Positions 1-64,000 of a stretch of 64,000 nucleotides of DNA are shown here, piece after piece; position 1 is the first letter of the stretch, and each line of letters begins with the position of its first letter. This stretch comes from a virus: positions 21,012-85,011 of the IMG/VR virus record IMGVR_UViG_3300020473_000024; one strand, given 5' to 3'. Made by a program: the position numbers and the translations under genes. The notes under the pieces are model-generated. The model had not been told where the DNA came from and did no database searches. It saw only the letters and a list, made by a program, of their open reading frames with translations.

Positions 1-182
1 TCATAACAAGCCTTAGCAATCTTATTAAAATCACCAGCTGTGATGTTAAACTTCTGTTTAGCTACATCAGCAATATTTGATTGTAGATCCTTTAAGGCAT
101 CAATCTGAGTTTGAGCGTCTTTCCACTCTTTGATGTTCCCACGGAAACCTTCATCGTTTAAAATATACCCTTGAATATTCAT
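1..182 (-). CDS. partial small protein, possibly DsbA-like dsDNA-binding
   Basis: Reads leftward and runs off the window, so only the first 60 residues (MNIQGYILND...) are visible. The start at 182 has a GGAGA Shine-Dalgarno about 5 nt upstream. The lysine- and glutamine-rich helical text and a short FNKIAKACY stretch loosely recall the C-terminal part of T4 DsbA, a small double-stranded-DNA-binding protein. That likeness is weak and is inference. It lies just downstream of the SPFH gene in the same direction and probably shares its transcript. Confidence 0.5.
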   Translation of the reverse strand, partial: MNIQGYILNDEGFRGNIKEWKDAQTQIDALKDLQSNIADVAKQKFNITAGDFNKIAKACY

Positions 183-190
183 ATCTCTCC

Positions 191-1582
191 TTACTTCTGA
201 ATGCTAGCGTCAATTTGTAGGTCTTTAGCCGCTTTAGCTGTCATCAGTTGCATAAAGTTATCGACTGTACCTAGAGCATTACCAGCTGTGCTATCTCCAC
301 CTCCAGCAAACACAGTTTGTGGAACATTGATTTGAGAAGCCGCTGAAGCCCATTCTTTGTTAATAGCTACTAGAGCTTCAAGTTTCTGAGCCAAAGCACC
401 ATCAGCCTCTAAGATTACACGTTTCTCATAAGCTTGTGCGTCAGCCGCTACTTGTACTGCTTGTGCATCAATGCGAGCTTTATCTAGATTAATCTCAGAG
501 GTTTGTTTAGCAATCTGAGCTTCTTCACGCTGACGTTCTGCTTCGATAAGAGCCAGCTGTTTGCTTGTCTCAGCATTAGTGGTTTTTTCAATCTGCTCCA
601 CTTCTGCTTTAGCTTGACGTTTAGCAATTTCTGTTTTACCAGCTTGAATAGCTAACAGACGTTGTTCTTCTTGCTCTTTACGCTCTTCACGAGCTACGAT
701 ACGACGACTAGCGGCATCTTTACGAGCTTGGATTTGTTGCTCAAACTTATCATCTGGGTCTAAGTCTTCTAAGATTGCACTACCTACTTTGATACCAAAC
801 TGCATAAAATCATGCTGTTCACGAATAGGCATACCATTCTTACCTAACACCTTCTGCATAACAATAACTTCTTGGCTAGTGTCACCTACACTTGAAGTAT
901 TTTCAGCACCTTCCGAGTTATTTGCTGTAGCATCGGAAGACACAACACCAGTGTTAATACGCTTCTTAACTTGCTCTACAACAGCACGACCTTGTGCGAT
1001 AGTATCACGGAAATCGGTCTTAAAGTTATCTCGTTCACCACCAGCATAGTATTCTTCCATCGTGTACATGTTAGCAACGCTGTCCATTGAAGCCACTACA
1101 GCTGGTTTCAGTAGTGCAGATACAAGACGCTCAGGACTACGATACATACGAGCCATTTCTAAGAAAGCTTCTTCCTCCTGAGGGATCTCAAAACGAGTGA
1201 CTTGCTTGATATGCCCTGTCCAGTTGTCTGCCATACGGACTTTGTGTGGCGCTGATACGCTACTACCATCTGCCTGTGGGTTGTTTGTATTAGAAACTGT
1301 AATAGCCCAAGGGTATTGATTACTGTAACCAAAACCTTCAAAATACCAACCTGTAGTACAAACAGCTTTCTCACTTCCGAAAACAGTCCGAACGTGTTGA
1401 CAGTTACCACCATCGTTGTACTGAAAAGCACCACCTAGTAGCATCACTGCGGATAGAATAGAGGCGATAGAAATACCAACACTCTTAATCTTTCGTTCAA
1501 TACTATTAGCTTCTGTTTTAACAAAGAAGCCTACTGCGACTGAAACTAGAAGTAACAGAACACCCAAAATACCTAAAAACAT
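191..1582 (-). CDS. SPFH/band-7 (prohibitin-like) membrane protein
   Basis: About 463 aa. An N-terminal hydrophobic segment (residues about 3-20) and a second one at about 33-50 anchor it in the membrane. A band-7/SPFH-like region follows to about residue 230. The second half is a long charged coiled coil rich in EAERQREEAQIAKQ-type repeats, then a Gly/Ser-rich tail. SPFH proteins form large membrane rings; phage versions are common but their role is unclear. An ATG at 1594 overlaps the GGAGG ribosome site itself, so the next ATG at 1582, with 5 nt spacing, is the likely start. It follows the SSB gene in the same direction. Confidence 0.8.
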   Translation of the reverse strand: MFLGILGVLLLLVSVAVGFFVKTEANSIERKIKSVGISIASILSAVMLLGGAFQYNDGGNCQHVRTVFGSEKAVCTTGWYFEGFGYSNQYPWAITVSNTNNPQADGSSVSAPHKVRMADNWTGHIKQVTRFEIPQEEEAFLEMARMYRSPERLVSALLKPAVVASMDSVANMYTMEEYYAGGERDNFKTDFRDTIAQGRAVVEQVKKRINTGVVSSDATANNSEGAENTSSVGDTSQEVIVMQKVLGKNGMPIREQHDFMQFGIKVGSAILEDLDPDDKFEQQIQARKDAASRRIVAREERKEQEEQRLLAIQAGKTEIAKRQAKAEVEQIEKTTNAETSKQLALIEAERQREEAQIAKQTSEINLDKARIDAQAVQVAADAQAYEKRVILEADGALAQKLEALVAINKEWASAASQINVPQTVFAGGGDSTAGNALGTVDNFMQLMTAKAAKDLQIDASIQK

Positions 1583-1604
1583 AATATCCTCCATTTTGTA
1601 TAAG

Positions 1605-1620
1605 GGGGCTTAACAGCCCC
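1605..1620 (-). other. GC hairpin between SSB and SPFH genes
   Basis: Inverted repeat GGGGCT-gtta-AGCCCC just upstream of the SPFH ribosome site. It has no following U-run on the minus strand, so it is more likely an mRNA processing or stability hairpin, or a weak attenuator, than a full terminator. Confidence 0.45.
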
Positions 1621-1648
1621 AATAAATTCTTTTAAAATCAACTACTTA

Positions 1649-2254
1649 TCAGAAGGGAATGTCATCATCAAAGTCGCTATCTTGGTCTGGCTGATTGTTC
1701 TGACTAGCCTGAGGGCTACTACTCTGTTGCTGTTGTTGCTGTTGCTGTGGAGCTTGCTCCTGACTACTGAATAGCTCTGGAAGGGCTTCTTTACCACCAG
1801 AGGCATACTTAAATAACACTTCCTCAGCGATTTTCACAGTGTCCTTTGCCAGATCTTCTGGTTTAGCTGTTTTCTTAGCTACTGCCGCCACTAACGTTGC
1901 CGCATAGCCCATACAGCTTTGGCGCATAATCTGATCCTGATTACCACCTGACTTGCCTTGGTAGCCACCGCCTTTGCCGCCTTTGTTACCACCCCGACCT
2001 TGATAACCGCCACCGTTTCCACCAGCTTGTTTTTTCTGGACAAGCTCTGGATTGCCTACTAGGTTGCTCCAATCATCAGGGTTATAAGTGAGTTTGATTG
2101 TATCGCCATTGTCAAAGGTTTTTGGTTTTTGCTTAATACCTAAGCTGATATTATTGTGCCAGTTGCCACTATCATCTTTAATATTGAGTTTATAAAAACC
2201 TTGTGGGTTCGGCTCTAATTTAAATACCTGACCCGTTACTGTTACATTTGCCAT
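1649..2254 (-). CDS. single-stranded DNA-binding protein (SSB-like)
   Basis: 201 aa. Residues 1-70 look like a small OB-fold (MANVTVTGQVFKLEPN... with a TIKLTYNPDDW strand). A Gly/Lys-rich linker follows (about 75-108), then a short helical domain with QIMRQSCMGYAAT, then a Gln/Ser-rich linker. The protein ends in DSDFDDDIPF, the acidic tip by which bacterial SSBs recruit partner proteins. That tip makes an SSB role very likely although the OB region is divergent. The helical insert between the linkers is unusual for an SSB. It sits beside the polymerase and helicase genes, behind a small basic gene. Confidence 0.85.
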   Translation of the reverse strand: MANVTVTGQVFKLEPNPQGFYKLNIKDDSGNWHNNISLGIKQKPKTFDNGDTIKLTYNPDDWSNLVGNPELVQKKQAGGNGGGYQGRGGNKGGKGGGYQGKSGGNQDQIMRQSCMGYAATLVAAVAKKTAKPEDLAKDTVKIAEEVLFKYASGGKEALPELFSSQEQAPQQQQQQQQSSSPQASQNNQPDQDSDFDDDIPF

Positions 2255-2259
2255 ACTGA

Positions 2260-2418
2260 TTACTCTCCTTTCTCTTCTTCACGTTTCGTTTTGTTGTAAG
2301 GTCGTTTATAATTACCTCCCTTACCCTTGCCACTGTTGTTAGGATTGCCCCAACGATGAGATAAGAATACTTCTAGGAAGTCCTTTTCTCGCTGTTTCTT
2401 AGTGCTTGTATATGTCAT
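2260..2418 (-). CDS. small basic protein (52 aa)
   Basis: MTYTSTKKQREKDFLEV..., rich in Lys, Arg, Gly and Asn, with no recognisable domain. A strong GAGGAGG site lies 4-5 nt before the ATG at 2418. It is the first gene after a promoter at 2451-2478 and precedes SSB by a few bases, so it is probably co-transcribed with SSB and the SPFH gene. The charge suggests nucleic acid binding, but that is only inference. Confidence 0.7.
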   Translation of the reverse strand: MTYTSTKKQREKDFLEVFLSHRWGNPNNSGKGKGGNYKRPYNKTKREEEKGE

Positions 2419-2450
2419 TATACCTCCTCTGCTTCAATAAAGTGACAGGT

Positions 2451-2478
2451 AGTATACCACACAATAAACTCCTGTCAA
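2451..2478 (-). promoter_or_regulatory. sigma70-like promoter for small gene-SSB-SPFH
   Basis: Minus strand: TTGACA at 2473-2478, 16-nt spacer, TATACT at 2451-2456, preceded by TGTGG (extended -10, TGn). The same TGTGG-TA arrangement recurs at 4330, 13161 and 43723. It lies in the gap after the polymerase stop codon. Confidence 0.75.
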
Positions 2479-2492
2479 CCCCTATTTATAAA

Positions 2493-3342
2493 TTAATGGC
2501 ACTGCGCCCAGTTGCGCCCCAGCTGGTAGCCAGCGGTGAGGTCAACACGTAAGTTATAGAACTTACCTCCTTCTTCGATAGACTTAACTGCTAACTCTCC
2601 AGCTCTGCTGTAGCCACACCACCAAACTCCGTTGGCGTGTCCGATATCACTAAACACCTTCCCTGTAGATTCCTCCATCTGAGCCTTCCACTCCTCAGCT
2701 TCTTCCTCAGACTTGAATGACTTAATCTTAACGTTACGGGTGTGCTCTTCCATCTGACTTTCATCATGGTAAAATATGATAGCCTCAGCTTCAAGGTTTT
2801 CATCTCTCACCCAACGATCCCAGTAGACAGCGGCACGTTTCATACAGATAACGCCAGCTGATTGGAATAAAGTATTTACTAGGCTGTGTCTAGAACGAGC
2901 CATAAGCTTTCTTCCATCAACACCCACTATAAACTTCTTATCGTTGTCTGTCCAGTGTTTTTCTAATGCTTTCTTTAAAAGAGCAAGAGGCTTAGAAGCT
3001 TCCCAAAATGCGTTGAATACACGTTGAGCATGATCCAAACTCCATCCCATTTGTTTAGCAATCTTAGGTGGTTGAGCACCATAAGAGGAGCTATACTTTA
3101 ATACTTTAGCACTATCCCGATCCACCCCCATTTTTTCAGCATTAACAGAATGTATGTCGTGTGGCTTAGGAGATACCAGTGCTTTGGCATACTCCTTCCC
3201 GTTGTAAGGAAGACAATAGTGAGCCTCTACACGAGCTTCCAAACCATCAGCATCACAACCTATCTGAACACTACCTTTTGGAACACAGAACATGCTCCTC
3301 ATAGGCTCTCCATACAAACTCGTAACACGGGGGATATTTGCA
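2493..3342 (-). CDS. DNA polymerase family A, exon 2 (palm and fingers)
   Basis: C-terminal 283 codons of the T7-like polymerase. After the splice junction the frame reads ANIPRVTSLYGEPM. Motif A is GCDADGLEARVEAHY (catalytic Asp), motif B is DRDSAKVLKYSSSYGA (fingers Lys/Tyr) and motif C is YHDES (second catalytic Asp). The open frame upstream of the junction belongs to the intron. Joining 4564 to 3342 restores one reading frame: 1625 + 850 nt gives 825 codons, an 824-aa product. The junction is inferred from group I rules and frame. Confidence 0.9.
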
Positions 3343-3350
3343 CTTTATAT

Positions 3351-4250
3351 TCACTCAAAGTCGCTAGCTTTGAGCCGTTCTCGTAAGCAAGAATGAAAGT
3401 ATCTCCGAGTTGTTATCTCTTGTATCTTAAGTTCTTTAGAGATGTCTCCAAGAGATTTACCCTCTAGGAACATCCTTACTATAATACAACCCAGTTCATC
3501 TTTTGTATAACCCAGATCAGTTGCTACTAGAAACCTTCTATTACCTTTGTCTAGATAACATCCTAACAACCTTCTAGCAGAGAAGTAGCCAATATTCATG
3601 GTCTTAGATATCTTCGTTAAAGTAGCACCTAAGGCATACATCTTTCTAACAACATAAGGATCTGTGTTATTGATCTCTTGATTGAATAGAGACATGTCTT
3701 GTTTGCTTATGTAGACTTTTGCAAAATGCCTGTGTCTACCAAGATCCCTAGATATTTTTGCGAAAGAGTACCCCTTTAGTGACTGCTTGTAAATAAACTC
3801 TGCAAGAAAAGAGGAATCTTTAAACCCTAGCGACTCTGCTGTCCTGTCCCTTTTTGAAGAGGAACTCTTACAGTTGGCGACATCTTTCAATGTCTCTCCA
3901 TACCTGTTAACAACCTTGTCTTGCGCCATTGTGTGCAAAGATTGATTACAGAGATTATAGTAGAGAGGGTTATTTGCGGCATCAACTTGCTCCAACAACT
4001 CCACTTCTTTTTTGGCAACAGCTTCTCTACTACCTTTAAAGAGGACTTCAACAGAGAATCTATCTCCTCTAGAGAAATCTTTAAAATACTGGACACTGGC
4101 AGAGCTAGACCAATATTCTTTATCCTCTCTGTTACACCAAATAATCTCCTCTCCCTCGATAGAGACAATATCACATTCTTGTTTCATACCTATGTAATAT
4201 TTAGGTTTCGCGTCTTCTCTTTTATTAACTAATCTGTATACAATATTCAT
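3351..4250 (-). CDS. intron-encoded homing endonuclease, GIY-YIG-like
   Basis: 299 aa. The N-terminus reads VYRLVN...KYYIGMK, a variant GIY-YIG motif. A conserved-looking Glu (KKEVELLEQ, about residue 86) and YYNL follow, as in this nuclease family. The C-terminal two-thirds hold at least three helix-turn-helix-like repeats (SFAKISRDLG, TLTKISKTMN, SLGDISKELK) that would recognise the target site. Such enzymes cut intron-less alleles so that the intron is copied in. Start at 4250 has an AGGAG site. The gene has its own promoter inside the intron (4330-4358). Confidence 0.82.
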   Translation of the reverse strand: MNIVYRLVNKREDAKPKYYIGMKQECDIVSIEGEEIIWCNREDKEYWSSSASVQYFKDFSRGDRFSVEVLFKGSREAVAKKEVELLEQVDAANNPLYYNLCNQSLHTMAQDKVVNRYGETLKDVANCKSSSSKRDRTAESLGFKDSSFLAEFIYKQSLKGYSFAKISRDLGRHRHFAKVYISKQDMSLFNQEINNTDPYVVRKMYALGATLTKISKTMNIGYFSARRLLGCYLDKGNRRFLVATDLGYTKDELGCIIVRMFLEGKSLGDISKELKIQEITTRRYFHSCLRERLKASDFE

Positions 4251-4329
4251 TCTTGCTCCTAACTGCTTACAGTTTCCTGTAAGAATAGACTATATCTTTG
4301 GTATATTAATAATAAACCGACTTACTATT

Positions 4330-4358
4330 ATTATACCACAGCCTGTTTCGATTGTCAA
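4330..4358 (-). promoter_or_regulatory. perfect consensus sigma70 promoter inside the intron
   Basis: Minus strand: TTGACA at 4353-4358, exactly 17 nt, TATAAT at 4330-4335, with TGTGG in front of the -10. It is placed to transcribe the homing endonuclease (start 4250) and lies in the intron between P7 5' strand and P7 3' strand, probably in an extended P8 loop. Confidence 0.85.
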
Positions 4359-4563
4359 TGTTCTATAAGAACAGGAGCTTACAATCTACGCCTTACGGCT
4401 AGTCGTTGAACCTTCTCCTATTCGGAGCTTGGCGGCTGATCACCCAATCTTCTACATTTTCAGACATTCACGCCTAGGCTTATTTCATCCTTACGTTGTA
4501 GTTGTAGAAGCTCTAAGGGCTTCCCAGCAATTAAAGCTGTTTTTTACGTGAGGCTAGCAATTA

Positions 4564-6188
4564 ACCACACGGTGTTGGAAACGCGATGTGTTGCACCCGC
4601 ATGTATCCGCTGACGTAGGCAATCTACCATCATACTCCAGACGTGGATGGGCTAGGAAGCCTGTTCCATTAGGACTTAGTATGCTATTGCGTCTATGGCG
4701 GTAAGTCAACCAATGAACAATATCCTTGACATAAGCATATCTCTTACCCAACAACTCCAAGTTAGGGCAAAGCTTCTCCTTGTCGTCTCCATCAGTGTAA
4801 ATAGGCTGTGTAATAACCTTAAGGGGTCGAGAGAGATCGTGGTTTATCAGCTTATCTCTCATCTCCGCAATAGAGTTGACTTTTAAATGTTCTAATCGGA
4901 AAGGCTCTAGAGGACTATCTTTTGTCTCATCTATGTACCTCTCACAACTCTCTAGGAACTTAACACGGTCTAGTTTACGTTTCTTGCTGTCAAGAGTCAG
5001 GTCTTTATCTTTAAACGCAATAGGATTCCACCCCTGCCCTACAAGGTAAGATTTAATATCCCCTTGGTTAGCCAAGCGCATAGGCTCAGTCATAGGAGGC
5101 ATTTTCTTATCCTTAAGATCCTTTAAAGCCTGTTCCATCATCTCAGGGGGTAGAGGTTGCATTTCACCTTTCTCCCTGCTCTTCCTAATAAAATCTGGCA
5201 TGTCCTCTGGGTCAGTGATACCAGCTTGTTCACAGTATCTCTCCCCAGCCTTACTAATCGATCCATCTTGTTTAAAAGCTGTCTTAGGAGGAGCTTTAAA
5301 CTTAAGTACCTCGTTGTCCACAGGATACCCCAACTTCTCCAACCACGACCAACCATGACTACTAATCTCCCCATTGTCGGTGAAAGGTTTAGCAGGATAA
5401 CTAGGCTGTCTACTAGGAGGTAGTGGTCTAGGAGGTAATTTAGGCTCTACAACAGACTCTAATCGTTCCATTTCAGCATTAAGCCACTCCAAGTTTTCTT
5501 TGGCTAGCTGTTGGTCAAAAAAGAAGCCCTTTTCCTCACTACGTGATACTATCTCAGCAATAGCTTTTTCAACCCAATAGGCTTGATCCCAGTTCCAATT
5601 ACCTTTCTCTTGGATGAGGTATTGGTAGACTTTCTCGTTTACTTCCACATCTCGAATACAATATTCGAGCATTTCAGGGTGGTATACAGCAAACTCAGCA
5701 CCCTTGGGGTCACTGGGTGACACTAATCCCAACTCTTCGGCTTTAGCTCTCCAGTCAATCTTAGGCAATCCTAAAATCTTACCAAAGTCGTCTATTGAGT
5801 GACCCAACCTATCTGGGTTCAATGTTTTAGACAGCACAAGGGTGTCTTCAATAAAACAAGGCGATCCCTCTATTGTGTCCTCTAATGACCAATTATTAGC
5901 CTCAGCCTCTTTAGGATCACAGGTATCGGCTACTGTGAAACTAATGCCTAGTAGCTTACTACAAGCTCTTAAGTCATAGTTAATTATGTTGTGACCTATT
6001 AGGACAGAACACTTCTTCAAAAACTTGCTGAACATATTCAAAGGGAACTCACACTCAGGGTGATCCCCGAATGTGAAGATCTCCTTCGTATCAATATCTT
6101 TAGCAACAATACAGTGTATTTCTGTAATAGGATCTTCAACGTTAAGTAAGCCATTACCTTCTATATCAAATACGGCTCTTCTTCCCAT
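4564..6188 (-). CDS. DNA polymerase family A, exon 1 (3'-5' exonuclease and N-terminal part)
   Basis: 541 codons plus 2 nt. MGRRAVFDIEGNGLL carries the DIE exonuclease motif seen in T7 polymerase, followed by IGHNIINYD at about residue 70-80 (exo II type). The C-terminal end, NTSRFQHRVV, is the conserved stretch just before motif A. A longer open frame begins at 6242, but AAGGAG sits 7 nt before the ATG at 6188, directly after the helicase stop at 6199, so 6188 is the start. Spliced product 824 aa, somewhat longer than T7 polymerase. It replicates phage DNA together with the helicase gene just upstream. Confidence 0.9.
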
Positions 6189-6198
6189 CTCAATCTCC

Positions 6199-7836
6199 TT
6201 AAAAATCTGCTTCTGCATTCTCAAGCAAACCTGTTGTATCATTCATCTGGAATATATCAGCTATTCCTAGATAACCCCAAGGTCTGTTTTTAAGAACACT
6301 CCATCTCACTCTACCACGGCTCTTGTCTGGCATGATCTCAGGCTCTAGACCTAGTACAATCCACGATAATTGCTCCAGACCTGAAGCTCCTTTAAGATCT
6401 TCTTTTCTAACATTAACCCAGAAAGGCTCATTCTCCTTACCCTTTGGTGGTCTGAAGTCTTGAACAATATTTCGGTTAAGGTGGCTTACAGCTATAATCC
6501 CTAGGTCATGTGATGCCACATAAGCCGCAAGCTCTACCATCGTTTTCTCTAGAGCGCTACGCTCATCGTTAGTGCCAAGTCCTGTCACTAGCATAGAGAG
6601 GTGGTCTAGGATTATGAAGTCAACATTATAAAGGTAGTGGAAGTTATTAATCTTCTTCATCAAATCTTCTAGAGGAATGCTTCCAAAATGATCCAAGAAT
6701 ACAAACTTATCTTCGTCTCTACACCAATCATAAGCCTCTTTAAGCCGTTCATCATCAGCAAAGCTTTTAGGATCTTTCTTAAAGTGGTTGTAATTGACTT
6801 CTAGGTAACGAGCACCCATCCTCTGTAGTGTTTCGTCAGTCTCTTCCTCTAAGAAAATCATCCCCACCTTATGACCTTGCTCCGCTAAATGGTAGGCTAT
6901 CTCAGCTGTAGTGGTTGACTTGCCAGCACCAGAAGGAGCTGTAATAACTGTCAACTCTCTTACACGGAAGCCGTGGATCTTCTCCATAAGCCGAGGAAAT
7001 GTAGGAACATAAACACCCTCTTCTCTTTTCCGTGTAAATGCCTCAAAACCAATATCTGAGGCTGTTACTACCTTATCGGCTTGGTACTTAACCCAACCAA
7101 AAGAAAGCATCTTTGTGAGCTTTTCACTGCCTTCTTCGAGGTAAACATCGTTAGGATCTTTCTGGTTAGATTTAGTCCAATCTAAAACAACAACATCACT
7201 AGATAGGAGACTTGAGGCAACATTATCAGTACACTCCTTACCTCGGACAATGTGCTTTTTCTTCTCTCGCTCTGTTGCGGAGTCATTATCAAAAGCTAGA
7301 CGAATTTCTCCAAATTTAGATATGAAGTCCCCGTTAGCATGGATAGAATCAACTGCATTAGCCGCCCCACAATTTAATCCAACAACGTAAGGTCTCATCC
7401 CTACATATTTAGAAGTTGAATCAGCCCACTCAGCTAAAGCTTGGTAGGAGATAAGGGTGTCTTCCTCTCCTTCTACAATAATCACATTCTTCATAGGTCT
7501 GTCGTTTGTTTCAGCTAGTTGCTGACCAAACAGCTTACAGTTTACACCCACCTTACCTATAGCTGTGATATAATATCTATCCGATTTCTCTAGTGTAAGA
7601 TCTTTTTTCTTCCAACCAGACAGCTTATTCTTCTGATCGTAGTAGGGGAAGTATATTGCCTGTGGTGTCTCTCCATCCTCGGAGGATACAGACATTCTTA
7701 CATTAAATTTGGTCGTTGTTTCTTTTGAAATACCTCGGTGGGTGAGGTCTGCGATAGGTAGTTTAGATACACTTTCTACGGTTTCTTTAGTTCTTGTCAC
7801 TTTTACACTGCTTCCTTTATTCTTGAAGTACCCCAT
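6199..7836 (-). CDS. replicative DNA helicase with TOPRIM domain (T7 gp4-like)
   Basis: 545 aa. TOPRIM-like motifs: VIIVEGEEDT at 118-127 and LAFDND at 180-185. RecA/DnaB-type helicase core: Walker A APSGAGKST at about 300-308, a FLDHFGS region, FIILDHLSML (Walker B-like) and VSHLNR near the end. No N-terminal zinc-binding domain is visible, so full primase activity is uncertain; it may act as helicase with reduced or no priming. It overlaps the upstream 49-aa gene by 20 nt and its ribosome site is weak (AGAG), which suggests translational coupling. Polymerase follows 10 nt downstream. Confidence 0.9.
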   Translation of the reverse strand: MGYFKNKGSSVKVTRTKETVESVSKLPIADLTHRGISKETTTKFNVRMSVSSEDGETPQAIYFPYYDQKNKLSGWKKKDLTLEKSDRYYITAIGKVGVNCKLFGQQLAETNDRPMKNVIIVEGEEDTLISYQALAEWADSTSKYVGMRPYVVGLNCGAANAVDSIHANGDFISKFGEIRLAFDNDSATEREKKKHIVRGKECTDNVASSLLSSDVVVLDWTKSNQKDPNDVYLEEGSEKLTKMLSFGWVKYQADKVVTASDIGFEAFTRKREEGVYVPTFPRLMEKIHGFRVRELTVITAPSGAGKSTTTAEIAYHLAEQGHKVGMIFLEEETDETLQRMGARYLEVNYNHFKKDPKSFADDERLKEAYDWCRDEDKFVFLDHFGSIPLEDLMKKINNFHYLYNVDFIILDHLSMLVTGLGTNDERSALEKTMVELAAYVASHDLGIIAVSHLNRNIVQDFRPPKGKENEPFWVNVRKEDLKGASGLEQLSWIVLGLEPEIMPDKSRGRVRWSVLKNRPWGYLGIADIFQMNDTTGLLENAEADF

Positions 7837-7966
7837 GTTTCTCTTTAAGCTCCTTATTGATCTCAGCCAACTCTTCTAGCGTCCTCATCTTTTCTTTTTC
7901 AATAATACGGAGATAGTCAGAGAGAACATCCTTTCTGTATTGCAACTCTTTCTTTTTGTTGTGCAT
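7817..7966 (-). CDS. small coiled-coil protein (49 aa)
   Basis: MHNKKKELQYRKDVL..., almost entirely charged helix, likely coiled coil. The ATG shares bases with the stop of the preceding gene (TAATG), and the 3' end overlaps the helicase start by 20 nt. The tight packing supports a real, coupled gene. Function unknown. Confidence 0.65.
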   Translation of the reverse strand: MHNKKKELQYRKDVLSDYLRIIEKEKMRTLEELAEINKELKEKHGVLQE

Positions 7967-8274
7967 TAGCCATCCTCACAAAAGTAGCTTGAGTAGTCCA
8001 TCTCTTCAGCGATAAGTCGCTCTATTTCCTGTTGGTCTTCAACACAAAGTAGTGAGTAAAATGTATCCTCTTCCCATTCGGAGAAGTCCAGTTGTGTGTC
8101 ATCCTCTCGCTCGACCATAGCACTGATAAAGTCGAAGGTGATAGAACTCTCTGTCTTTAACGTTAATGTTGACTCATCAACAATAGCTGGATCAAACGAG
8201 GTTACAACAACCTCTATTTCAATACTAGAAAAGCCCTCAGTTGAAGGGCTTCCTAATTCTAAATCTAACTTCAT
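7966..8274 (-). CDS. acidic hypothetical protein (102 aa)
   Basis: MKLDLELGSPST..., strongly acidic C-terminal half (EREDDTQLDFSEWEED). AAGGAG precedes the ATG at 8274. No domain recognised. Small acidic early phage proteins often bind host enzymes, but nothing here identifies a target. Confidence 0.7.
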   Translation of the reverse strand: MKLDLELGSPSTEGFSSIEIEVVVTSFDPAIVDESTLTLKTESSITFDFISAMVEREDDTQLDFSEWEEDTFYSLLCVEDQQEIERLIAEEMDYSSYFCEDG

Positions 8275-8282
8275 AAAACTCC

Positions 8283-8669
8283 TTACTTTTCAAAACTGTG
8301 AATTAGTTCAGCTTTCTCTTTAAAGTCTTCATTAACTTCCCTTACATCTGCTCTAATGTAGACATAGAGTTTACAAAACCGTTCTGCTAATTCTTTCTCC
8401 ATATCTTCACTGTAGGAAATAGGAGTAAGGGCGTACTTACCTTTACTAACATTAACCAAGACAGCCTTACCCTTATAAAAGTAGAGATCATATCTATCCT
8501 TACTCTCCTCTTTTTGCTTAGGAGTTATCTCCGCTATCTCTTCATCGCTTAGATTCAGGTTTACAATCTCCCCTGAACTATCACGAGCCTCCACCTTGTA
8601 GTAGGTGAGTCCATCTTTTTCGTAAAGTGTCTTTATAATCTTTACAAACGTATATTCACTTTCTTTCAT
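8283..8669 (-). CDS. hypothetical protein (128 aa)
   Basis: Start chosen at 8669 (MKESEYTFVKII...) because GGGAGA lies about 7 nt upstream; a longer open frame to 8705 lacks a site. It overlaps the end of the preceding membrane-protein gene by 14 nt. Mixed alpha/beta composition with KIIKTLYEKDGLTYYKVEAR; no family recognised. Confidence 0.7.
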   Translation of the reverse strand: MKESEYTFVKIIKTLYEKDGLTYYKVEARDSSGEIVNLNLSDEEIAEITPKQKEESKDRYDLYFYKGKAVLVNVSKGKYALTPISYSEDMEKELAERFCKLYVYIRADVREVNEDFKEKAELIHSFEK

Positions 8670-8940
8670 CGTCTTCTCCCGAACATTGATCAATAGAATA
8701 AACACTTTCTTTTAGCTTTGTCCTTATGGTGGGAATGGCGTCTAGCTTGATCATCTCCCATTCGCTAGAATAGCCATCGATATCTCGCTCGATAACCACC
8801 TCTGCTCCTTCAAAATCAGTAATGTTAACATAGACGGATGCCTCTGTCAACCAGATCTTTTCAATATACACAAAAGCGCCTAACACACCTAACGAGAATA
8901 CGCCTAGTGTGTATAACACCCAGCTAAATAACTTTTCCAC
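8656..8940 (-). CDS. single-pass membrane protein (94 aa), GTG start
   Basis: MEKLFSWVLYTLGVFSLG... has one N-terminal transmembrane helix (about residues 4-26), then a soluble domain of about 65 residues. The GTG at 8940 sits 7 nt after GGAG, which favours it over the TTG at 8958. It overlaps the preceding gene by 17 nt and the next by 14 nt. Unknown function, probably inner membrane. Confidence 0.65.
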   Translation of the reverse strand: MEKLFSWVLYTLGVFSLGVLGAFVYIEKIWLTEASVYVNITDFEGAEVVIERDIDGYSSEWEMIKLDAIPTIRTKLKESVYSIDQCSGEDDERK

Positions 8941-9106
8941 GGCACTTCTCCTTATCAAGAGCGTCTGATAAAAGGTCTACTTGCTCCTGAAGGATTTCTT
9001 TCTCGTGCTCAGACCAAGCCAGCTCTTCTTGTAAGCGAGAAATAGTCTCATCTTTGTTCTGAAGAATATCAACATACAGTTGTGTTAGATCAAAATATCT
9101 AGACAT
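8924..9106 (-). CDS. small coiled-coil protein (60 aa)
   Basis: MSRYFDLTQLYVDILQNKDE... with heptad-like leucines and many Glu/Lys residues. AGGAGG before the ATG at 9106 decides the start over an upstream in-frame ATG at 9133. No known family. A gap of 136 nt upstream holds a short hairpin (ACCCTA/TAGGGT near 9132-9150) but no clear promoter. Confidence 0.65.
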   Translation of the reverse strand: MSRYFDLTQLYVDILQNKDETISRLQEELAWSEHEKEILQEQVDLLSDALDKEKCRGKVI

Positions 9107-9242
9107 AACTCCTCCTATTTGTTTATAGCCCACCCTACATCGAGCCTAGGGTAGGTGAATGTCGTCAACAAACCATAGTGTACAGAAATGCTATAATAAA
9201 TGCAACATAATAAAAGAATCTTTTTAATAATCACTCACCATC

Positions 9243-9668
9243 CTAATCGTTGCGGATTTTGTTGGCGTAATCGATTAAGTCCTCGTAGTCAACAAGCTCC
9301 TTGTATTTGTATACATTACTATGACTCTCAAGGTCTTGCTCGTACTTTAATTCTTCTGCCGCTTTTTCAATCACCTTGGCATCATGCTCGGCTAGGCTGG
9401 TTTTTGGTAGGGACACTAAGTACTCACATACGAATGTACTAAATTTAGTAGCTGAACTATCCCCGTACCACATTTCATTACGTATTTTGTTAAAAACTAC
9501 CGCCAACTCATCACGCTCGCGTTCTAACTCAGTGAGTTTACTCACTACCTCTGCATTTTTTCGCTCAAGGTCTGCGGTGCGTTGTTGGAGTTCGACTAGA
9601 CGATTGGCTACATCGTGCTCGCAGTTAATACGCAACTCATTTATCAATTCTTCCATTGTGTTAGTCAT
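9243..9668 (-). CDS. Ea22/Ead-like coiled-coil early protein
   Basis: 141 aa. MTNTMEELINELRINCEH..., then a coiled coil (LQQRTADLERKNAEVVSKL) and a C-terminal SLPKTSLAEHDAKVIEKAAE segment. This pattern is widespread in small phage early proteins often labelled Ead/Ea22-like; function unknown. CAGGAG precedes the ATG at 9668. The start overlaps the end of the Cys-rich 58-aa gene by 8 nt. Confidence 0.75.
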   Translation of the reverse strand: MTNTMEELINELRINCEHDVANRLVELQQRTADLERKNAEVVSKLTELERERDELAVVFNKIRNEMWYGDSSATKFSTFVCEYLVSLPKTSLAEHDAKVIEKAAEELKYEQDLESHSNVYKYKELVDYEDLIDYANKIRND

Positions 9669-9837
9669 TGGTGTTCTCCTGATTTTTTATCTTGCATATC
9701 TCTAAAGCTGTCTGGTAGTCGTTTAGAGTCATATATGTAGCGCCTAACTTGTTGTCGTAGATAACCAAATCGTCACAAACACAAGTTTCAGGATGGCAGG
9801 AGCAATTATTACCCTTAACTTCGTACCTTTCACTCAT
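9661..9837 (-). CDS. small cysteine-rich protein (58 aa)
   Basis: MSERYEVKGNNCSCHPETCVCDD... with a compact CSC-x4-CVC cluster near residues 12-20, possibly a metal site. GGAG lies 7 nt before the ATG at 9837; an adjacent ATG at 9840 is also possible. It overlaps both neighbours by 8 nt, typical of this operon. Function unknown. Confidence 0.65.
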   Translation of the reverse strand: MSERYEVKGNNCSCHPETCVCDDLVIYDNKLGATYMTLNDYQTALEICKIKNQENTND

Positions 9838-10099
9838 CATCTTGCTCCTTTAGGGTATTCTTGCCCAAAATTTCATCTTTCTCAAGTTGTCTTATCGCGG
9901 TGTCAATAACACTCAACACTTGAGGTCTATAATGTATTTTTGTTAAGTATTTTACTTTTTGTCTTAACTCCTGCACAGCATCAATACGCGCTTGCTTGAT
10001 TGCGGCTAGGTGGTCTTTTAGTTCTACCATTTCTTTAACCCAATCGGCATCAACATCATGCGTCATAATAGCTACTGTATGCGTCTTAATCTTGCTCAT
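9830..10099 (-). CDS. hypothetical protein (89 aa)
   Basis: MSKIKTHTVAIMTHDVDADW... Start at 10099 is set by GGAGAACACCA upstream, a ribosome-site context repeated before several genes here (9668, 10244, 12266). Charged helical composition; no family recognised. It overlaps both neighbouring genes. Confidence 0.68.
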   Translation of the reverse strand: MSKIKTHTVAIMTHDVDADWVKEMVELKDHLAAIKQARIDAVQELRQKVKYLTKIHYRPQVLSVIDTAIRQLEKDEILGKNTLKEQDDE

Positions 10100-10244
10100 T
10101 GGTGTTCTCCATAATCCTGATACAATCATCTAACGCTTTGTTGTATAATTTATCCCCATGCCAAACAGGATTTTTAATGCGTAGCTTGTTTATCTTCCGT
10201 TTGTAGACAAACTTGTAAACTTGTAGCAAAGTCCAGTTAATCAT
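10086..10244 (-). CDS. small basic protein (52 aa)
   Basis: MINWTLLQVYKFVYKRKINK..., positively charged. AAAGGAG before the ATG at 10244 sets the start. It overlaps the preceding zinc-ribbon gene by 8 nt and the following gene by 14 nt. Function unknown. Confidence 0.62.
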   Translation of the reverse strand: MINWTLLQVYKFVYKRKINKLRIKNPVWHGDKLYNKALDDCIRIMENTNEQD

Positions 10245-10575
10245 CAGTGTTCTCCTTTGGTTCGCTCGGATCACTATCTCCACAGTTTATACAACAATAA
10301 CCTCTATTATATAAATGTCCACACTTCCTACATTGATTCGGGTCTGTGTATGCACAGCCTAATTGCGCGAGTTGATCCAATTCCGCAACAAGCTCACGCA
10401 AGGCGAGGATTTCTTTTAGGTCGTCAACGTTGTGCATATCACGAACCAAATCATAGTCATGTACCATAGGCTTTTGTCTTCCATCACCACAATAGTTTAA
10501 ATTGGGTGATTCGTTGCACCATTCATAAGCACCATCAATAATCTGGCGTAGTTGTTCATCACTAAATTTACCCAT
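10237..10575 (-). CDS. hypothetical protein with C-terminal zinc ribbon (112 aa)
   Basis: A helical N-terminal region (MGKFSDEQLRQIIDGAYEWC) is followed near residues 82-97 by CRKC-x7-CCINC, a four-cysteine zinc-ribbon-like motif. GGAGG lies about 10 nt upstream of the start. It overlaps the preceding gene by 8 nt. Possibly a small regulator; no family assigned. Confidence 0.7.
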   Translation of the reverse strand: MGKFSDEQLRQIIDGAYEWCNESPNLNYCGDGRQKPMVHDYDLVRDMHNVDDLKEILALRELVAELDQLAQLGCAYTDPNQCRKCGHLYNRGYCCINCGDSDPSEPKENTDD

Positions 10576-10768
10576 CTTCTACTTCCTCCAGTTCAACACA
10601 GCTATGCTTAAAGAAAATGTCCCAATACCCATCTCTATCTTTACAGACAACACAACTTTCGTCAACCCCATCCACTTCCATATAACCAGAAGCTAAGTAG
10701 AAGGATTTACGATCCTCTATCACTTCAGTTGGAGTGAAGACGTGATTTTTAATGACAAGCTGTTGCAC
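10568..10768 (-). CDS. hypothetical protein (66 aa), GTG start
   Basis: MQQLVIKNHVFTPTEVIEDR... The GTG at 10768 overlaps the previous stop (GTAGTG), with AGGA about 9 nt upstream. Mostly beta-type composition with two internal cysteines. No recognised family. Confidence 0.62.
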   Translation of the reverse strand: MQQLVIKNHVFTPTEVIEDRKSFYLASGYMEVDGVDESCVVCKDRDGYWDIFFKHSCVELEEVEDG

Positions 10769-11052
10769 TACAGTGTTCCTTGCATACTAATCTCGGTAGA
10801 GTTTACGATACGTGCAAATGTAGCTTCATTCACCCACGTATTAAGTCGAGTGCCAGAGGGTGTTGTAAACACAATACTGTATTTCTTGCGATTCAAACCC
10901 ATAATAAGTAGTATAATACACGCTGGGTAGAACAGGATTACCCACAACCCCCAGTACACCCAATGAGGGTAGTGGTTGGAACTTTCAATCATGGCTACCT
11001 GTTGAGATAGATCCACTTCGTATGAATTATCATCTAAATCTTTAATTTGCAT
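10768..11052 (-). CDS. membrane protein (94 aa)
   Basis: MQIKDLDDNSYEVDLS..., then a hydrophobic stretch at about residues 30-53 (WGLWVILFYPACIILLIMGL) long enough to span the membrane once or as a hairpin, then a basic turn and a soluble C-terminus. AGGAGGACTT precedes the ATG. Unknown function. Confidence 0.68.
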   Translation of the reverse strand: MQIKDLDDNSYEVDLSQQVAMIESSNHYPHWVYWGLWVILFYPACIILLIMGLNRKKYSIVFTTPSGTRLNTWVNEATFARIVNSTEISMQGTL

Positions 11053-11060
11053 AAGTCCTC

Positions 11061-11303
11061 CTAAAATTCTTCATCTTTTTCAGTGTACTTGCTCTCAACG
11101 TGTTTGTCAAGATACTCTGTAATTATTTTTGCTGACTCGCTATCCCCAAGCATAGCTCGAAGGAGGTGCTTGGATAAGTAGTCACTTTCCATAATCCGTT
11201 GCAGAAGAGGGATGCAAATATCCACCTCATCCATAACACCTTGGGAGGTGTTAGCCTCTCCATAGTTTAAAATATCAGATTTTATCTCCTTTAGCCGACT
11301 CAT
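11061..11303 (-). CDS. hypothetical protein (80 aa)
   Basis: MSRLKEIKSDILNYGEANTS..., helical and acidic. GAGGTGATAACA before the ATG at 11303 selects this start over a slightly longer frame to 11312. It overlaps the preceding gene by 29 nt. No family recognised. Confidence 0.65.
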   Translation of the reverse strand: MSRLKEIKSDILNYGEANTSQGVMDEVDICIPLLQRIMESDYLSKHLLRAMLGDSESAKIITEYLDKHVESKYTEKDEEF

Positions 11304-11538
11304 TGTTATCACCTCGCTTCATAAATTCCTCCAATGTCTTAAAAGCTTTCTTCCTACTCGTATCCCTCGGCTGTCTCTTCCAAGCATTGTATTGTTCTAA
11401 TGTTACACCATTTTCTGAGGCATATTCCACAATATCATGCCACTGCTTTTGGGCTTCAACAGCGCCCCCATTATCAATGTGGAGGGAATATGTAGCCATC
11501 ATCCTCTGGATCTGTCTCATAACATGTGTGCTGTGCAT
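11275..11538 (-). CDS. hypothetical protein (87 aa)
   Basis: MHSTHVMRQIQRMMATYSLH..., basic and helical. GGAGGATGA immediately before the ATG gives a good ribosome site. Overlaps the 249-aa gene upstream by 22 nt and the next gene by 29 nt. Function unknown. Confidence 0.65.
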   Translation of the reverse strand: MHSTHVMRQIQRMMATYSLHIDNGGAVEAQKQWHDIVEYASENGVTLEQYNAWKRQPRDTSRKKAFKTLEEFMKRGDNNESAKGDKI

Positions 11539-12266
11539 TCATCCTCCTTCATCACCAAGCCATCTTTTAGTAACTGCTTCGCCAATGTTTTGTAAGTGTA
11601 TTTGTCAAGAACCTGAGTATTTGCATTTCGTAGAGAGTTTTCAATCTTCTCAAGCAACTCATCTTCTTCGGTGCGGAGTGGACGAAATGATTCAGCAAGC
11701 CCACTATCGTACTCCAGTTCTGAATAATCCTTATCTCGATATATAGCTCGACAAAGAGCCTCATCATGTCCGACAATAACAACAGGGGCACCTGTATTCT
11801 TGCACTCAACCGTCGCCCCAACAGGCGGCAACTCACCGCGATTAAACCAATCTCCGTCTGGTTCTTTCGGCTTGTATCGATGGTCGGTAATGCGGAAGAT
11901 TTTGACATCATCCCAACACCAATATCCTACTTCACGAGAACCACAAATTGCCCACCTATCAGTCGAGTAGCAAAACACCGCGACCACCAAGTAATCAGGC
12001 AAATCAGGCTCTTCGCCATTAACCTGATAGTCAACACCCCACTTATAGCCGTTGCACCACCCTAGCTCTTTGGCTACTTGTTCAAATTCGGTGCGGGTGC
12101 AAAAGGTATCACCGCGATTATAAGCTGAACTGGCTTTTTGCGTCCAGTTATATTTACCGCTGTCACTTTTCCATAGGAAATCAAACCCACGAATATCAAG
12201 ATCCGCGTTGCTAGCCAACCCCTTCAAATCCTCAACCGCCTTCTCAATCTTTTCTCGTTCAGTCAT
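11517..12266 (-). CDS. conserved phage hypothetical protein (249 aa)
   Basis: N-terminal charged helix, central Trp/Tyr/Cys-rich region (KWGVDYQVNGEEPDLPDYLV), then DWFNRGELPPVGATVECKN. The last segment is a familiar phrase in phage proteins of unknown role, often a small beta module preceded by NRGELPPVG. AGGAGAACACA precedes the ATG. It is the largest gene of this early cluster. No enzymatic motif seen. Confidence 0.72.
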   Translation of the reverse strand: MTEREKIEKAVEDLKGLASNADLDIRGFDFLWKSDSGKYNWTQKASSAYNRGDTFCTRTEFEQVAKELGWCNGYKWGVDYQVNGEEPDLPDYLVVAVFCYSTDRWAICGSREVGYWCWDDVKIFRITDHRYKPKEPDGDWFNRGELPPVGATVECKNTGAPVVIVGHDEALCRAIYRDKDYSELEYDSGLAESFRPLRTEEDELLEKIENSLRNANTQVLDKYTYKTLAKQLLKDGLVMKEDECTAHML

Positions 12267-12276
12267 TGTGTTCTCC

Positions 12277-12657
12277 TTATAACACCAATTTACTCATTTC
12301 TGAGACAATAAACCACTTAGGTGCTACTAAGATCTGTAACCACTCAATATTAGTGATAACAATAGTAAGTCCTAAACCTATCGCCACTGCCGAAGCAAGG
12401 TTAGCCCCTAGCATATCGTCTGAGCAGTATTCTTCATGCCAACCACCTTTCTTCCAACATTTCCGTAAAATAACTCCACCCACTATAAAGAAAGGGAGAG
12501 ATAAAAGGGATAGTAGCAAACTCTCTAGCATAAACCAAGTCATAGCTTGTTGCACAACGTCTGGGATCTGTTCAACAGCCATATCTCCTGCTTTTCCCAG
12601 TCCTTCGATGATCTTTGTTAAGAATTGGTTTAAAGCTTCTTGTAATTTTTCGTTCAT
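12277..12657 (-). CDS. multi-pass membrane protein (126 aa)
   Basis: Amphipathic N-terminus (MNEKLQEALNQFLTKIIEGL), hydrophobic span at about 41-64 (LESLLLSLLSLPFFIVGGVI), a charged loop with two cysteines, and one or two further spans at about 84-115. Size and topology would suit a holin, but the lysis gene is far away at 40.5 kb, so that is only a possibility. Confidence 0.65.
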   Translation of the reverse strand: MNEKLQEALNQFLTKIIEGLGKAGDMAVEQIPDVVQQAMTWFMLESLLLSLLSLPFFIVGGVILRKCWKKGGWHEEYCSDDMLGANLASAVAIGLGLTIVITNIEWLQILVAPKWFIVSEMSKLVL

Positions 12658-12666
12658 AAGTCCTCC

Positions 12667-13113
12667 TTAAAAATGGTATTCAAACTCATCTTGTAGATCT
12701 TGGTTATAAAAATTAGTTAGATCGGATCTAACTTCATTAGGATCGTAGATAGGGAGAGGGTAATCTCCCTCTCCTGTCTGGAACTGTTTTAAGTAGTTTA
12801 CCATATTACAATATTGATCTTCGTTGGTTACAAACATCCTGCTGAAATCATCTCCCTCTCTTCCAGCATTTTGAATAGCCATAACGGGGATACCTTCGAA
12901 CCACACTGTAGCTAATATCCAAACCCGTCTACCATCGTAACAATGGTTTTTAATATAGCGAATCTCTACCTTTTTGTTAGGGTCTTCGTAAACTTCCCAC
13001 TCGTAAGGGTCAAAACTATCGGGAAGGTAGCTGTAGCCATGCCCCGTGAGTACGGTGAAGTGGTGATCAATCTCTTTAGGTGGCATCTCGTACAATTCGT
13101 TAAGTGTATTCAT
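12667..13113 (-). CDS. hypothetical protein (148 aa), first gene of leftward early operon
   Basis: MNTLNELYEMPPKEIDHHF... with many Tyr, Asp and Trp residues; no family recognised. Start at 13113 has CAGGAGATTGTGTT upstream; the longer open frame to 13170 would begin inside the promoter region. It directly follows the minus-strand promoter at 13161-13188 and so leads the run of overlapping genes down to about 9.2 kb. Confidence 0.7.
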   Translation of the reverse strand: MNTLNELYEMPPKEIDHHFTVLTGHGYSYLPDSFDPYEWEVYEDPNKKVEIRYIKNHCYDGRRVWILATVWFEGIPVMAIQNAGREGDDFSRMFVTNEDQYCNMVNYLKQFQTGEGDYPLPIYDPNEVRSDLTNFYNQDLQDEFEYHF

Positions 13114-13160
13114 AACACAATCTCCTGTATAATAAATAATCAATATGTCAATTTGCAACA

Positions 13161-13188
13161 ATAATACCACACCCTCTCAGCCTGTCAA
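13161..13188 (-). promoter_or_regulatory. leftward early promoter
   Basis: Minus strand TTGACA (13183-13188), 16 nt, TATTAT (13161-13166) with TGTGG directly before it. Drives the gene at 13113 and probably the whole leftward cluster. Back to back with the rightward promoter at 13212. Confidence 0.78.
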
Positions 13189-13211
13189 GTAAAATTTTAT
13201 AATAAATATTG

Positions 13212-13239
13212 TTGACAATGTTCTCCTAGTGAGTATTAT
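13212..13239 (+). promoter_or_regulatory. rightward promoter
   Basis: TTGACA (13212-13217), 16-nt spacer, TATTAT (13234-13239), 36 nt before the start of the 81-aa gene at 13276. Forms a divergent pair with the promoter at 13161-13188. Confidence 0.78.
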
Positions 13240-13275
13240 ATACCTCTCGATTGTGAGACAACTTAGGAGATGTAC

Positions 13276-13521
13276 ATGACTGAACAAAAACTACAAACAA
13301 TTCTATTAGCTATCCAGTGTGTTGGAGAAGGGAAAGACTTACAAGAACATATCGAACAAGTATTGGACAAACACACTGATCCAGAAGATGTAGCTGAACT
13401 GATTAATTATGTAAAACCTAAACTAGAACAAAACTTACCATTTATGATCCATCATTACTGGTCTGTTGTTTACAACACAGCTGTTGTTTGGAGAATCGAA
13501 AACTCCTCAAACCAATTCTAA
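13276..13521 (+). CDS. hypothetical protein (81 aa)
   Basis: MTEQKLQTILLAIQCVGEGK..., helical. An ATG at 13270 lies inside the ribosome site AGGAGATG, so ATG 13276 is chosen. First rightward gene after the divergent promoter. Inverted repeats CACCCT/AGGGTG (near 13537-13560) and AACACC/GGTGTT (near 13590-13617) follow and may end the transcript. No family recognised. Confidence 0.7.
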   Translation: MTEQKLQTILLAIQCVGEGKDLQEHIEQVLDKHTDPEDVAELINYVKPKLEQNLPFMIHHYWSVVYNTAVVWRIENSSNQF

Positions 13522-13817
13522 GACGTTTTCTCCCCTCACCCTAAGCCAACACACAGGGTGGGGGTGGATATCCTCACCACAAGCTTGTTTAACACCTTAA
13601 AATTAACTTAATGGTGTTCTGTTTGGGTAGAAAAACAAAACTAGATCCAGACAGAAAAATTATTAGAAAAAGATCTTGACATAAGGATCATTTTCTGATA
13701 CCCTATTAATTATATATTATATATATATATATATATTAGATCTTTCTTTTTCTTTTATTTATTTTCTTTTTGGTACTTTTTCTTTGTTTGTTTTTCTTTT
13801 TCTTTCTAGGAGGATTT
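13522..13817 (+). other. non-coding leader region with AT repeat and pyrimidine tract
   Basis: After two inverted repeats it holds a promoter (13676-13704), a simple TA repeat near 13714-13738, and then about 70 nt that are nearly all T and C (13740-13808) directly before AGGAGG and the start at 13818. No gene seen on either strand. Confidence 0.6.
13676..13704 (+). promoter_or_regulatory. promoter with unusual -10 (TACCCT)
   Basis: TTGACA at 13676-13681, 17-nt spacer, TACCCT at 13699-13704 within TGATACCCTAT. The same TGATACCCTAT follows another TTGACA at 45384, so it may be a promoter class used by this phage. Confidence 0.55.
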
Positions 13818-14165
13818 ATGAGTAATATTTTAAAGGCTATCTACCCACCTTTGTTGATAGCTACATTTTTCTTAGTGATGTCTTGTTTTCACTTAATATT
13901 CCTGTTTGGTTATTTTGTGATGGTGCTTGACATCTCTGCTAGATCTAAAGAATACACCTACTTGACAAGGACAGGTGATGTACGCTATGCTAAAAGAAAG
14001 ATGAGAGCCAGCTGGTGTGGTAGAACAGCGGCAGTAGCGGCTATTCCAGAGATGCGTGAGTGGTATTATCAGAAGGGTTATCGGTGGTGGCACATCCTCC
14101 CTGAAGGATTCCCTTTGGTGTTCCTAAAACCAGCTTTCTGGAAAACTGTGATTGGGATTAAGTAG
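13818..14165 (+). CDS. membrane protein (115 aa)
   Basis: MSNILKAIYPPLLIATFFLV... has a long hydrophobic N-terminal half (residues about 8-40; one or two spans), then a basic region (YAKRKMRASWCGRT) and aromatic C-terminus. AGGAGGATTT precedes the ATG. First gene of the 13.8-18.7 kb rightward operon, whose leader is pyrimidine-rich. Unknown function. Confidence 0.72.
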   Translation: MSNILKAIYPPLLIATFFLVMSCFHLIFLFGYFVMVLDISARSKEYTYLTRTGDVRYAKRKMRASWCGRTAAVAAIPEMREWYYQKGYRWWHILPEGFPLVFLKPAFWKTVIGIK

Positions 14166-14176
14166 GAGATATAATT

Positions 14177-14947
14177 ATGCAATATAGTGGTATAAAAATT
14201 CATGTACCAACACCAGAAATCAGCGAGTTGGTGCAACAGAAGTTGTTTGAGGAAGGGTGTCGGTGGTACACTGGAGGCGGTGTGAAACATACTTGCTCAC
14301 ATTATCTAATTGTTGATAGTTCTTACACCATCTTTCATTGTGGTGATGACAGGGAGTTTTTTCTTAATAAATCAGAAGAAAAGCAAGTACACTACCTTCA
14401 AGTGTTGACAGGAGATGACGCTGGAGAATTGTTTACCTATGTAGGTGAGGGTAGGGTTTACTATTATCTAGGCGACTATGCTTATTGGGTAGGTGGAGGA
14501 GAACTTAGAAACACTCACTGGGGCGGCATCCATCGTTTCAGTCAGGTAGAGGCATATCTAATAGATGTTAACGAAAACAGAATAACTGAGGAGGATAGTT
14601 GTATGGGAAGTGAGGTTAATGAAATGCCTGAATTAGAGGCTGGTAAACATGTTGTTAAAATTAGATATAGTTACGAAGATGACGGTAGATTTTACTTGGT
14701 ATTAGAGAACAAAATGGGACAACTTTATGGTAAAGTAATTAATTCTCAGGAGGACTGGACAAGTAATCTTTTTGGTAATGGTTTAATTCTAGAAGTTCAT
14801 TCACTGCCCTTATCAGGCTATAATTCTTTCAAGCCAAACAGTTATAACGAATCCACCCTAATCTGGCAACGAAATCCTAATGCAAAGCGTAAGGCTGAGA
14901 TTGAGAAACAGATCGAGGAATTACAGAAAGAATTGGAGAGTTTATGA
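14177..14947 (+). CDS. hypothetical protein (256 aa) with C-terminal coiled coil
   Basis: MQYSGIKIHVPTPEISELVQ..., Tyr/Gly-rich beta-type N-terminal half, a central Glu-rich linker and a C-terminal helix NAKRKAEIEKQIEELQKELE. Its stop overlaps the helicase start by 4 nt (ATGA), so the two are probably translated together. No known domain identified. Confidence 0.75.
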   Translation: MQYSGIKIHVPTPEISELVQQKLFEEGCRWYTGGGVKHTCSHYLIVDSSYTIFHCGDDREFFLNKSEEKQVHYLQVLTGDDAGELFTYVGEGRVYYYLGDYAYWVGGGELRNTHWGGIHRFSQVEAYLIDVNENRITEEDSCMGSEVNEMPELEAGKHVVKIRYSYEDDGRFYLVLENKMGQLYGKVINSQEDWTSNLFGNGLILEVHSLPLSGYNSFKPNSYNESTLIWQRNPNAKRKAEIEKQIEELQKELESL

Positions 14948-16611
14948 GTGAGTTGATTAATCCTTTCGAGTACCCACCTACAGCACAACAAATCGATTGT
15001 GTTAATAAGGTGCTGGGTAATCGAGTGGTAAAAATAGACGCGATCGCTGGTTCTGGAAAAACTAGCTCCCTTGAGTTGGTTGCTCATAACTTAAAACAAA
15101 AGAGTCTCTACCTTACATTCTCCAAAGTTTTGGTTGAAGAGGCTAAAGATAGATTCCCACCTTGGGTGGAGTGCCGTACTATTCACTCTTTAGCTTTTCG
15201 GGCTGAGGGGAGGTTCTATTCTCATAAGCTTAATCGTCCTGACGGGAAGTATAAAAATGTTGCCGCTACAGGCAAGGAGATTGCTGATTTCTTTAAAATG
15301 CGCCCTGTCATGGTGGAAGAAGGGATCATTCTGAGCACAGCGTGGTTAGGTCTTATGGTGAAAAAGACTCTTGCTAAATATGAAGCGAGTGCTGATGAGT
15401 ACATCTTAGATAAACACCTCCCTAAAAAGGATATTCAGGATAAGCTCAATACAGTGAAAGCGAAGGTTAAAAATAAAGAGAGTTTGGATATCTTTACAAA
15501 GATACATGACGGTATTTTGAAGTATGCTGGACAGTTATGGGAGGAGCGTATAAATCCTGATAGTGACGTGCTTATCACGCATGACACTTACGTTAAGATG
15601 TTTGCTCTAACACAACCTTATCTAGATTATGATGTTATTTACATTGATGAGGCTCAGGATGTGTCTGAGGTTATGCTGTCTATCGTCAAGAATCAAGATC
15701 ATGCTAAACTGGTCTTTGTAGGAGATAGAGACCAGAACATCTACTCTTGGAGGCATAGTATTAATGCTATGGCTGAAGTGGATTGTGTTCATGGGGAACT
15801 CACACAGTCATTCCGATATGGCAAAGAACTTGCTGATATTGCCAGTAAAATTCTCGGTGGTAGAGAAGTGAAAGGGTTTGATAAGGTAGACACTAAAGTT
15901 GATTTTAGTGGCTTGATTAAGAACGATAAGTACACCAAAATCTTTAGAACCAATGGTGCTCTTCTATCTTCGGCTCTAAAGCTAATCCAAGAAGGAAAGC
16001 GTTTGAACATAGAAACAGACCTCGGTGAGTTTATCGTTATGTTGAAGTCGGCTAAGGCTTTATTCAAAGGAAAGCTCAATCAAGTTAAACATGAGGAGAT
16101 CCTGCCTTATTTGAGCTGGGCTGAGTTTGTAGAAGAGGCTGAAAATGATCCCTCGCTAGAGCGTATTGCGTCTATTGTTGAAGCCAACAAAGCAGACCAC
16201 TACTTAGCTGTCCTCCGTAAACATAAGAATGTCACAAATCCTGACATTATTTTTGTAACAGCGCACAAAGCAAAAGGGCGAGAGTTTTCCAACGTCATAC
16301 TAGCAGAAGATTTTAACGATGGGTATGAGGATGGTGTTTATAAGGGCTTATCTGAGGAAGAGAAACGTCTACTCTACGTAGCGGCAACACGCGCCATTGA
16401 TAATCTTGAGTACAATGAAGCTGTGGCTAACATCATAGCTGGTATTGAGACAGAGGCTAGTAAAATGTCTCATAATACGCTTCCCGTAGGTATTACAGTA
16501 ACGCCAGTGAGTAATTATGACTGGAATCCTTTTAAACTACCTCATCCTAAGGGTGAGATGGCTCAGGATGCTATGGAGAGAGCTTTTTCGGAAGAAGAAT
16601 CATTTTTATAA
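14944..16611 (+). CDS. UvrD/Rep-like superfamily 1 DNA helicase
   Basis: 555 aa with the SF1A helicase motifs in order: Walker A AIAGSGKTSS (about residue 35), motif Ia LTFSKVLVEEA, motif II YIDEAQDVSE, motif III FVGDRDQNIYSWR, motif IV QSFRYGKEL, motif V VTAHKAKGREF and motif VI LLYVAATRA. It would unwind DNA 3'-5' using ATP, in recombination, repair or replication restart. Compact compared with UvrD (about 720 aa). Translationally coupled to the upstream gene. Confidence 0.9.
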   Translation: MSELINPFEYPPTAQQIDCVNKVLGNRVVKIDAIAGSGKTSSLELVAHNLKQKSLYLTFSKVLVEEAKDRFPPWVECRTIHSLAFRAEGRFYSHKLNRPDGKYKNVAATGKEIADFFKMRPVMVEEGIILSTAWLGLMVKKTLAKYEASADEYILDKHLPKKDIQDKLNTVKAKVKNKESLDIFTKIHDGILKYAGQLWEERINPDSDVLITHDTYVKMFALTQPYLDYDVIYIDEAQDVSEVMLSIVKNQDHAKLVFVGDRDQNIYSWRHSINAMAEVDCVHGELTQSFRYGKELADIASKILGGREVKGFDKVDTKVDFSGLIKNDKYTKIFRTNGALLSSALKLIQEGKRLNIETDLGEFIVMLKSAKALFKGKLNQVKHEEILPYLSWAEFVEEAENDPSLERIASIVEANKADHYLAVLRKHKNVTNPDIIFVTAHKAKGREFSNVILAEDFNDGYEDGVYKGLSEEEKRLLYVAATRAIDNLEYNEAVANIIAGIETEASKMSHNTLPVGITVTPVSNYDWNPFKLPHPKGEMAQDAMERAFSEEESFL

Positions 16612-16640
16612 CCCTGCACATAATCTTAGGTAGGTGTTTT

Positions 16641-16841
16641 ATGAAAATTATAGATGTTCTTTTAGCTGTGTTCTTTGGTCTTGATGGTGCAGAAGATGTG
16701 GTAACTGCATTGGAATCAGATCCAACCACTGCTTTCATTGATAATAATGTTAATTTATGTGAAAATATTCAAATAGATCTTGACACCGAGTGTTTGTTTG
16801 AATATGATAACTACTCTATTAACTGTGAGGAGGAATTATGA
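16641..16841 (+). CDS. small acidic protein (66 aa)
   Basis: MKIIDVLLAVFFGLDGAEDV..., hydrophobic N-terminal segment followed by an acidic Asn-rich tail with three cysteines. The ribosome site TAGGTAGG is weak. Overlaps the next gene start by 4 nt (ATGA). Unknown function. Confidence 0.65.
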   Translation: MKIIDVLLAVFFGLDGAEDVVTALESDPTTAFIDNNVNLCENIQIDLDTECLFEYDNYSINCEEEL

Positions 16842-17287
16842 GCGATAATACAATTATGTTAATTTTTATAGGGATTTGGGCTGTTAACTTCCTAATCCCT
16901 ACTCTAGTGTTTTTAGGAGAAGCTTGGATCAGTTACACTTTCCGAAAAGAAAAAGGAGATCTGTTTACTAAGATCCAGAAATTAAAATATAACTTTGTGA
17001 GACCGAGGTTTTTTGATAAAGGGGATGCAGGGTTTAGCTGGTTTTTGTTTGACGGAGTTCTAGGCGTTATCTTAATGGCGTTTGCAGGGGGTATTACAGC
17101 AAAAGCTGGTTTCGGATGGATTCTTGTGATAGTTATGCTTGTTGGTATTATCTATATCCCACGCTTTTTGGTTGACATCACTAAATCTCTTGCCTATAAT
17201 CGTAAGACAGGCGAGGCTGAACGCCTAGACAAGTTACAGAAAGAGATTGAAGAAATTAAGGCTCGACAAAATGAACGGAGTTATTAA
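16838..17287 (+). CDS. membrane protein (149 aa)
   Basis: Three hydrophobic spans, about residues 5-28, 62-85 and 90-112, then a C-terminal charged helix (LDKLQKEIEEIKARQNERS). GAGGAGG before the ATG. Followed by another small membrane protein in overlapping frame. Function unknown. Confidence 0.7.
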   Translation: MSDNTIMLIFIGIWAVNFLIPTLVFLGEAWISYTFRKEKGDLFTKIQKLKYNFVRPRFFDKGDAGFSWFLFDGVLGVILMAFAGGITAKAGFGWILVIVMLVGIIYIPRFLVDITKSLAYNRKTGEAERLDKLQKEIEEIKARQNERSY

Positions 17288-17426
17288 AACTAGTTTAGCA
17301 TTTCTTGGAGGAGCTGTTGTGATATACAGCTTCTATTTATTCTTTAAAATTGTATTGCCTTTCTTACTAATCACTGGTACAGTGGGGTTGATTGGCTACA
17401 CGTATTTCAAATACTGGAGGAAATAA
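17271..17426 (+). CDS. small membrane protein (51 aa)
   Basis: MNGVIKTSLAFLGGAVVIYS..., nearly all hydrophobic, two spans around residues 8-48, ending in YFKYWRK. It overlaps the end of the previous gene by 17 nt and stops 1 nt before the next ATG, so it fits the operon. Ribosome site weak (TAAGG). Confidence 0.6.
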   Translation: MNGVIKTSLAFLGGAVVIYSFYLFFKIVLPFLLITGTVGLIGYTYFKYWRK

Positions 17427-17427
17427 T

Positions 17428-18738
17428 ATGGAACTTAAGATGGGAGATTTTATTCGTACATACAAGAAGAGTTACGAAGAAGTGGAGAGCTTCTGGAAAG
17501 CTATTCAAGAAGCTGGTTGTGAGCGAGGTGAAGGGATGGAAGAACTTGAATACTTCGATGATTATGGAGACATCCTCGTATGGGATGACGATAATACAAC
17601 CTATTTTATTGATCAAGACTGTAGAACAGGTCATCGTTATCGTGATGTAACAGATGAGTTCTTTTCAGAAGAAAATACCACCAACTCTGACCATGAGGAC
17701 ATGCGTGTAGTGGTTTACTACACAGATGGGTCTAGCTACACTAACAAGCAAGTGGAAGAGGTAGACGTAGACCAGAGTAAGATGTTTATTAAAATCGCTC
17801 CTCAGGGATCTCTTCTAAGCACTGAGAAACTAGAGGCTGGTGTACAGCTACACAAAAGCATTCAAGAGCTGAGTAAGACTGTTGAGATTGACTTAGAACA
17901 TGTTGCTGGTTACTGCGTTATGCGTAAGAAGAGTAAAAATGACATGTGGGCTAAATCCTTCTTTCCATTAAAACCTACTTTCAGTGTAGAGGCTAGTGTA
18001 TCTGGTTTGAAAGAGAATAAAGACAAACCTTATATGTTCACTGGGCTTAACAGTGTTTTAGGATTTCCTAAACACGAGCTTCAAGTAATTGGTTCTGGTG
18101 GAGAAGGGAAGAGTCTTATTGATGAAGCCCTTCTATTAGAAGGTGTGGCTTTCCAAACTTTGATGGATTTAATCAGCAACCCTTCCAATTCTACGGGAGC
18201 TGGATCTGGATTTAGCCCTAACCTTACGTTAGATAACTATGTTCCAAAGGAAGAGGACATTGTTATTAACGATAAGCTAACTATGGTTGAATATAAAAAG
18301 TGGTGGAAGGTTTGCTTGGATAACGGGTTCACACCAATGTTTAATGAAATCCCTTCTACTAAGAAAAAGTTTGAGGTTACTTGCCTGAGAGGAGGTAAGA
18401 TCATGAGTTCAGAGATGAGATATCATACCACCCATCGTGATGTAACACATCTGTTTACAGGGGATTCTGGAGAGGTAGGCACAGATGAAGGTGTAAAAGC
18501 AACAGCTGGTTACACTTTGGCTGATGGCTCAGATAGTGGTGAGTATTATATCGGTGATAAGTTTATTGTCATTGATTCCAGCACCTTCAGCCTACAAAGT
18601 GTTGTCTCTTTATATGGAGATGATAGATCTAGTTGTCCTTTATTCAAACTAGAGGAAGGTCATACAGACCACGACTGTTGTAATGGAGATTTAGGGGCTT
18701 ATGAAGCATGGGAAAACCTAATCCCTCTCACAAAGTAA
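17428..18738 (+). CDS. hypothetical protein (436 aa) with internal repeats
   Basis: Start at 17428 is set by GGAGG 7 nt upstream; an open frame from 17392 overlaps the previous gene. Two segments look alike: residues about 8-70 (KKSYEEVESFWKAIQEAGC ... YRDVTDEFFSEE) and about 285-345 (MVEYKKWWKVCLDNGF ... HRDVTHLFTGDSG), suggesting an internal duplication. A Gly/Ser-rich linker lies near residue 250. No family recognised. A clear terminator follows. Confidence 0.75.
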   Translation: MELKMGDFIRTYKKSYEEVESFWKAIQEAGCERGEGMEELEYFDDYGDILVWDDDNTTYFIDQDCRTGHRYRDVTDEFFSEENTTNSDHEDMRVVVYYTDGSSYTNKQVEEVDVDQSKMFIKIAPQGSLLSTEKLEAGVQLHKSIQELSKTVEIDLEHVAGYCVMRKKSKNDMWAKSFFPLKPTFSVEASVSGLKENKDKPYMFTGLNSVLGFPKHELQVIGSGGEGKSLIDEALLLEGVAFQTLMDLISNPSNSTGAGSGFSPNLTLDNYVPKEEDIVINDKLTMVEYKKWWKVCLDNGFTPMFNEIPSTKKKFEVTCLRGGKIMSSEMRYHTTHRDVTHLFTGDSGEVGTDEGVKATAGYTLADGSDSGEYYIGDKFIVIDSSTFSLQSVVSLYGDDRSSCPLFKLEEGHTDHDCCNGDLGAYEAWENLIPLTK

Positions 18739-18754
18739 ATAAGATCTAAATAAT

Positions 18755-18786
18755 AAGCTCATGTCTCTTGACATGGGCTTTTTCTT
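18755..18786 (+). terminator. rho-independent terminator
   Basis: 11-bp stem AAGCTCATGTC / GACATGGGCTT with TCTT loop, then TTTTTCTTT. Ends the 13.8-18.7 kb operon. Confidence 0.85.
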
Positions 18787-18826
18787 TATGTATGCTTTGT
18801 GTATATTAATCATCTAGGAGAATACA

Positions 18827-18898
18827 ATGATACAATTTAGTAAAAGATTTTTACCATCTGAAGATATGTTTGTCAAACAGAGTGTTGGGATTAAATAA
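18827..18898 (+). CDS. possible tiny peptide (23 aa)
   Basis: MIQFSKRFLPSEDMFVKQSV... 24 codons with a strong site CTAGGAG about 6 nt before the ATG. The stop lies 15 nt before the next gene. It could be a leader peptide or a small real protein; only the ribosome site supports it. Confidence 0.4.
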   Translation: MIQFSKRFLPSEDMFVKQSVGIK

Positions 18899-18913
18899 TC
18901 AGAGGAATAAACT

Positions 18914-19387
18914 ATGAAAGAATATAGTTATGAGATGAGTAAGTATTTACCTGACGATTGTATTATTCGAGCATATTATTCGTCACAGATTAATACGAAT
19001 AAAAAGATAGGAAAGGCTAAAGACTTAGTACGTTGCGGATTAACTTCGTTCAAGATAGTAGATGACAGATTCTCCAACTATAGCAGAGATACAGGTGAAT
19101 CTTGGTATGACAACTTTGAAAAACCTCCTGTCGGGGAAATCTGTGAAGCGTATGTTGATGATGAATGGCAACAGGTTAAAATCATCCAGCACGATGGTGA
19201 GAATGTTGTATTCTCAGTTGACGGTAGAGATGGTGTTGAGTACAGAACATTGGGTTCATTGTTGTTATATCGTCCTGAATCTAAGGATCTATTTACAAGT
19301 TTGCACGATATGTTGGGACAAGAAGGTGTTGAAAATGTGGACATATTGGCTAACAAGATCAACAAGTTGGTCAAGCGGTATTATTAA
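18914..19387 (+). CDS. hypothetical protein (157 aa)
   Basis: MKEYSYEMSKYLPDDCIIRA... with a central WYDNFEKPPVGEICEAYVDD segment that resembles the PPVG-type modules in other phage proteins (compare 11517-12266). AGAGGAATAAACT precedes the ATG. No enzymatic motif. Followed by a small zinc-binding protein gene. Confidence 0.7.
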   Translation: MKEYSYEMSKYLPDDCIIRAYYSSQINTNKKIGKAKDLVRCGLTSFKIVDDRFSNYSRDTGESWYDNFEKPPVGEICEAYVDDEWQQVKIIQHDGENVVFSVDGRDGVEYRTLGSLLLYRPESKDLFTSLHDMLGQEGVENVDILANKINKLVKRYY

Positions 19388-19419
19388 GGAAAAATTACTC
19401 TAACTGTGGGAGGTAGTAT

Positions 19420-19641
19420 ATGACTAAAGTGATCAAAGTAGACTTTTTAAACAAATGTAGAGAAGGAGAATATGAGTATTCCCGTTATCTCTGCCACGTA
19501 TGTGACAATCGCTATGAATATGACAGTCGTACCGACAAACCAGAGGATAAGATGCCCTACGTTAAGGTGCAACTACCTAAGCTGGGTAAGACAGTTAATA
19601 TTTGTAAGTGCTGTGCTAACACACTCCACAGTTTATTCTAA
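19420..19641 (+). CDS. small zinc-finger protein (73 aa)
   Basis: MTKVIKVDFLNKCREGEYEY... with CHVC near residue 25 and CKCC near the C-terminus, together a probable four-cysteine zinc site. GGGAGGTAGTAT before the ATG. A strong terminator follows at 19653. Probably a small regulator or adaptor; function unknown. Confidence 0.7.
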   Translation: MTKVIKVDFLNKCREGEYEYSRYLCHVCDNRYEYDSRTDKPEDKMPYVKVQLPKLGKTVNICKCCANTLHSLF

Positions 19642-19652
19642 CATCCTTTTAC

Positions 19653-19684
19653 AAAGCCCTCTGAATTATCCAAGAGGGCTTTTT
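19653..19684 (+). terminator. rho-independent terminator
   Basis: 10-bp stem AAAGCCCTCT / AGAGGGCTTT, loop of 10, U-run following. Ends the transcript from 18.8-19.6 kb. Confidence 0.88.
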
Positions 19685-20135
19685 AGATCCAATTCGATTT
19701 CTCATTTCAAATAACCTCAAAAATATATAGAAATTTTAGATCTAAACGGTTTTTTCATTTCAAAAAATTTCAAATTTTTATAGAATTTTCGCATCATTTG
19801 GTAAAAATGATCGAGGGGGGAGAGGGTGTAATGTTATAATGTAACGATCTAGAAATTACAGGCAGGGGTGGTGTTTATCTTCTACGGGATTCAGTAGCCT
19901 TAACCTTCTATAAACAATTATAGAAAACATGGAACACAAAAGCAAGCCCTTTTTAAAATAAATTTTAAATTATTTTTGGTACAATAATTGCTACGCATAC
20001 GCGCGTTAAACAAAGGGTATATATATTCCTAAAAGGAATATGTTTATAACAAATAAAATTAAAATTATTGCTTGATCTTTTCTGTGGGGTTGCTATTCTT
20101 TCGGACGTGTTCAACAAAACGTGAATAGGTGACTT
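19685..20135. other. AT-rich non-coding region with repeats and operator-like dyad
   Basis: Imperfect tandem duplication of about 50 bp, period 53 (19682-19733 and 19735-19785; both contain TTTAGATC and TCATTTCAAA). An extended -10, TGTTATAAT, lies at 19832-19840 without a good -35. A 19-bp dyad ATATTCCT-aaa-AGGAATAT lies at 20023-20041, just upstream of the promoter at 20072, and could be an operator. No credible gene. Confidence 0.6.
20072..20099 (+). promoter_or_regulatory. promoter for 102-aa gene
   Basis: TTGATC (20072-20077), 16 nt, TATTCT (20094-20099) with TTGC before the -10. An inverted repeat at 20023-20041 just upstream may bind a regulator. Confidence 0.6.
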
Positions 20136-20444
20136 ATGAAAACACACAAGAATAAGCAAGGCTTCACAGTTGTATCAGACGGACGTAGCAAGAGAGCAGG
20201 ACGACCCCCTACAAAGTCTGAAGCGGCTTTACGCCACGTTAAGAAAATGTACGCTAACAAAGAATTTACAAGTGAAGATTTTATAAAGTCTTACCGCTTG
20301 CAACTACAGCAAGGGAAGACGCCTATTAATGTTCAAGCAGGAATGCTACTACGTAGCCTTGCCAAACGTGGGGATCTTGTCTGTCTAGGTATTAAAGAAA
20401 CAACTAAACGCGGTAACAATCCAAAAATCTATAAATTAACTTAA
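20136..20444 (+). CDS. small basic protein, possible winged-helix DNA binder (102 aa)
   Basis: MKTHKNKQGFTVVSDGRSKR... Basic N-terminus, then helices and a C-terminal LLRSLAKRGDLVCLGIKETT...NPKIYKL, which resembles a winged helix with wing and final strand. AGGTGACTT precedes the ATG. The same AGGTGA context recurs before 20512, 21460 and 22420, which suggests these genes share a history. A regulator role is inference. Confidence 0.6.
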   Translation: MKTHKNKQGFTVVSDGRSKRAGRPPTKSEAALRHVKKMYANKEFTSEDFIKSYRLQLQQGKTPINVQAGMLLRSLAKRGDLVCLGIKETTKRGNNPKIYKLT

Positions 20445-20451
20445 TTGTAGG

Positions 20452-20480
20452 TTGACAGCATAACGTTGTATCGCTACGCT
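20452..20480 (+). promoter_or_regulatory. promoter for 106-aa gene
   Basis: TTGACA (20452-20457), 17 nt, TACGCT (20475-20480), 32 nt before the start at 20512. Confidence 0.6.
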
Positions 20481-20511
20481 CTCACAATAATTTTAATTGA
20501 ATAGGTGATTT

Positions 20512-20832
20512 ATGAATAACTTAAACATCAGTACGGGTGAAGTTAGTTTCTACGGTTTCATGTGCGGCTATCTCGACCGCACCGAAAACAGCGACACAGA
20601 TCAAAGTGTAGAAATATATCACGATGGTTTATTTCATGTGCGTATGTTTGATAATAAAGCGCCCAATGCTGGACGTGGCAAGGGTTTTAACGCTGGGTTG
20701 GACTGTGGCGCGTTTTGGCTATCATTCGAGCGTCTAACCGATGCGCGAAAACTATATCGAAAACTACGTACTTGCGTTAAACGTAACAATGATTATACTA
20801 GTATTTTAGCGTTTGATAACGGGGAGGTATAA
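20512..20832 (+). CDS. hypothetical protein (106 aa)
   Basis: MNNLNISTGEVSFYGFMCGY... Mixed alpha/beta with many charged residues. AGGTGATTT precedes the ATG. Codons such as CGC, CGT and GCG are more frequent here than in the leftward genes. No family recognised. Confidence 0.65.
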   Translation: MNNLNISTGEVSFYGFMCGYLDRTENSDTDQSVEIYHDGLFHVRMFDNKAPNAGRGKGFNAGLDCGAFWLSFERLTDARKLYRKLRTCVKRNNDYTSILAFDNGEV

Positions 20833-20836
20833 GACA

Positions 20837-21208
20837 ATGATGACGTTACAAGAGGCTTACACAAAACAATCTGAGCTAGAAGATCAGATCAAAGAGTTAC
20901 AATCAGATCTATCTGATATGAAAAACAACCCTCAACTGTGGTGGGATCTAGATGGTCAATATAATGATATGCTAGATGATTGTCATGATCCTGTAGAAAT
21001 AGCAGGTATTGAATTTTCACCAAGCCAGATTTTAGCAGAGTGTGATCCGACTGCTTACCGTTGTTGTTTTTCAGACTATTGTTCCGACTATGACGTATAT
21101 TCAATGCCTGAGTATCAAGATCGTGAAAGTGAACTAGAAGATCTAGAATCCGAGCTAGAAGAGCTAGAAGAAGAGATCGACGAACTAGAATCTGAAGAAG
21201 AGGCATAA
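20837..21208 (+). CDS. acidic coiled-coil protein (123 aa)
   Basis: MMTLQEAYTKQSELEDQIKE..., an N-terminal coiled coil, a middle region with CCFSDYCSDYD, and a C-terminal run of Glu/Leu (ESELEELEEEIDELESEEEA). GGGGAGG lies 10 nt before the first ATG. Very acidic; could be a DNA mimic or scaffold-type protein, but nothing proves this. Confidence 0.65.
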   Translation: MMTLQEAYTKQSELEDQIKELQSDLSDMKNNPQLWWDLDGQYNDMLDDCHDPVEIAGIEFSPSQILAECDPTAYRCCFSDYCSDYDVYSMPEYQDRESELEDLESELEELEEEIDELESEEEA

Positions 21209-21213
21209 CAACT

Positions 21214-21375
21214 ATGATGTACACTAAAAACCAGATCATCTCTATTGGTGGGATAGAGTTTAAAATAATTGGTTTTGTAAATAGCCATACACTAGAGGTG
21301 GTTAGCACTGATCCAGTACCTAAGGGATTTAAACCTAAGCCTCAAACTATAGATATAAGTCAGATCGATAAGTAG
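21214..21375 (+). CDS. small protein (53 aa)
   Basis: MMYTKNQIISIGGIEFKIIG..., beta-type text. Starts 5 nt after the previous stop; ribosome site not obvious. Ends 8 nt before a hairpin at 21384. Function unknown. Confidence 0.55.
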   Translation: MMYTKNQIISIGGIEFKIIGFVNSHTLEVVSTDPVPKGFKPKPQTIDISQIDK

Positions 21376-21383
21376 TTTTAATA

Positions 21384-21419
21384 AAAGGGTTTGACAGGCT
21401 CAAGCCCTTTGTTTAAGAT
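21384..21419 (+). promoter_or_regulatory. hairpin overlapping a promoter
   Basis: 11-bp stem AAAGGGTTTGA / TCAAGCCCTTT (21384-21410) whose 5' arm and loop contain TTGACA (21391-21396). After a 17-nt spacer comes TAAGAT (21414-21419). It could end upstream transcripts while its DNA serves as promoter for the gene at 21460. Confidence 0.6.
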
Positions 21420-21459
21420 TATTTTAGTATTAAGGTAAACAACCAATAAAGGTGACATT

Positions 21460-21873
21460 ATGAACAAGCAAGATCAGCAAGTGCAGGATTATTTGGATAA
21501 AATAGGGGTAAAATTCACTTGTGTTTATCAAGGACAGATTATAAAACACGACTGGAACGATCAAAAAGTCAACAGTTATAGGGTGACATTCGGTGAATAT
21601 TTTTATTCATTCTATCAAGGGTTAGGGATAAAAGAAGAGCCAACAGCGGCTAGTGTCCTGTATTGTCTACTATTTGATATTCTTATCGCTGATTACTCAG
21701 TACAGGAATACTTAGATGAGTTTGAAGGCGTAGACGAATACGATCTAACAGTAGCAAGGCAAGAAGAGATAAAAGCATTGATTGAACAATGCGGGGACTA
21801 CCGACTATGTTTAACTGACACTTTCACAACTGATCAGATCGATTATCTACGTGAATTATTAGAGGACTATTAA
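21460..21873 (+). CDS. antirestriction-like? hypothetical acidic protein (137 aa)
   Basis: MNKQDQQVQDYLDKIGVKFT... contains HDWNDQKVNSYRVTF, FYQGLGI and a Cys-Asp/Glu-rich second half (CGDYRLCLTDTFTTDQIDYL). Plasmid and phage proteins of similar layout are sometimes called antirestriction-like, but no diagnostic motif is certain. AGGTGACATT precedes the ATG. Leads a four-gene cluster ending in a terminator at 22555. Confidence 0.55.
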   Translation: MNKQDQQVQDYLDKIGVKFTCVYQGQIIKHDWNDQKVNSYRVTFGEYFYSFYQGLGIKEEPTAASVLYCLLFDILIADYSVQEYLDEFEGVDEYDLTVARQEEIKALIEQCGDYRLCLTDTFTTDQIDYLRELLEDY

Positions 21874-21874
21874 G

Positions 21875-22153
21875 ATGCAAATAACACAGATGATTAACAG
21901 CAACGGCAATCCAGCGGCTAACCAATTTGTAATAAATACGGATAAAGGGCAATACTTTCAAAGCTATGACACGTTAATAGCTTTTAAGCCTCGCACAGGT
22001 GACACGCCTATTATTACAAGCAGTTGGGATCATTCAGCTTCAACACTGAAGCATTTAAAGCTATTTCTAGGAACTAGCTTAAGTAAGAAGGAATTACAAA
22101 AGCGGATTAAATCAGGCGCTTTAATTCTCGACAATGATCTTAAGGTGGAATAA
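21875..22153 (+). CDS. hypothetical protein (92 aa)
   Basis: MQITQMINSNGNPAANQFVI... includes QYFQSYDTLIAFKPRTGDT and KHLKLFLG. Similar text occurs in small proteins of phages and mobile elements of unknown role. Begins 1 nt after the previous stop and overlaps the next start by 1 nt. Confidence 0.6.
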   Translation: MQITQMINSNGNPAANQFVINTDKGQYFQSYDTLIAFKPRTGDTPIITSSWDHSASTLKHLKLFLGTSLSKKELQKRIKSGALILDNDLKVE

Positions 22154-22410
22154 TGTTTAATTTATTCAAAAGTAAGCCAAATACTAGCCAAGTAGAACGC
22201 AAGTTACAGAGTCAAGAACTCATGCGTAGTAAGCTAGCTATAACACTAATTGAGCTTGAAGCGGTTGCCAGTAATGATCTAATTGATGATCTGATGAAGT
22301 GTTTAGACATTGTTGGTAATAGCAAGCTGAAACACGGATCTTTTATTTGTGGCGGTTATAATATCGTTGTAAATGAAAATTCAATCAATATCGTTAAAAT
22401 GACAAATTAG
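22153..22410 (+). CDS. hypothetical protein (85 aa)
   Basis: MFNLFKSKPNTSQVERKLQS..., charged helix followed by a short beta end (FICGGYNIVVNENS). Overlaps the preceding stop (TAATG). No family recognised. Confidence 0.6.
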   Translation: MFNLFKSKPNTSQVERKLQSQELMRSKLAITLIELEAVASNDLIDDLMKCLDIVGNSKLKHGSFICGGYNIVVNENSINIVKMTN

Positions 22411-22419
22411 GGTGATACA

Positions 22420-22539
22420 ATGAAAAGAGAAATTTTACACGGTAAAAACTCACGCTTAAGCAAAGCAGAGCGCAAGCGCATCAAACAACTACGCCAGCAA
22501 CGCCAAGCCCCACGGGGTAAACAATGGCAAACTCAATAA
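22420..22539 (+). CDS. small highly basic protein (39 aa)
   Basis: MKREILHGKNSRLSKAERKR... nearly half Lys, Arg and Gln; likely nucleic acid binding. GGGTGATACA precedes the ATG and a strong terminator lies 16 nt after the stop. Confidence 0.6.
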   Translation: MKREILHGKNSRLSKAERKRIKQLRQQRQAPRGKQWQTQ

Positions 22540-22554
22540 TATATGTATATATAT

Positions 22555-22577
22555 AAGCCCCTTAATTGGGGCTTTTT
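22555..22577 (+). terminator. rho-independent terminator
   Basis: Stem AAGCCCC / GGGGCTT, loop TTAATT, followed by TTT. Ends the 21.5-22.5 kb cluster. Confidence 0.87.
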
Positions 22578-22815
22578 AGTGCCTACCAGCTTATATTCCT
22601 TTTTAATATAAATACCCCAAAATATAAACTAAAATAGTCTTATACAGGGGTTGACAAATTCAGCATTGAGAGATCTCCCCCTACCCTATACAATGCCCCC
22701 ACTAAAGATTAAAACCGCTTAGAATGCGTTTGAGAGCGTTTTAGAGCTATATTAGTAAAAGTTATAAAAATAACCGGTTTATTCTTTTTAATTTTAAAAT
22801 AATTGCATTATCCCC

Positions 22816-22844
22816 TTGCATTATTCGATCACCCTACCTATACT
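22816..22844 (+). promoter_or_regulatory. promoter for 96-aa gene
   Basis: TTGCAT (22816-22821), 17 nt, TATACT (22839-22844). A second TTGCATTAT begins 13 bp upstream, giving a short direct repeat that may be a regulator site. The preceding 22578-22815 stretch is AT-rich with no gene seen; a TTGACA at 22651 has no matching -10. Confidence 0.65.
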
Positions 22845-22879
22845 TAGCCTACATTCATTAAATAAGTAAGGTAAACATC

Positions 22880-23170
22880 ATGGCTAAAGCAATACAGGCT
22901 CATTTCGGGACAGTTTCTAACGGACTAGGCGTTGAATGGGCTCTACGTGCGGATGGACAATGGTTTTCACGTTATCAAAACAACACACCGTATGGTGTAC
23001 AATGGAGCAAATGGGCAAAGGATGATCCAACGTGGGAAACTGGCGGAACTAACGCTTATTCAGGTGAACGGTTTGAATATGACGAGCCTCGGATTGCTTG
23101 CGGCTTTTCTTCACCGTGCGAGCGTATAGACGATGATTTAATCCCGCGTTGGAGATTGCCTAACGATTGA
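22880..23170 (+). CDS. hypothetical protein (96 aa)
   Basis: MAKAIQAHFGTVSNGLGVEW..., Trp-rich (nine Trp) with YGVQWSKWAKDDPTW. It has its own promoter and terminator and lies alone at the end of the rightward cluster. Start context AAGGTAAACATC. Function unknown. Confidence 0.65.
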   Translation: MAKAIQAHFGTVSNGLGVEWALRADGQWFSRYQNNTPYGVQWSKWAKDDPTWETGGTNAYSGERFEYDEPRIACGFSSPCERIDDDLIPRWRLPND

Positions 23171-23206
23171 TAACAATCCAACCGATTAGACATAACATCA
23201 AATCAC

Positions 23207-23228
23207 AGGGGCGCATTAAGCGCCCTTT
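23207..23228 (+). terminator. terminator hairpin
   Basis: 8-bp stem AGGGGCGC / GCGCCCTT with ATTAA loop and a short T-run, 36 nt after the 96-aa gene. Confidence 0.7.
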
Positions 23229-23303
23229 GTCGTTGGTGAAGCGAAAGAAAAACAAAAAGAATAAGCGCAACCAATATCACTCCATGTCTTTATAGCCTCT
23301 CAT

Positions 23304-23327
23304 AGCCCTTCTAAGGGCTTTATTTTT
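23304..23327 (+). terminator. terminator hairpin
   Basis: AGCCCT-tcta-AGGGCT followed by TTATTTTTG. Second stop signal at the entry to the convergent gene-poor region. Confidence 0.8.
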
Positions 23328-23522
23328 GTGTCCTAGTGCAATCATATAGCCTACTCATTTTACGCCTAGATAATGCGATTCTGTTGATTAAATAGGCGTA
23401 AAATATATATATATACATATGTTATAGGCTTTATGTGAGAGATACTGAGGACTACGGGCGAATGTATGTCGAACAATTCTTTAATATTAAAATAATTCTA
23501 GTAAGTTTAAGATTAAAGAAAG

Positions 23523-23538
23523 TGTTCCACATGGAACA
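23523..23538. other. parS-like inverted repeat
   Basis: TGTTCCACATGGAACA: 7-bp arms TGTTCCA / TGGAACA around CA. It differs by one base from the bacterial ParB site TGTTCCACGTGGAACA. It lies in non-coding DNA; no ParA/ParB gene is seen in this window. Confidence 0.55.
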
Positions 23539-23803
23539 TTCTTTTAATATTAAATCAATCAATATATTTAATATTAATCGATAAAATAAGTTAGCCGATA
23601 TGACCACCACAAGTGGGAATTTGTGCTAACAGTTGGTTAAATTGACTAATTTAATCAGAGCAAAACAAGCGAATAATTGAGCCTTGATTGCGTATAATAA
23701 GCATTATGTTAAATTTAATATTAAAGCCTTGATATTTTGGAATTATTGAGGTTTGACGCAGGACAGAAGGGGACTGTGTTAAACACCTCCCACGCCCCTA
23801 CCT

Positions 23804-23880
23804 AGATATTTATTTCTCAAGGAGGAGATATTTATTTCTCAAGGAGGAGATATTTATTTCTCAAGGAGGAGATATTTTTA
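23804..23880. repeat. tandem 22-bp direct repeats (3.5 copies)
   Basis: Unit AGATATTTATTTCTCAAGGAGG at 23804-23825, 23826-23847 and 23848-23869, exact copies, followed by a partial AGATATTTTTA. Each unit carries AAGGAGG, but no start codon follows at coding distance, so the repeats are not ribosome sites for a visible gene. Confidence 0.9.
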
Positions 23881-24230
23881 CAAAGAGAGGATAAGCTCTA
23901 GGAGAGCCTATAACAGCTCGGATATTTTAGGATAGGTGGTAGGAGGATATTTTAATATTAAGCTCTTAGGGAGCTGTACAGAGCATCTGAGGTGAATATC
24001 TTAGGGTATGTGTTGGTTTGTTTGTAGAAGAGGGGAATAAAACAGGAAAAACAGGGATATTCTGTAAACAGAATGAGGGATATTTTGGTATGTGATATTT
24101 TAGTGGAGCGCCATGTATCATGGCTACTCCAGAGAATATAGAGTCCCTGATATTTCAGTGTTTGTTTTTACTTCTGTTTTCACTGTTAAGAACAGTGGTT
24201 TGTATTGGTATTTCCGATTATAACATTTTA

Positions 24231-24374
24231 TTAACAATTAAAGAAAACACGACACTTACAATTTTTACATGTCTTCATAGATTTACTATCTTCTTTTGTT
24301 AAAGATTTTATCTTCCCAGAGGGTTTTAACTCCTCTTTTGTTTGTGGTGTAAGACAGCGGTAGCAGATTAACAT
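24231..24374 (-). CDS. small zinc-ribbon-like protein (47 aa)
   Basis: MLICYRCLTPQTKEELKPSG... with CYRC near the start and CKNC(KC) near the end, spaced as a four-cysteine zinc ribbon. GGAGAG lies about 5 nt before the ATG, inside the end of the previous gene. Last gene of the leftward 24-45 kb block. Function unknown. Confidence 0.65.
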   Translation of the reverse strand: MLICYRCLTPQTKEELKPSGKIKSLTKEDSKSMKTCKNCKCRVFFNC

Positions 24375-24375
24375 A

Positions 24376-24537
24376 TCAACTCTCCTCTATCAACTCATAT
24401 ACTCTGTCTAGCACTTCCTGATTATCCTCTTGCTCATCCAAAGAAACACCTTCTATCCAGCTCCACTCAATCCCACCTCCCCCAATTTTAAGGAAGTGGT
24501 GTTGTAGGATGTGTTTTAATATATCTGTGTCTGTCAT
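24376..24537 (-). CDS. small acidic protein (53 aa)
   Basis: MTDTDILKHILQHHFLKIGG..., acidic helical C-terminus. GGAGAATAAAC precedes the ATG. Its stop lies 1 nt before the next start. Unknown function. Confidence 0.62.
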   Translation of the reverse strand: MTDTDILKHILQHHFLKIGGGGIEWSWIEGVSLDEQEDNQEVLDRVYELIEES

Positions 24538-24548
24538 GTTTATTCTCC

Positions 24549-24839
24549 TTAAAACAGTTTAATACTATCAGCCAATCGTTTAAGTTGGTCTTCCCCTTGT
24601 GTATAGAATCTCTGTTTAATCAGATAGCACAACTCAATCTCATCTTCTGGAGATAACCCCTCAAACACCTTCTTTGGATATAAATGTTCTCCTTTGTTGT
24701 CAATGAGGGCAACAATACCGTCAGGGAGGCAAGGATTCTCCAATGAATATCGTTCATAAGTATTATCACGATCTATCGAAGTTAGCTTCTCTACAATTGT
24801 GTCAGGATGATTTATCAGACGTATTAAATGTTCTCTCAT
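24549..24839 (-). CDS. hypothetical protein (96 aa)
   Basis: MREHLIRLINHPDTIVEKLT... contains LSPEDEIELCYLIKQRFYTQ, a helical C-terminal part. The site AAGGATAT is far from the ATG (about 9 nt). No family recognised. Confidence 0.65.
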   Translation of the reverse strand: MREHLIRLINHPDTIVEKLTSIDRDNTYERYSLENPCLPDGIVALIDNKGEHLYPKKVFEGLSPEDEIELCYLIKQRFYTQGEDQLKRLADSIKLF

Positions 24840-24909
24840 AATTATTTATATCCTTTTATAATGTTAATTCACATTGTTGTGTTGATATATTGACAATATA
24901 GTGTTTATT

Positions 24910-25203
24910 TCACCAGTTATATTTAACCCAGTTTTTACACCAACCATCAGAATCGGTTATTACAGACAGGGTTAGACAGCTCCTCGCTACATTCCCATAC
25001 CCTGCTTCACCAACATCTCCTACTCTTCTATTCAGGTAAGCATAACCTTCGTACAAGTCAGAGTTTTCCACTTCTTTCATTTTCATAGATGACTCAGTTA
25101 ATTTAACACAAGCAACAACATCTTGTCTAGACTTATCTCCAATCTGCCTCGCATGATGACATGTCAGGCATCTTTGATTAACAGGGTTATGCTTCATAAT
25201 CAT
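24910..25203 (-). CDS. cysteine-containing hypothetical protein (97 aa)
   Basis: MIMKHNPVNQRCLTCHHARQ... CLTCHHAR near residue 12-19, then C near 32, and SCLTL and WCKNW toward the end: the spacing fits a small zinc or iron-sulphur site, as in many short phage proteins of this look. Overlaps the GTG-start gene upstream by 4 nt. The ATG at 25197 (residue 3) is an alternative start. Confidence 0.6.
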   Translation of the reverse strand: MIMKHNPVNQRCLTCHHARQIGDKSRQDVVACVKLTESSMKMKEVENSDLYEGYAYLNRRVGDVGEAGYGNVARSCLTLSVITDSDGWCKNWVKYNW

Positions 25204-25376
25204 TGTCCCCGACCAATTTTAGCTTCAAACTCTTGTTGAGTATCTTTTACATAAACCCAATCCCCGTTTGAAAAGTGAATCTTACTACTATCCTCGTTAA
25301 TTAAGATCAAAGTTACCCCTTTGGTGTTAACCAAAGCTTTTGTCCCACTATCTCGCATAGTTAATTCTATAAACAC
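25200..25376 (-). CDS. small protein (58 aa), GTG start
   Basis: MFIELTMRDSGTKALVNTKG... beta-type protein ending EAKIGRGQ. AGGAGG lies 5 nt before GTG at 25376, and the stop overlaps the next start (ATGA). Missed by ATG-only searches. Function unknown. Confidence 0.62.
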   Translation of the reverse strand: MFIELTMRDSGTKALVNTKGVTLILINEDSSKIHFSNGDWVYVKDTQQEFEAKIGRGQ

Positions 25377-25385
25377 TATTACCTC

Positions 25386-25619
25386 CTAATAAAATGTATT
25401 TCTCTGGTTATCCCACATAGGGTTAGAATAAGGATAGACCTGTGGATTGATCATAGGACTAGCTTCTCTTGTTCGCTTTAAATCATCAACACCCTTCTTA
25501 TCTTTTCCTGCTCCATTAAAAGAAGAGAGGAGTGCTACGGCTTCATCCAAACTCTCACACTCCACTGTCATTTCTTTTGATACATCTCCTGCATATTCGC
25601 TAATAGTTAACTTAATCAT
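25386..25619 (-). CDS. hypothetical protein (77 aa), paralogue of 25863-26219
   Basis: MIKLTISEYAGDVSKEMTVE...CESLDEAVALLSSFNGAG. The first 40 residues resemble those of the gene at 25863-26219 (MKITLTSDLGDG...LAEVLALTDAF): a short beta strand pair then a helix. The tail is Pro/Asn/Tyr-rich. ATGA overlap with the preceding gene. Role unknown. Confidence 0.65.
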   Translation of the reverse strand: MIKLTISEYAGDVSKEMTVECESLDEAVALLSSFNGAGKDKKGVDDLKRTREASPMINPQVYPYSNPMWDNQRNTFY

Positions 25620-25831
25620 AACGTAAATTCCTCCATTCGTCTAAGTGCTTTCTCTACACGTTCTTTCTGTTCCTCATAAGTTAGTTCGCCATTCCCTTCT
25701 CTATGTGCTCTACTCCAGTTACAGATAAGATTAACAGCTTCCTGCATCTTAGGATTGTTGCATGTAATAGAATACATTTGTATTGTGTGGAAGAAACCAT
25801 GTATGATATTTAATTGCTCTCTTTCAGTCAT
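25616..25831 (-). CDS. hypothetical protein (71 aa)
   Basis: MTEREQLNIIHGFFHTIQMY..., helical, with C-terminal KERVEKALRRMEEFTL. GAGGAGTTATA precedes the ATG. Lies between two paralogous genes. No family recognised. Confidence 0.65.
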   Translation of the reverse strand: MTEREQLNIIHGFFHTIQMYSITCNNPKMQEAVNLICNWSRAHREGNGELTYEEQKERVEKALRRMEEFTL

Positions 25832-25862
25832 TATAACTCCTCTGGTTGTTTGAATAAAGGTG

Positions 25863-26219
25863 TTAAGATCCTCTCGATGCTATTTCTGTGAATTGTGAAG
25901 GAGAGTTGTACGTGTAGCCTTCTTCGAAATAGCGCATCGCACAGTCACTCCCGTAACTATATTTTTCGTCATCATACCAAACTTTAGATCCGTAGTGAGT
26001 CTCGCCATAGTATTTAGCCCAGTCGGGTGCTCCACTCCAATCAACCAGAGAATGTGACTGAGCTTTTTGATTAGGTATATTGATTAGCTCTTCCTTATTG
26101 CGTTTTTCGTTATTAAAGAACGCATCTGTCAAAGCCAACACTTCTGCTAGCGTAGCATCTTGAATTTCGATGCTGTCAACATACCCATCACCTAAATCAC
26201 TTGTTAATGTAATTTTCAT
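25863..26219 (-). CDS. hypothetical protein (118 aa), paralogue of 25386-25619
   Basis: MKITLTSDLGDGYVDSIEIQ..., N-terminal 40 residues like the 77-aa protein nearby, followed by a Tyr/Trp-rich tail (DWAKYYGETHYGSKVWYDDE). Good ribosome site (GGGAGAATAACATT). The pair probably arose by tandem duplication with a diverged C-terminus. Confidence 0.65.
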   Translation of the reverse strand: MKITLTSDLGDGYVDSIEIQDATLAEVLALTDAFFNNEKRNKEELINIPNQKAQSHSLVDWSGAPDWAKYYGETHYGSKVWYDDEKYSYGSDCAMRYFEEGYTYNSPSQFTEIASRGS

Positions 26220-26223
26220 AATG

Positions 26224-26763
26224 TTATTCTCCCAGTTGCTTCTTAATTTGTTCAGCCTGTTCTGGCGTTACTTCTAGTGTTAGCGTCACTTTCTCAGGCT
26301 TACGTTCAAATAATACAGTTCCATCACGATCGATAACTTTCATTATATCCCACTCTGATTGATTGAAGTGGGTTAAGTCATCTTCGATTTCGCACAGCTT
26401 GAAGCGAGTAAACAAGCTGAAATCTCTTGAGCCTAGTACATCACCCATGAGTTTACGACTAATCCGAGAATTACGGTGATGCAATCTTACGCCATCCCAT
26501 TTGCGCTTCTTCAAATCACTCTTACTAAATTGCTTTTGTGCCATTCCAATCTTCTCCTTAAATTGTTGCTTGGTGAGCTTAACCGAATTAGTATTCTCAC
26601 AATAACAAGTCCAGAAATAACCAAGCGCTGGGCTATATTTTAAGTATGTATCACTACTAGCCCACTCATACTGGATGTCACTTACAGAATAATTCTCCCA
26701 GATATAGTCCAGCATTTCTTGATCAAAATCATCTGTGTAAAAACTTTCATTAAAGTGATTCAT
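26224..26763 (-). CDS. hypothetical protein (179 aa)
   Basis: MNHFNESFYTDDFDQEMLDY..., acidic N-terminal half, a basic middle (SDLKKRKWDGVRLHHRNSRI) and a C-terminal strand-helix end TLTLEVTPEQAEQIKKQLGE, the latter common in phage proteins with an EVTPEQA tail. AAGGAGAAATT precedes the ATG. Function unknown. Confidence 0.68.
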   Translation of the reverse strand: MNHFNESFYTDDFDQEMLDYIWENYSVSDIQYEWASSDTYLKYSPALGYFWTCYCENTNSVKLTKQQFKEKIGMAQKQFSKSDLKKRKWDGVRLHHRNSRISRKLMGDVLGSRDFSLFTRFKLCEIEDDLTHFNQSEWDIMKVIDRDGTVLFERKPEKVTLTLEVTPEQAEQIKKQLGE

Positions 26764-26772
26764 AATTTCTCC

Positions 26773-26898
26773 TTATTCATTAGACATAACCCACTGTTGC
26801 CACAGCAAGACTAACAGAATCACACCACAAAGTAAAGACATTTTGATAAGTGGTATGAGAAAAATCTGGATAGCTAAATATAATACATATTCTGTCAT
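26773..26898 (-). CDS. small membrane protein (41 aa)
   Basis: MTEYVLYLAIQIFLIPLIKM..., one or two hydrophobic spans. GAGGTAAGT precedes the ATG; the stop lies 9 nt before the next start. Function unknown. Confidence 0.6.
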   Translation of the reverse strand: MTEYVLYLAIQIFLIPLIKMSLLCGVILLVLLWQQWVMSNE

Positions 26899-26900
26899 AC

Positions 26901-27152
26901 TTACCTCTTAGTTCCACATGTATCCGCTAATTTCCTATAGTGTGTTAATAACTCCTCTTCCAACCTTTTCATAGCAACAGCTTTATTTCTGTGCTGACTA
27001 CGACTACTATCTTCTTTTACCTCTATCCCTGTCGGTATGTGGATGATATGAACTCCTTTTGCCATGTGAAAACCAAAAGAGCCAGAATAGAGTGCCCTCC
27101 TGTCATAGGAGAATATTCTAATATCATCTATGTTTATGACTGACTCAGACAT
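26901..27152 (-). CDS. RF-1-like (release factor) domain protein without GGQ
   Basis: 83 aa. VHIIHIPTGIEV ... RSQHRNKAVAMKRLEEEL matches the conserved second half of the class I release factor / ArfB domain (I-HxPTGI-V...RSQ-xN+xxA). In that family GGQ comes about 14-20 residues before; here the place reads GSFGFHMAKGV, so the catalytic GGQ is gone. The product may bind the ribosome or a peptidyl-tRNA mimic without hydrolysing it, or be an inhibitor. Role is inference. Overlaps the next gene by 19 nt. Confidence 0.72.
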   Translation of the reverse strand: MSESVINIDDIRIFSYDRRALYSGSFGFHMAKGVHIIHIPTGIEVKEDSSRSQHRNKAVAMKRLEEELLTHYRKLADTCGTKR

Positions 27153-27466
27153 AATAACCTCTTCTGTTCTTTAATAGCCTCTTCTTCTCGAACATCTGTT
27201 TTGTCTGTATACTGGATATATGCCAACCTACTATCTCCATGTCCACAACAAGCATTCATTATCTCTTTATCTCCATCATTAACAAGAGTGCCTAAACAGC
27301 CATCATGCCCTTCTGGTGTTGGAAACTTTAGACATTCTCTACAGCGTAACCGTTGACCACCGCTGGCTAATAAAGGAGTCCATAACTTCTCACCTGTCTC
27401 TGTTAGTATCCAATACCCATCTTCATAGTGGATAGGATGCCCTAATGTGAACGCTCTCACTGTCAT
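27134..27466 (-). CDS. cysteine-rich hypothetical protein (110 aa)
   Basis: MTVRAFTLGHPIHYEDGYWI... Contains CRECLKFPTPEGHDGCLG and NACCGHGDSRLAYIQY, the latter a recurring phrase in phage proteins of unknown role. AAGGAGTGATT before ATG 27466 sets the start. Possibly a metal-binding adaptor. Confidence 0.7.
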   Translation of the reverse strand: MTVRAFTLGHPIHYEDGYWILTETGEKLWTPLLASGGQRLRCRECLKFPTPEGHDGCLGTLVNDGDKEIMNACCGHGDSRLAYIQYTDKTDVREEEAIKEQKRLLCLSQS

Positions 27467-27468
27467 AA

Positions 27469-27669
27469 TCACTCCTTACTAAAATTGCTTTTTAGAACCC
27501 ATTCTCCATTGTTCATATTAAACTTCATACCTGTGCTTGGGTCAATAGCAGACCATGAGAGATTGCCTCCTAGAGTTTCTAAATATTGTAGCAGTCCTTC
27601 GGCTTCTTCTGCTGTAACTCTCTCTGCTGTCAACCTCATTGGCTTATACACGAATAGCGTTATATTCAT
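27469..27669 (-). CDS. hypothetical protein (66 aa)
   Basis: MNITLFVYKPMRLTAERVTA... TAEEAEGLLQYLETLGGNLSW; small alpha/beta protein. Start at 27669 chosen for GGTGAG upstream; a longer frame to 27681 lacks a site. Unknown function. Confidence 0.62.
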   Translation of the reverse strand: MNITLFVYKPMRLTAERVTAEEAEGLLQYLETLGGNLSWSAIDPSTGMKFNMNNGEWVLKSNFSKE

Positions 27670-27682
27670 ACTACTCACCATC

Positions 27683-28420
27683 CTACTGTCTATAGTCGGT
27701 TAGTGTAAACAGCTTTTCAGTCGCTTTCTTAGCACCTGTATTTTTGGTTAGGCTGGAGTTAACATCTTTCTCCCACACACATACAAAATCATCGGGTGCA
27801 TTATATTCACTGACAAATATTGTGTGACCTTCTGCGTGTTTTTCTCGACACCACTGCCAGAACTCATCATGGTTGAATTTGGTTCTAGCTTCTCTATACT
27901 CTTTCGTTCCGTAGTACGGAATATCACAATACACTAAACTATTTGGTGGTAACTCTAAGTCTAAATAATTACTATGGCAGAATTTAACCCCCTGTAAATT
28001 GACAGATTGTTTAACTACATTTTTATAAGCTTCGTTAGGATAATCTCTAACTTTACCTTGCTTAGTTGTAACAACACCAGCGTAACCACCGTCAAAAAAT
28101 CTACCATTGTAGCTACCATTCACACCAATATAGCCAGTCAGGTACGGTTCTGATATATCACCTTTATAGTACATCTGTCTATGTTTATCATAAGTCGGTT
28201 TATCTATATGTTCTGGTGGAATCCACCCCTTAGATAACGCATCAAGCATAGCGATAACATAGTAATTGATATCAGCCCCAATCCGCTTACCTTCAACCTT
28301 GTCAATGACGTTCGCACCACCAACAAACGGCTCAACGTACCACTGGTCAGGCTTCCGATCTTTTAAAATAATCGGCAAAATGTGTTTTGCGTGTCTAGAT
28401 TTACTCCCCATGTATTTCAT
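27683..28420 (-). CDS. dam: DNA adenine methyltransferase, D12/Dam class
   Basis: 245 aa. MKYMGSKSRHAKHILPIIL resembles the Dam N-terminus (SAM-binding KxxGSK). VEPFVGGANV is motif I (PFxGG), and VYCDIPYYGT takes the place of DPPY in motif IV (Ile instead of the first Pro). Family role: N6-adenine methylation of DNA, used by phages to evade restriction. The product keeps most of the family length (about 270 aa). GGTGAATAAT before ATG 28420 sets the start. Confidence 0.85.
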   Translation of the reverse strand: MKYMGSKSRHAKHILPIILKDRKPDQWYVEPFVGGANVIDKVEGKRIGADINYYVIAMLDALSKGWIPPEHIDKPTYDKHRQMYYKGDISEPYLTGYIGVNGSYNGRFFDGGYAGVVTTKQGKVRDYPNEAYKNVVKQSVNLQGVKFCHSNYLDLELPPNSLVYCDIPYYGTKEYREARTKFNHDEFWQWCREKHAEGHTIFVSEYNAPDDFVCVWEKDVNSSLTKNTGAKKATEKLFTLTDYRQ

Positions 28421-28421
28421 A

Positions 28422-28823
28422 TTATTCACCATACTTCTGTTTTAGTCGTTCGTATTGTTCGCGTTCGTATTGTTCACGCTTTTGTTTATATTCTTCCTCA
28501 CGCTTTAGCATAAGTTGTTCTTTTGACTTGCGTTCTTCTTCGTGTTCCCGTTTCTTTTCTTGGTAATACGATTCCATAGCTTCTTCTGAAACTAGGTGTT
28601 CAATAGGGATCATAATCGTTTGACTCTCGCCCTCATACCAAGGCTCTGAAAAATATGCACCAAATTCATAATCACCACACTCTGGATCAATATCGGAATC
28701 TGGGTACATAAATTCGTAATTATTCAATTTGGGGTATATATCTTTAATACGTTTAGCTAAACGCTCCCCACGTTCACTGATTACGGTTAATTGCTGTTTA
28801 AGTAATTCTGTATCAATATTCAT
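28422..28823 (-). CDS. hypothetical protein with basic coiled-coil tail (133 aa)
   Basis: MNIDTELLKQQLTVISERGE... folded N-terminal half containing FGAYFSEPWYEGESQT, then a long Glu/Lys/Gln helix (EEEYKQKREQYEREQYERL). GGAGGAATAAA before ATG 28823 sets the start. Function unknown. Confidence 0.68.
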   Translation of the reverse strand: MNIDTELLKQQLTVISERGERLAKRIKDIYPKLNNYEFMYPDSDIDPECGDYEFGAYFSEPWYEGESQTIMIPIEHLVSEEAMESYYQEKKREHEEERKSKEQLMLKREEEYKQKREQYEREQYERLKQKYGE

Positions 28824-28902
28824 TTTATTCCTCCATATCAACAATAACTCTGTCTGGAACTCCCTTCAAAGTCTCCCTAATATCCTCATAAATCCCACCC
28901 TC

Positions 28903-29133
28903 TCACATCTCTAACCTGCATTGAAAGTCTCCGTGACGTTTTAACTGCTCAACAGTTCTATATCCGCTTTGAACCCAAGAGCACCCGCCCCATACAGGAT
29001 CTTTTTGCCAGATAAATAAACTTTCATTAAAATACTTACCATCAGCATAGTAGACTACTTTATCGGGTACATTGTCCCAACGTCTCGATTCTTCGTACTC
29101 TTTAGACGCTTGGAATAATTCTCTAAGCCCCAT
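28903..29133 (-). CDS. hypothetical protein (76 aa)
   Basis: MGLRELFQASKEYEESRRWD..., with FIWQKDPVWGGCSWVQSGYR. AAGGAG precedes ATG 29133, inside the end of the upstream gene. The frame continues open for 23 more codons after its UGA stop (to a TAA near 28831), without a good start codon of its own. Function unknown. Confidence 0.65.
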   Translation of the reverse strand: MGLRELFQASKEYEESRRWDNVPDKVVYYADGKYFNESLFIWQKDPVWGGCSWVQSGYRTVEQLKRHGDFQCRLEM

Positions 29134-29635
29134 TATCAATCTCCTTGATTAATTTTTCAATAAACCTTTTCCTCTCTTCGTATAGGTGTAGGTTGTTTTC
29201 TTCCTCTACAGCCTTTACCAACAAACCTAAATCTATGTTGTTATATCTCAAAGCGGATAATGCCGCTATTGCTTCATTGGCTGTTGAGGCTAGCCAGTTC
29301 TTTTCTTCTTCTTGGAGCAAATCTTTGAAGTAGCTATAAACCTCCTCCTCTTCACTCTCTAAAATATGGACAGGTATTTTCAGACTAGCCTCTTCAGTAA
29401 AGTCCTCCCACGGCATGGTGTAAACCCAATCAGCTACAATAATACCACCATCTTCTTGATCTGGATAAAACTCAAAACTAAGTGATCCGTTAATGAAAGC
29501 GTAACAGTCAAACCCAGATAAATATAAGTCAGTGTCTTGTTGTACCTGTCTTAGTATATCCCCGACTTCATTAATTTTGTATACAATATCTTCTTTACAC
29601 TTTGCATAAGATTTTAATGTTTCTCTGATATTCAT
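29123..29635 (-). CDS. hypothetical protein (170 aa)
   Basis: MNIRETLKSYAKCKEDIVYK..., helix, then beta region FINGSLSFEFYPDQEDGGI, then a long helical C-terminus. Start at 29635 set by GTGAGGTTAAT. Overlaps the preceding and following genes. No family recognised. Confidence 0.68.
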   Translation of the reverse strand: MNIRETLKSYAKCKEDIVYKINEVGDILRQVQQDTDLYLSGFDCYAFINGSLSFEFYPDQEDGGIIVADWVYTMPWEDFTEEASLKIPVHILESEEEEVYSYFKDLLQEEEKNWLASTANEAIAALSALRYNNIDLGLLVKAVEEENNLHLYEERKRFIEKLIKEIDNGA

Positions 29636-29642
29636 ATTAACC

Positions 29643-29918
29643 TCACTCAATATTGATTAGGTCTTTTTTAAGAAACTTACCAACCCTACTACTTTTAAGT
29701 TTAGCTCCTCCTTCCTCCCACACCCAAAATAGGCAATACATTATACCGAACCACACTAGAGCCAAAAGAGGTGTAACAAAACATATAGTTAGGTATACTA
29801 CCTCCAATACATTGATAGATAATTTATCATGGTTATTCCAGAAAGATAATTTCCAACCAATATAAAAAACACAGGTTATATTTAATAAAATCCACAACAC
29901 CAAGAAAAACTTTAACAT
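29643..29918 (-). CDS. membrane protein (91 aa)
   Basis: Two transmembrane spans (about residues 3-22 and 38-68) and a basic C-terminus (KLKSSRVGKFLKKDLINIE). GGAGGAGATATG start. It overlaps the DNA ligase end by 7 nt. Unknown function. Confidence 0.68.
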   Translation of the reverse strand: MLKFFLVLWILLNITCVFYIGWKLSFWNNHDKLSINVLEVVYLTICFVTPLLALVWFGIMYCLFWVWEEGGAKLKSSRVGKFLKKDLINIE

Positions 29919-31291
29919 ATCTCCTCCATCTTATCAGCTGATTCCTTGTCGAATCTAAAGTATTTAAAGATAGGGAAATGCAAACTATACTTAGGCTCAC
30001 CTTCTTTAGCATTTTTATTAGAAGATACGCCATTACATTCCCCTGCTACAATCATTCCTTCTAGCTCGCCCTTTTCAGCCATAACCATTAACAACTCTCT
30101 ATCATGTTCATGTCTTTCATCTAAAGGGATTCTTAGCTTTGTTTTAGCATCAGTATCCTTATCTTTAAATCCAGAGCCACAGTCAGTTCGTAGCATACCA
30201 CACTCGCTCTCTAGAATCAACCCTCCTAACTTATTAGGATTTTTCTTATGAGGATAGTAGCCTACAACACGTAGTGCGAAATCAATCACAGCTTTAAATT
30301 TAACTTGGTGTTTACTCCGTGTGTCCTCCCAAGGAGCATTTGAGTTTTTAAGAACAATACCTTCAAACCCTTCATCAATGTAAGAGATAGATAACTCTTT
30401 TGCTTCTTCAATACTGCTTACTTCGTGGGTCTCAATACTAGAGATAGAATCACTGCCTATAGAACTCACAATACTTTGTGACAAAGCAAATCGCTCGTGA
30501 TAAGGAACTCCCGAAAAACCTCTGAAGTAGTCTTCATAGTCGATAGCATCCCATACAACAAACTGGATGTTCTTTTCCTCTTCTTCTGATAGAGTGCCTT
30601 TTAAAGCCTTACCTACAATACCATTACCTGTCTGACGGATCTCTTCTCTATCTCCATCTACATAAATAAGCTCTCCATCAATTACAGTATCTGTCCCTAT
30701 CATACTTAGTTGTTTGCATAAGCTAGGCAGTTCAAACACATTGGCATTCCTACTATAAATGGTCACTTCTCCATCTTTAATCACAGCAATACCTCTTACA
30801 CCGTCAGCTTTCTTCTGTGCAATAGCTGGAAATTTAATATTCTTGATATTAGCTGGTTTACTAGGTCTGGCTAACATTTTAGGAATAGTCGAAATACAGC
30901 CCTCCCAAACACTGTTTGCTGTGCTTTCACTACAACCCACCTCTAAGTCTCTTAGGAGCACACGTCTGTACACTTCCTTATCTTCTAAGGAGAGTTGGCT
31001 AAATACCACTTCTACAAAGTCCGAGGCGGCATGACCTCGTAACTTTTGTTCACACAATACCTTGTTGGTTTCCTTAAGGGCTTCCTCTAGAGAAATACTA
31101 CCACTTTGCGGTGTCGGGGAAAGCCAGTCTTGGTTTATTTTTCTAATGTTAAAAGTGTAGCTCACCTTGTCATAAGCCATCTGGAAAACAAGCTTAAGAG
31201 TATAGTTATGTTTATTGCTATTCAAAATAGCTTCTTTTTCAGTCTTTTTAGTGGTAGCGCTAAGTTTATTTAATACATCTAATGTGTTCAT
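29912..31291 (-). CDS. ATP-dependent DNA ligase
   Basis: 459 aa, close to T4 gp30 size (487). Motif I KADGVRG (Lys is adenylated) near residue 160, motif III-type DGELI, motif IV EGIVLKN and motif V VKFKAVIDF in the usual order, with an OB-like C-terminus. An N-terminal region of about 130 aa resembles the T4-type domain. Seals nicks in replication and repair. AAGGAGAGTAA precedes the ATG. Overlaps neighbours by 4-7 nt. Confidence 0.92.
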   Translation of the reverse strand: MNTLDVLNKLSATTKKTEKEAILNSNKHNYTLKLVFQMAYDKVSYTFNIRKINQDWLSPTPQSGSISLEEALKETNKVLCEQKLRGHAASDFVEVVFSQLSLEDKEVYRRVLLRDLEVGCSESTANSVWEGCISTIPKMLARPSKPANIKNIKFPAIAQKKADGVRGIAVIKDGEVTIYSRNANVFELPSLCKQLSMIGTDTVIDGELIYVDGDREEIRQTGNGIVGKALKGTLSEEEEKNIQFVVWDAIDYEDYFRGFSGVPYHERFALSQSIVSSIGSDSISSIETHEVSSIEEAKELSISYIDEGFEGIVLKNSNAPWEDTRSKHQVKFKAVIDFALRVVGYYPHKKNPNKLGGLILESECGMLRTDCGSGFKDKDTDAKTKLRIPLDERHEHDRELLMVMAEKGELEGMIVAGECNGVSSNKNAKEGEPKYSLHFPIFKYFRFDKESADKMEEIC

Positions 31292-31572
31292 TTACTCTCC
31301 TTCCAATTAAGGTATAGCTCTTCAAATTCATCGAAAGATACTAAGCTCTTCCTGTCTCTAGAATCCATATATTCTGTCTGACAGTAAAAGTATGTTTTCC
31401 CAGCTTTACCACTCAGGTTAATGTTTGTAACGTAATAAGGTCTCCATCCTCGAATAGGCTTAGGGCTGAAAGCCTCTAAACCCATATCATCAAACATCTC
31501 CCTTACTTGGGTAATTTGTTTTTGCTCTAAAGGCGCTAAATCTATAGCTACTTTGTGGTTAAATGTTGCCAT
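31288..31572 (-). CDS. hypothetical protein (94 aa)
   Basis: MATFNHKVAIDLAPLEQKQI... alpha/beta protein ending EFEELYLNWKESK. AAGGAGCAGT before ATG 31572 sets the start. ATGA-type overlap with DNA ligase suggests co-translation. No family recognised. Confidence 0.66.
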   Translation of the reverse strand: MATFNHKVAIDLAPLEQKQITQVREMFDDMGLEAFSPKPIRGWRPYYVTNINLSGKAGKTYFYCQTEYMDSRDRKSLVSFDEFEELYLNWKESK

Positions 31573-32107
31573 ACTGCTCCTTAGCATTATAAAATCTTGG
31601 AAAAGCTATACCAGTGCCGTAGGTGTAAAGGATTCCCGATGGTGTTTCTCTAAACCCATAGCTCCCTAGCTCAATACCGCAAGGGGTTTCTAAATCAATC
31701 CCTTCTAGTGTATCTACTAGTCTAGTACCTCTCACACCTAACTGAGACATAACTCTCTGGGCTATAAGAGCCATCTGCTCTGGATTTTTTTCACTTAAAA
31801 CGCTGATAATCTCTAGTTTTAGAAATACCAAGCAAGAATCTTTATTGAGCAAAGGCTCAGGGCGGTAGCAAGGAGCTAAGGACTGGTAGTTACCAAAACC
31901 AAGCTGGTCTTCTTCTAACATCTGGATAAAGCTCTGCTCTGAGCTGGCACAATAGACTAATTCAGGGGAGTGGTGTAGATCAGGAATACCTTCTGGCTTG
32001 GTATGTTCAGAATATTTTTTCTTTATCACATGGGGAACGTCCACAGGGACAAAACCCTCTAATTGGTAAAGCTCTTTAGCTCTACATAAGTCTTCTAAGC
32101 CTATCAT
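31559..32107 (-). CDS. class II aminoacyl-tRNA-synthetase-core-like protein (182 aa)
   Basis: Two segments recall class II synthetase catalytic motifs: SLAPCYRPEP ... FLKLEI (motif 2, with Arg and Glu that bind ATP) and GILYTYGTGIAFPRF (motif 3, Gly-rich with the final Arg). LGSYGFRE between them also fits. At 182 aa it lacks an anticodon-binding domain and probably motif 1. It could be a stand-alone paralogue that charges or modifies something other than tRNA. Assignment by eye only. Starts with a good GGAG site. Confidence 0.5.
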   Translation of the reverse strand: MIGLEDLCRAKELYQLEGFVPVDVPHVIKKKYSEHTKPEGIPDLHHSPELVYCASSEQSFIQMLEEDQLGFGNYQSLAPCYRPEPLLNKDSCLVFLKLEIISVLSEKNPEQMALIAQRVMSQLGVRGTRLVDTLEGIDLETPCGIELGSYGFRETPSGILYTYGTGIAFPRFYNAKEQYGNI

Positions 32108-32352
32108 TGTCTCACTCCACTTTTAAAAGCTCTTTTGGTGATATCGCTCATAAGCTGTAAGTCCTCTAGCTCCATATTAAAATTATTTTGGACATAGCTC
32201 TCTACAGCACCTAACAGATCAGATAGCTCAACTAGTTCCATGACTTTACTACCTTGGGAATGAGCATCTAACCACTCTTTATACTCTTCTATGATTTTAC
32301 TAGGCTCTCCTAACTCACCTTTCGGTATGTTTGTTAAATGATACCCAGCCAT
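32104..32352 (-). CDS. MazG-like nucleotide pyrophosphohydrolase
   Basis: 82 aa. MAGYHLTNIPKGELGEPSKI then EEYKEW and ELVELSDLLG, which fit the ExxE...ExxD metal-binding pattern of the all-alpha MazG/dUTPase family. Members hydrolyse (d)NTPs; phage MazG versions have been proposed to lower ppGpp or clean nucleotide pools. Single compact domain. TAGGAGG precedes the ATG; ATGA overlap with the next gene. Confidence 0.75.
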   Translation of the reverse strand: MAGYHLTNIPKGELGEPSKIIEEYKEWLDAHSQGSKVMELVELSDLLGAVESYVQNNFNMELEDLQLMSDITKRAFKSGVRQ

Positions 32353-32353
32353 A

Positions 32354-32557
32354 TTACCTCCTATCGATTTTATCTTTCATAAAGGTATCTGTTAATCGGA
32401 TAATTAGATATACCACAGCTAACCATACCATGTGGAATGGGAATAAAATAAATAGAGGTATTTGCCTAATCTCAGGGAAATCAGAATACTTTAGTTCCCA
32501 GACAATAACGAAAAACCCTGCGATTAAATAAGCTAACAAAAGTATGTACTCAATCAT
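32354..32557 (-). CDS. small membrane protein (67 aa)
   Basis: Two spans: MIEYILLLAYLIAGFFVIVW at the start and FPFHMVWLAVVYLIIRL later. AAGGAGGAAGG before ATG 32557 sets the start. Overlaps the preceding gene by 8 nt. Unknown function. Confidence 0.66.
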   Translation of the reverse strand: MIEYILLLAYLIAGFFVIVWELKYSDFPEIRQIPLFILFPFHMVWLAVVYLIIRLTDTFMKDKIDRR

Positions 32558-32744
32558 CCTTCCTCCTTGGTGAAAACACCAGCTGACAATCTTTTTCTTC
32601 AACGACTAAAGACTGGCACTCATTGTCTAACAATGGTTGGCAAACAAGCTTATCTTTAGCACTTTGTGTTACAACAGCATAACGGAGGGGCGAATCAAGC
32701 CCCTCCTTGTTAATGTACACTAATGAGTTCTTAGGATATGCCAT
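32550..32744 (-). CDS. hypothetical protein (64 aa)
   Basis: MAYPKNSLVYINKEGLDSPL..., beta-type small protein. GGGGGTAAT precedes ATG 32744, immediately after the NadV-like gene stop at 32746. Unknown function. Confidence 0.62.
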   Translation of the reverse strand: MAYPKNSLVYINKEGLDSPLRYAVVTQSAKDKLVCQPLLDNECQSLVVEEKDCQLVFSPRRKDD

Positions 32745-32745
32745 A

Positions 32746-34377
32746 TTACCCCCAAAGACGTTCTCGAATCTCTTGGAAAGATTGTGTGTTAAAAAGCTCC
32801 CCATCTTTAAAGACTGTCTTCAGAAGCCCTTGTTGCTCTTGCTCTCGTGTTTGTTGATCGAAAAGGGCAATATTCCCATTCTCGTCATAATCTACACGGA
32901 GTAAACCTTTAGCAGACTTTTTAGTACCATCGTCTGTAGCAGGATCTTTAAACAGCTCGTGGGATTGTCCATTCACCTCTGCGTAGGTTGCCTTTACTGC
33001 CATACCAAGAGTATCACGGGTCATGTACTGCATCGTAAAACTACCCACACCAAACACTACATTTGTAGAGGCAAAGCCTTTATCGGCTAATCGCTCACAA
33101 ATCTGCTGGATACGTTCATAGTTCATACTATCCCCGTAGATAAGACCTACACGCTCGTGCAGTACACGATAGCCTTGCTCAGTCTCAGTACCACCGAAGA
33201 TGTCCCACAACACTTCGATTGCACCTTTCACTTCGTGCTCTGCTAACTCTTTTCCAAGAACAGCCTTACCTCTGAAGTTGTTAAGTTCAAACCACTGTCC
33301 GTCTATCTTCACAGCCTCAGGCATCTTAAGAACGTTATTATTGTAGTGATACAAAGCCAAGTCTGCTTCAGTAAATTCCTTGTCACTTGTTGTGTAGCCA
33401 GTAACAATCTTAACAGGATCACCACTATCGGGACGAAATACTGTCTTAGCAATACCCAACTCATTTGGAATACGGTTAAGGATATCCTGTTTCAATTCAA
33501 CTACATACTCAGTTAATACCTTCCAAAAATCAAAAGTGTCTGAGATAACTGATACAATACCCGTAGGGTAGTCTTCTGTAATCCACTTACGCAACATTTC
33601 CAGTTCGCCTCGTACAGCAATACCTGTTGAAGCTAGACTGTGTTCACTCGCTGGAACAGAGGTTGAAATAAATTCATTACTCCAGTGTGATTTATAGTAG
33701 TTAGCAATAAACTGATTAGCTGGAACTGTGTCACTACCATTACTAGATAGTAAGAATGCACTACTACTCTTAGCGGAATCTTGACGGTTAGACATCCCAC
33801 GGAAGCTAAAGTCGTGTAGCTGAAACTCTGTACCGTCAGTAGAGCCTGTTGTGTGAACAGCACACTTATTAACAAGCTTACGGTAGTACCAGATTAAGGT
33901 TGCTACCGTCTGTGCTTTCCAAGTCTCACAGCTCATAATAGTTTCGACAAAGTTGGTCAACCAAGCGAACTGTGGGATAGTGTTCTGAATTGTGTAAGTA
34001 GGCACTTTAATAGGTACTACCATACCTTCTGGTAAAGCCTTAACTTCCAAAGGTAGATAACCTAGGCGGTGTAGCTCTCGGAAGTGTTCTGTCTTCTCGT
34101 AAGGCATACCATAAACGTCTTTGTAAAAACCTTGCAAGTATCCTACAGCACTATCTTCAGGCATATTGAAGAAAGTGACTGACATTTCTGTTAGGAAAAA
34201 ATCAATAAGCGTGTGTTGCAAGCCGTACACAACGTAGACACCTTCTTTCTCTATCTCTGGGATAGGTAGCCACTTCTCACTACGAGGGGTCATGTTAGAA
34301 TAGATCAAGGTTGTTCCATTCTCCATAAAACCTTTATGAGATAGTTTGTAGCTGTCGGTTTGAATCATACCGTTCAT
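32746..34377 (-). CDS. nicotinamide phosphoribosyltransferase-like (NadV / Namat)
   Basis: 543 aa. Family motifs seen in order: QTDSYKLSH at the start, LHDFSFRGMS, SVPASEHS, SVISDTFDFW and FRPDSGDPVKI. NAMPT/NadV joins nicotinamide to PRPP to form NMN. In phage NAD+ reconstitution systems (NARP1) a homologue instead uses ADP-ribose pyrophosphate and makes NAD+ directly. The partner gene just upstream encodes a Prs-like kinase, which fits either scheme. GGAGGAG before ATG 34377 sets the start. Confidence 0.92.
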   Translation of the reverse strand: MNGMIQTDSYKLSHKGFMENGTTLIYSNMTPRSEKWLPIPEIEKEGVYVVYGLQHTLIDFFLTEMSVTFFNMPEDSAVGYLQGFYKDVYGMPYEKTEHFRELHRLGYLPLEVKALPEGMVVPIKVPTYTIQNTIPQFAWLTNFVETIMSCETWKAQTVATLIWYYRKLVNKCAVHTTGSTDGTEFQLHDFSFRGMSNRQDSAKSSSAFLLSSNGSDTVPANQFIANYYKSHWSNEFISTSVPASEHSLASTGIAVRGELEMLRKWITEDYPTGIVSVISDTFDFWKVLTEYVVELKQDILNRIPNELGIAKTVFRPDSGDPVKIVTGYTTSDKEFTEADLALYHYNNNVLKMPEAVKIDGQWFELNNFRGKAVLGKELAEHEVKGAIEVLWDIFGGTETEQGYRVLHERVGLIYGDSMNYERIQQICERLADKGFASTNVVFGVGSFTMQYMTRDTLGMAVKATYAEVNGQSHELFKDPATDDGTKKSAKGLLRVDYDENGNIALFDQQTREQEQQGLLKTVFKDGELFNTQSFQEIRERLWG

Positions 34378-34378
34378 G

Positions 34379-35248
34379 TTATTCTCCTCCATTAAAATCA
34401 TCGATATCTTTTAGGCTAATATAATTAGCCACTGTTTGTTCACAATATATATTGTCTACCAAACCTTTGAAGATGTCAAGACCTTTTGAAAAGATTCCGT
34501 GTGTTACGTATAAAGAAACAGAGTTAGCTCCAGCCTCTTTAAGGGCTTCAGCACATTTCAAAAAGGTCATACCTCCATCACAGATATCATCGGTAATCAA
34601 AATATCTTTCCCCAATACAATCTCAGGACTCTCAAGCTTGAATCCAGTGATCCAGCCCGTAGAAACATCCCGTTCTTTCTCACAAAAAGTAACAGGCACT
34701 TGGAACACAAAACCGTTCTGAAGTGTTTTATCTACAGCTCCTTTATCTGGTGCTACAAACAAACAACTTTCTTTTTTAATCAAGTCAGAAAGACTTTCAT
34801 TTCTACGGCAAGTATTAAGTAGACAGTCATATTGGCTAATCTCCTCAATCATATTCCTGACCATCACATCTTCTTTAACCACATCGCTATGAAGATCTTT
34901 GCACAGTATTTTATCAAAACTCGTTGTCCAAAGACACTGAATAAACACTTGTAAAGGGGCTACCATCCCTTCTTCAAAAGGTCGATCTGCCCTAGCATGA
35001 GGAAAGTAAGGTAGGTTAAGCTTTCGCTCCACAGTGGAAGATATATTAGCCTTTACAAGAATTTCATCTACCACTTCGATTATATTGGAGTAGCTTGCTA
35101 CTGGTGTATCTGGGGAGATGGTGAGGCAAACATAATTCTCCAGATTTTCTAAAGCTTCCTTATCGATCTGGATATTAAAACCACCGTCACTGAACTCTAT
35201 AAATTTAGTGGAGATTTCTTTATTATCCCCTATAACCTGAATAGTCAT
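34379..35248 (-). CDS. ribose-phosphate pyrophosphokinase-like (Prs / Adps)
   Basis: 289 aa, slightly shorter than bacterial Prs (about 315). Seen: LPYFPHARADR (substrate/ATP loop), VAPDKGAVDK and the PRPP-type loop ILITDDICDGGMTF. Family role: transfer of pyrophosphate from ATP to the 5-phosphoribose C1; in NARP1 the Adps enzyme pyrophosphorylates ADP-ribose. The sequence alone cannot separate the two. It ends 1 nt before the NadV-like gene, so the two are co-expressed. Confidence 0.88.
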   Translation of the reverse strand: MTIQVIGDNKEISTKFIEFSDGGFNIQIDKEALENLENYVCLTISPDTPVASYSNIIEVVDEILVKANISSTVERKLNLPYFPHARADRPFEEGMVAPLQVFIQCLWTTSFDKILCKDLHSDVVKEDVMVRNMIEEISQYDCLLNTCRRNESLSDLIKKESCLFVAPDKGAVDKTLQNGFVFQVPVTFCEKERDVSTGWITGFKLESPEIVLGKDILITDDICDGGMTFLKCAEALKEAGANSVSLYVTHGIFSKGLDIFKGLVDNIYCEQTVANYISLKDIDDFNGGE

Positions 35249-35781
35249 ACATCCTCCAATTTGAGTTTCTTAATAACCTCTTCTCTTTGCCAAGGCAGAT
35301 ACAAATTATACCAAGGCACTGAATATTGTTTAGCTAGTTGAACAGCTGTATTAGTTCCACCCTCTACTCCATCTTTAGTGGGAGGAGACCAGCATATTAA
35401 CACACGAGAAGGTGTTTGTAAATCATCTCCTAGCACTTGGTAGACATTACGAGCGTGAAACTTTAAAAAAGTTCCCTTTAAATTATCCCCTAAAGGGTGT
35501 ACGCTCCTAGCAATATAGATAGCTTCTTCGTAGTTATCGAAAGTAGAAGGATCTACATGGAATCTATCTACACTGAAGCCATTAAAACCTACCCAAGGGA
35601 GGTAAGACCTAAAACTTTGCTCAGATATACCACCTTCTTCGAAAGCTAAGTCGCTCCCATCAGCGCTACCGCTTCTACCCTTATAGCCCCATCGAGCAAG
35701 CTGTACAGCTATCTTTGTTTGTAATTCCATGATCTCTGGTGGAGTTTTTCTACTGCCTACTCCAGTGTAAAATAAATCCAT
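35245..35781 (-). CDS. SLOG-superfamily-like protein (178 aa)
   Basis: MDLFYTGVGSRKTPPEIMEL then RSGSADGSDLAFE and VEGGTNTAVQLAKQYSVPWY. This GxGSR...SGGA+GxD...GGTxxA layout is typical of DprA/LOG (SLOG) Rossmann-like proteins, which bind nucleotides or ADP-ribose-type ligands. It overlaps the Prs-like gene by 4 nt. Start at 35781 by GGAGGTGGT. A link to NAD-derived signals is inference from position. Confidence 0.72.
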   Translation of the reverse strand: MDLFYTGVGSRKTPPEIMELQTKIAVQLARWGYKGRSGSADGSDLAFEEGGISEQSFRSYLPWVGFNGFSVDRFHVDPSTFDNYEEAIYIARSVHPLGDNLKGTFLKFHARNVYQVLGDDLQTPSRVLICWSPPTKDGVEGGTNTAVQLAKQYSVPWYNLYLPWQREEVIKKLKLEDV

Positions 35782-35789
35782 ACCACCTC

Positions 35790-36380
35790 CTAAACTATCC
35801 ACATCAACCTAGAGGTAAGCCCCATGTTATTCTGGTCAAATTCAAACCAGCTGTAGGCAACACTGTTTGCTGTCGGCTCTAAACTTATATCACCACTTTC
35901 GTCAATAACCCCTTTAGGGCAACTGACTCTGAACCCGAACTGATACATGGACTTAAGATCCCACTCTTTAGAGTCAAATTTACTAGCCCTTCCATTACTC
36001 TCTATTGTGGTCATCCTATTAAACATAAGTAGATTTGAGCACAAGCTAAGGGCTTTGTCCACAAACTCTTTCGTTAGCTTAAAAGGTGGGTTAAAGATAA
36101 TGCACTCAACATCCTCTGGTATATCTTCCAATTCCAGAAAATTCGTCACCTTATCCAGCTTACCTGTATAATCTACCAAATCATACCTGTACACTTTCTT
36201 CCCTTTACTCTCTAAGAAATCGGAGATAGCTCCCAGACCATCACAAGGGTCTAGAAAGACATCAAACTGGTCTATAACTGATCGGTATTGTTCGTAGAAG
36301 GATTCTAAAGCAACAGGAGGGGTGATATAAAGATCGTCCCCTCCTTTGCTCACATCCCTCTTTGTGTTAGGGCTTGCCAT
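35790..36380 (-). CDS. DNA adenine methyltransferase-like protein (196 aa)
   Basis: FLDPCDGLGAISDFLESKGK (SAM-binding motif I) and CIIFNPPFKLT (NPPF, catalytic motif of N6-amino methyltransferases). Such short phage enzymes are often called phage-type adenine methylases or pseudo-methylases. The start ATG overlaps the previous stop (TAATG) and its ribosome site lies in a GGAG/CTCC hairpin, so it is probably translated by coupling. Second methylase-like gene of the window. Confidence 0.72.
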   Translation of the reverse strand: MASPNTKRDVSKGGDDLYITPPVALESFYEQYRSVIDQFDVFLDPCDGLGAISDFLESKGKKVYRYDLVDYTGKLDKVTNFLELEDIPEDVECIIFNPPFKLTKEFVDKALSLCSNLLMFNRMTTIESNGRASKFDSKEWDLKSMYQFGFRVSCPKGVIDESGDISLEPTANSVAYSWFEFDQNNMGLTSRLMWIV

Positions 36381-36793
36381 TAGTGGAGCTGACCTCCTCC
36401 ATTACCGTTAGGCGTGATGGCTTGCTCCAACTCTGCCAGAAGGTCATCAATAGGCGACTTAATAGCCTCCACTTGAGCGTTAGCTTCAGATGTTAAATCA
36501 ATAGCGTAGTCAAGCTTCTTCGCAGGATCAGTAAGATCTAGCGCGAGTGTGCAGTTAATTACAACAACACCCTCCTCCACATCTTCTTCAATAACATCGA
36601 AAATGAAGTGAATACCCCGAAAGTAAGGCAAGCTCTCACTTTGTTGAAGAGTGTCTTTAGCTACGCTTTCAACCACCTCGGTGAGTTCAGAGAAGCTCAC
36701 AGGGCGCTGTGACTCAGTGCGGTTGGAGTTGATTACTTCAACAGCCTTCTGGACTGAACGGCGATCATATACTACTAAAAATTTCTTAAACAT
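36380..36793 (-). CDS. hypothetical protein (137 aa)
   Basis: MFKKFLVVYDRRSVQKAVEV... alpha/beta protein with NGNGGGQLH tail. GGAGATATT before the ATG. Between the RNA kinase and a methylase-like gene. No family recognised. Confidence 0.66.
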   Translation of the reverse strand: MFKKFLVVYDRRSVQKAVEVINSNRTESQRPVSFSELTEVVESVAKDTLQQSESLPYFRGIHFIFDVIEEDVEEGVVVINCTLALDLTDPAKKLDYAIDLTSEANAQVEAIKSPIDDLLAELEQAITPNGNGGGQLH

Positions 36794-36802
36794 AATATCT
36801 CC

Positions 36803-37747
36803 TTAAAATTCTACGTTATATTTACCTACTTGGATAATATTCGGGATATCCAATAAATCCCACATGCGAACAACCTGAGGTCGATCATCAAACAAAGCAA
36901 TAACATTATACTTGCCACGAACTTGGTTGTCAAATAATTCATACTTAATAATGTCATCTTTTCGACTGTCTTTGGGAGATCGTTGGTAAAGATCCCATTT
37001 AATACCCAGCCGAGCTAAATCGTCTGTGATAATGTTGTCCTCAATCCACTGTGCAGAGGAATCGTAGCAGACTCCATCCCTGCCAGAAAAGAATGTAATA
37101 TGTCCCGTCTTAAGTGCTAGAGCACTCACCATATCGATGACCTCTTGGCGGGGCTTATCTAAATGAACTTTATCCCAATCAAAAGGTTTCCGAACACCAG
37201 TCATATCCGCAACAGTGCCATCTAAGTCCACGATGATAGTATCCTCTAGGAATAGACAATCTTCGTAGGGCTTGATTTTATTTCCACCAATAGTACCAAA
37301 TTGTTGCATAAAACGCTTGTATTGACTCCAAAGAAGACTTTCTGGTAAACCGCCCTCACGCTGTGCATTCCGTTTGACAAGTGTTTCCCAGCTTTCTTGG
37401 AAATATTTATACTCCACTTCATAGCCGTTCTCTTCAGCCCAACTCTCCCATTTACCTCGGATGGCTGGGCTGAGGTTCGTGTCAGAAATAATAATGTTAT
37501 GCTGTAGTACAGAGGCATCAAAAGCCTTTTGATCGACCACTTTTGTAACACGTTTTTCATTACTATTGTTGAACTTGTACTTTGTCCAATCCCGAACACC
37601 ATTGTTAAACAAAGCAAAGCGAATATCATCACGGTTGAGATTGACCCACTTAGGGTCTCCTTGCAGGGCTTGTTCTAAGATATACTCTTCAGCCCATTTT
37701 GTCTTACCAGAGCTGGACGCTCCTACAGTCATAATTAATTTAAGCAT
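36803..37747 (-). CDS. pseT: polynucleotide 5'-kinase / 3'-phosphatase (T4 Pnkp-like)
   Basis: 314 aa, about the size of T4 Pnkp (301). N-terminal kinase domain with P-loop TVGASSSGKTK (residues 7-17). C-terminal HAD phosphatase with IIVDLDGTVAD (DxDGT at 174-178), then FFSGRDG and ALFDDRP. It converts 5'-OH and 2',3'-phosphate RNA ends into ligatable 5'-phosphate and 3'-OH. The RNA ligase gene directly upstream overlaps by 1 nt, so the pair forms an RNA repair cassette. Confidence 0.93.
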   Translation of the reverse strand: MLKLIMTVGASSSGKTKWAEEYILEQALQGDPKWVNLNRDDIRFALFNNGVRDWTKYKFNNSNEKRVTKVVDQKAFDASVLQHNIIISDTNLSPAIRGKWESWAEENGYEVEYKYFQESWETLVKRNAQREGGLPESLLWSQYKRFMQQFGTIGGNKIKPYEDCLFLEDTIIVDLDGTVADMTGVRKPFDWDKVHLDKPRQEVIDMVSALALKTGHITFFSGRDGVCYDSSAQWIEDNIITDDLARLGIKWDLYQRSPKDSRKDDIIKYELFDNQVRGKYNVIALFDDRPQVVRMWDLLDIPNIIQVGKYNVEF

Positions 37748-39042
37748 TAACTAGAATCCTCCATATCAACGTTGTTTTCTCTATAAATGCCCTCCAAAAT
37801 TTTAAAAGGGATAGACTTATTCTTATAGAACTTCGGCACTAACGTCTCTCCATCTACACGAATCACAACACCCTCGCTAATGTGGGATGGGTCTCGATAG
37901 TCCTCACAAAGGTTATCTTCACGCTCTGTTAATACGTCTACCACATTCATTAAACTGTCAGAGTCTCCTCGGTAAACAAAAGGCTCTACTAGATCAAGAG
38001 TAGATTCAATACCACGGTCTTCACACCAACGTTTGAATTGACTTTGTGTTAAATCAATTTCTGTGCCATCGATGGACGTGATTGTCACACGATAAGCATA
38101 AAACTTATACTCATCTGGGAGGCAGTTATAAGTGTAAGTAATCTCTTTACCATACTTCTTAGTGAACTGCTTATCCTTTAGTTTAGTTACGTCATGCGTA
38201 CCCATAATAGGTTTACCATTAGCAAAGCCTACAATCTCTCCATACACAGTAACACCTCGGTTAAGGAAGGGTTTTAGTTGCTCTAAAATCTCAAAGCGGA
38301 AGCCTTCATTACCGTGAAATCCTTCTTTATCTTTTTGAGAATTTTTAAGAACAACCCTGCGTGTCCCTGCTACATAATCCCACTCCTGAGTCTCGAAAAT
38401 AGGAACAACCTTATTTACAAGACGTTTCCACCAAGGTAATTCTTTCTCAACTAAGGTGTGGCTATAACGAGCCGATGTTCCATGACCTTTTGCTTGAATA
38501 CTAATAATAGAGCCAGCTGGAATGCGATCAACATGATACTTGAATTGATCAGTATCAACGTGTTGATGAAATAAAGGTGTTTCTTGCTTCTTACGCGCTT
38601 TTGTCCTTTGATTTGCTTGGGCTTTTTTAGTGCGAGGGTTGATATACTTCTGAGCAATAGGCACTCCATTTAGTTCTTCAAACATCATGCCTAACTCTAA
38701 CTTACTGATATCATACCCTGTAAAATGGAAGGACTCTAACCCAGCAAAGTAACCACACGACTTAACACCTAAGAAAGGTTGTGCGCGTACCCTGCGGTTA
38801 TCTTCAAAGAATCCCTTAGCCTTTGGGTTTTTGTTGTTTTCACTGTTACGATACAGCCCATTATCACTAACATAATCGTGAGATAGTTGAGTCTCAGCTG
38901 GGAAGTACACACCTAAGTCTCCCTCTTTAGCTGTCTTGGATACGATAACAGGCTCACCAAGTACATAAGCTACTTGGATGTTATCTGCTTTTTCAATCTG
39001 TTCTGTTTTTGCAATCTTAGCAATAATACCACAGTAGTTCAT
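37747..39042 (-). CDS. RNA ligase (DraRnl/Rnl5-like)
   Basis: 431 aa. An N-terminal module (MNYCGIIAKIAKTEQIEKAD...LGVYFPAETQLS) resembles the OB-type domain of Deinococcus-type RNA ligases. Nucleotidyltransferase motifs: QAKGHGTSARY with active Lys185, TVYGEIVG (motif III), EGVVIRVDG (motif IV) and IPFKILEG (motif V). Joins RNA ends, including nicks in duplexes. TAGGAGG before ATG 39042 sets the start. It starts right after a terminator and is followed by Pnkp. Confidence 0.9.
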   Translation of the reverse strand: MNYCGIIAKIAKTEQIEKADNIQVAYVLGEPVIVSKTAKEGDLGVYFPAETQLSHDYVSDNGLYRNSENNKNPKAKGFFEDNRRVRAQPFLGVKSCGYFAGLESFHFTGYDISKLELGMMFEELNGVPIAQKYINPRTKKAQANQRTKARKKQETPLFHQHVDTDQFKYHVDRIPAGSIISIQAKGHGTSARYSHTLVEKELPWWKRLVNKVVPIFETQEWDYVAGTRRVVLKNSQKDKEGFHGNEGFRFEILEQLKPFLNRGVTVYGEIVGFANGKPIMGTHDVTKLKDKQFTKKYGKEITYTYNCLPDEYKFYAYRVTITSIDGTEIDLTQSQFKRWCEDRGIESTLDLVEPFVYRGDSDSLMNVVDVLTEREDNLCEDYRDPSHISEGVVIRVDGETLVPKFYKNKSIPFKILEGIYRENNVDMEDSS

Positions 39043-39065
39043 TAAAATACCTCCTAAATTTAGAC

Positions 39066-39100
39066 AATAAAAAGCCATGTACCCAAAAGGATACACGGCT
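39066..39100 (-). terminator. rho-independent terminator (leftward)
   Basis: Minus-strand stem AGCCGTGTA / TACATGGCT with about 10-nt loop, then TTTTTATTG. It separates the ClpP-PhoH-endolysin transcript from the RNA ligase-Pnkp genes. Confidence 0.85.
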
Positions 39101-39112
39101 TAACTAGGATTG

Positions 39113-39718
39113 TCAACTATTATTTTCTTTTAATTCCTCAGAATCAGATTCTTCTAAGGAGTTCAGCTTATTACGCTTCTCAAGCCTTTCAACGATTTCC
39201 TCAGCGTCCATCCACATATCATGTCCATCTAACACTTTGTCAATCTCTTCTAGTGTTAAAAAGTTATGGTAGTAGTCAAGGTAGCATTTACGTAAGTGTT
39301 TACGAGAGAAGTCTACTTGTTTATTTAGTTTAGCGCTACTATCTAAGACTCCATAAGTGCTCTCATGTATCATAAGAGAGCTATTAGGGGCTATAACATG
39401 CTGATCTGCCTGTAAGAATAAAGCCCCTGCCGCAGAATAAGCATTACCTTCTAAATATCCTACTGTGGTTGCCTCTGTACCCCGTATGTTATTAATTAAT
39501 TGGATAAGAGTATCTAAACGACCTCCTCCAGAGTTGATGTGCATCTTAATAACATCGTTAGGGGTGGCATTTCGATAAATAGTGAAGTCTTCTCTGTATT
39601 CAGAAGGACTTCCTATATCCCCGTCATACTCAACACTGTAAAGGAAAGCATAAGGCGTTTTATTGATTCTTTTAGCCTCTTGTACGCCTAAGGATAAAAT
39701 ATCCTCCAATTCTTCCAT
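39113..39718 (-). CDS. ClpP-like serine protease
   Basis: 201 aa, normal ClpP length. NSGGGRLDTLIQLINNI (oxyanion region), GNAYSAAGALFL with the nucleophilic Ser and MIHESTYG with the catalytic His; an Asp follows near LDGHD. Separate from the head maturation protease at 50.8 kb, so it probably acts in protein turnover or a phage-specific cleavage. Its start overlaps the PhoH stop (TGATG). Confidence 0.85.
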   Translation of the reverse strand: MEELEDILSLGVQEAKRINKTPYAFLYSVEYDGDIGSPSEYREDFTIYRNATPNDVIKMHINSGGGRLDTLIQLINNIRGTEATTVGYLEGNAYSAAGALFLQADQHVIAPNSSLMIHESTYGVLDSSAKLNKQVDFSRKHLRKCYLDYYHNFLTLEEIDKVLDGHDMWMDAEEIVERLEKRNKLNSLEESDSEELKENNS

Positions 39719-40476
39719 CAGTCCTCCATATAAATATCTGTTATAAACTTAGATAAATCACTACGCATGTTATGACTACTATCCATTTCAATATAACCCA
39801 CTGTGTCTCTATATTTACTGAACCTCACACCGTGGTCTTCGTAAGTCACCCTATGCACTAAGTCAGCAAGACCATCTTTTCTGTGTGATACTGAGTACCT
39901 TTGTCGAGAATCACCAACAACAACAACCTTACTACCAACACCAGCCCTTTCCATACATAGCTTGAGAGTTTGAGGAGACATTGTTTGTGCCTCTTCGATT
40001 ATAATAAGTGTGTCATCTATCGTGCTACCTAAGAGGTAGTTCGGGACGTCTATTACTATGTTAAAGTTAGACATATCATTTTCCAACTTGTTTGCTGGCA
40101 TAAACTGAAGGAACAGTTTTTTCATACTTTCAATATGAGCTGTAAGTTTATCTTTTTTATCCCCTGACAAGAACCCAATCTTATCGTCCCCAGCTTCGGT
40201 AGGGTTCTTAATAAGCATCACCTTTCTATAAACCCCTTCCTTATAATCACACAGGGCTTTATAGATAACCGTACTACTTTTACCACAACCACTAGGGGCA
40301 TTAACTATAACAAGCTCTTTATCATTGATAGCTTCCACAATATCTTGTTGCCGACCTTCAGGGCAATACCAAGATAAATCCCAACCTGTGTTCTTACTTA
40401 AGTCTCTCAACTGACCCTCTGCCTCTTTTCTCTTTTGAGTTCTTTTCCTATTTCTACCACCGCTAGGTTTACCCAT
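39718..40476 (-). CDS. phoH: PhoH-like ATPase
   Basis: 252 aa. Basic N-terminus (GRNRKRTQKRKE), Walker A NAPSGCGKSS, LIIIEEAQTM (Walker B) and VVVVGDSRQRYSV, the standard PhoH/SF1-like core. PhoH is common in phages; a role in RNA metabolism has been proposed. Here it lies among RNA repair, ClpP and tRNA genes. AGGAGACTT precedes the ATG. Confidence 0.9.
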   Translation of the reverse strand: MGKPSGGRNRKRTQKRKEAEGQLRDLSKNTGWDLSWYCPEGRQQDIVEAINDKELVIVNAPSGCGKSSTVIYKALCDYKEGVYRKVMLIKNPTEAGDDKIGFLSGDKKDKLTAHIESMKKLFLQFMPANKLENDMSNFNIVIDVPNYLLGSTIDDTLIIIEEAQTMSPQTLKLCMERAGVGSKVVVVGDSRQRYSVSHRKDGLADLVHRVTYEDHGVRFSKYRDTVGYIEMDSSHNMRSDLSKFITDIYMED

Positions 40477-40483
40477 AAGTCTC

Positions 40484-41059
40484 CTAAATATCTAAGAAAG
40501 TAGTGCGTTTACGCAACCAACCATATAAGAAGTGTTCATTTTTCTGATTATCTTCTACCAGACTTAAATAATACTCACCCTGTACAGAGTTTAACAGGTT
40601 AAATAAGATCTTCTCTCCTTCTTGGCTACCTCTTGATTCCAAGAAGTAAGTAAGGGATGCTTTTGTTCGACTCCCCATAACACCATCTACAACAATATCG
40701 GGATAGTCTCTCTCCTGTCTGTTAAGACCATTTAAACACCTTTGGAGCATCTTAACAGCTGTAGGTGTCCCACAGTTAACCCCAGTATCAAATACTTCTT
40801 TAGTAATAAGTCGAGAGTGAGGGAGGAGTAGGTCGAGATTAGGTTTATAAAAATAAACAGATACATAAATATCTCTAGCTGTAGATAAAGGCAAATCTTT
40901 CATACGCCCTGTGTAACCATACTGCCTTGCGGTTCTTTCGGTTATACCATACTTCGTAGCCCCTCCTGAATCTAAGGGGTCATTAGAATACAAGCCCTCT
41001 TTGTCGATAGTTTCATTTACGAAAAGTTGGACAAACTTAGGGGAACTTTTATAAGACAT
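40484..41059 (-). CDS. endolysin, GH108-type N-acetylmuramidase
   Basis: 191 aa. EGLYSNDPLDSGGATKYGIT near residues 20-40 is the GH108 signature with catalytic Glu, followed by ARQYGYTGRMKDLP and a C-terminal peptidoglycan-binding-like part (DGVMGSRTKASLTYFL). Cuts cell wall for lysis. No signal peptide, so a holin is needed; none is certain in the window. Start at 41059 by GGAGAAGAT; the longer frame would read into tRNA-Lys. Confidence 0.88.
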   Translation of the reverse strand: MSYKSSPKFVQLFVNETIDKEGLYSNDPLDSGGATKYGITERTARQYGYTGRMKDLPLSTARDIYVSVYFYKPNLDLLLPHSRLITKEVFDTGVNCGTPTAVKMLQRCLNGLNRQERDYPDIVVDGVMGSRTKASLTYFLESRGSQEGEKILFNLLNSVQGEYYLSLVEDNQKNEHFLYGWLRKRTTFLDI

Positions 41060-41105
41060 ATCTTCTCCTGTGAGGTGGATTATACCAGTATAAGTATAAG
41101 AAGAG

Positions 41106-41182
41106 TGGTGGGTCGAGAGGGATTTGAACCCCCGATCCACTCGTTAAAAGCGAGTTGCCTTACCAGACTTGGCTATCGACCC
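41106..41182 (-). tRNA. tRNA-Lys (TTT)
   Basis: Full cloverleaf: acceptor GGGTCGA/TCGACCC, anticodon stem ACTCG/CGAGT with loop CTTTTAA, T-loop TTCAAAT, CCA encoded. Last tRNA of the leftward cluster, 46 nt upstream of the endolysin start. Confidence 0.93.
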
Positions 41183-41187
41183 TGATT

Positions 41188-41262
41188 TGGAGCTTGCTGG
41201 GGGTTACGATCCCCCGACCTCTGCTTGGAAGGCAGATATTTTACCAATTAAACTAAGCAAGC
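41188..41262 (-). tRNA. tRNA-Gly (TCC)
   Basis: Acceptor GCTTGCT/AGCAAGC, anticodon loop CTTCCAA, discriminator T, CCA encoded. The T-loop is ATCGTAA: positions 54 and 58 are A and T instead of T and A. Confidence 0.92.
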
Positions 41263-41267
41263 CAATG

Positions 41268-41344
41268 TGGTGCGCCAAGGCGGTTATGATCCGCTCCTAC
41301 TCCTAGTTATGAGCTAGTTGCTTTCCCGATTAAGCTATTGGCGC
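41268..41344 (-). tRNA. tRNA with CAT anticodon (Met elongator or Ile2)
   Basis: Acceptor GCGCCAA/TTGGCGC, anticodon loop CTCATAA, CCA encoded. The anticodon stem begins with an A-G mismatch. T-loop ATCATAA shows the same A54/T58 exchange as tRNA-Gly. Confidence 0.9.
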
Positions 41345-41349
41345 GAAAA

Positions 41350-47400: not shown

Positions 47401-47745
47401 ATGTCTAGATTTCGAAAAGGGAAGAGTGGCAACCCTAAAGGAAGACCTAAAGGAAGTCTTAATAAAGATAACCCACAGACAAAACTTAAACAAGCACTTT
47501 CAAATGGTTATGATATTAAAAAGCTAAAAGCTTTAATATTAGAATATATCTCAGACGAAAATACTAAAATGAGTCCTAAGGATATTAAAGACCTTTTGAA
47601 ATTAGCCTTAGATGCAGAAATTAAATTGCTTAGAATAGCTTTCGATCAAGACGAAAAATCAAAGCCACTTAGTGAACATGAAGAAGACTTAGATTTTGAC
47701 GATGATGATGATGATGTTCCAGAGGTGAGTTTGAAAGCTCGTTAG
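47401..47745 (+). CDS. probable terminase small subunit
   Basis: 114 aa. Basic N-terminus FRKGKSGNPKGRPKGSLNKD (GNPxGRPxGS, a DUF5681-type motif often at the start of small terminases), a helical middle and a tail of Asp repeats. Position directly before the large terminase supports the role: DNA recognition for packaging. GGAGGTTGTT precedes the ATG. Confidence 0.72.
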   Translation: MSRFRKGKSGNPKGRPKGSLNKDNPQTKLKQALSNGYDIKKLKALILEYISDENTKMSPKDIKDLLKLALDAEIKLLRIAFDQDEKSKPLSEHEEDLDFDDDDDDVPEVSLKAR

Positions 47746-47754
47746 GAGGTATGA

Positions 47755-49281
47755 TTGAGTAAGAAAGAAAAATCAGTTATTGCTCCTCAAAAAGGGTCTC
47801 AGGAACTAGCTATGAATATCAAAGCCGACCTCATAATCTATGGGGGTGCGGCTGGGTCAGGAAAGTCTCATTTAATGTTAATGAAATCCTTGCCTTATAT
47901 AAATGATCCTAACTACAATGCTTCTTACTTCCGTAGAAACACTAAACAGCTTACTCAGCAAGGTGGTTTGATTAGTGAAGCTAAGAAGATGTACAGACCT
48001 TTCAAACCTAAGTGGCATGGCACAGATAAACAGTTTACTTTTAAATCTGGTGCTACGATAGCATTCAATCACCTTGAGCACGAGAAGCACAAAGAGTCTT
48101 ACCAAGGGGGGCAGTTATCCGCTGTCTTTTTTGATGAACTTACACACTTCTCAGAAGGTCAATTTACCTATCTACTCTCTCGTTTACGTTCTGACGCAGA
48201 TGTAGATGGTTTTGCTTTTGCATCTTGTAACCCTAAGCATGATAGCTGGGTTGTAAAGTGGGTAGAGTGGTGGTTAGATGAAGAGGGCTACCCCGATAAA
48301 GAGAAACAAGGTGTAGTCAGATACTACTATCTTATTGATGAAGTTCCTGTTTTCGCTGACACAGCGGAAGAGCTAAAAGAACTCTATCCTGACAAAGCTA
48401 GGGTATACAATCCTGTTGAAGATACTTACGTGGAAGTTGAACCTAAAACATTTACTTTCATAGCTGGTACAATATTTGATAACCCTATTCTTATTAAAAA
48501 CAACCCAAGATATTTGGCTGAACTTAACTCTTTACCACGAGTGGAGAGAGCACAGCTACTAGATGGTTGTTGGTATGCTATACCAGAGGCTTCGGGCTAC
48601 TTCAAAAGAGATTGGCTACGAAAAGCCAGTTGCCCTCCTTTAGGGTGTAGAGAGGTAAGAGCTTGGGATAAGGCTTCAACAGAGCCTAGTGAGGTAAATC
48701 GCTATCCCGATTTTACAGCATCGATTAAAATGCTTAAAGACAAAAATGATGAGTATTACATTCTAGGTGATTACTGTCCTACTAACTTCGATAAAAAAGA
48801 ACCTGATATAAAAGGTCGTTTTAGGAGAAGATCTGGTGACAGGGATAATATAATTCTTGCTCAAGCAAAACATGATGGTGAGGATTGTATCATAGTGATG
48901 CCTCAAGATGCTGGTCAAGCTGGAGCTACAGAGTTCCAAGAAAGTAGTAAGAAACTTATAAATGAAGGGTTTGTTGTAAAGAAAGACCCTACTCCTACAC
49001 AAAGAAGTAAGTTAAATAGGTTTACTCCTTTCGCCAGTGCTTGTGAGAATGGTCTCGTTCATATAATCGAGAGTAGCTTTCCTGATAAGAGAACTTTAGA
49101 GTATTTCTATAAAGAGCTTGAGATGTTTGATGGAGAACGGTCTAGCTCAAGCAGGAAAGATGATGTTGTTGACTGTACAGCCTCGGCATTTAATTACTTG
49201 GCTCGCCAAAAGGTTTTGCCGAAATTCGGGCTAGGTAGTACCAGAACAAGTACAAAAATTTCTAGTTTAAAAAGAACTTAA
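47755..49281 (+). CDS. terminase large subunit (packaging ATPase/nuclease)
   Basis: 508 aa, usual TerL length. Walker A IYGGAAGSGKSH near residue 30-41, SYFRRNTKQL, Walker B SAVFFDELTH, CNPKHDSWVVKW (coupling motif) and a C-terminal nuclease region with YYILGDYC and PQDAGQAGAT. It is the DNA-pumping motor and cuts concatemers. TTG start at 47755 with AGGAGG 5 nt upstream; an ATG at 47751 stops after three codons. Confidence 0.95.
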   Translation: MSKKEKSVIAPQKGSQELAMNIKADLIIYGGAAGSGKSHLMLMKSLPYINDPNYNASYFRRNTKQLTQQGGLISEAKKMYRPFKPKWHGTDKQFTFKSGATIAFNHLEHEKHKESYQGGQLSAVFFDELTHFSEGQFTYLLSRLRSDADVDGFAFASCNPKHDSWVVKWVEWWLDEEGYPDKEKQGVVRYYYLIDEVPVFADTAEELKELYPDKARVYNPVEDTYVEVEPKTFTFIAGTIFDNPILIKNNPRYLAELNSLPRVERAQLLDGCWYAIPEASGYFKRDWLRKASCPPLGCREVRAWDKASTEPSEVNRYPDFTASIKMLKDKNDEYYILGDYCPTNFDKKEPDIKGRFRRRSGDRDNIILAQAKHDGEDCIIVMPQDAGQAGATEFQESSKKLINEGFVVKKDPTPTQRSKLNRFTPFASACENGLVHIIESSFPDKRTLEYFYKELEMFDGERSSSSRKDDVVDCTASAFNYLARQKVLPKFGLGSTRTSTKISSLKRT

Positions 49282-49293
49282 TGAGAGGAAAAT

Positions 49294-50757
49294 ATGGCAG
49301 ATAAAACCAATGTTCTCTCAGACACAAATTTAAACCCACCTACTTCTAGGATGCGTTTATCTGCTATGACTCTTCCGAGTTTGAAGATCAACAGTGGACA
49401 GATTTACGAAGAAGCCCGAAGAGAGCTTCGCTATCCAGAGTGTATCCCTATCTATAAAGAGATGTCGTTAGAGCCAGTAATAGCCTCTGCAACCTCTCTT
49501 ATTGAGATTTTGATATCAAGGGCTAAATGGGAAGTAAAAACCCCTAAGGACGCTCCTAAAGAGGAAAAGGATAGAGCTGAGTTCATTAGCTACTGCCTTG
49601 ATAATATGGAACGGGATTGGTCGGAATACATTATTGAAATTCTAGGCTATATCACATGGGGTTTCCAGTGCGCTGAGAAAATTTACAGCAAGGTAGAGAA
49701 AGGTGAGTATAAAGGTAAACTAGCCATATCTGACCTTAGATTTGTTTCTCCAGAAACGATCAGTAAATGGTTGTATTTTGTAGATTCAGGAAGGCTAGCA
49801 GGGTTTAGACAAGACTTTTCTAGAATATCTTCTGATTTCTCAACCGCCAGAACTCTAGGAGAAAAACAGGGAGCTTTCCGTGATATCCCTCGTAAAAAGT
49901 TTATGTTATTCAGGTACAATGCGAGGTTAGATAACCCACAAGGTAATAGCCCTTTAAAGAGTTGTTACGTTCCTTGGAAACATAAGATAGCGGCTGAGGA
50001 TTTTGAACTCATAGCTCTACAAAGAAATTATGGCGGCATCCCTAAGTTGGGTGTTGACGCAGATTTCTTGGCTAAAGCCAGTGATGAGGAGTCTAACGAG
50101 TATAGCGTACTTCAAGAGATGAAACGCCAAGCGGCTGACTTTACAGCTGGGGAACAGGCATACGTTATGATGCCTATTGCTTATGATGATAATGGTAAAC
50201 AACTGTTCACGTATGACCTTCTTAACTCCGAAGGAAGCACTAATAAAGACAGTGATACTATAATCGTTCGTAACGAAAATAAAATGCTAATGGCTTTCTT
50301 GGCTGATGTTCTTAAGTTAGGAACAGAGAGTCATGGTAGTTATGCTTTAGCAGATAGTAAGACTAACTTACTAGCTATGGGTGTTGAACATCACTTGAGT
50401 TTAATCCAGTCAGTCCTAAATAAAGACATGATTAGACAACTATATGCTATCAATGGTTGGGAATACAACAGTAAAACATCTGCAAGATTACAGTATGGTG
50501 ATTTAGAGAAACCTGATTTGGAAGCTCTTGGTAAATACATCCAACGTGTAGTTAGTGTAGGTGCTGTAAGAGCTAACAAAGAGTTAGAGAGAAAGCTTTT
50601 AGACGATGTGGGTATCGAGACTGTTGAAGACGAAGATCTCGACTTAATCGAAACACAAAGCAACTCTAGAGCTGGAGAATCTGATGGCACTTCTGGAACA
50701 GGAGATAGCCAAAGCGGTGGCTCTAATTCTGACAACAATGCTGATAATGCAGACTAG
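49294..50757 (+). CDS. portal protein
   Basis: 487 aa. PECIPIYKEMSLEPVIASAT, AKWEVKTPKD, GYITWGFQCAEKIY and RYNARLDNPQGNSPLKSCYV fit the DUF935/portal family. Forms the dodecameric DNA entry ring at one capsid vertex. The C-terminus is a disordered Ser/Gly/Asp-rich tail. Position after TerL supports it. Confidence 0.9.
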   Translation: MADKTNVLSDTNLNPPTSRMRLSAMTLPSLKINSGQIYEEARRELRYPECIPIYKEMSLEPVIASATSLIEILISRAKWEVKTPKDAPKEEKDRAEFISYCLDNMERDWSEYIIEILGYITWGFQCAEKIYSKVEKGEYKGKLAISDLRFVSPETISKWLYFVDSGRLAGFRQDFSRISSDFSTARTLGEKQGAFRDIPRKKFMLFRYNARLDNPQGNSPLKSCYVPWKHKIAAEDFELIALQRNYGGIPKLGVDADFLAKASDEESNEYSVLQEMKRQAADFTAGEQAYVMMPIAYDDNGKQLFTYDLLNSEGSTNKDSDTIIVRNENKMLMAFLADVLKLGTESHGSYALADSKTNLLAMGVEHHLSLIQSVLNKDMIRQLYAINGWEYNSKTSARLQYGDLEKPDLEALGKYIQRVVSVGAVRANKELERKLLDDVGIETVEDEDLDLIETQSNSRAGESDGTSGTGDSQSGGSNSDNNADNAD

Positions 50758-50765
50758 GAGATCAA

Positions 50766-52046
50766 ATGGCACATGAAGTACCAAGAATCTCTCGTGAAAT
50801 GGTTTTTAACACACCTCACCTGATCGCTCAAGATCAGTTTTCAAGTGTTATCAACTACCTCGAAGATCGTCCTAATGGTCTTATGACCAAGGAAGAACTT
50901 TCTCTTGCGAGAGACTTACGGGAAGAAAAGAAAAAGTTAAATCTAGGTGAGACTGACGTAGCCGTTATTGAGGTTAGCGGAGCACTTACTTATAGAGAGA
51001 CTCTATTTGGTGCGCTTTGTGGGATGTCTTCTTACGAAGGTATCCTATCTCAAATGAGAAAAGCGGCTAAAGAAGGTTATGAAGTAGTTGTTCTTAATGT
51101 AGATTCAGGTGGGGGACAGGCTTATCGAGCTTTTGAAACCGCACAAGATCTTCGTAGAATAGCTGATGAAAATAATATTAAGCTTATTGCTTATGTTGAT
51201 GGTATTTCCGCTTCTGCGGCATACGCACTTTCCGTCTCTGCTGATGAGATTATTATAAATCCTTATGCAGAAGTCGGGAGTATCGGGGTATTGACTAGGT
51301 TAGTTAACACCTCGGAGATGGAGAAAAAGGAAGGTATTGAGACTACTTATGTTTATGCTGGTGGTCAGAAAATTCCTTTTGACGCTGAGGGCAAATGGAC
51401 TGAGAGTTTCTTAAAAGACCTCCAGCAAAAGGTGGACAATCTCTACGCAGATTTTGTTAGCCACGTAGCTGAACTAAGAGGTGTTTCAGAGGAATCAGTA
51501 AGATCCACCGAAGCTAAGATGTTTGGTAGTAAGGAAGCTCTAGAACTTTCTCTAGCCGATAAAGTTATGGGTGGAGATGAGTTTGCTAATTACCTAGCTG
51601 ACTTAGTTAACGGAACAGAAGATACCAAGCCTATGAATACAACTGACACTACTAAAGAGGAACAAATGTCGGATAATACAGAAAAACCAAGCGTGGACAT
51701 GAGCGAATTTGAAAAACTTCAAGCTCAGATGGCGCAAATGGCAGAGCAAAATGAGGCTCTTGCCGCAGAACTTAATAAGAACAAACTAGGTAAAGTTGAA
51801 GAAGCTCTAGCTGAGTTCTCTTTTATCGAGAACGGTTCTGAATTAGCACAAATCCTTTTCGGAATGAAATCAGAAGACAAAGACGTTGTAATGAGTGTTT
51901 TACAAAAAGCACAGACAGCTCTAGAAGCTACTACAACTGAGTCTCTCACCACTGATGAAGAGCCTGAAGAGCCTTTAAGCGTAAAAGCAGGAAGTAAAGA
52001 AGCTACTCGCGCTTACCTTGAACAGTTAACAAATAAAGCTAAGTAA
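50766..52046 (+). CDS. head maturation protease (S49/SppA-like) fused to scaffold domain
   Basis: 426 aa. VAVIEVSGALTYRETLFGA, LNVDSGGGQAYRAFETA, DGISASAAYALSVSADEI (nucleophilic Ser) and EVGSIGVLTRL are S49 peptidase motifs, as in lambda gpC. After about residue 300 a coiled coil (FEKLQAQMAQMAEQNEALAA) looks like a scaffold. Cleaves scaffold during head assembly. GGAGATCAA precedes the ATG. Confidence 0.92.
   Translation: MAHEVPRISREMVFNTPHLIAQDQFSSVINYLEDRPNGLMTKEELSLARDLREEKKKLNLGETDVAVIEVSGALTYRETLFGALCGMSSYEGILSQMRKAAKEGYEVVVLNVDSGGGQAYRAFETAQDLRRIADENNIKLIAYVDGISASAAYALSVSADEIIINPYAEVGSIGVLTRLVNTSEMEKKEGIETTYVYAGGQKIPFDAEGKWTESFLKDLQQKVDNLYADFVSHVAELRGVSEESVRSTEAKMFGSKEALELSLADKVMGGDEFANYLADLVNGTEDTKPMNTTDTTKEEQMSDNTEKPSVDMSEFEKLQAQMAQMAEQNEALAAELNKNKLGKVEEALAEFSFIENGSELAQILFGMKSEDKDVVMSVLQKAQTALEATTTESLTTDEEPEEPLSVKAGSKEATRAYLEQLTNKAK
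51666..52046 (+). CDS. nested scaffold protein (internal start)
   Basis: In-frame ATG at 51666 inside the protease gene, preceded by AAGAGGAACAA (GAGG with 5 nt spacing). It would give a 126-aa protein starting MSDNTEKPSVDMSEFE, the coiled-coil scaffold part alone, like lambda Nu3 inside C. Inferred from the ribosome site and family precedent. Confidence 0.6.
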   Translation: MSDNTEKPSVDMSEFEKLQAQMAQMAEQNEALAAELNKNKLGKVEEALAEFSFIENGSELAQILFGMKSEDKDVVMSVLQKAQTALEATTTESLTTDEEPEEPLSVKAGSKEATRAYLEQLTNKAK

Positions 52047-52058
52047 TAGGAGATACTA

Positions 52059-52454
52059 ATGCCAGTAACAGCTTTTGAACCAAAGCGTTTGAGTGATCTT
52101 TTGAAGTTCACCGAGGAAGACGCACTTGATAAAGGTTATATCCTTGACTTCGTTACTGTTAATGAGTCTGCCGCTACTGACTATGAAATTGGTATGTTGG
52201 TAGGTCAAGTAACAGCTAACAGTAAATACAAAATCTCTGATCCGAATGCTACGGACGGTTCAGAAGATATCGCTTTTGTTGTGCTTGAGAACATCTCTGT
52301 TCCAGCCACAACTGACACTCAAGTAAAAGTGCTTGTTCGTGGTAAAGCTACTGTAGCTGATGATGCTCTTGTTCTAGGTGATCACACCTTGGCAGATGCA
52401 ACAGCGGCTCTTAACGCTATGAACCCACCAGTCCTTGTTGACGAACAAGTATAA
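52059..52454 (+). CDS. head decoration protein
   Basis: 131 aa. MPVTAFEPKRLSDLLKFTEE..., beta-rich with IGMLVGQVTANSKYKISDPN and VKVLVRGKATVADDALVLG, the pattern of lambda gpD-type capsid stabilisers. Lies between scaffold and major capsid genes, as expected. GGAGATACTA precedes the ATG. Confidence 0.85.
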   Translation: MPVTAFEPKRLSDLLKFTEEDALDKGYILDFVTVNESAATDYEIGMLVGQVTANSKYKISDPNATDGSEDIAFVVLENISVPATTDTQVKVLVRGKATVADDALVLGDHTLADATAALNAMNPPVLVDEQV

Positions 52455-52468
52455 GGAGAACTTAAATA

Positions 52469-53497
52469 ATGTCTCAAGTAGAAAACTTTGATTATAATGA
52501 TTACACAGATGAGATGATCAACATTCCTAACCAGTGGAACTTGATCAACCAGCTGGGGATCTTCACTGAAGAGGGTGTTACCACTAAGACTGTTCAGTTC
52601 GATGAAACCAGTATGACTCTTGTGTTAATCGAAGATAAGCCTCGTGGTAAACGCGATCAGGTTAACAAAGAACAGTACAGCAAATTGCACACTGTAGGTA
52701 TCCCTCACTTCCCGTTTGATGATGTGATTCGTCCACAAGACGTTATTGGTCGCAGACGTGCTGGTACTAAGGATCAGCCTGACAACGTAGCAAATGTACG
52801 TGCTAAGAAAATGATCCGTATGCGTAGATCATGGTCTGCTACTATCGAGTACGCTCGTATGCAAGCAATCATGGGTAACGTTTACAACCCTAACGGAACT
52901 AACGATGTACAGTCTTGGTTCACTGAGATGGATGTTACACAGAACACTGTTGACTTCGACTTTGGTGATAATGCGGCTGACTTAGTTGAGAAGATTGAAG
53001 AAGGTTTTGCTTTCTCTCAAGACAATCTATTGTCTGGTGAAATTGCTACAGACTTTATCGCAATCTGTTCTCCACAGTTCTTCTCTGCGTTGATCAAGCA
53101 CCCTTCAATCAAGGAAGCTTATAAATACTACAGCTCAAGCCAAGAGCCTCTGCGTAATCGCTTGACAAGTGGTATTGATGGACGTTTCCGTGAGTTCGAT
53201 TATGGTGGTGTTCGTTTCATCGAGTACCGTGGCAGTTACCCTGACAAATCAGGTAATAACCAGCCAATCGTACCAGCTGGGGATGCTTACCTATTACCAT
53301 TAGGTACTACTGACACCTTTATGACCTACTATGCTCCACCAGAGCGTTTTGGTTATGAGCATACAATGGGTGAATCTCAGTATATGTGGGAATGGGTCGG
53401 TGAACGTGGTCATCAAATCGATCTAGAGAGTGAGAGTAACTTCTTGAACGTAAACCGTAGACCACAATGCGTTGTTCGTTTATTCTCTTCTACCTAA
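52469..53497 (+). CDS. major capsid protein (lambda gpE family)
   Basis: 342 aa, family length. TKTVQFDETSMTLVLIEDKP, GIPHFPFDDVIRPQDVIGRR, RMRRSWSATIEYARMQAIMG and the C-terminal AGDAYLLPLGTTDTFMTYYAP and NVNRRPQCVVRL fit the phage capsid E family. More codons end in C or G than in nearby genes, as expected for a highly expressed protein. A terminator follows. Confidence 0.93.
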   Translation: MSQVENFDYNDYTDEMINIPNQWNLINQLGIFTEEGVTTKTVQFDETSMTLVLIEDKPRGKRDQVNKEQYSKLHTVGIPHFPFDDVIRPQDVIGRRRAGTKDQPDNVANVRAKKMIRMRRSWSATIEYARMQAIMGNVYNPNGTNDVQSWFTEMDVTQNTVDFDFGDNAADLVEKIEEGFAFSQDNLLSGEIATDFIAICSPQFFSALIKHPSIKEAYKYYSSSQEPLRNRLTSGIDGRFREFDYGGVRFIEYRGSYPDKSGNNQPIVPAGDAYLLPLGTTDTFMTYYAPPERFGYEHTMGESQYMWEWVGERGHQIDLESESNFLNVNRRPQCVVRLFSST

Positions 53498-53511
53498 TCA
53501 ACTAATATAAG

Positions 53512-53552
53512 GAGAGGAGGGATGGGATAAGCCCTCCCTCCTATATTTTTAA
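53512..53552 (+). terminator. terminator after the capsid gene
   Basis: GGAGGG-(10 nt)-CCCTCC followed by TCCTATATTTTTAA. Partial termination here would raise capsid mRNA relative to tail genes. It ends at the next start codon. Confidence 0.65.
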
Positions 53553-54088
53553 TGATAGACTTTACAAAGAATAACTCTCATTTATGGCAGATCCTTCAAA
53601 GCTTTCCTATATATTGGACTCTTTTAGGGAAAAGCTACAGAGCTTACGATAGGGACACTATCAATTTAAATGACCCTATGTATTATAAAATCGAGTTCCC
53701 TACAGATAGAAATGTAATACTCTACATGCGGCAACTTGATACACAAGAACAACTACTTACCTACCGTGTACTAATCGGAGGTAGTGATAGTGGAGGGGAA
53801 GTAGACCCCGTAACTATCTTTAATAATAACACTTTTTTCCAATCTTCTAAACCCTCTGGATTAACAATAACTAAGGATGTAACACTTGCTGGTCAACAGA
53901 CAGAAGTTGATTATGCGGTTGTGTATGGTTCAGATATCTCAGGTAGTAGATCATCTGGAGGTCTGAGTCTAGATGGTTTTCCTAGAATCTATGAAGCTGG
54001 TCATCCGCCTGTTTATGTAGAAATTAATACAGATCAGGACGCATCCGACCAAAATTATAGATTAGAATTTCAATGGGTGGAGGCATAA
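53552..54088 (+). CDS. hypothetical virion protein (178 aa)
   Basis: MIDFTKNNSHLWQILQSFPI ... beta-rich with a Gly/Ser stretch (YGSDISGSRSSGGLSLDGF). No clear ribosome site: the start lies at the edge of the terminator's T-run. Position between capsid and head-tail connector suggests a head or neck component. No family recognised. Confidence 0.65.
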   Translation: MIDFTKNNSHLWQILQSFPIYWTLLGKSYRAYDRDTINLNDPMYYKIEFPTDRNVILYMRQLDTQEQLLTYRVLIGGSDSGGEVDPVTIFNNNTFFQSSKPSGLTITKDVTLAGQQTEVDYAVVYGSDISGSRSSGGLSLDGFPRIYEAGHPPVYVEINTDQDASDQNYRLEFQWVEA

Positions 54089-54549
54089 TGCTAGATATTG
54101 ATTTATCCAACCCGACAAATAAAGTAAGAGCTATTATAGGTGACTGGGATACGCAGTATATAACAGATGCCAACATTGATTACTTACTACAAGAGAATAA
54201 CAATGACATTCTCTTAGCGGCTGATGAAGCCCTTTCTTTAATTTTAAGTAACGTTGCCATGTACTCCAGAGAGGAAGTAGGTGACGTTAGAATTTACTGG
54301 AACGAAGTTTACAACCAGTTAAAAGATAGAAAAGATAGTCTTAAAAAAGACGTTCTTTACTCTAAATCTAAAAATTTATTTACTTTCGGAGGTACTACAA
54401 AATCAGAGGTTAGGCGAGTTAATCGTTCCCCTGAATCAACAAAAGTATCTTTAACAAACCATGAGTTTGAAGGACTCCTTAAACGTATGCGTTGCCTACC
54501 TACGGATGAGCCTTATAAGCTCTGCTGGGGCGATGGCTATGTCTATTGA
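54088..54549 (+). CDS. head-tail connector / adaptor (gp6-like)
   Basis: 153 aa. MLDIDLSNPTNKVRAIIGDW...YITDANIDYLLQENNND, helical, LAADEALSLILSNVAMYSRE: typical of HK97 gp6-like connectors. GGTGGAGGC before ATG 54088, which overlaps the previous stop (TAATG). Binds the portal to extend the channel. Confidence 0.75.
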   Translation: MLDIDLSNPTNKVRAIIGDWDTQYITDANIDYLLQENNNDILLAADEALSLILSNVAMYSREEVGDVRIYWNEVYNQLKDRKDSLKKDVLYSKSKNLFTFGGTTKSEVRRVNRSPESTKVSLTNHEFEGLLKRMRCLPTDEPYKLCWGDGYVY

Positions 54550-55027
54550 GATAGTTAGAAAGACAAGAAACTTAGAGAAACTAATTGACAGAATACAGAA
54601 AACAAGAGGTAAGACTGTAGAGACAGGCTACTTCCAAGAGCAGGGCGTACACTCGGAGTATGGGATTCCTTATGGAAGACTAATGCAAATACACGAGTTT
54701 GGTATGTTTGGTTTACCAGAACGTCCTGTACAGCTCCCTACACAGAGATATATGAAAAACACATACTCTGGCTGGGCTATAAACATAAAACGCTACCTAC
54801 AAGGCACTGTGAAGCTGGAAAATGCGCTCTTTGATATAGGGGATAGAGCTTCTTCTTATGCTAAGGGTGTTTTTGGAGATCCTTTCAAGTTAGAGCCTAA
54901 TGCTCAATCAACTGTTGAAGAAAAAGGAAGTAATACGCCTCTTGTAGACACTGGAGAACTAAGAGATAAGTGGGCTTTTAGAACCTCTTATTCTGGAATA
55001 ATTACCAACTCAAGTTATGGAGGGTAG
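54539..55027 (+). CDS. neck protein, HK97 gp10-like
   Basis: 162 aa. SIEIVRKTRNLEKLIDRIQK, GYFQEQGVHSEYGIPYGRLM, QIHEFGMFGLPERPVQLPTQ, PLVDTGELRDKWAFRTS: the IHEFG...PERP...DTG pattern of the HK97 gp10 / virion morphogenesis family. ATG 54539 has GGGG 8 nt upstream; ATG 54533 is closer than usable. Overlaps the previous gene by 11 nt. Confidence 0.8.
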   Translation: MSIEIVRKTRNLEKLIDRIQKTRGKTVETGYFQEQGVHSEYGIPYGRLMQIHEFGMFGLPERPVQLPTQRYMKNTYSGWAINIKRYLQGTVKLENALFDIGDRASSYAKGVFGDPFKLEPNAQSTVEEKGSNTPLVDTGELRDKWAFRTSYSGIITNSSYGG

Positions 55028-55405
55028 ATGTACACAAGATTATTAACCACCCATACCTTAGAGTTTATACGTAAAGCCACAGATGGTGGATATAATGATG
55101 ATGGGGACTGGGTGGAAGGAACGGCTCAACCCCCATTCGAAGAAAAAGGTAGTTTGCAACCATTCCAAAAAGGTAAATCTAAAGTAGATCTACCAAAAGG
55201 TGTAACAGCAAAAGATGTAAGGTTATTTTACACCAAAGCTGATTTGCTTATTGCTGATGAATACTTAGACCAAGAGGCTGATAAAACAACTATTGAAGGA
55301 ATACCGTACCAAGTCTGGCATATTGAGCCTTGGAAGGGGTATGGGCTAAGGTCAGGGCATAATAAAGTCTTTCTAGTCAGGGAGGATAAAATGAATGGCT
55401 CTTAA
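55028..55405 (+). CDS. head closure / tail connector protein
   Basis: 125 aa. GGYNDDGDWVEGTAQPPFEE then KGSLQPFQKGKSKVDLPKGV and a beta-rich end: like head-closure (gp16/FII-type) proteins of myophages. Starts right after the previous stop. Assignment by position and pattern. Confidence 0.65.
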   Translation: MYTRLLTTHTLEFIRKATDGGYNDDGDWVEGTAQPPFEEKGSLQPFQKGKSKVDLPKGVTAKDVRLFYTKADLLIADEYLDQEADKTTIEGIPYQVWHIEPWKGYGLRSGHNKVFLVREDKMNGS

Positions 55406-55985
55406 TATTAACGCTTTACAAACAGCTTTTGTAAGGACATTGAATGAGCTTGTAGGAAAGGATGCCGATCCTAGTAGACAGTTATTTACCTCTCCAGTTA
55501 TAAAAGCTAGGAAAGGTGGTGTTAGACCCGACTACCCTTATGTTGTTGTTGATAAAGCTTCTTTCACCAACTATGGGCTTAATGGTGTTTACTCTGAAGG
55601 TTTTAATGAAGACGGTTACTTTGAAAGGAAGACAAATTATAAAGTGCCTATTGTACTAGTTGTACACGGGGGTACTGATGATGATGTTCAAATGATAGCC
55701 CAAGAAATACGCGATACTCTTAACAGAGAGTATGGTAGACAAAAACTTTATGAAGAATTTGATGCTGGATTACTTTACATATCAGCTCCCTCGTTTTCTT
55801 CTGCTTTCCTAAACACAGACTACGAAGAAGTCAGTAGGATGGTTGTGGAACTTTCAATAACGGATGTCTTCATTGAAGATAATCCTAACATTCCGTCAAC
55901 AGATGTTATAGAAGACATCTCTGTGGATGGTGTCGTGGAGGATAATGATCAGTCCTCTGATGAAATAAATATAGATATCCCTTAA
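55395..55985 (+). CDS. tail completion / neck protein
   Basis: 196 aa. PVIKARKGGVRPDYPYVVVD, YKVPIVLVVHGGTDDDVQMI, AQEIRDTLNREYGRQKLYEE: resembles phage neck proteins of the LIC_12616 type placed before the sheath gene. Acidic tail of Asp/Ser/Val. Overlaps the preceding gene by 11 nt. Confidence 0.72.
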   Translation: MALNINALQTAFVRTLNELVGKDADPSRQLFTSPVIKARKGGVRPDYPYVVVDKASFTNYGLNGVYSEGFNEDGYFERKTNYKVPIVLVVHGGTDDDVQMIAQEIRDTLNREYGRQKLYEEFDAGLLYISAPSFSSAFLNTDYEEVSRMVVELSITDVFIEDNPNIPSTDVIEDISVDGVVEDNDQSSDEINIDIP

Positions 55986-55996
55986 GGAGATTATTA

Positions 55997-57100
55997 ATGG
56001 CATATAGACCTATTGTTGAGGTTGATATCACATTACAGGCATCGGGAATTACCGCACAAGGTTTTGGTACTCCGTTGTTTATTGCTGATATTGACACTGA
56101 CACCTCTCCTGATCCTTTGGGTTCAGGTGTTAGGGTAAAAACCTATTCAGATTTAGAAGAAGTAGAGGCTGATTTCGCAACTACTGATAATGCTTATAAA
56201 GCGGCTCAAGCTTTTTTCAGCTACACGCCTCGCTTACCACAGATTAAGATTGGTTATCGAGATATCGGAACAGCTGATGAAACAGTCACAGAAGCTCTCT
56301 CGGCTATTAGAGCAGATGATAGTGACTTCTACTTTGTCACAGCCGAGACTCACGATTCCGCAGAAATTGAAGAATTAGCTACAGCGGTAGAGGCGAGTAT
56401 AGGCTTTTATTTCTTCTCCTATGGAGAGTCGGATGCACTTACTGTGTATGATGAAGGTGTCTCCACAGACGCTTTAGCACTAGTGAAAGAAGGCAACTTC
56501 TTAAGAACTAAAGGTTTCTTCCATCACGAAGCAGATACTATCTTCCCTGAGTGTGATTTTATTGCTCGTAATGCAACATACTTAGCTGGTAGTGTATCTT
56601 GGGCTAACTTACAATTATCTGTGTCAGCCTCCCAAGACCCTGCAACAGGTAAGCCTCTCACTACTACTCAGAAAGGCTATTTAGAAGACAGAGATGCAAC
56701 TTACACTGAGCGTGTATTTGGTCAGACTATTGTAACTCGTAACTCGTTCACTGCTTCTGGTGTTCATCACATTGATGATATCCACGGCTCAGACGCTTTA
56801 CAAGAAGACCTTAATGTTGAACTGGCTGGACTATTGCTAAGACAACAGGGTGGTAAGATCCCTTATACAAATACAGGTATCACCCAAATTTACAACATTG
56901 TAGATAACGTACTTAATAGATACTCTTCTAATCCACGTAATTTTATTAATAATAATTACGTATTGGATTTTAAAATGGCTAATCAAGTTCCTGTTGCTGA
57001 CAAAGAAGCAAGAGTTTACCGTTCAGGTACTTTCAGAGCAGAGCTTCAAGGAGCTATTGAAGGTGCTAGTATCAGCGGTACAGTTACAGTACAACTATAA
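55997..57100 (+). CDS. tail sheath protein (DUF3383 type)
   Basis: 367 aa. MAYRPIVEVDITLQASGITA, GTPLFIADIDT, AAQAFFSYTPRLPQIKIGYR and the C-terminal SGTFRAELQGAIEGASISGT fit DUF3383 sheath subunits. It forms the contractile outer layer and identifies the phage as a myovirus. GGAGATTATTA precedes the ATG. Confidence 0.9.
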   Translation: MAYRPIVEVDITLQASGITAQGFGTPLFIADIDTDTSPDPLGSGVRVKTYSDLEEVEADFATTDNAYKAAQAFFSYTPRLPQIKIGYRDIGTADETVTEALSAIRADDSDFYFVTAETHDSAEIEELATAVEASIGFYFFSYGESDALTVYDEGVSTDALALVKEGNFLRTKGFFHHEADTIFPECDFIARNATYLAGSVSWANLQLSVSASQDPATGKPLTTTQKGYLEDRDATYTERVFGQTIVTRNSFTASGVHHIDDIHGSDALQEDLNVELAGLLLRQQGGKIPYTNTGITQIYNIVDNVLNRYSSNPRNFINNNYVLDFKMANQVPVADKEARVYRSGTFRAELQGAIEGASISGTVTVQL

Positions 57101-57111
57101 GGAGATAAGAT

Positions 57112-64000: not shown

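What the first reader, a model, noticed from the sequence alone, without database searches (positions are those of the whole stretch)
3343..4563. Group I intron in the DNA polymerase gene, placed just before motif A
Exons join at GTGGT|TGCAAATATC to restore VVANIPRV, the most conserved stretch before the palm. Frame arithmetic works (1625 + 850 = 3 x 825), the 5' U and 3' G obey group I rules, and P7 and P9 are visible. Polymerase genes are known homes of such introns in other phages, which protects the insertion from clean loss.
Basis: partly seen in the sequence, partly recalled or inferred. Interest (0 to 1): 0.66.

Follow-up and report, generated by a model that had tools for sequence, protein, structure and literature searches.

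The report
Mobile self-splicing intron in phage polymerase
A phage DNA polymerase gene is interrupted by a self-splicing RNA intron carrying its own DNA-cutting enzyme gene; this is a well-known kind of selfish element, though this one sits at a site not previously listed and carries an enzyme type not reported in phage polymerase introns in the papers read here.

Summary
The finding is correct and can be called a group I intron by computation. Rfam RF00028 matches its whole length on the minus strand (69.9 bits, cut-off 50, E 1e-15). The closest polymerase relative (66% identical protein) has an empty site that aligns without a gap through the junction. It is most likely a GIY-YIG-type homing endonuclease with tandem helix-turn-helix DNA-binding units. 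Its only relatives found (27-28% identity) lie in group I introns of other phage DNA polymerase genes, 14 nt upstream of the homologous position. The site (E. coli Pol I codon 676, after its second base) is one nucleotide from the phiL7 intron site and close to the SPO1/Bastille/Pf-WMP3 site (674). Related polymerases carry other group I introns and intein-like insertions in motifs A, B and C. New member of a known kind. Splicing and endonuclease activity are not shown.

The parts
4564..6188 (-). DNA polymerase A exon 1 (541 codons + 2 nt; N-terminal part)
   Evidence: phrog_17 DNA polymerase E 9e-57; start MGRR shared with relative L083
3343..4563 (-). group I intron, 1221 nt, begins UAAUUG, ends UAUAAAG
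   Evidence: RF00028 69.9 bits; splice-pair enumeration; empty site in L083
2493..3342 (-). DNA polymerase A exon 2 (motifs A-C)
   Evidence: Pfam DNA_pol_A E 1e-12; phrog_17 E 1e-47
4564..4571 (-). P1, exon arm CGUGUGGU
   Evidence: pairs with 4554-4547, 7 of 8 incl. U.G at the splice site; in the MFE fold
4547..4554 (-). P1, internal guide sequence GCCUCACG
4557..4560 (-). P10, intron arm UUGC (pairs with exon GCAA 3341-3338)
   Evidence: sequence; positions
3338..3341 (-). P10, 3' exon arm GCAA
4536..4540 (-). P3 5' arm ACAGC (3' arm GCUGU 4342-4338)
   Evidence: the two arms change together in most related introns
4338..4342 (-). P3 3' arm GCUGU
4524..4529 (-). P4 5' arm UGCUGG (3' arm UCAGCC 4439-4434, one mismatch)
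4434..4439 (-). P4 3' arm UCAGCC
4442..4520 (-). P5 and its extension (CUUCUACA 4510-4503 / UGUAGAAG 4456-4449, with the CUACAACGU...GCGUGAAUGU motif shared by related phage introns)
4415..4427 (-). P6a CUCC-GAAUA-GGAG
4400..4404 (-). P7 5' arm GACUA
4288..4292 (-). P7 3' arm UAGUC
4350..4399 (-). P7.1 (GCC-GUAA-GGC), GUA linker, P7.2 (GAUUGU/ACAAUC): IA2 signature
   Evidence: criterion from PMC3428280
4300..4337 (-). P8 (GGUAUA.../...UAUACC)
4266..4283 (-). P9 CUUACAG-GAAA-CUGUAAG
   Evidence: both arms change together in relatives
4256..4260 (-). Shine-Dalgarno-like AGGAG, 5 nt after the last base of P9
3351..4250 (-). 299-aa ORF, probable GIY-YIG-type homing endonuclease with C-terminal tandem helix-turn-helix units, between P9 and the 3' splice site
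   Evidence: phrog_7504 homing endonuclease E 1.2e-8; relatives in polymerase introns of 10AMN and L121; HTH helices in the model and by Cbp1 match

Best explanation
Window 4563-3343 (-) is a mobile group I intron (IA2 type) in the family A DNA polymerase gene of a tailed phage. In the transcript it folds through P3-P9, holds the 5' splice site in P1 (CGUGUGGU/GCCUCACG, U.G at the cut), removes itself by guanosine-initiated transesterification and joins the exons with the help of P10, giving an 824-aa polymerase. Unspliced message would run only V-N-C into the intron before a stop, giving a fragment without a palm, so splicing is needed for replication. The ORF behind P9 is translated from its own ribosome-binding site and most likely cuts the intron-less polymerase allele of co-infecting relatives near the junction, so that repair copies the intron in (homing). 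Shown here: RNA family, splice sites, exon continuity, empty site in a relative, homology of the ORF to other polymerase-intron ORFs. Inferred: splicing itself, endonuclease activity and cleavage position.
For: Full-length RF00028 match. Precise exon junction, best of 25 possible. Ungapped empty site in the 66%-identical relative L083 and an unbroken frame over this spot in nearly all of the other polymerase loci collected. P1, P10, P3-P9 all located; P3 and P9 arms change together among related phage introns: P3 ACAGC/GCUGU, ACCC/GGGU, CUCC/GGAG, CCAA/UUGG; P9 CUUACAG/CUGUAAG, CUGCAUG/CAUGUAG, CUCAUAG/CUAUGAG. ORF: homing endonuclease family phrog_7504, full-length relatives only in group I introns of DNA polymerase genes. 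Nearest ribozyme cores (Str-PAP-1 85% over 149 nt, LP14, CB457P1) carry phrog_314 (GIY-YIG-family) ORFs behind P9.
Against: No RNA or cDNA data. P4 has one mismatch (U-C). Pfam's GIY-YIG domain does not match the ORF, its first motif reads IVY rather than GIY, the usual catalytic Arg after YIG was not recognised, and the structure model of the nuclease part is poor, so the nuclease class rests on homology and motif only.
Confidence: 0.95

Rival explanations
1. A group I intron that still splices but whose ORF is no longer an active endonuclease (post-homing decay), so the element is now immobile.
For: Usual catalytic Arg not recognised; no Pfam GIY-YIG match. Decay after invasion is a usual fate of such genes (general knowledge of homing cycles).
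Against: ORF intact over 299 codons with a ribosome-binding site; the full-length homologues in 10AMN and L121 are equally intact and share the same motif pattern (Y5, Y19-I20-G21, R75-E76, E82).
Confidence: 0.2
2. A non-splicing insertion: the polymerase is made as two proteins, as a split gene, with the remnant intron between.
For: Exon 2 contains a downstream in-frame start (TTG at 3317); some phages have split replication genes.
Against: All ribozyme elements and both splice-site rules are intact; the part of exon 2 before 3317 (ANIPRVTS) is as conserved as the rest and would be lost.
Confidence: 0.03
3. An intein (protein splicing) rather than an intron.
For: Intein-like insertions do occur in related polymerases at other positions (L058, L065, L072, L076, L080, L081).
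Against: The frame from exon 1 stops after V-N-C in the insert; the ORF inside starts with its own AUG after the ribozyme; RF00028 match.
Confidence: 0.005

Closest known systems
Group I intron of Xanthomonas phage phiL7 DNA polymerase (E. coli site 676)
   Same: Same gene, almost the same site: phiL7 inserts after the third base of codon 676, this one after the second (my reading; site number from PMC3428280).
   Different: phiL7 carries an HNH ORF inside the core (Rfam 31.7 bits); different exon and guide sequence.
Group I introns of SPO1, SP82, Bastille (I-HmuI, I-HmuII, I-BasI) and Pf-WMP3 (I-PfoP3I), site 674
   Same: Introns in phage family A polymerase genes, a few nucleotides away; the Pf-WMP3 intron is IA2 and also starts UAA (PMC3428280).
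   Different: HNH endonucleases; in Pf-WMP3 the ORF begins in P6a, here it follows P9.
Group I intron of Vibrio phage 10AMN DNA polymerase (annotated only as hypothetical proteins) and the phage-like contig L121
   Same: Homologous 295-aa ORF over full length (27-28% identity), same architecture, 1224 vs 1221 nt, same gene.
   Different: Inserted at TGTLRS|SHRIWVNAP, 14 nt upstream of the homologous position; cores only 60% identical.
Group I introns of phages Str-PAP-1, LP14 and CB457P1 with phrog_314 (GIY-YIG) ORFs
   Same: Closest ribozyme cores; ORF behind P9.
   Different: Other host loci; ORFs only remotely related to this one.
T4 td intron / I-TevI
   Same: GIY-YIG type nuclease with a separate DNA-binding part in a phage IA2 intron (general knowledge).
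   Different: ORF position and DNA-binding part differ (general knowledge); no I-TevI structure was matched by sequence.

Membership tests
Group I intron | Covariance-model match over the whole catalytic core above the curated cut-off | tested here: met
   RF00028 1-253/253, 69.9 bits vs 50
Group I intron | U before the 5' splice site paired to G of the guide sequence (P1); terminal G | tested here: met
   CGUGUGGU/GCCUCACG, 7 of 8 pairs, U.G at the cut; intron ends G
Group I intron | P7 pairing (pseudoknot) and P3/P8 around it | tested here: met
   GACUA/UAGUC, ACAGC/GCUGU, GGUAUA/UAUACC
Group I intron | Exact excision restores the host protein; empty site exists in relatives | tested here: met
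   L083 aligned ungapped through the junction
Group I intron | Self-splicing with guanosine | not testable with these tools
   no RNA data
Subgroup IA2 | P7.1 and P7.2 linked by GUA | tested here: met
   GCC-GUAA-GGC, GUA, GAUUGU/ACAAUC at 4399-4350 (criterion PMC3428280)
GIY-YIG homing endonuclease | N-terminal Y and YIG motifs near residues 5 and 20 | tested here: met
   IVY (Y5) and YYIG (Y19-I20-G21), conserved in both relatives
GIY-YIG homing endonuclease | Catalytic Arg and Glu and the GIY-YIG fold | tested here: inconclusive
   E82 conserved, Arg not recognised; Pfam GIY-YIG does not match; model of this part mostly below pLDDT 60
GIY-YIG homing endonuclease | Match to homing endonuclease families | tested here: met
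   phrog_7504 1.2e-8; relative 10AMN also phrog_314 7e-7; phrog_314 proteins bear GIY-YIG domains in PMC11878797
GIY-YIG homing endonuclease | Cleaves the intron-less allele near the insertion site | not testable with these tools
   needs biochemistry

The most novel reading that the evidence does not exclude
The window and 10AMN/L121 introns are one mobile lineage that has moved 14 nt along the same conserved polymerase patch, the endonuclease and the ribozyme's guide sequence having adapted to a neighbouring site, instead of two independent captures of the same endonuclease family.
Probability: 0.25. Interest if true: 0.5.

Novelty: new member of a known kind. Interest (0 to 1): 0.33.

Why it matters
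It adds an insertion site (codon 676, after its second base) and a probable GIY-YIG-type endonuclease to the known set of phage polymerase introns. In the Bastillevirinae survey (PMC11878797) the ORFs in polymerase introns fell into HNH, LAGLIDADG and domain-less endonuclease clusters. Together with its relatives it shows several closely spaced insertion points around and within motifs A, B and C of one polymerase family, used by both group I introns and intein-like elements, which is useful for testing why mobile elements choose active-site codons.

Tried and rejected
Close-relative searches of viral contigs with exon 2, with the ORF and with the two-ORF alignment found nothing; the polymerase alignment found 64 loci. 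DNA pattern scans for the 5' and 3' junctions found no polymerase intron at this site. L058, which is broken close to this site, is an intein and not an intron. The single-sequence structure model was unusable (pLDDT 38); with one relative the helix-turn-helix half is fair (about 60-88 by block) and the nuclease half poor; Foldseek gave no match below E 0.001, the best being a CRISPR repeat-binding protein (2lvs, E 0.06); VIA-align matches were to common HTH domains at Z under 8, and no GIY-YIG chain was listed. A first impression that the Shine-Dalgarno sequence lies inside P9 was wrong: it begins 5 nt after P9. The automatic search for P3 arms picked a doubtful 3' arm for LP14 and CB457P1 and failed on SP-15; these were not used.

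Full report
What was checked. The window is 64,000 of the 85,011 bases of a virus record. On the minus strand, exon 1 (6188-4564, 1625 nt) and exon 2 (3342-2493, 850 nt) join to an uninterrupted 824-aa family A DNA polymerase with TSRFQHRVV|ANIPRV at the junction. Exon 2 matches Pfam DNA_pol_A and both exons match phrog_17.

Is it more than chance? Rfam's group I intron model matches 4592-4266 (-) from its first to its last position at 69.9 bits, E 1.1e-15 in 64 kb, and it is the only such match in the whole record. The 306-nt core folds with z = -3.75 against shuffles and the fold shows P1, P3, P4, P8 and P9.

Anatomy. P1 pairs exon CGUGUGGU (4571-4564) with GCCUCACG (4554-4547), with the U.G pair at the cut. 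P10 pairs UUGC (4560-4557) with exon GCAA (3341-3338). P3, P4, P5 with an extension, P6/P6a, P7, P7.1-GUA-P7.2, P8 and P9 follow. The P7.1-GUA-P7.2 arrangement is the IA2 criterion used in PMC3428280. The frame of exon 1 closes after V-N-C in the intron, so unspliced message gives a truncated protein. The P3 and P9 arms differ between related phage introns but change together, which is evidence for the helices independent of this sequence.

The empty site. L083, a 4-kb viral contig with a polymerase 66% identical in protein, aligns at DNA level through the junction without a gap. Phages 11895-B1, PAc, 254, UAVern and JG004 and nearly all of the 64 polymerase loci found in viral contigs are unbroken there; L058 has an intein nearby.

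The ORF. It matches phrog_7504, homing endonuclease, and its C-terminal half is helix-turn-helix (HTH_23 below cut-off, Cbp1 model E 1.6e-7; helical units modelled with fair confidence). Only two relatives were found: Vibrio phage 10AMN and phage-like contig L121 filed in a Flavobacteriaceae MAG. Both are full-length (27-28% identity), both lie behind P9 of a group I intron (68.9 and 70.8 bits), and both introns interrupt a DNA polymerase gene at TGTLRS|SHRIWVNAP (SHKIWVNAP in L121). For that site the intron-less Vibrio phage qdvp001 reads TGTLRSSHRIWVNAP, exactly the predicted joined product of 10AMN. Counting codons between the shared GR and LYG (33 residues in both polymerases), that site is 14 nt upstream of the window's.

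Sites in context. PMC3428280 lists polymerase introns at E. coli positions 674 (SPO1, SP82, Bastille, Pf-WMP3), 676 (phiL7) and 881 (PhiI, W31). Anchored on NIP, the window's intron lies after the second base of codon 676; phiL7's lies after the third base by my reading of its sequence. Among relatives of this polymerase there are also a group I intron within motif A (L077), group I introns at the motif C HDE (L067, L068, L070, L077, L079; the same gap with an HNH ORF in L005/KLEP7, where Rfam did not score an intron; L078 has the same gap but was not scored), a group I intron (L071) and intein-like insertions (L072, L076, L079-L081) at the same KYG spot of motif B, and intein-like insertions at two further places (L058; L065 and L075). 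The intein calls rest on an open frame with Cys at the start and Asn before Cys or Thr at the end, and were not tested further.

How it works. The RNA removes itself from the polymerase message; the ORF product most likely cuts intron-less polymerase genes of co-infecting phages and so spreads the intron. The first step is strongly supported by anatomy; the second rests on homology and position.

Novelty. Group I introns with endonuclease ORFs in phage DNA polymerase genes are long known (PMC3428280, PMC3984707, PMC11878797). New here are the exact site, the ORF family in a polymerase gene (in PMC11878797 GIY-YIG ORFs were in ribonucleotide reductase and thymidylate synthase introns), and its sister element 14 nt away. 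Only open-licence papers could be searched, so an earlier report of this site or ORF type may exist. I file it as a new member of a known kind.

Noticed in passing
window 43203-43317 (-): tRNA-like gene with about 41 extra bases in the anticodon arm (Rfam tRNA 49.2 bits; not called by ARAGORN). A 60-80% identical stretch occurs in Vibrio phages nt-1, KVP40 (annotated 'tRNA-Pseudo') and phi-pp2, so the odd form appears conserved.
   Followed up: partly
window 41106-41506 (-) and 47138-47375 (+): Two tRNA clusters: Lys, Gly, Met, Ile, Arg and Met, Pro, Asn.
   Followed up: no
L089, reverse strand near base 1548: Group I-like insertion with the same 17-base 5' junction string GTGGTTAATTGCTAGCC in a gene that looks like Ro60/TROVE; the ORF behind it looks like LAGLIDADG with an in-frame TGA, suggesting TGA is read as Trp.
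   Followed up: partly
L122 (Pseudoalteromonas phage PH357): DNA polymerase is interrupted by a stop-containing insertion at GATFG|(V)IFGCSG (motif B); annotated as a shortened polymerase.
   Followed up: no
L071 vs L072, L076, L079-L081: The same motif B position (KYG) holds a group I intron in one phage and intein-like insertions in others.
   Followed up: partly
L121: Phage-like contig (primase/helicase-like gene followed by an intron-bearing polymerase) filed in a Flavobacteriaceae MAG; 78% identical at DNA level to Vibrio phage 10AMN.
   Followed up: partly
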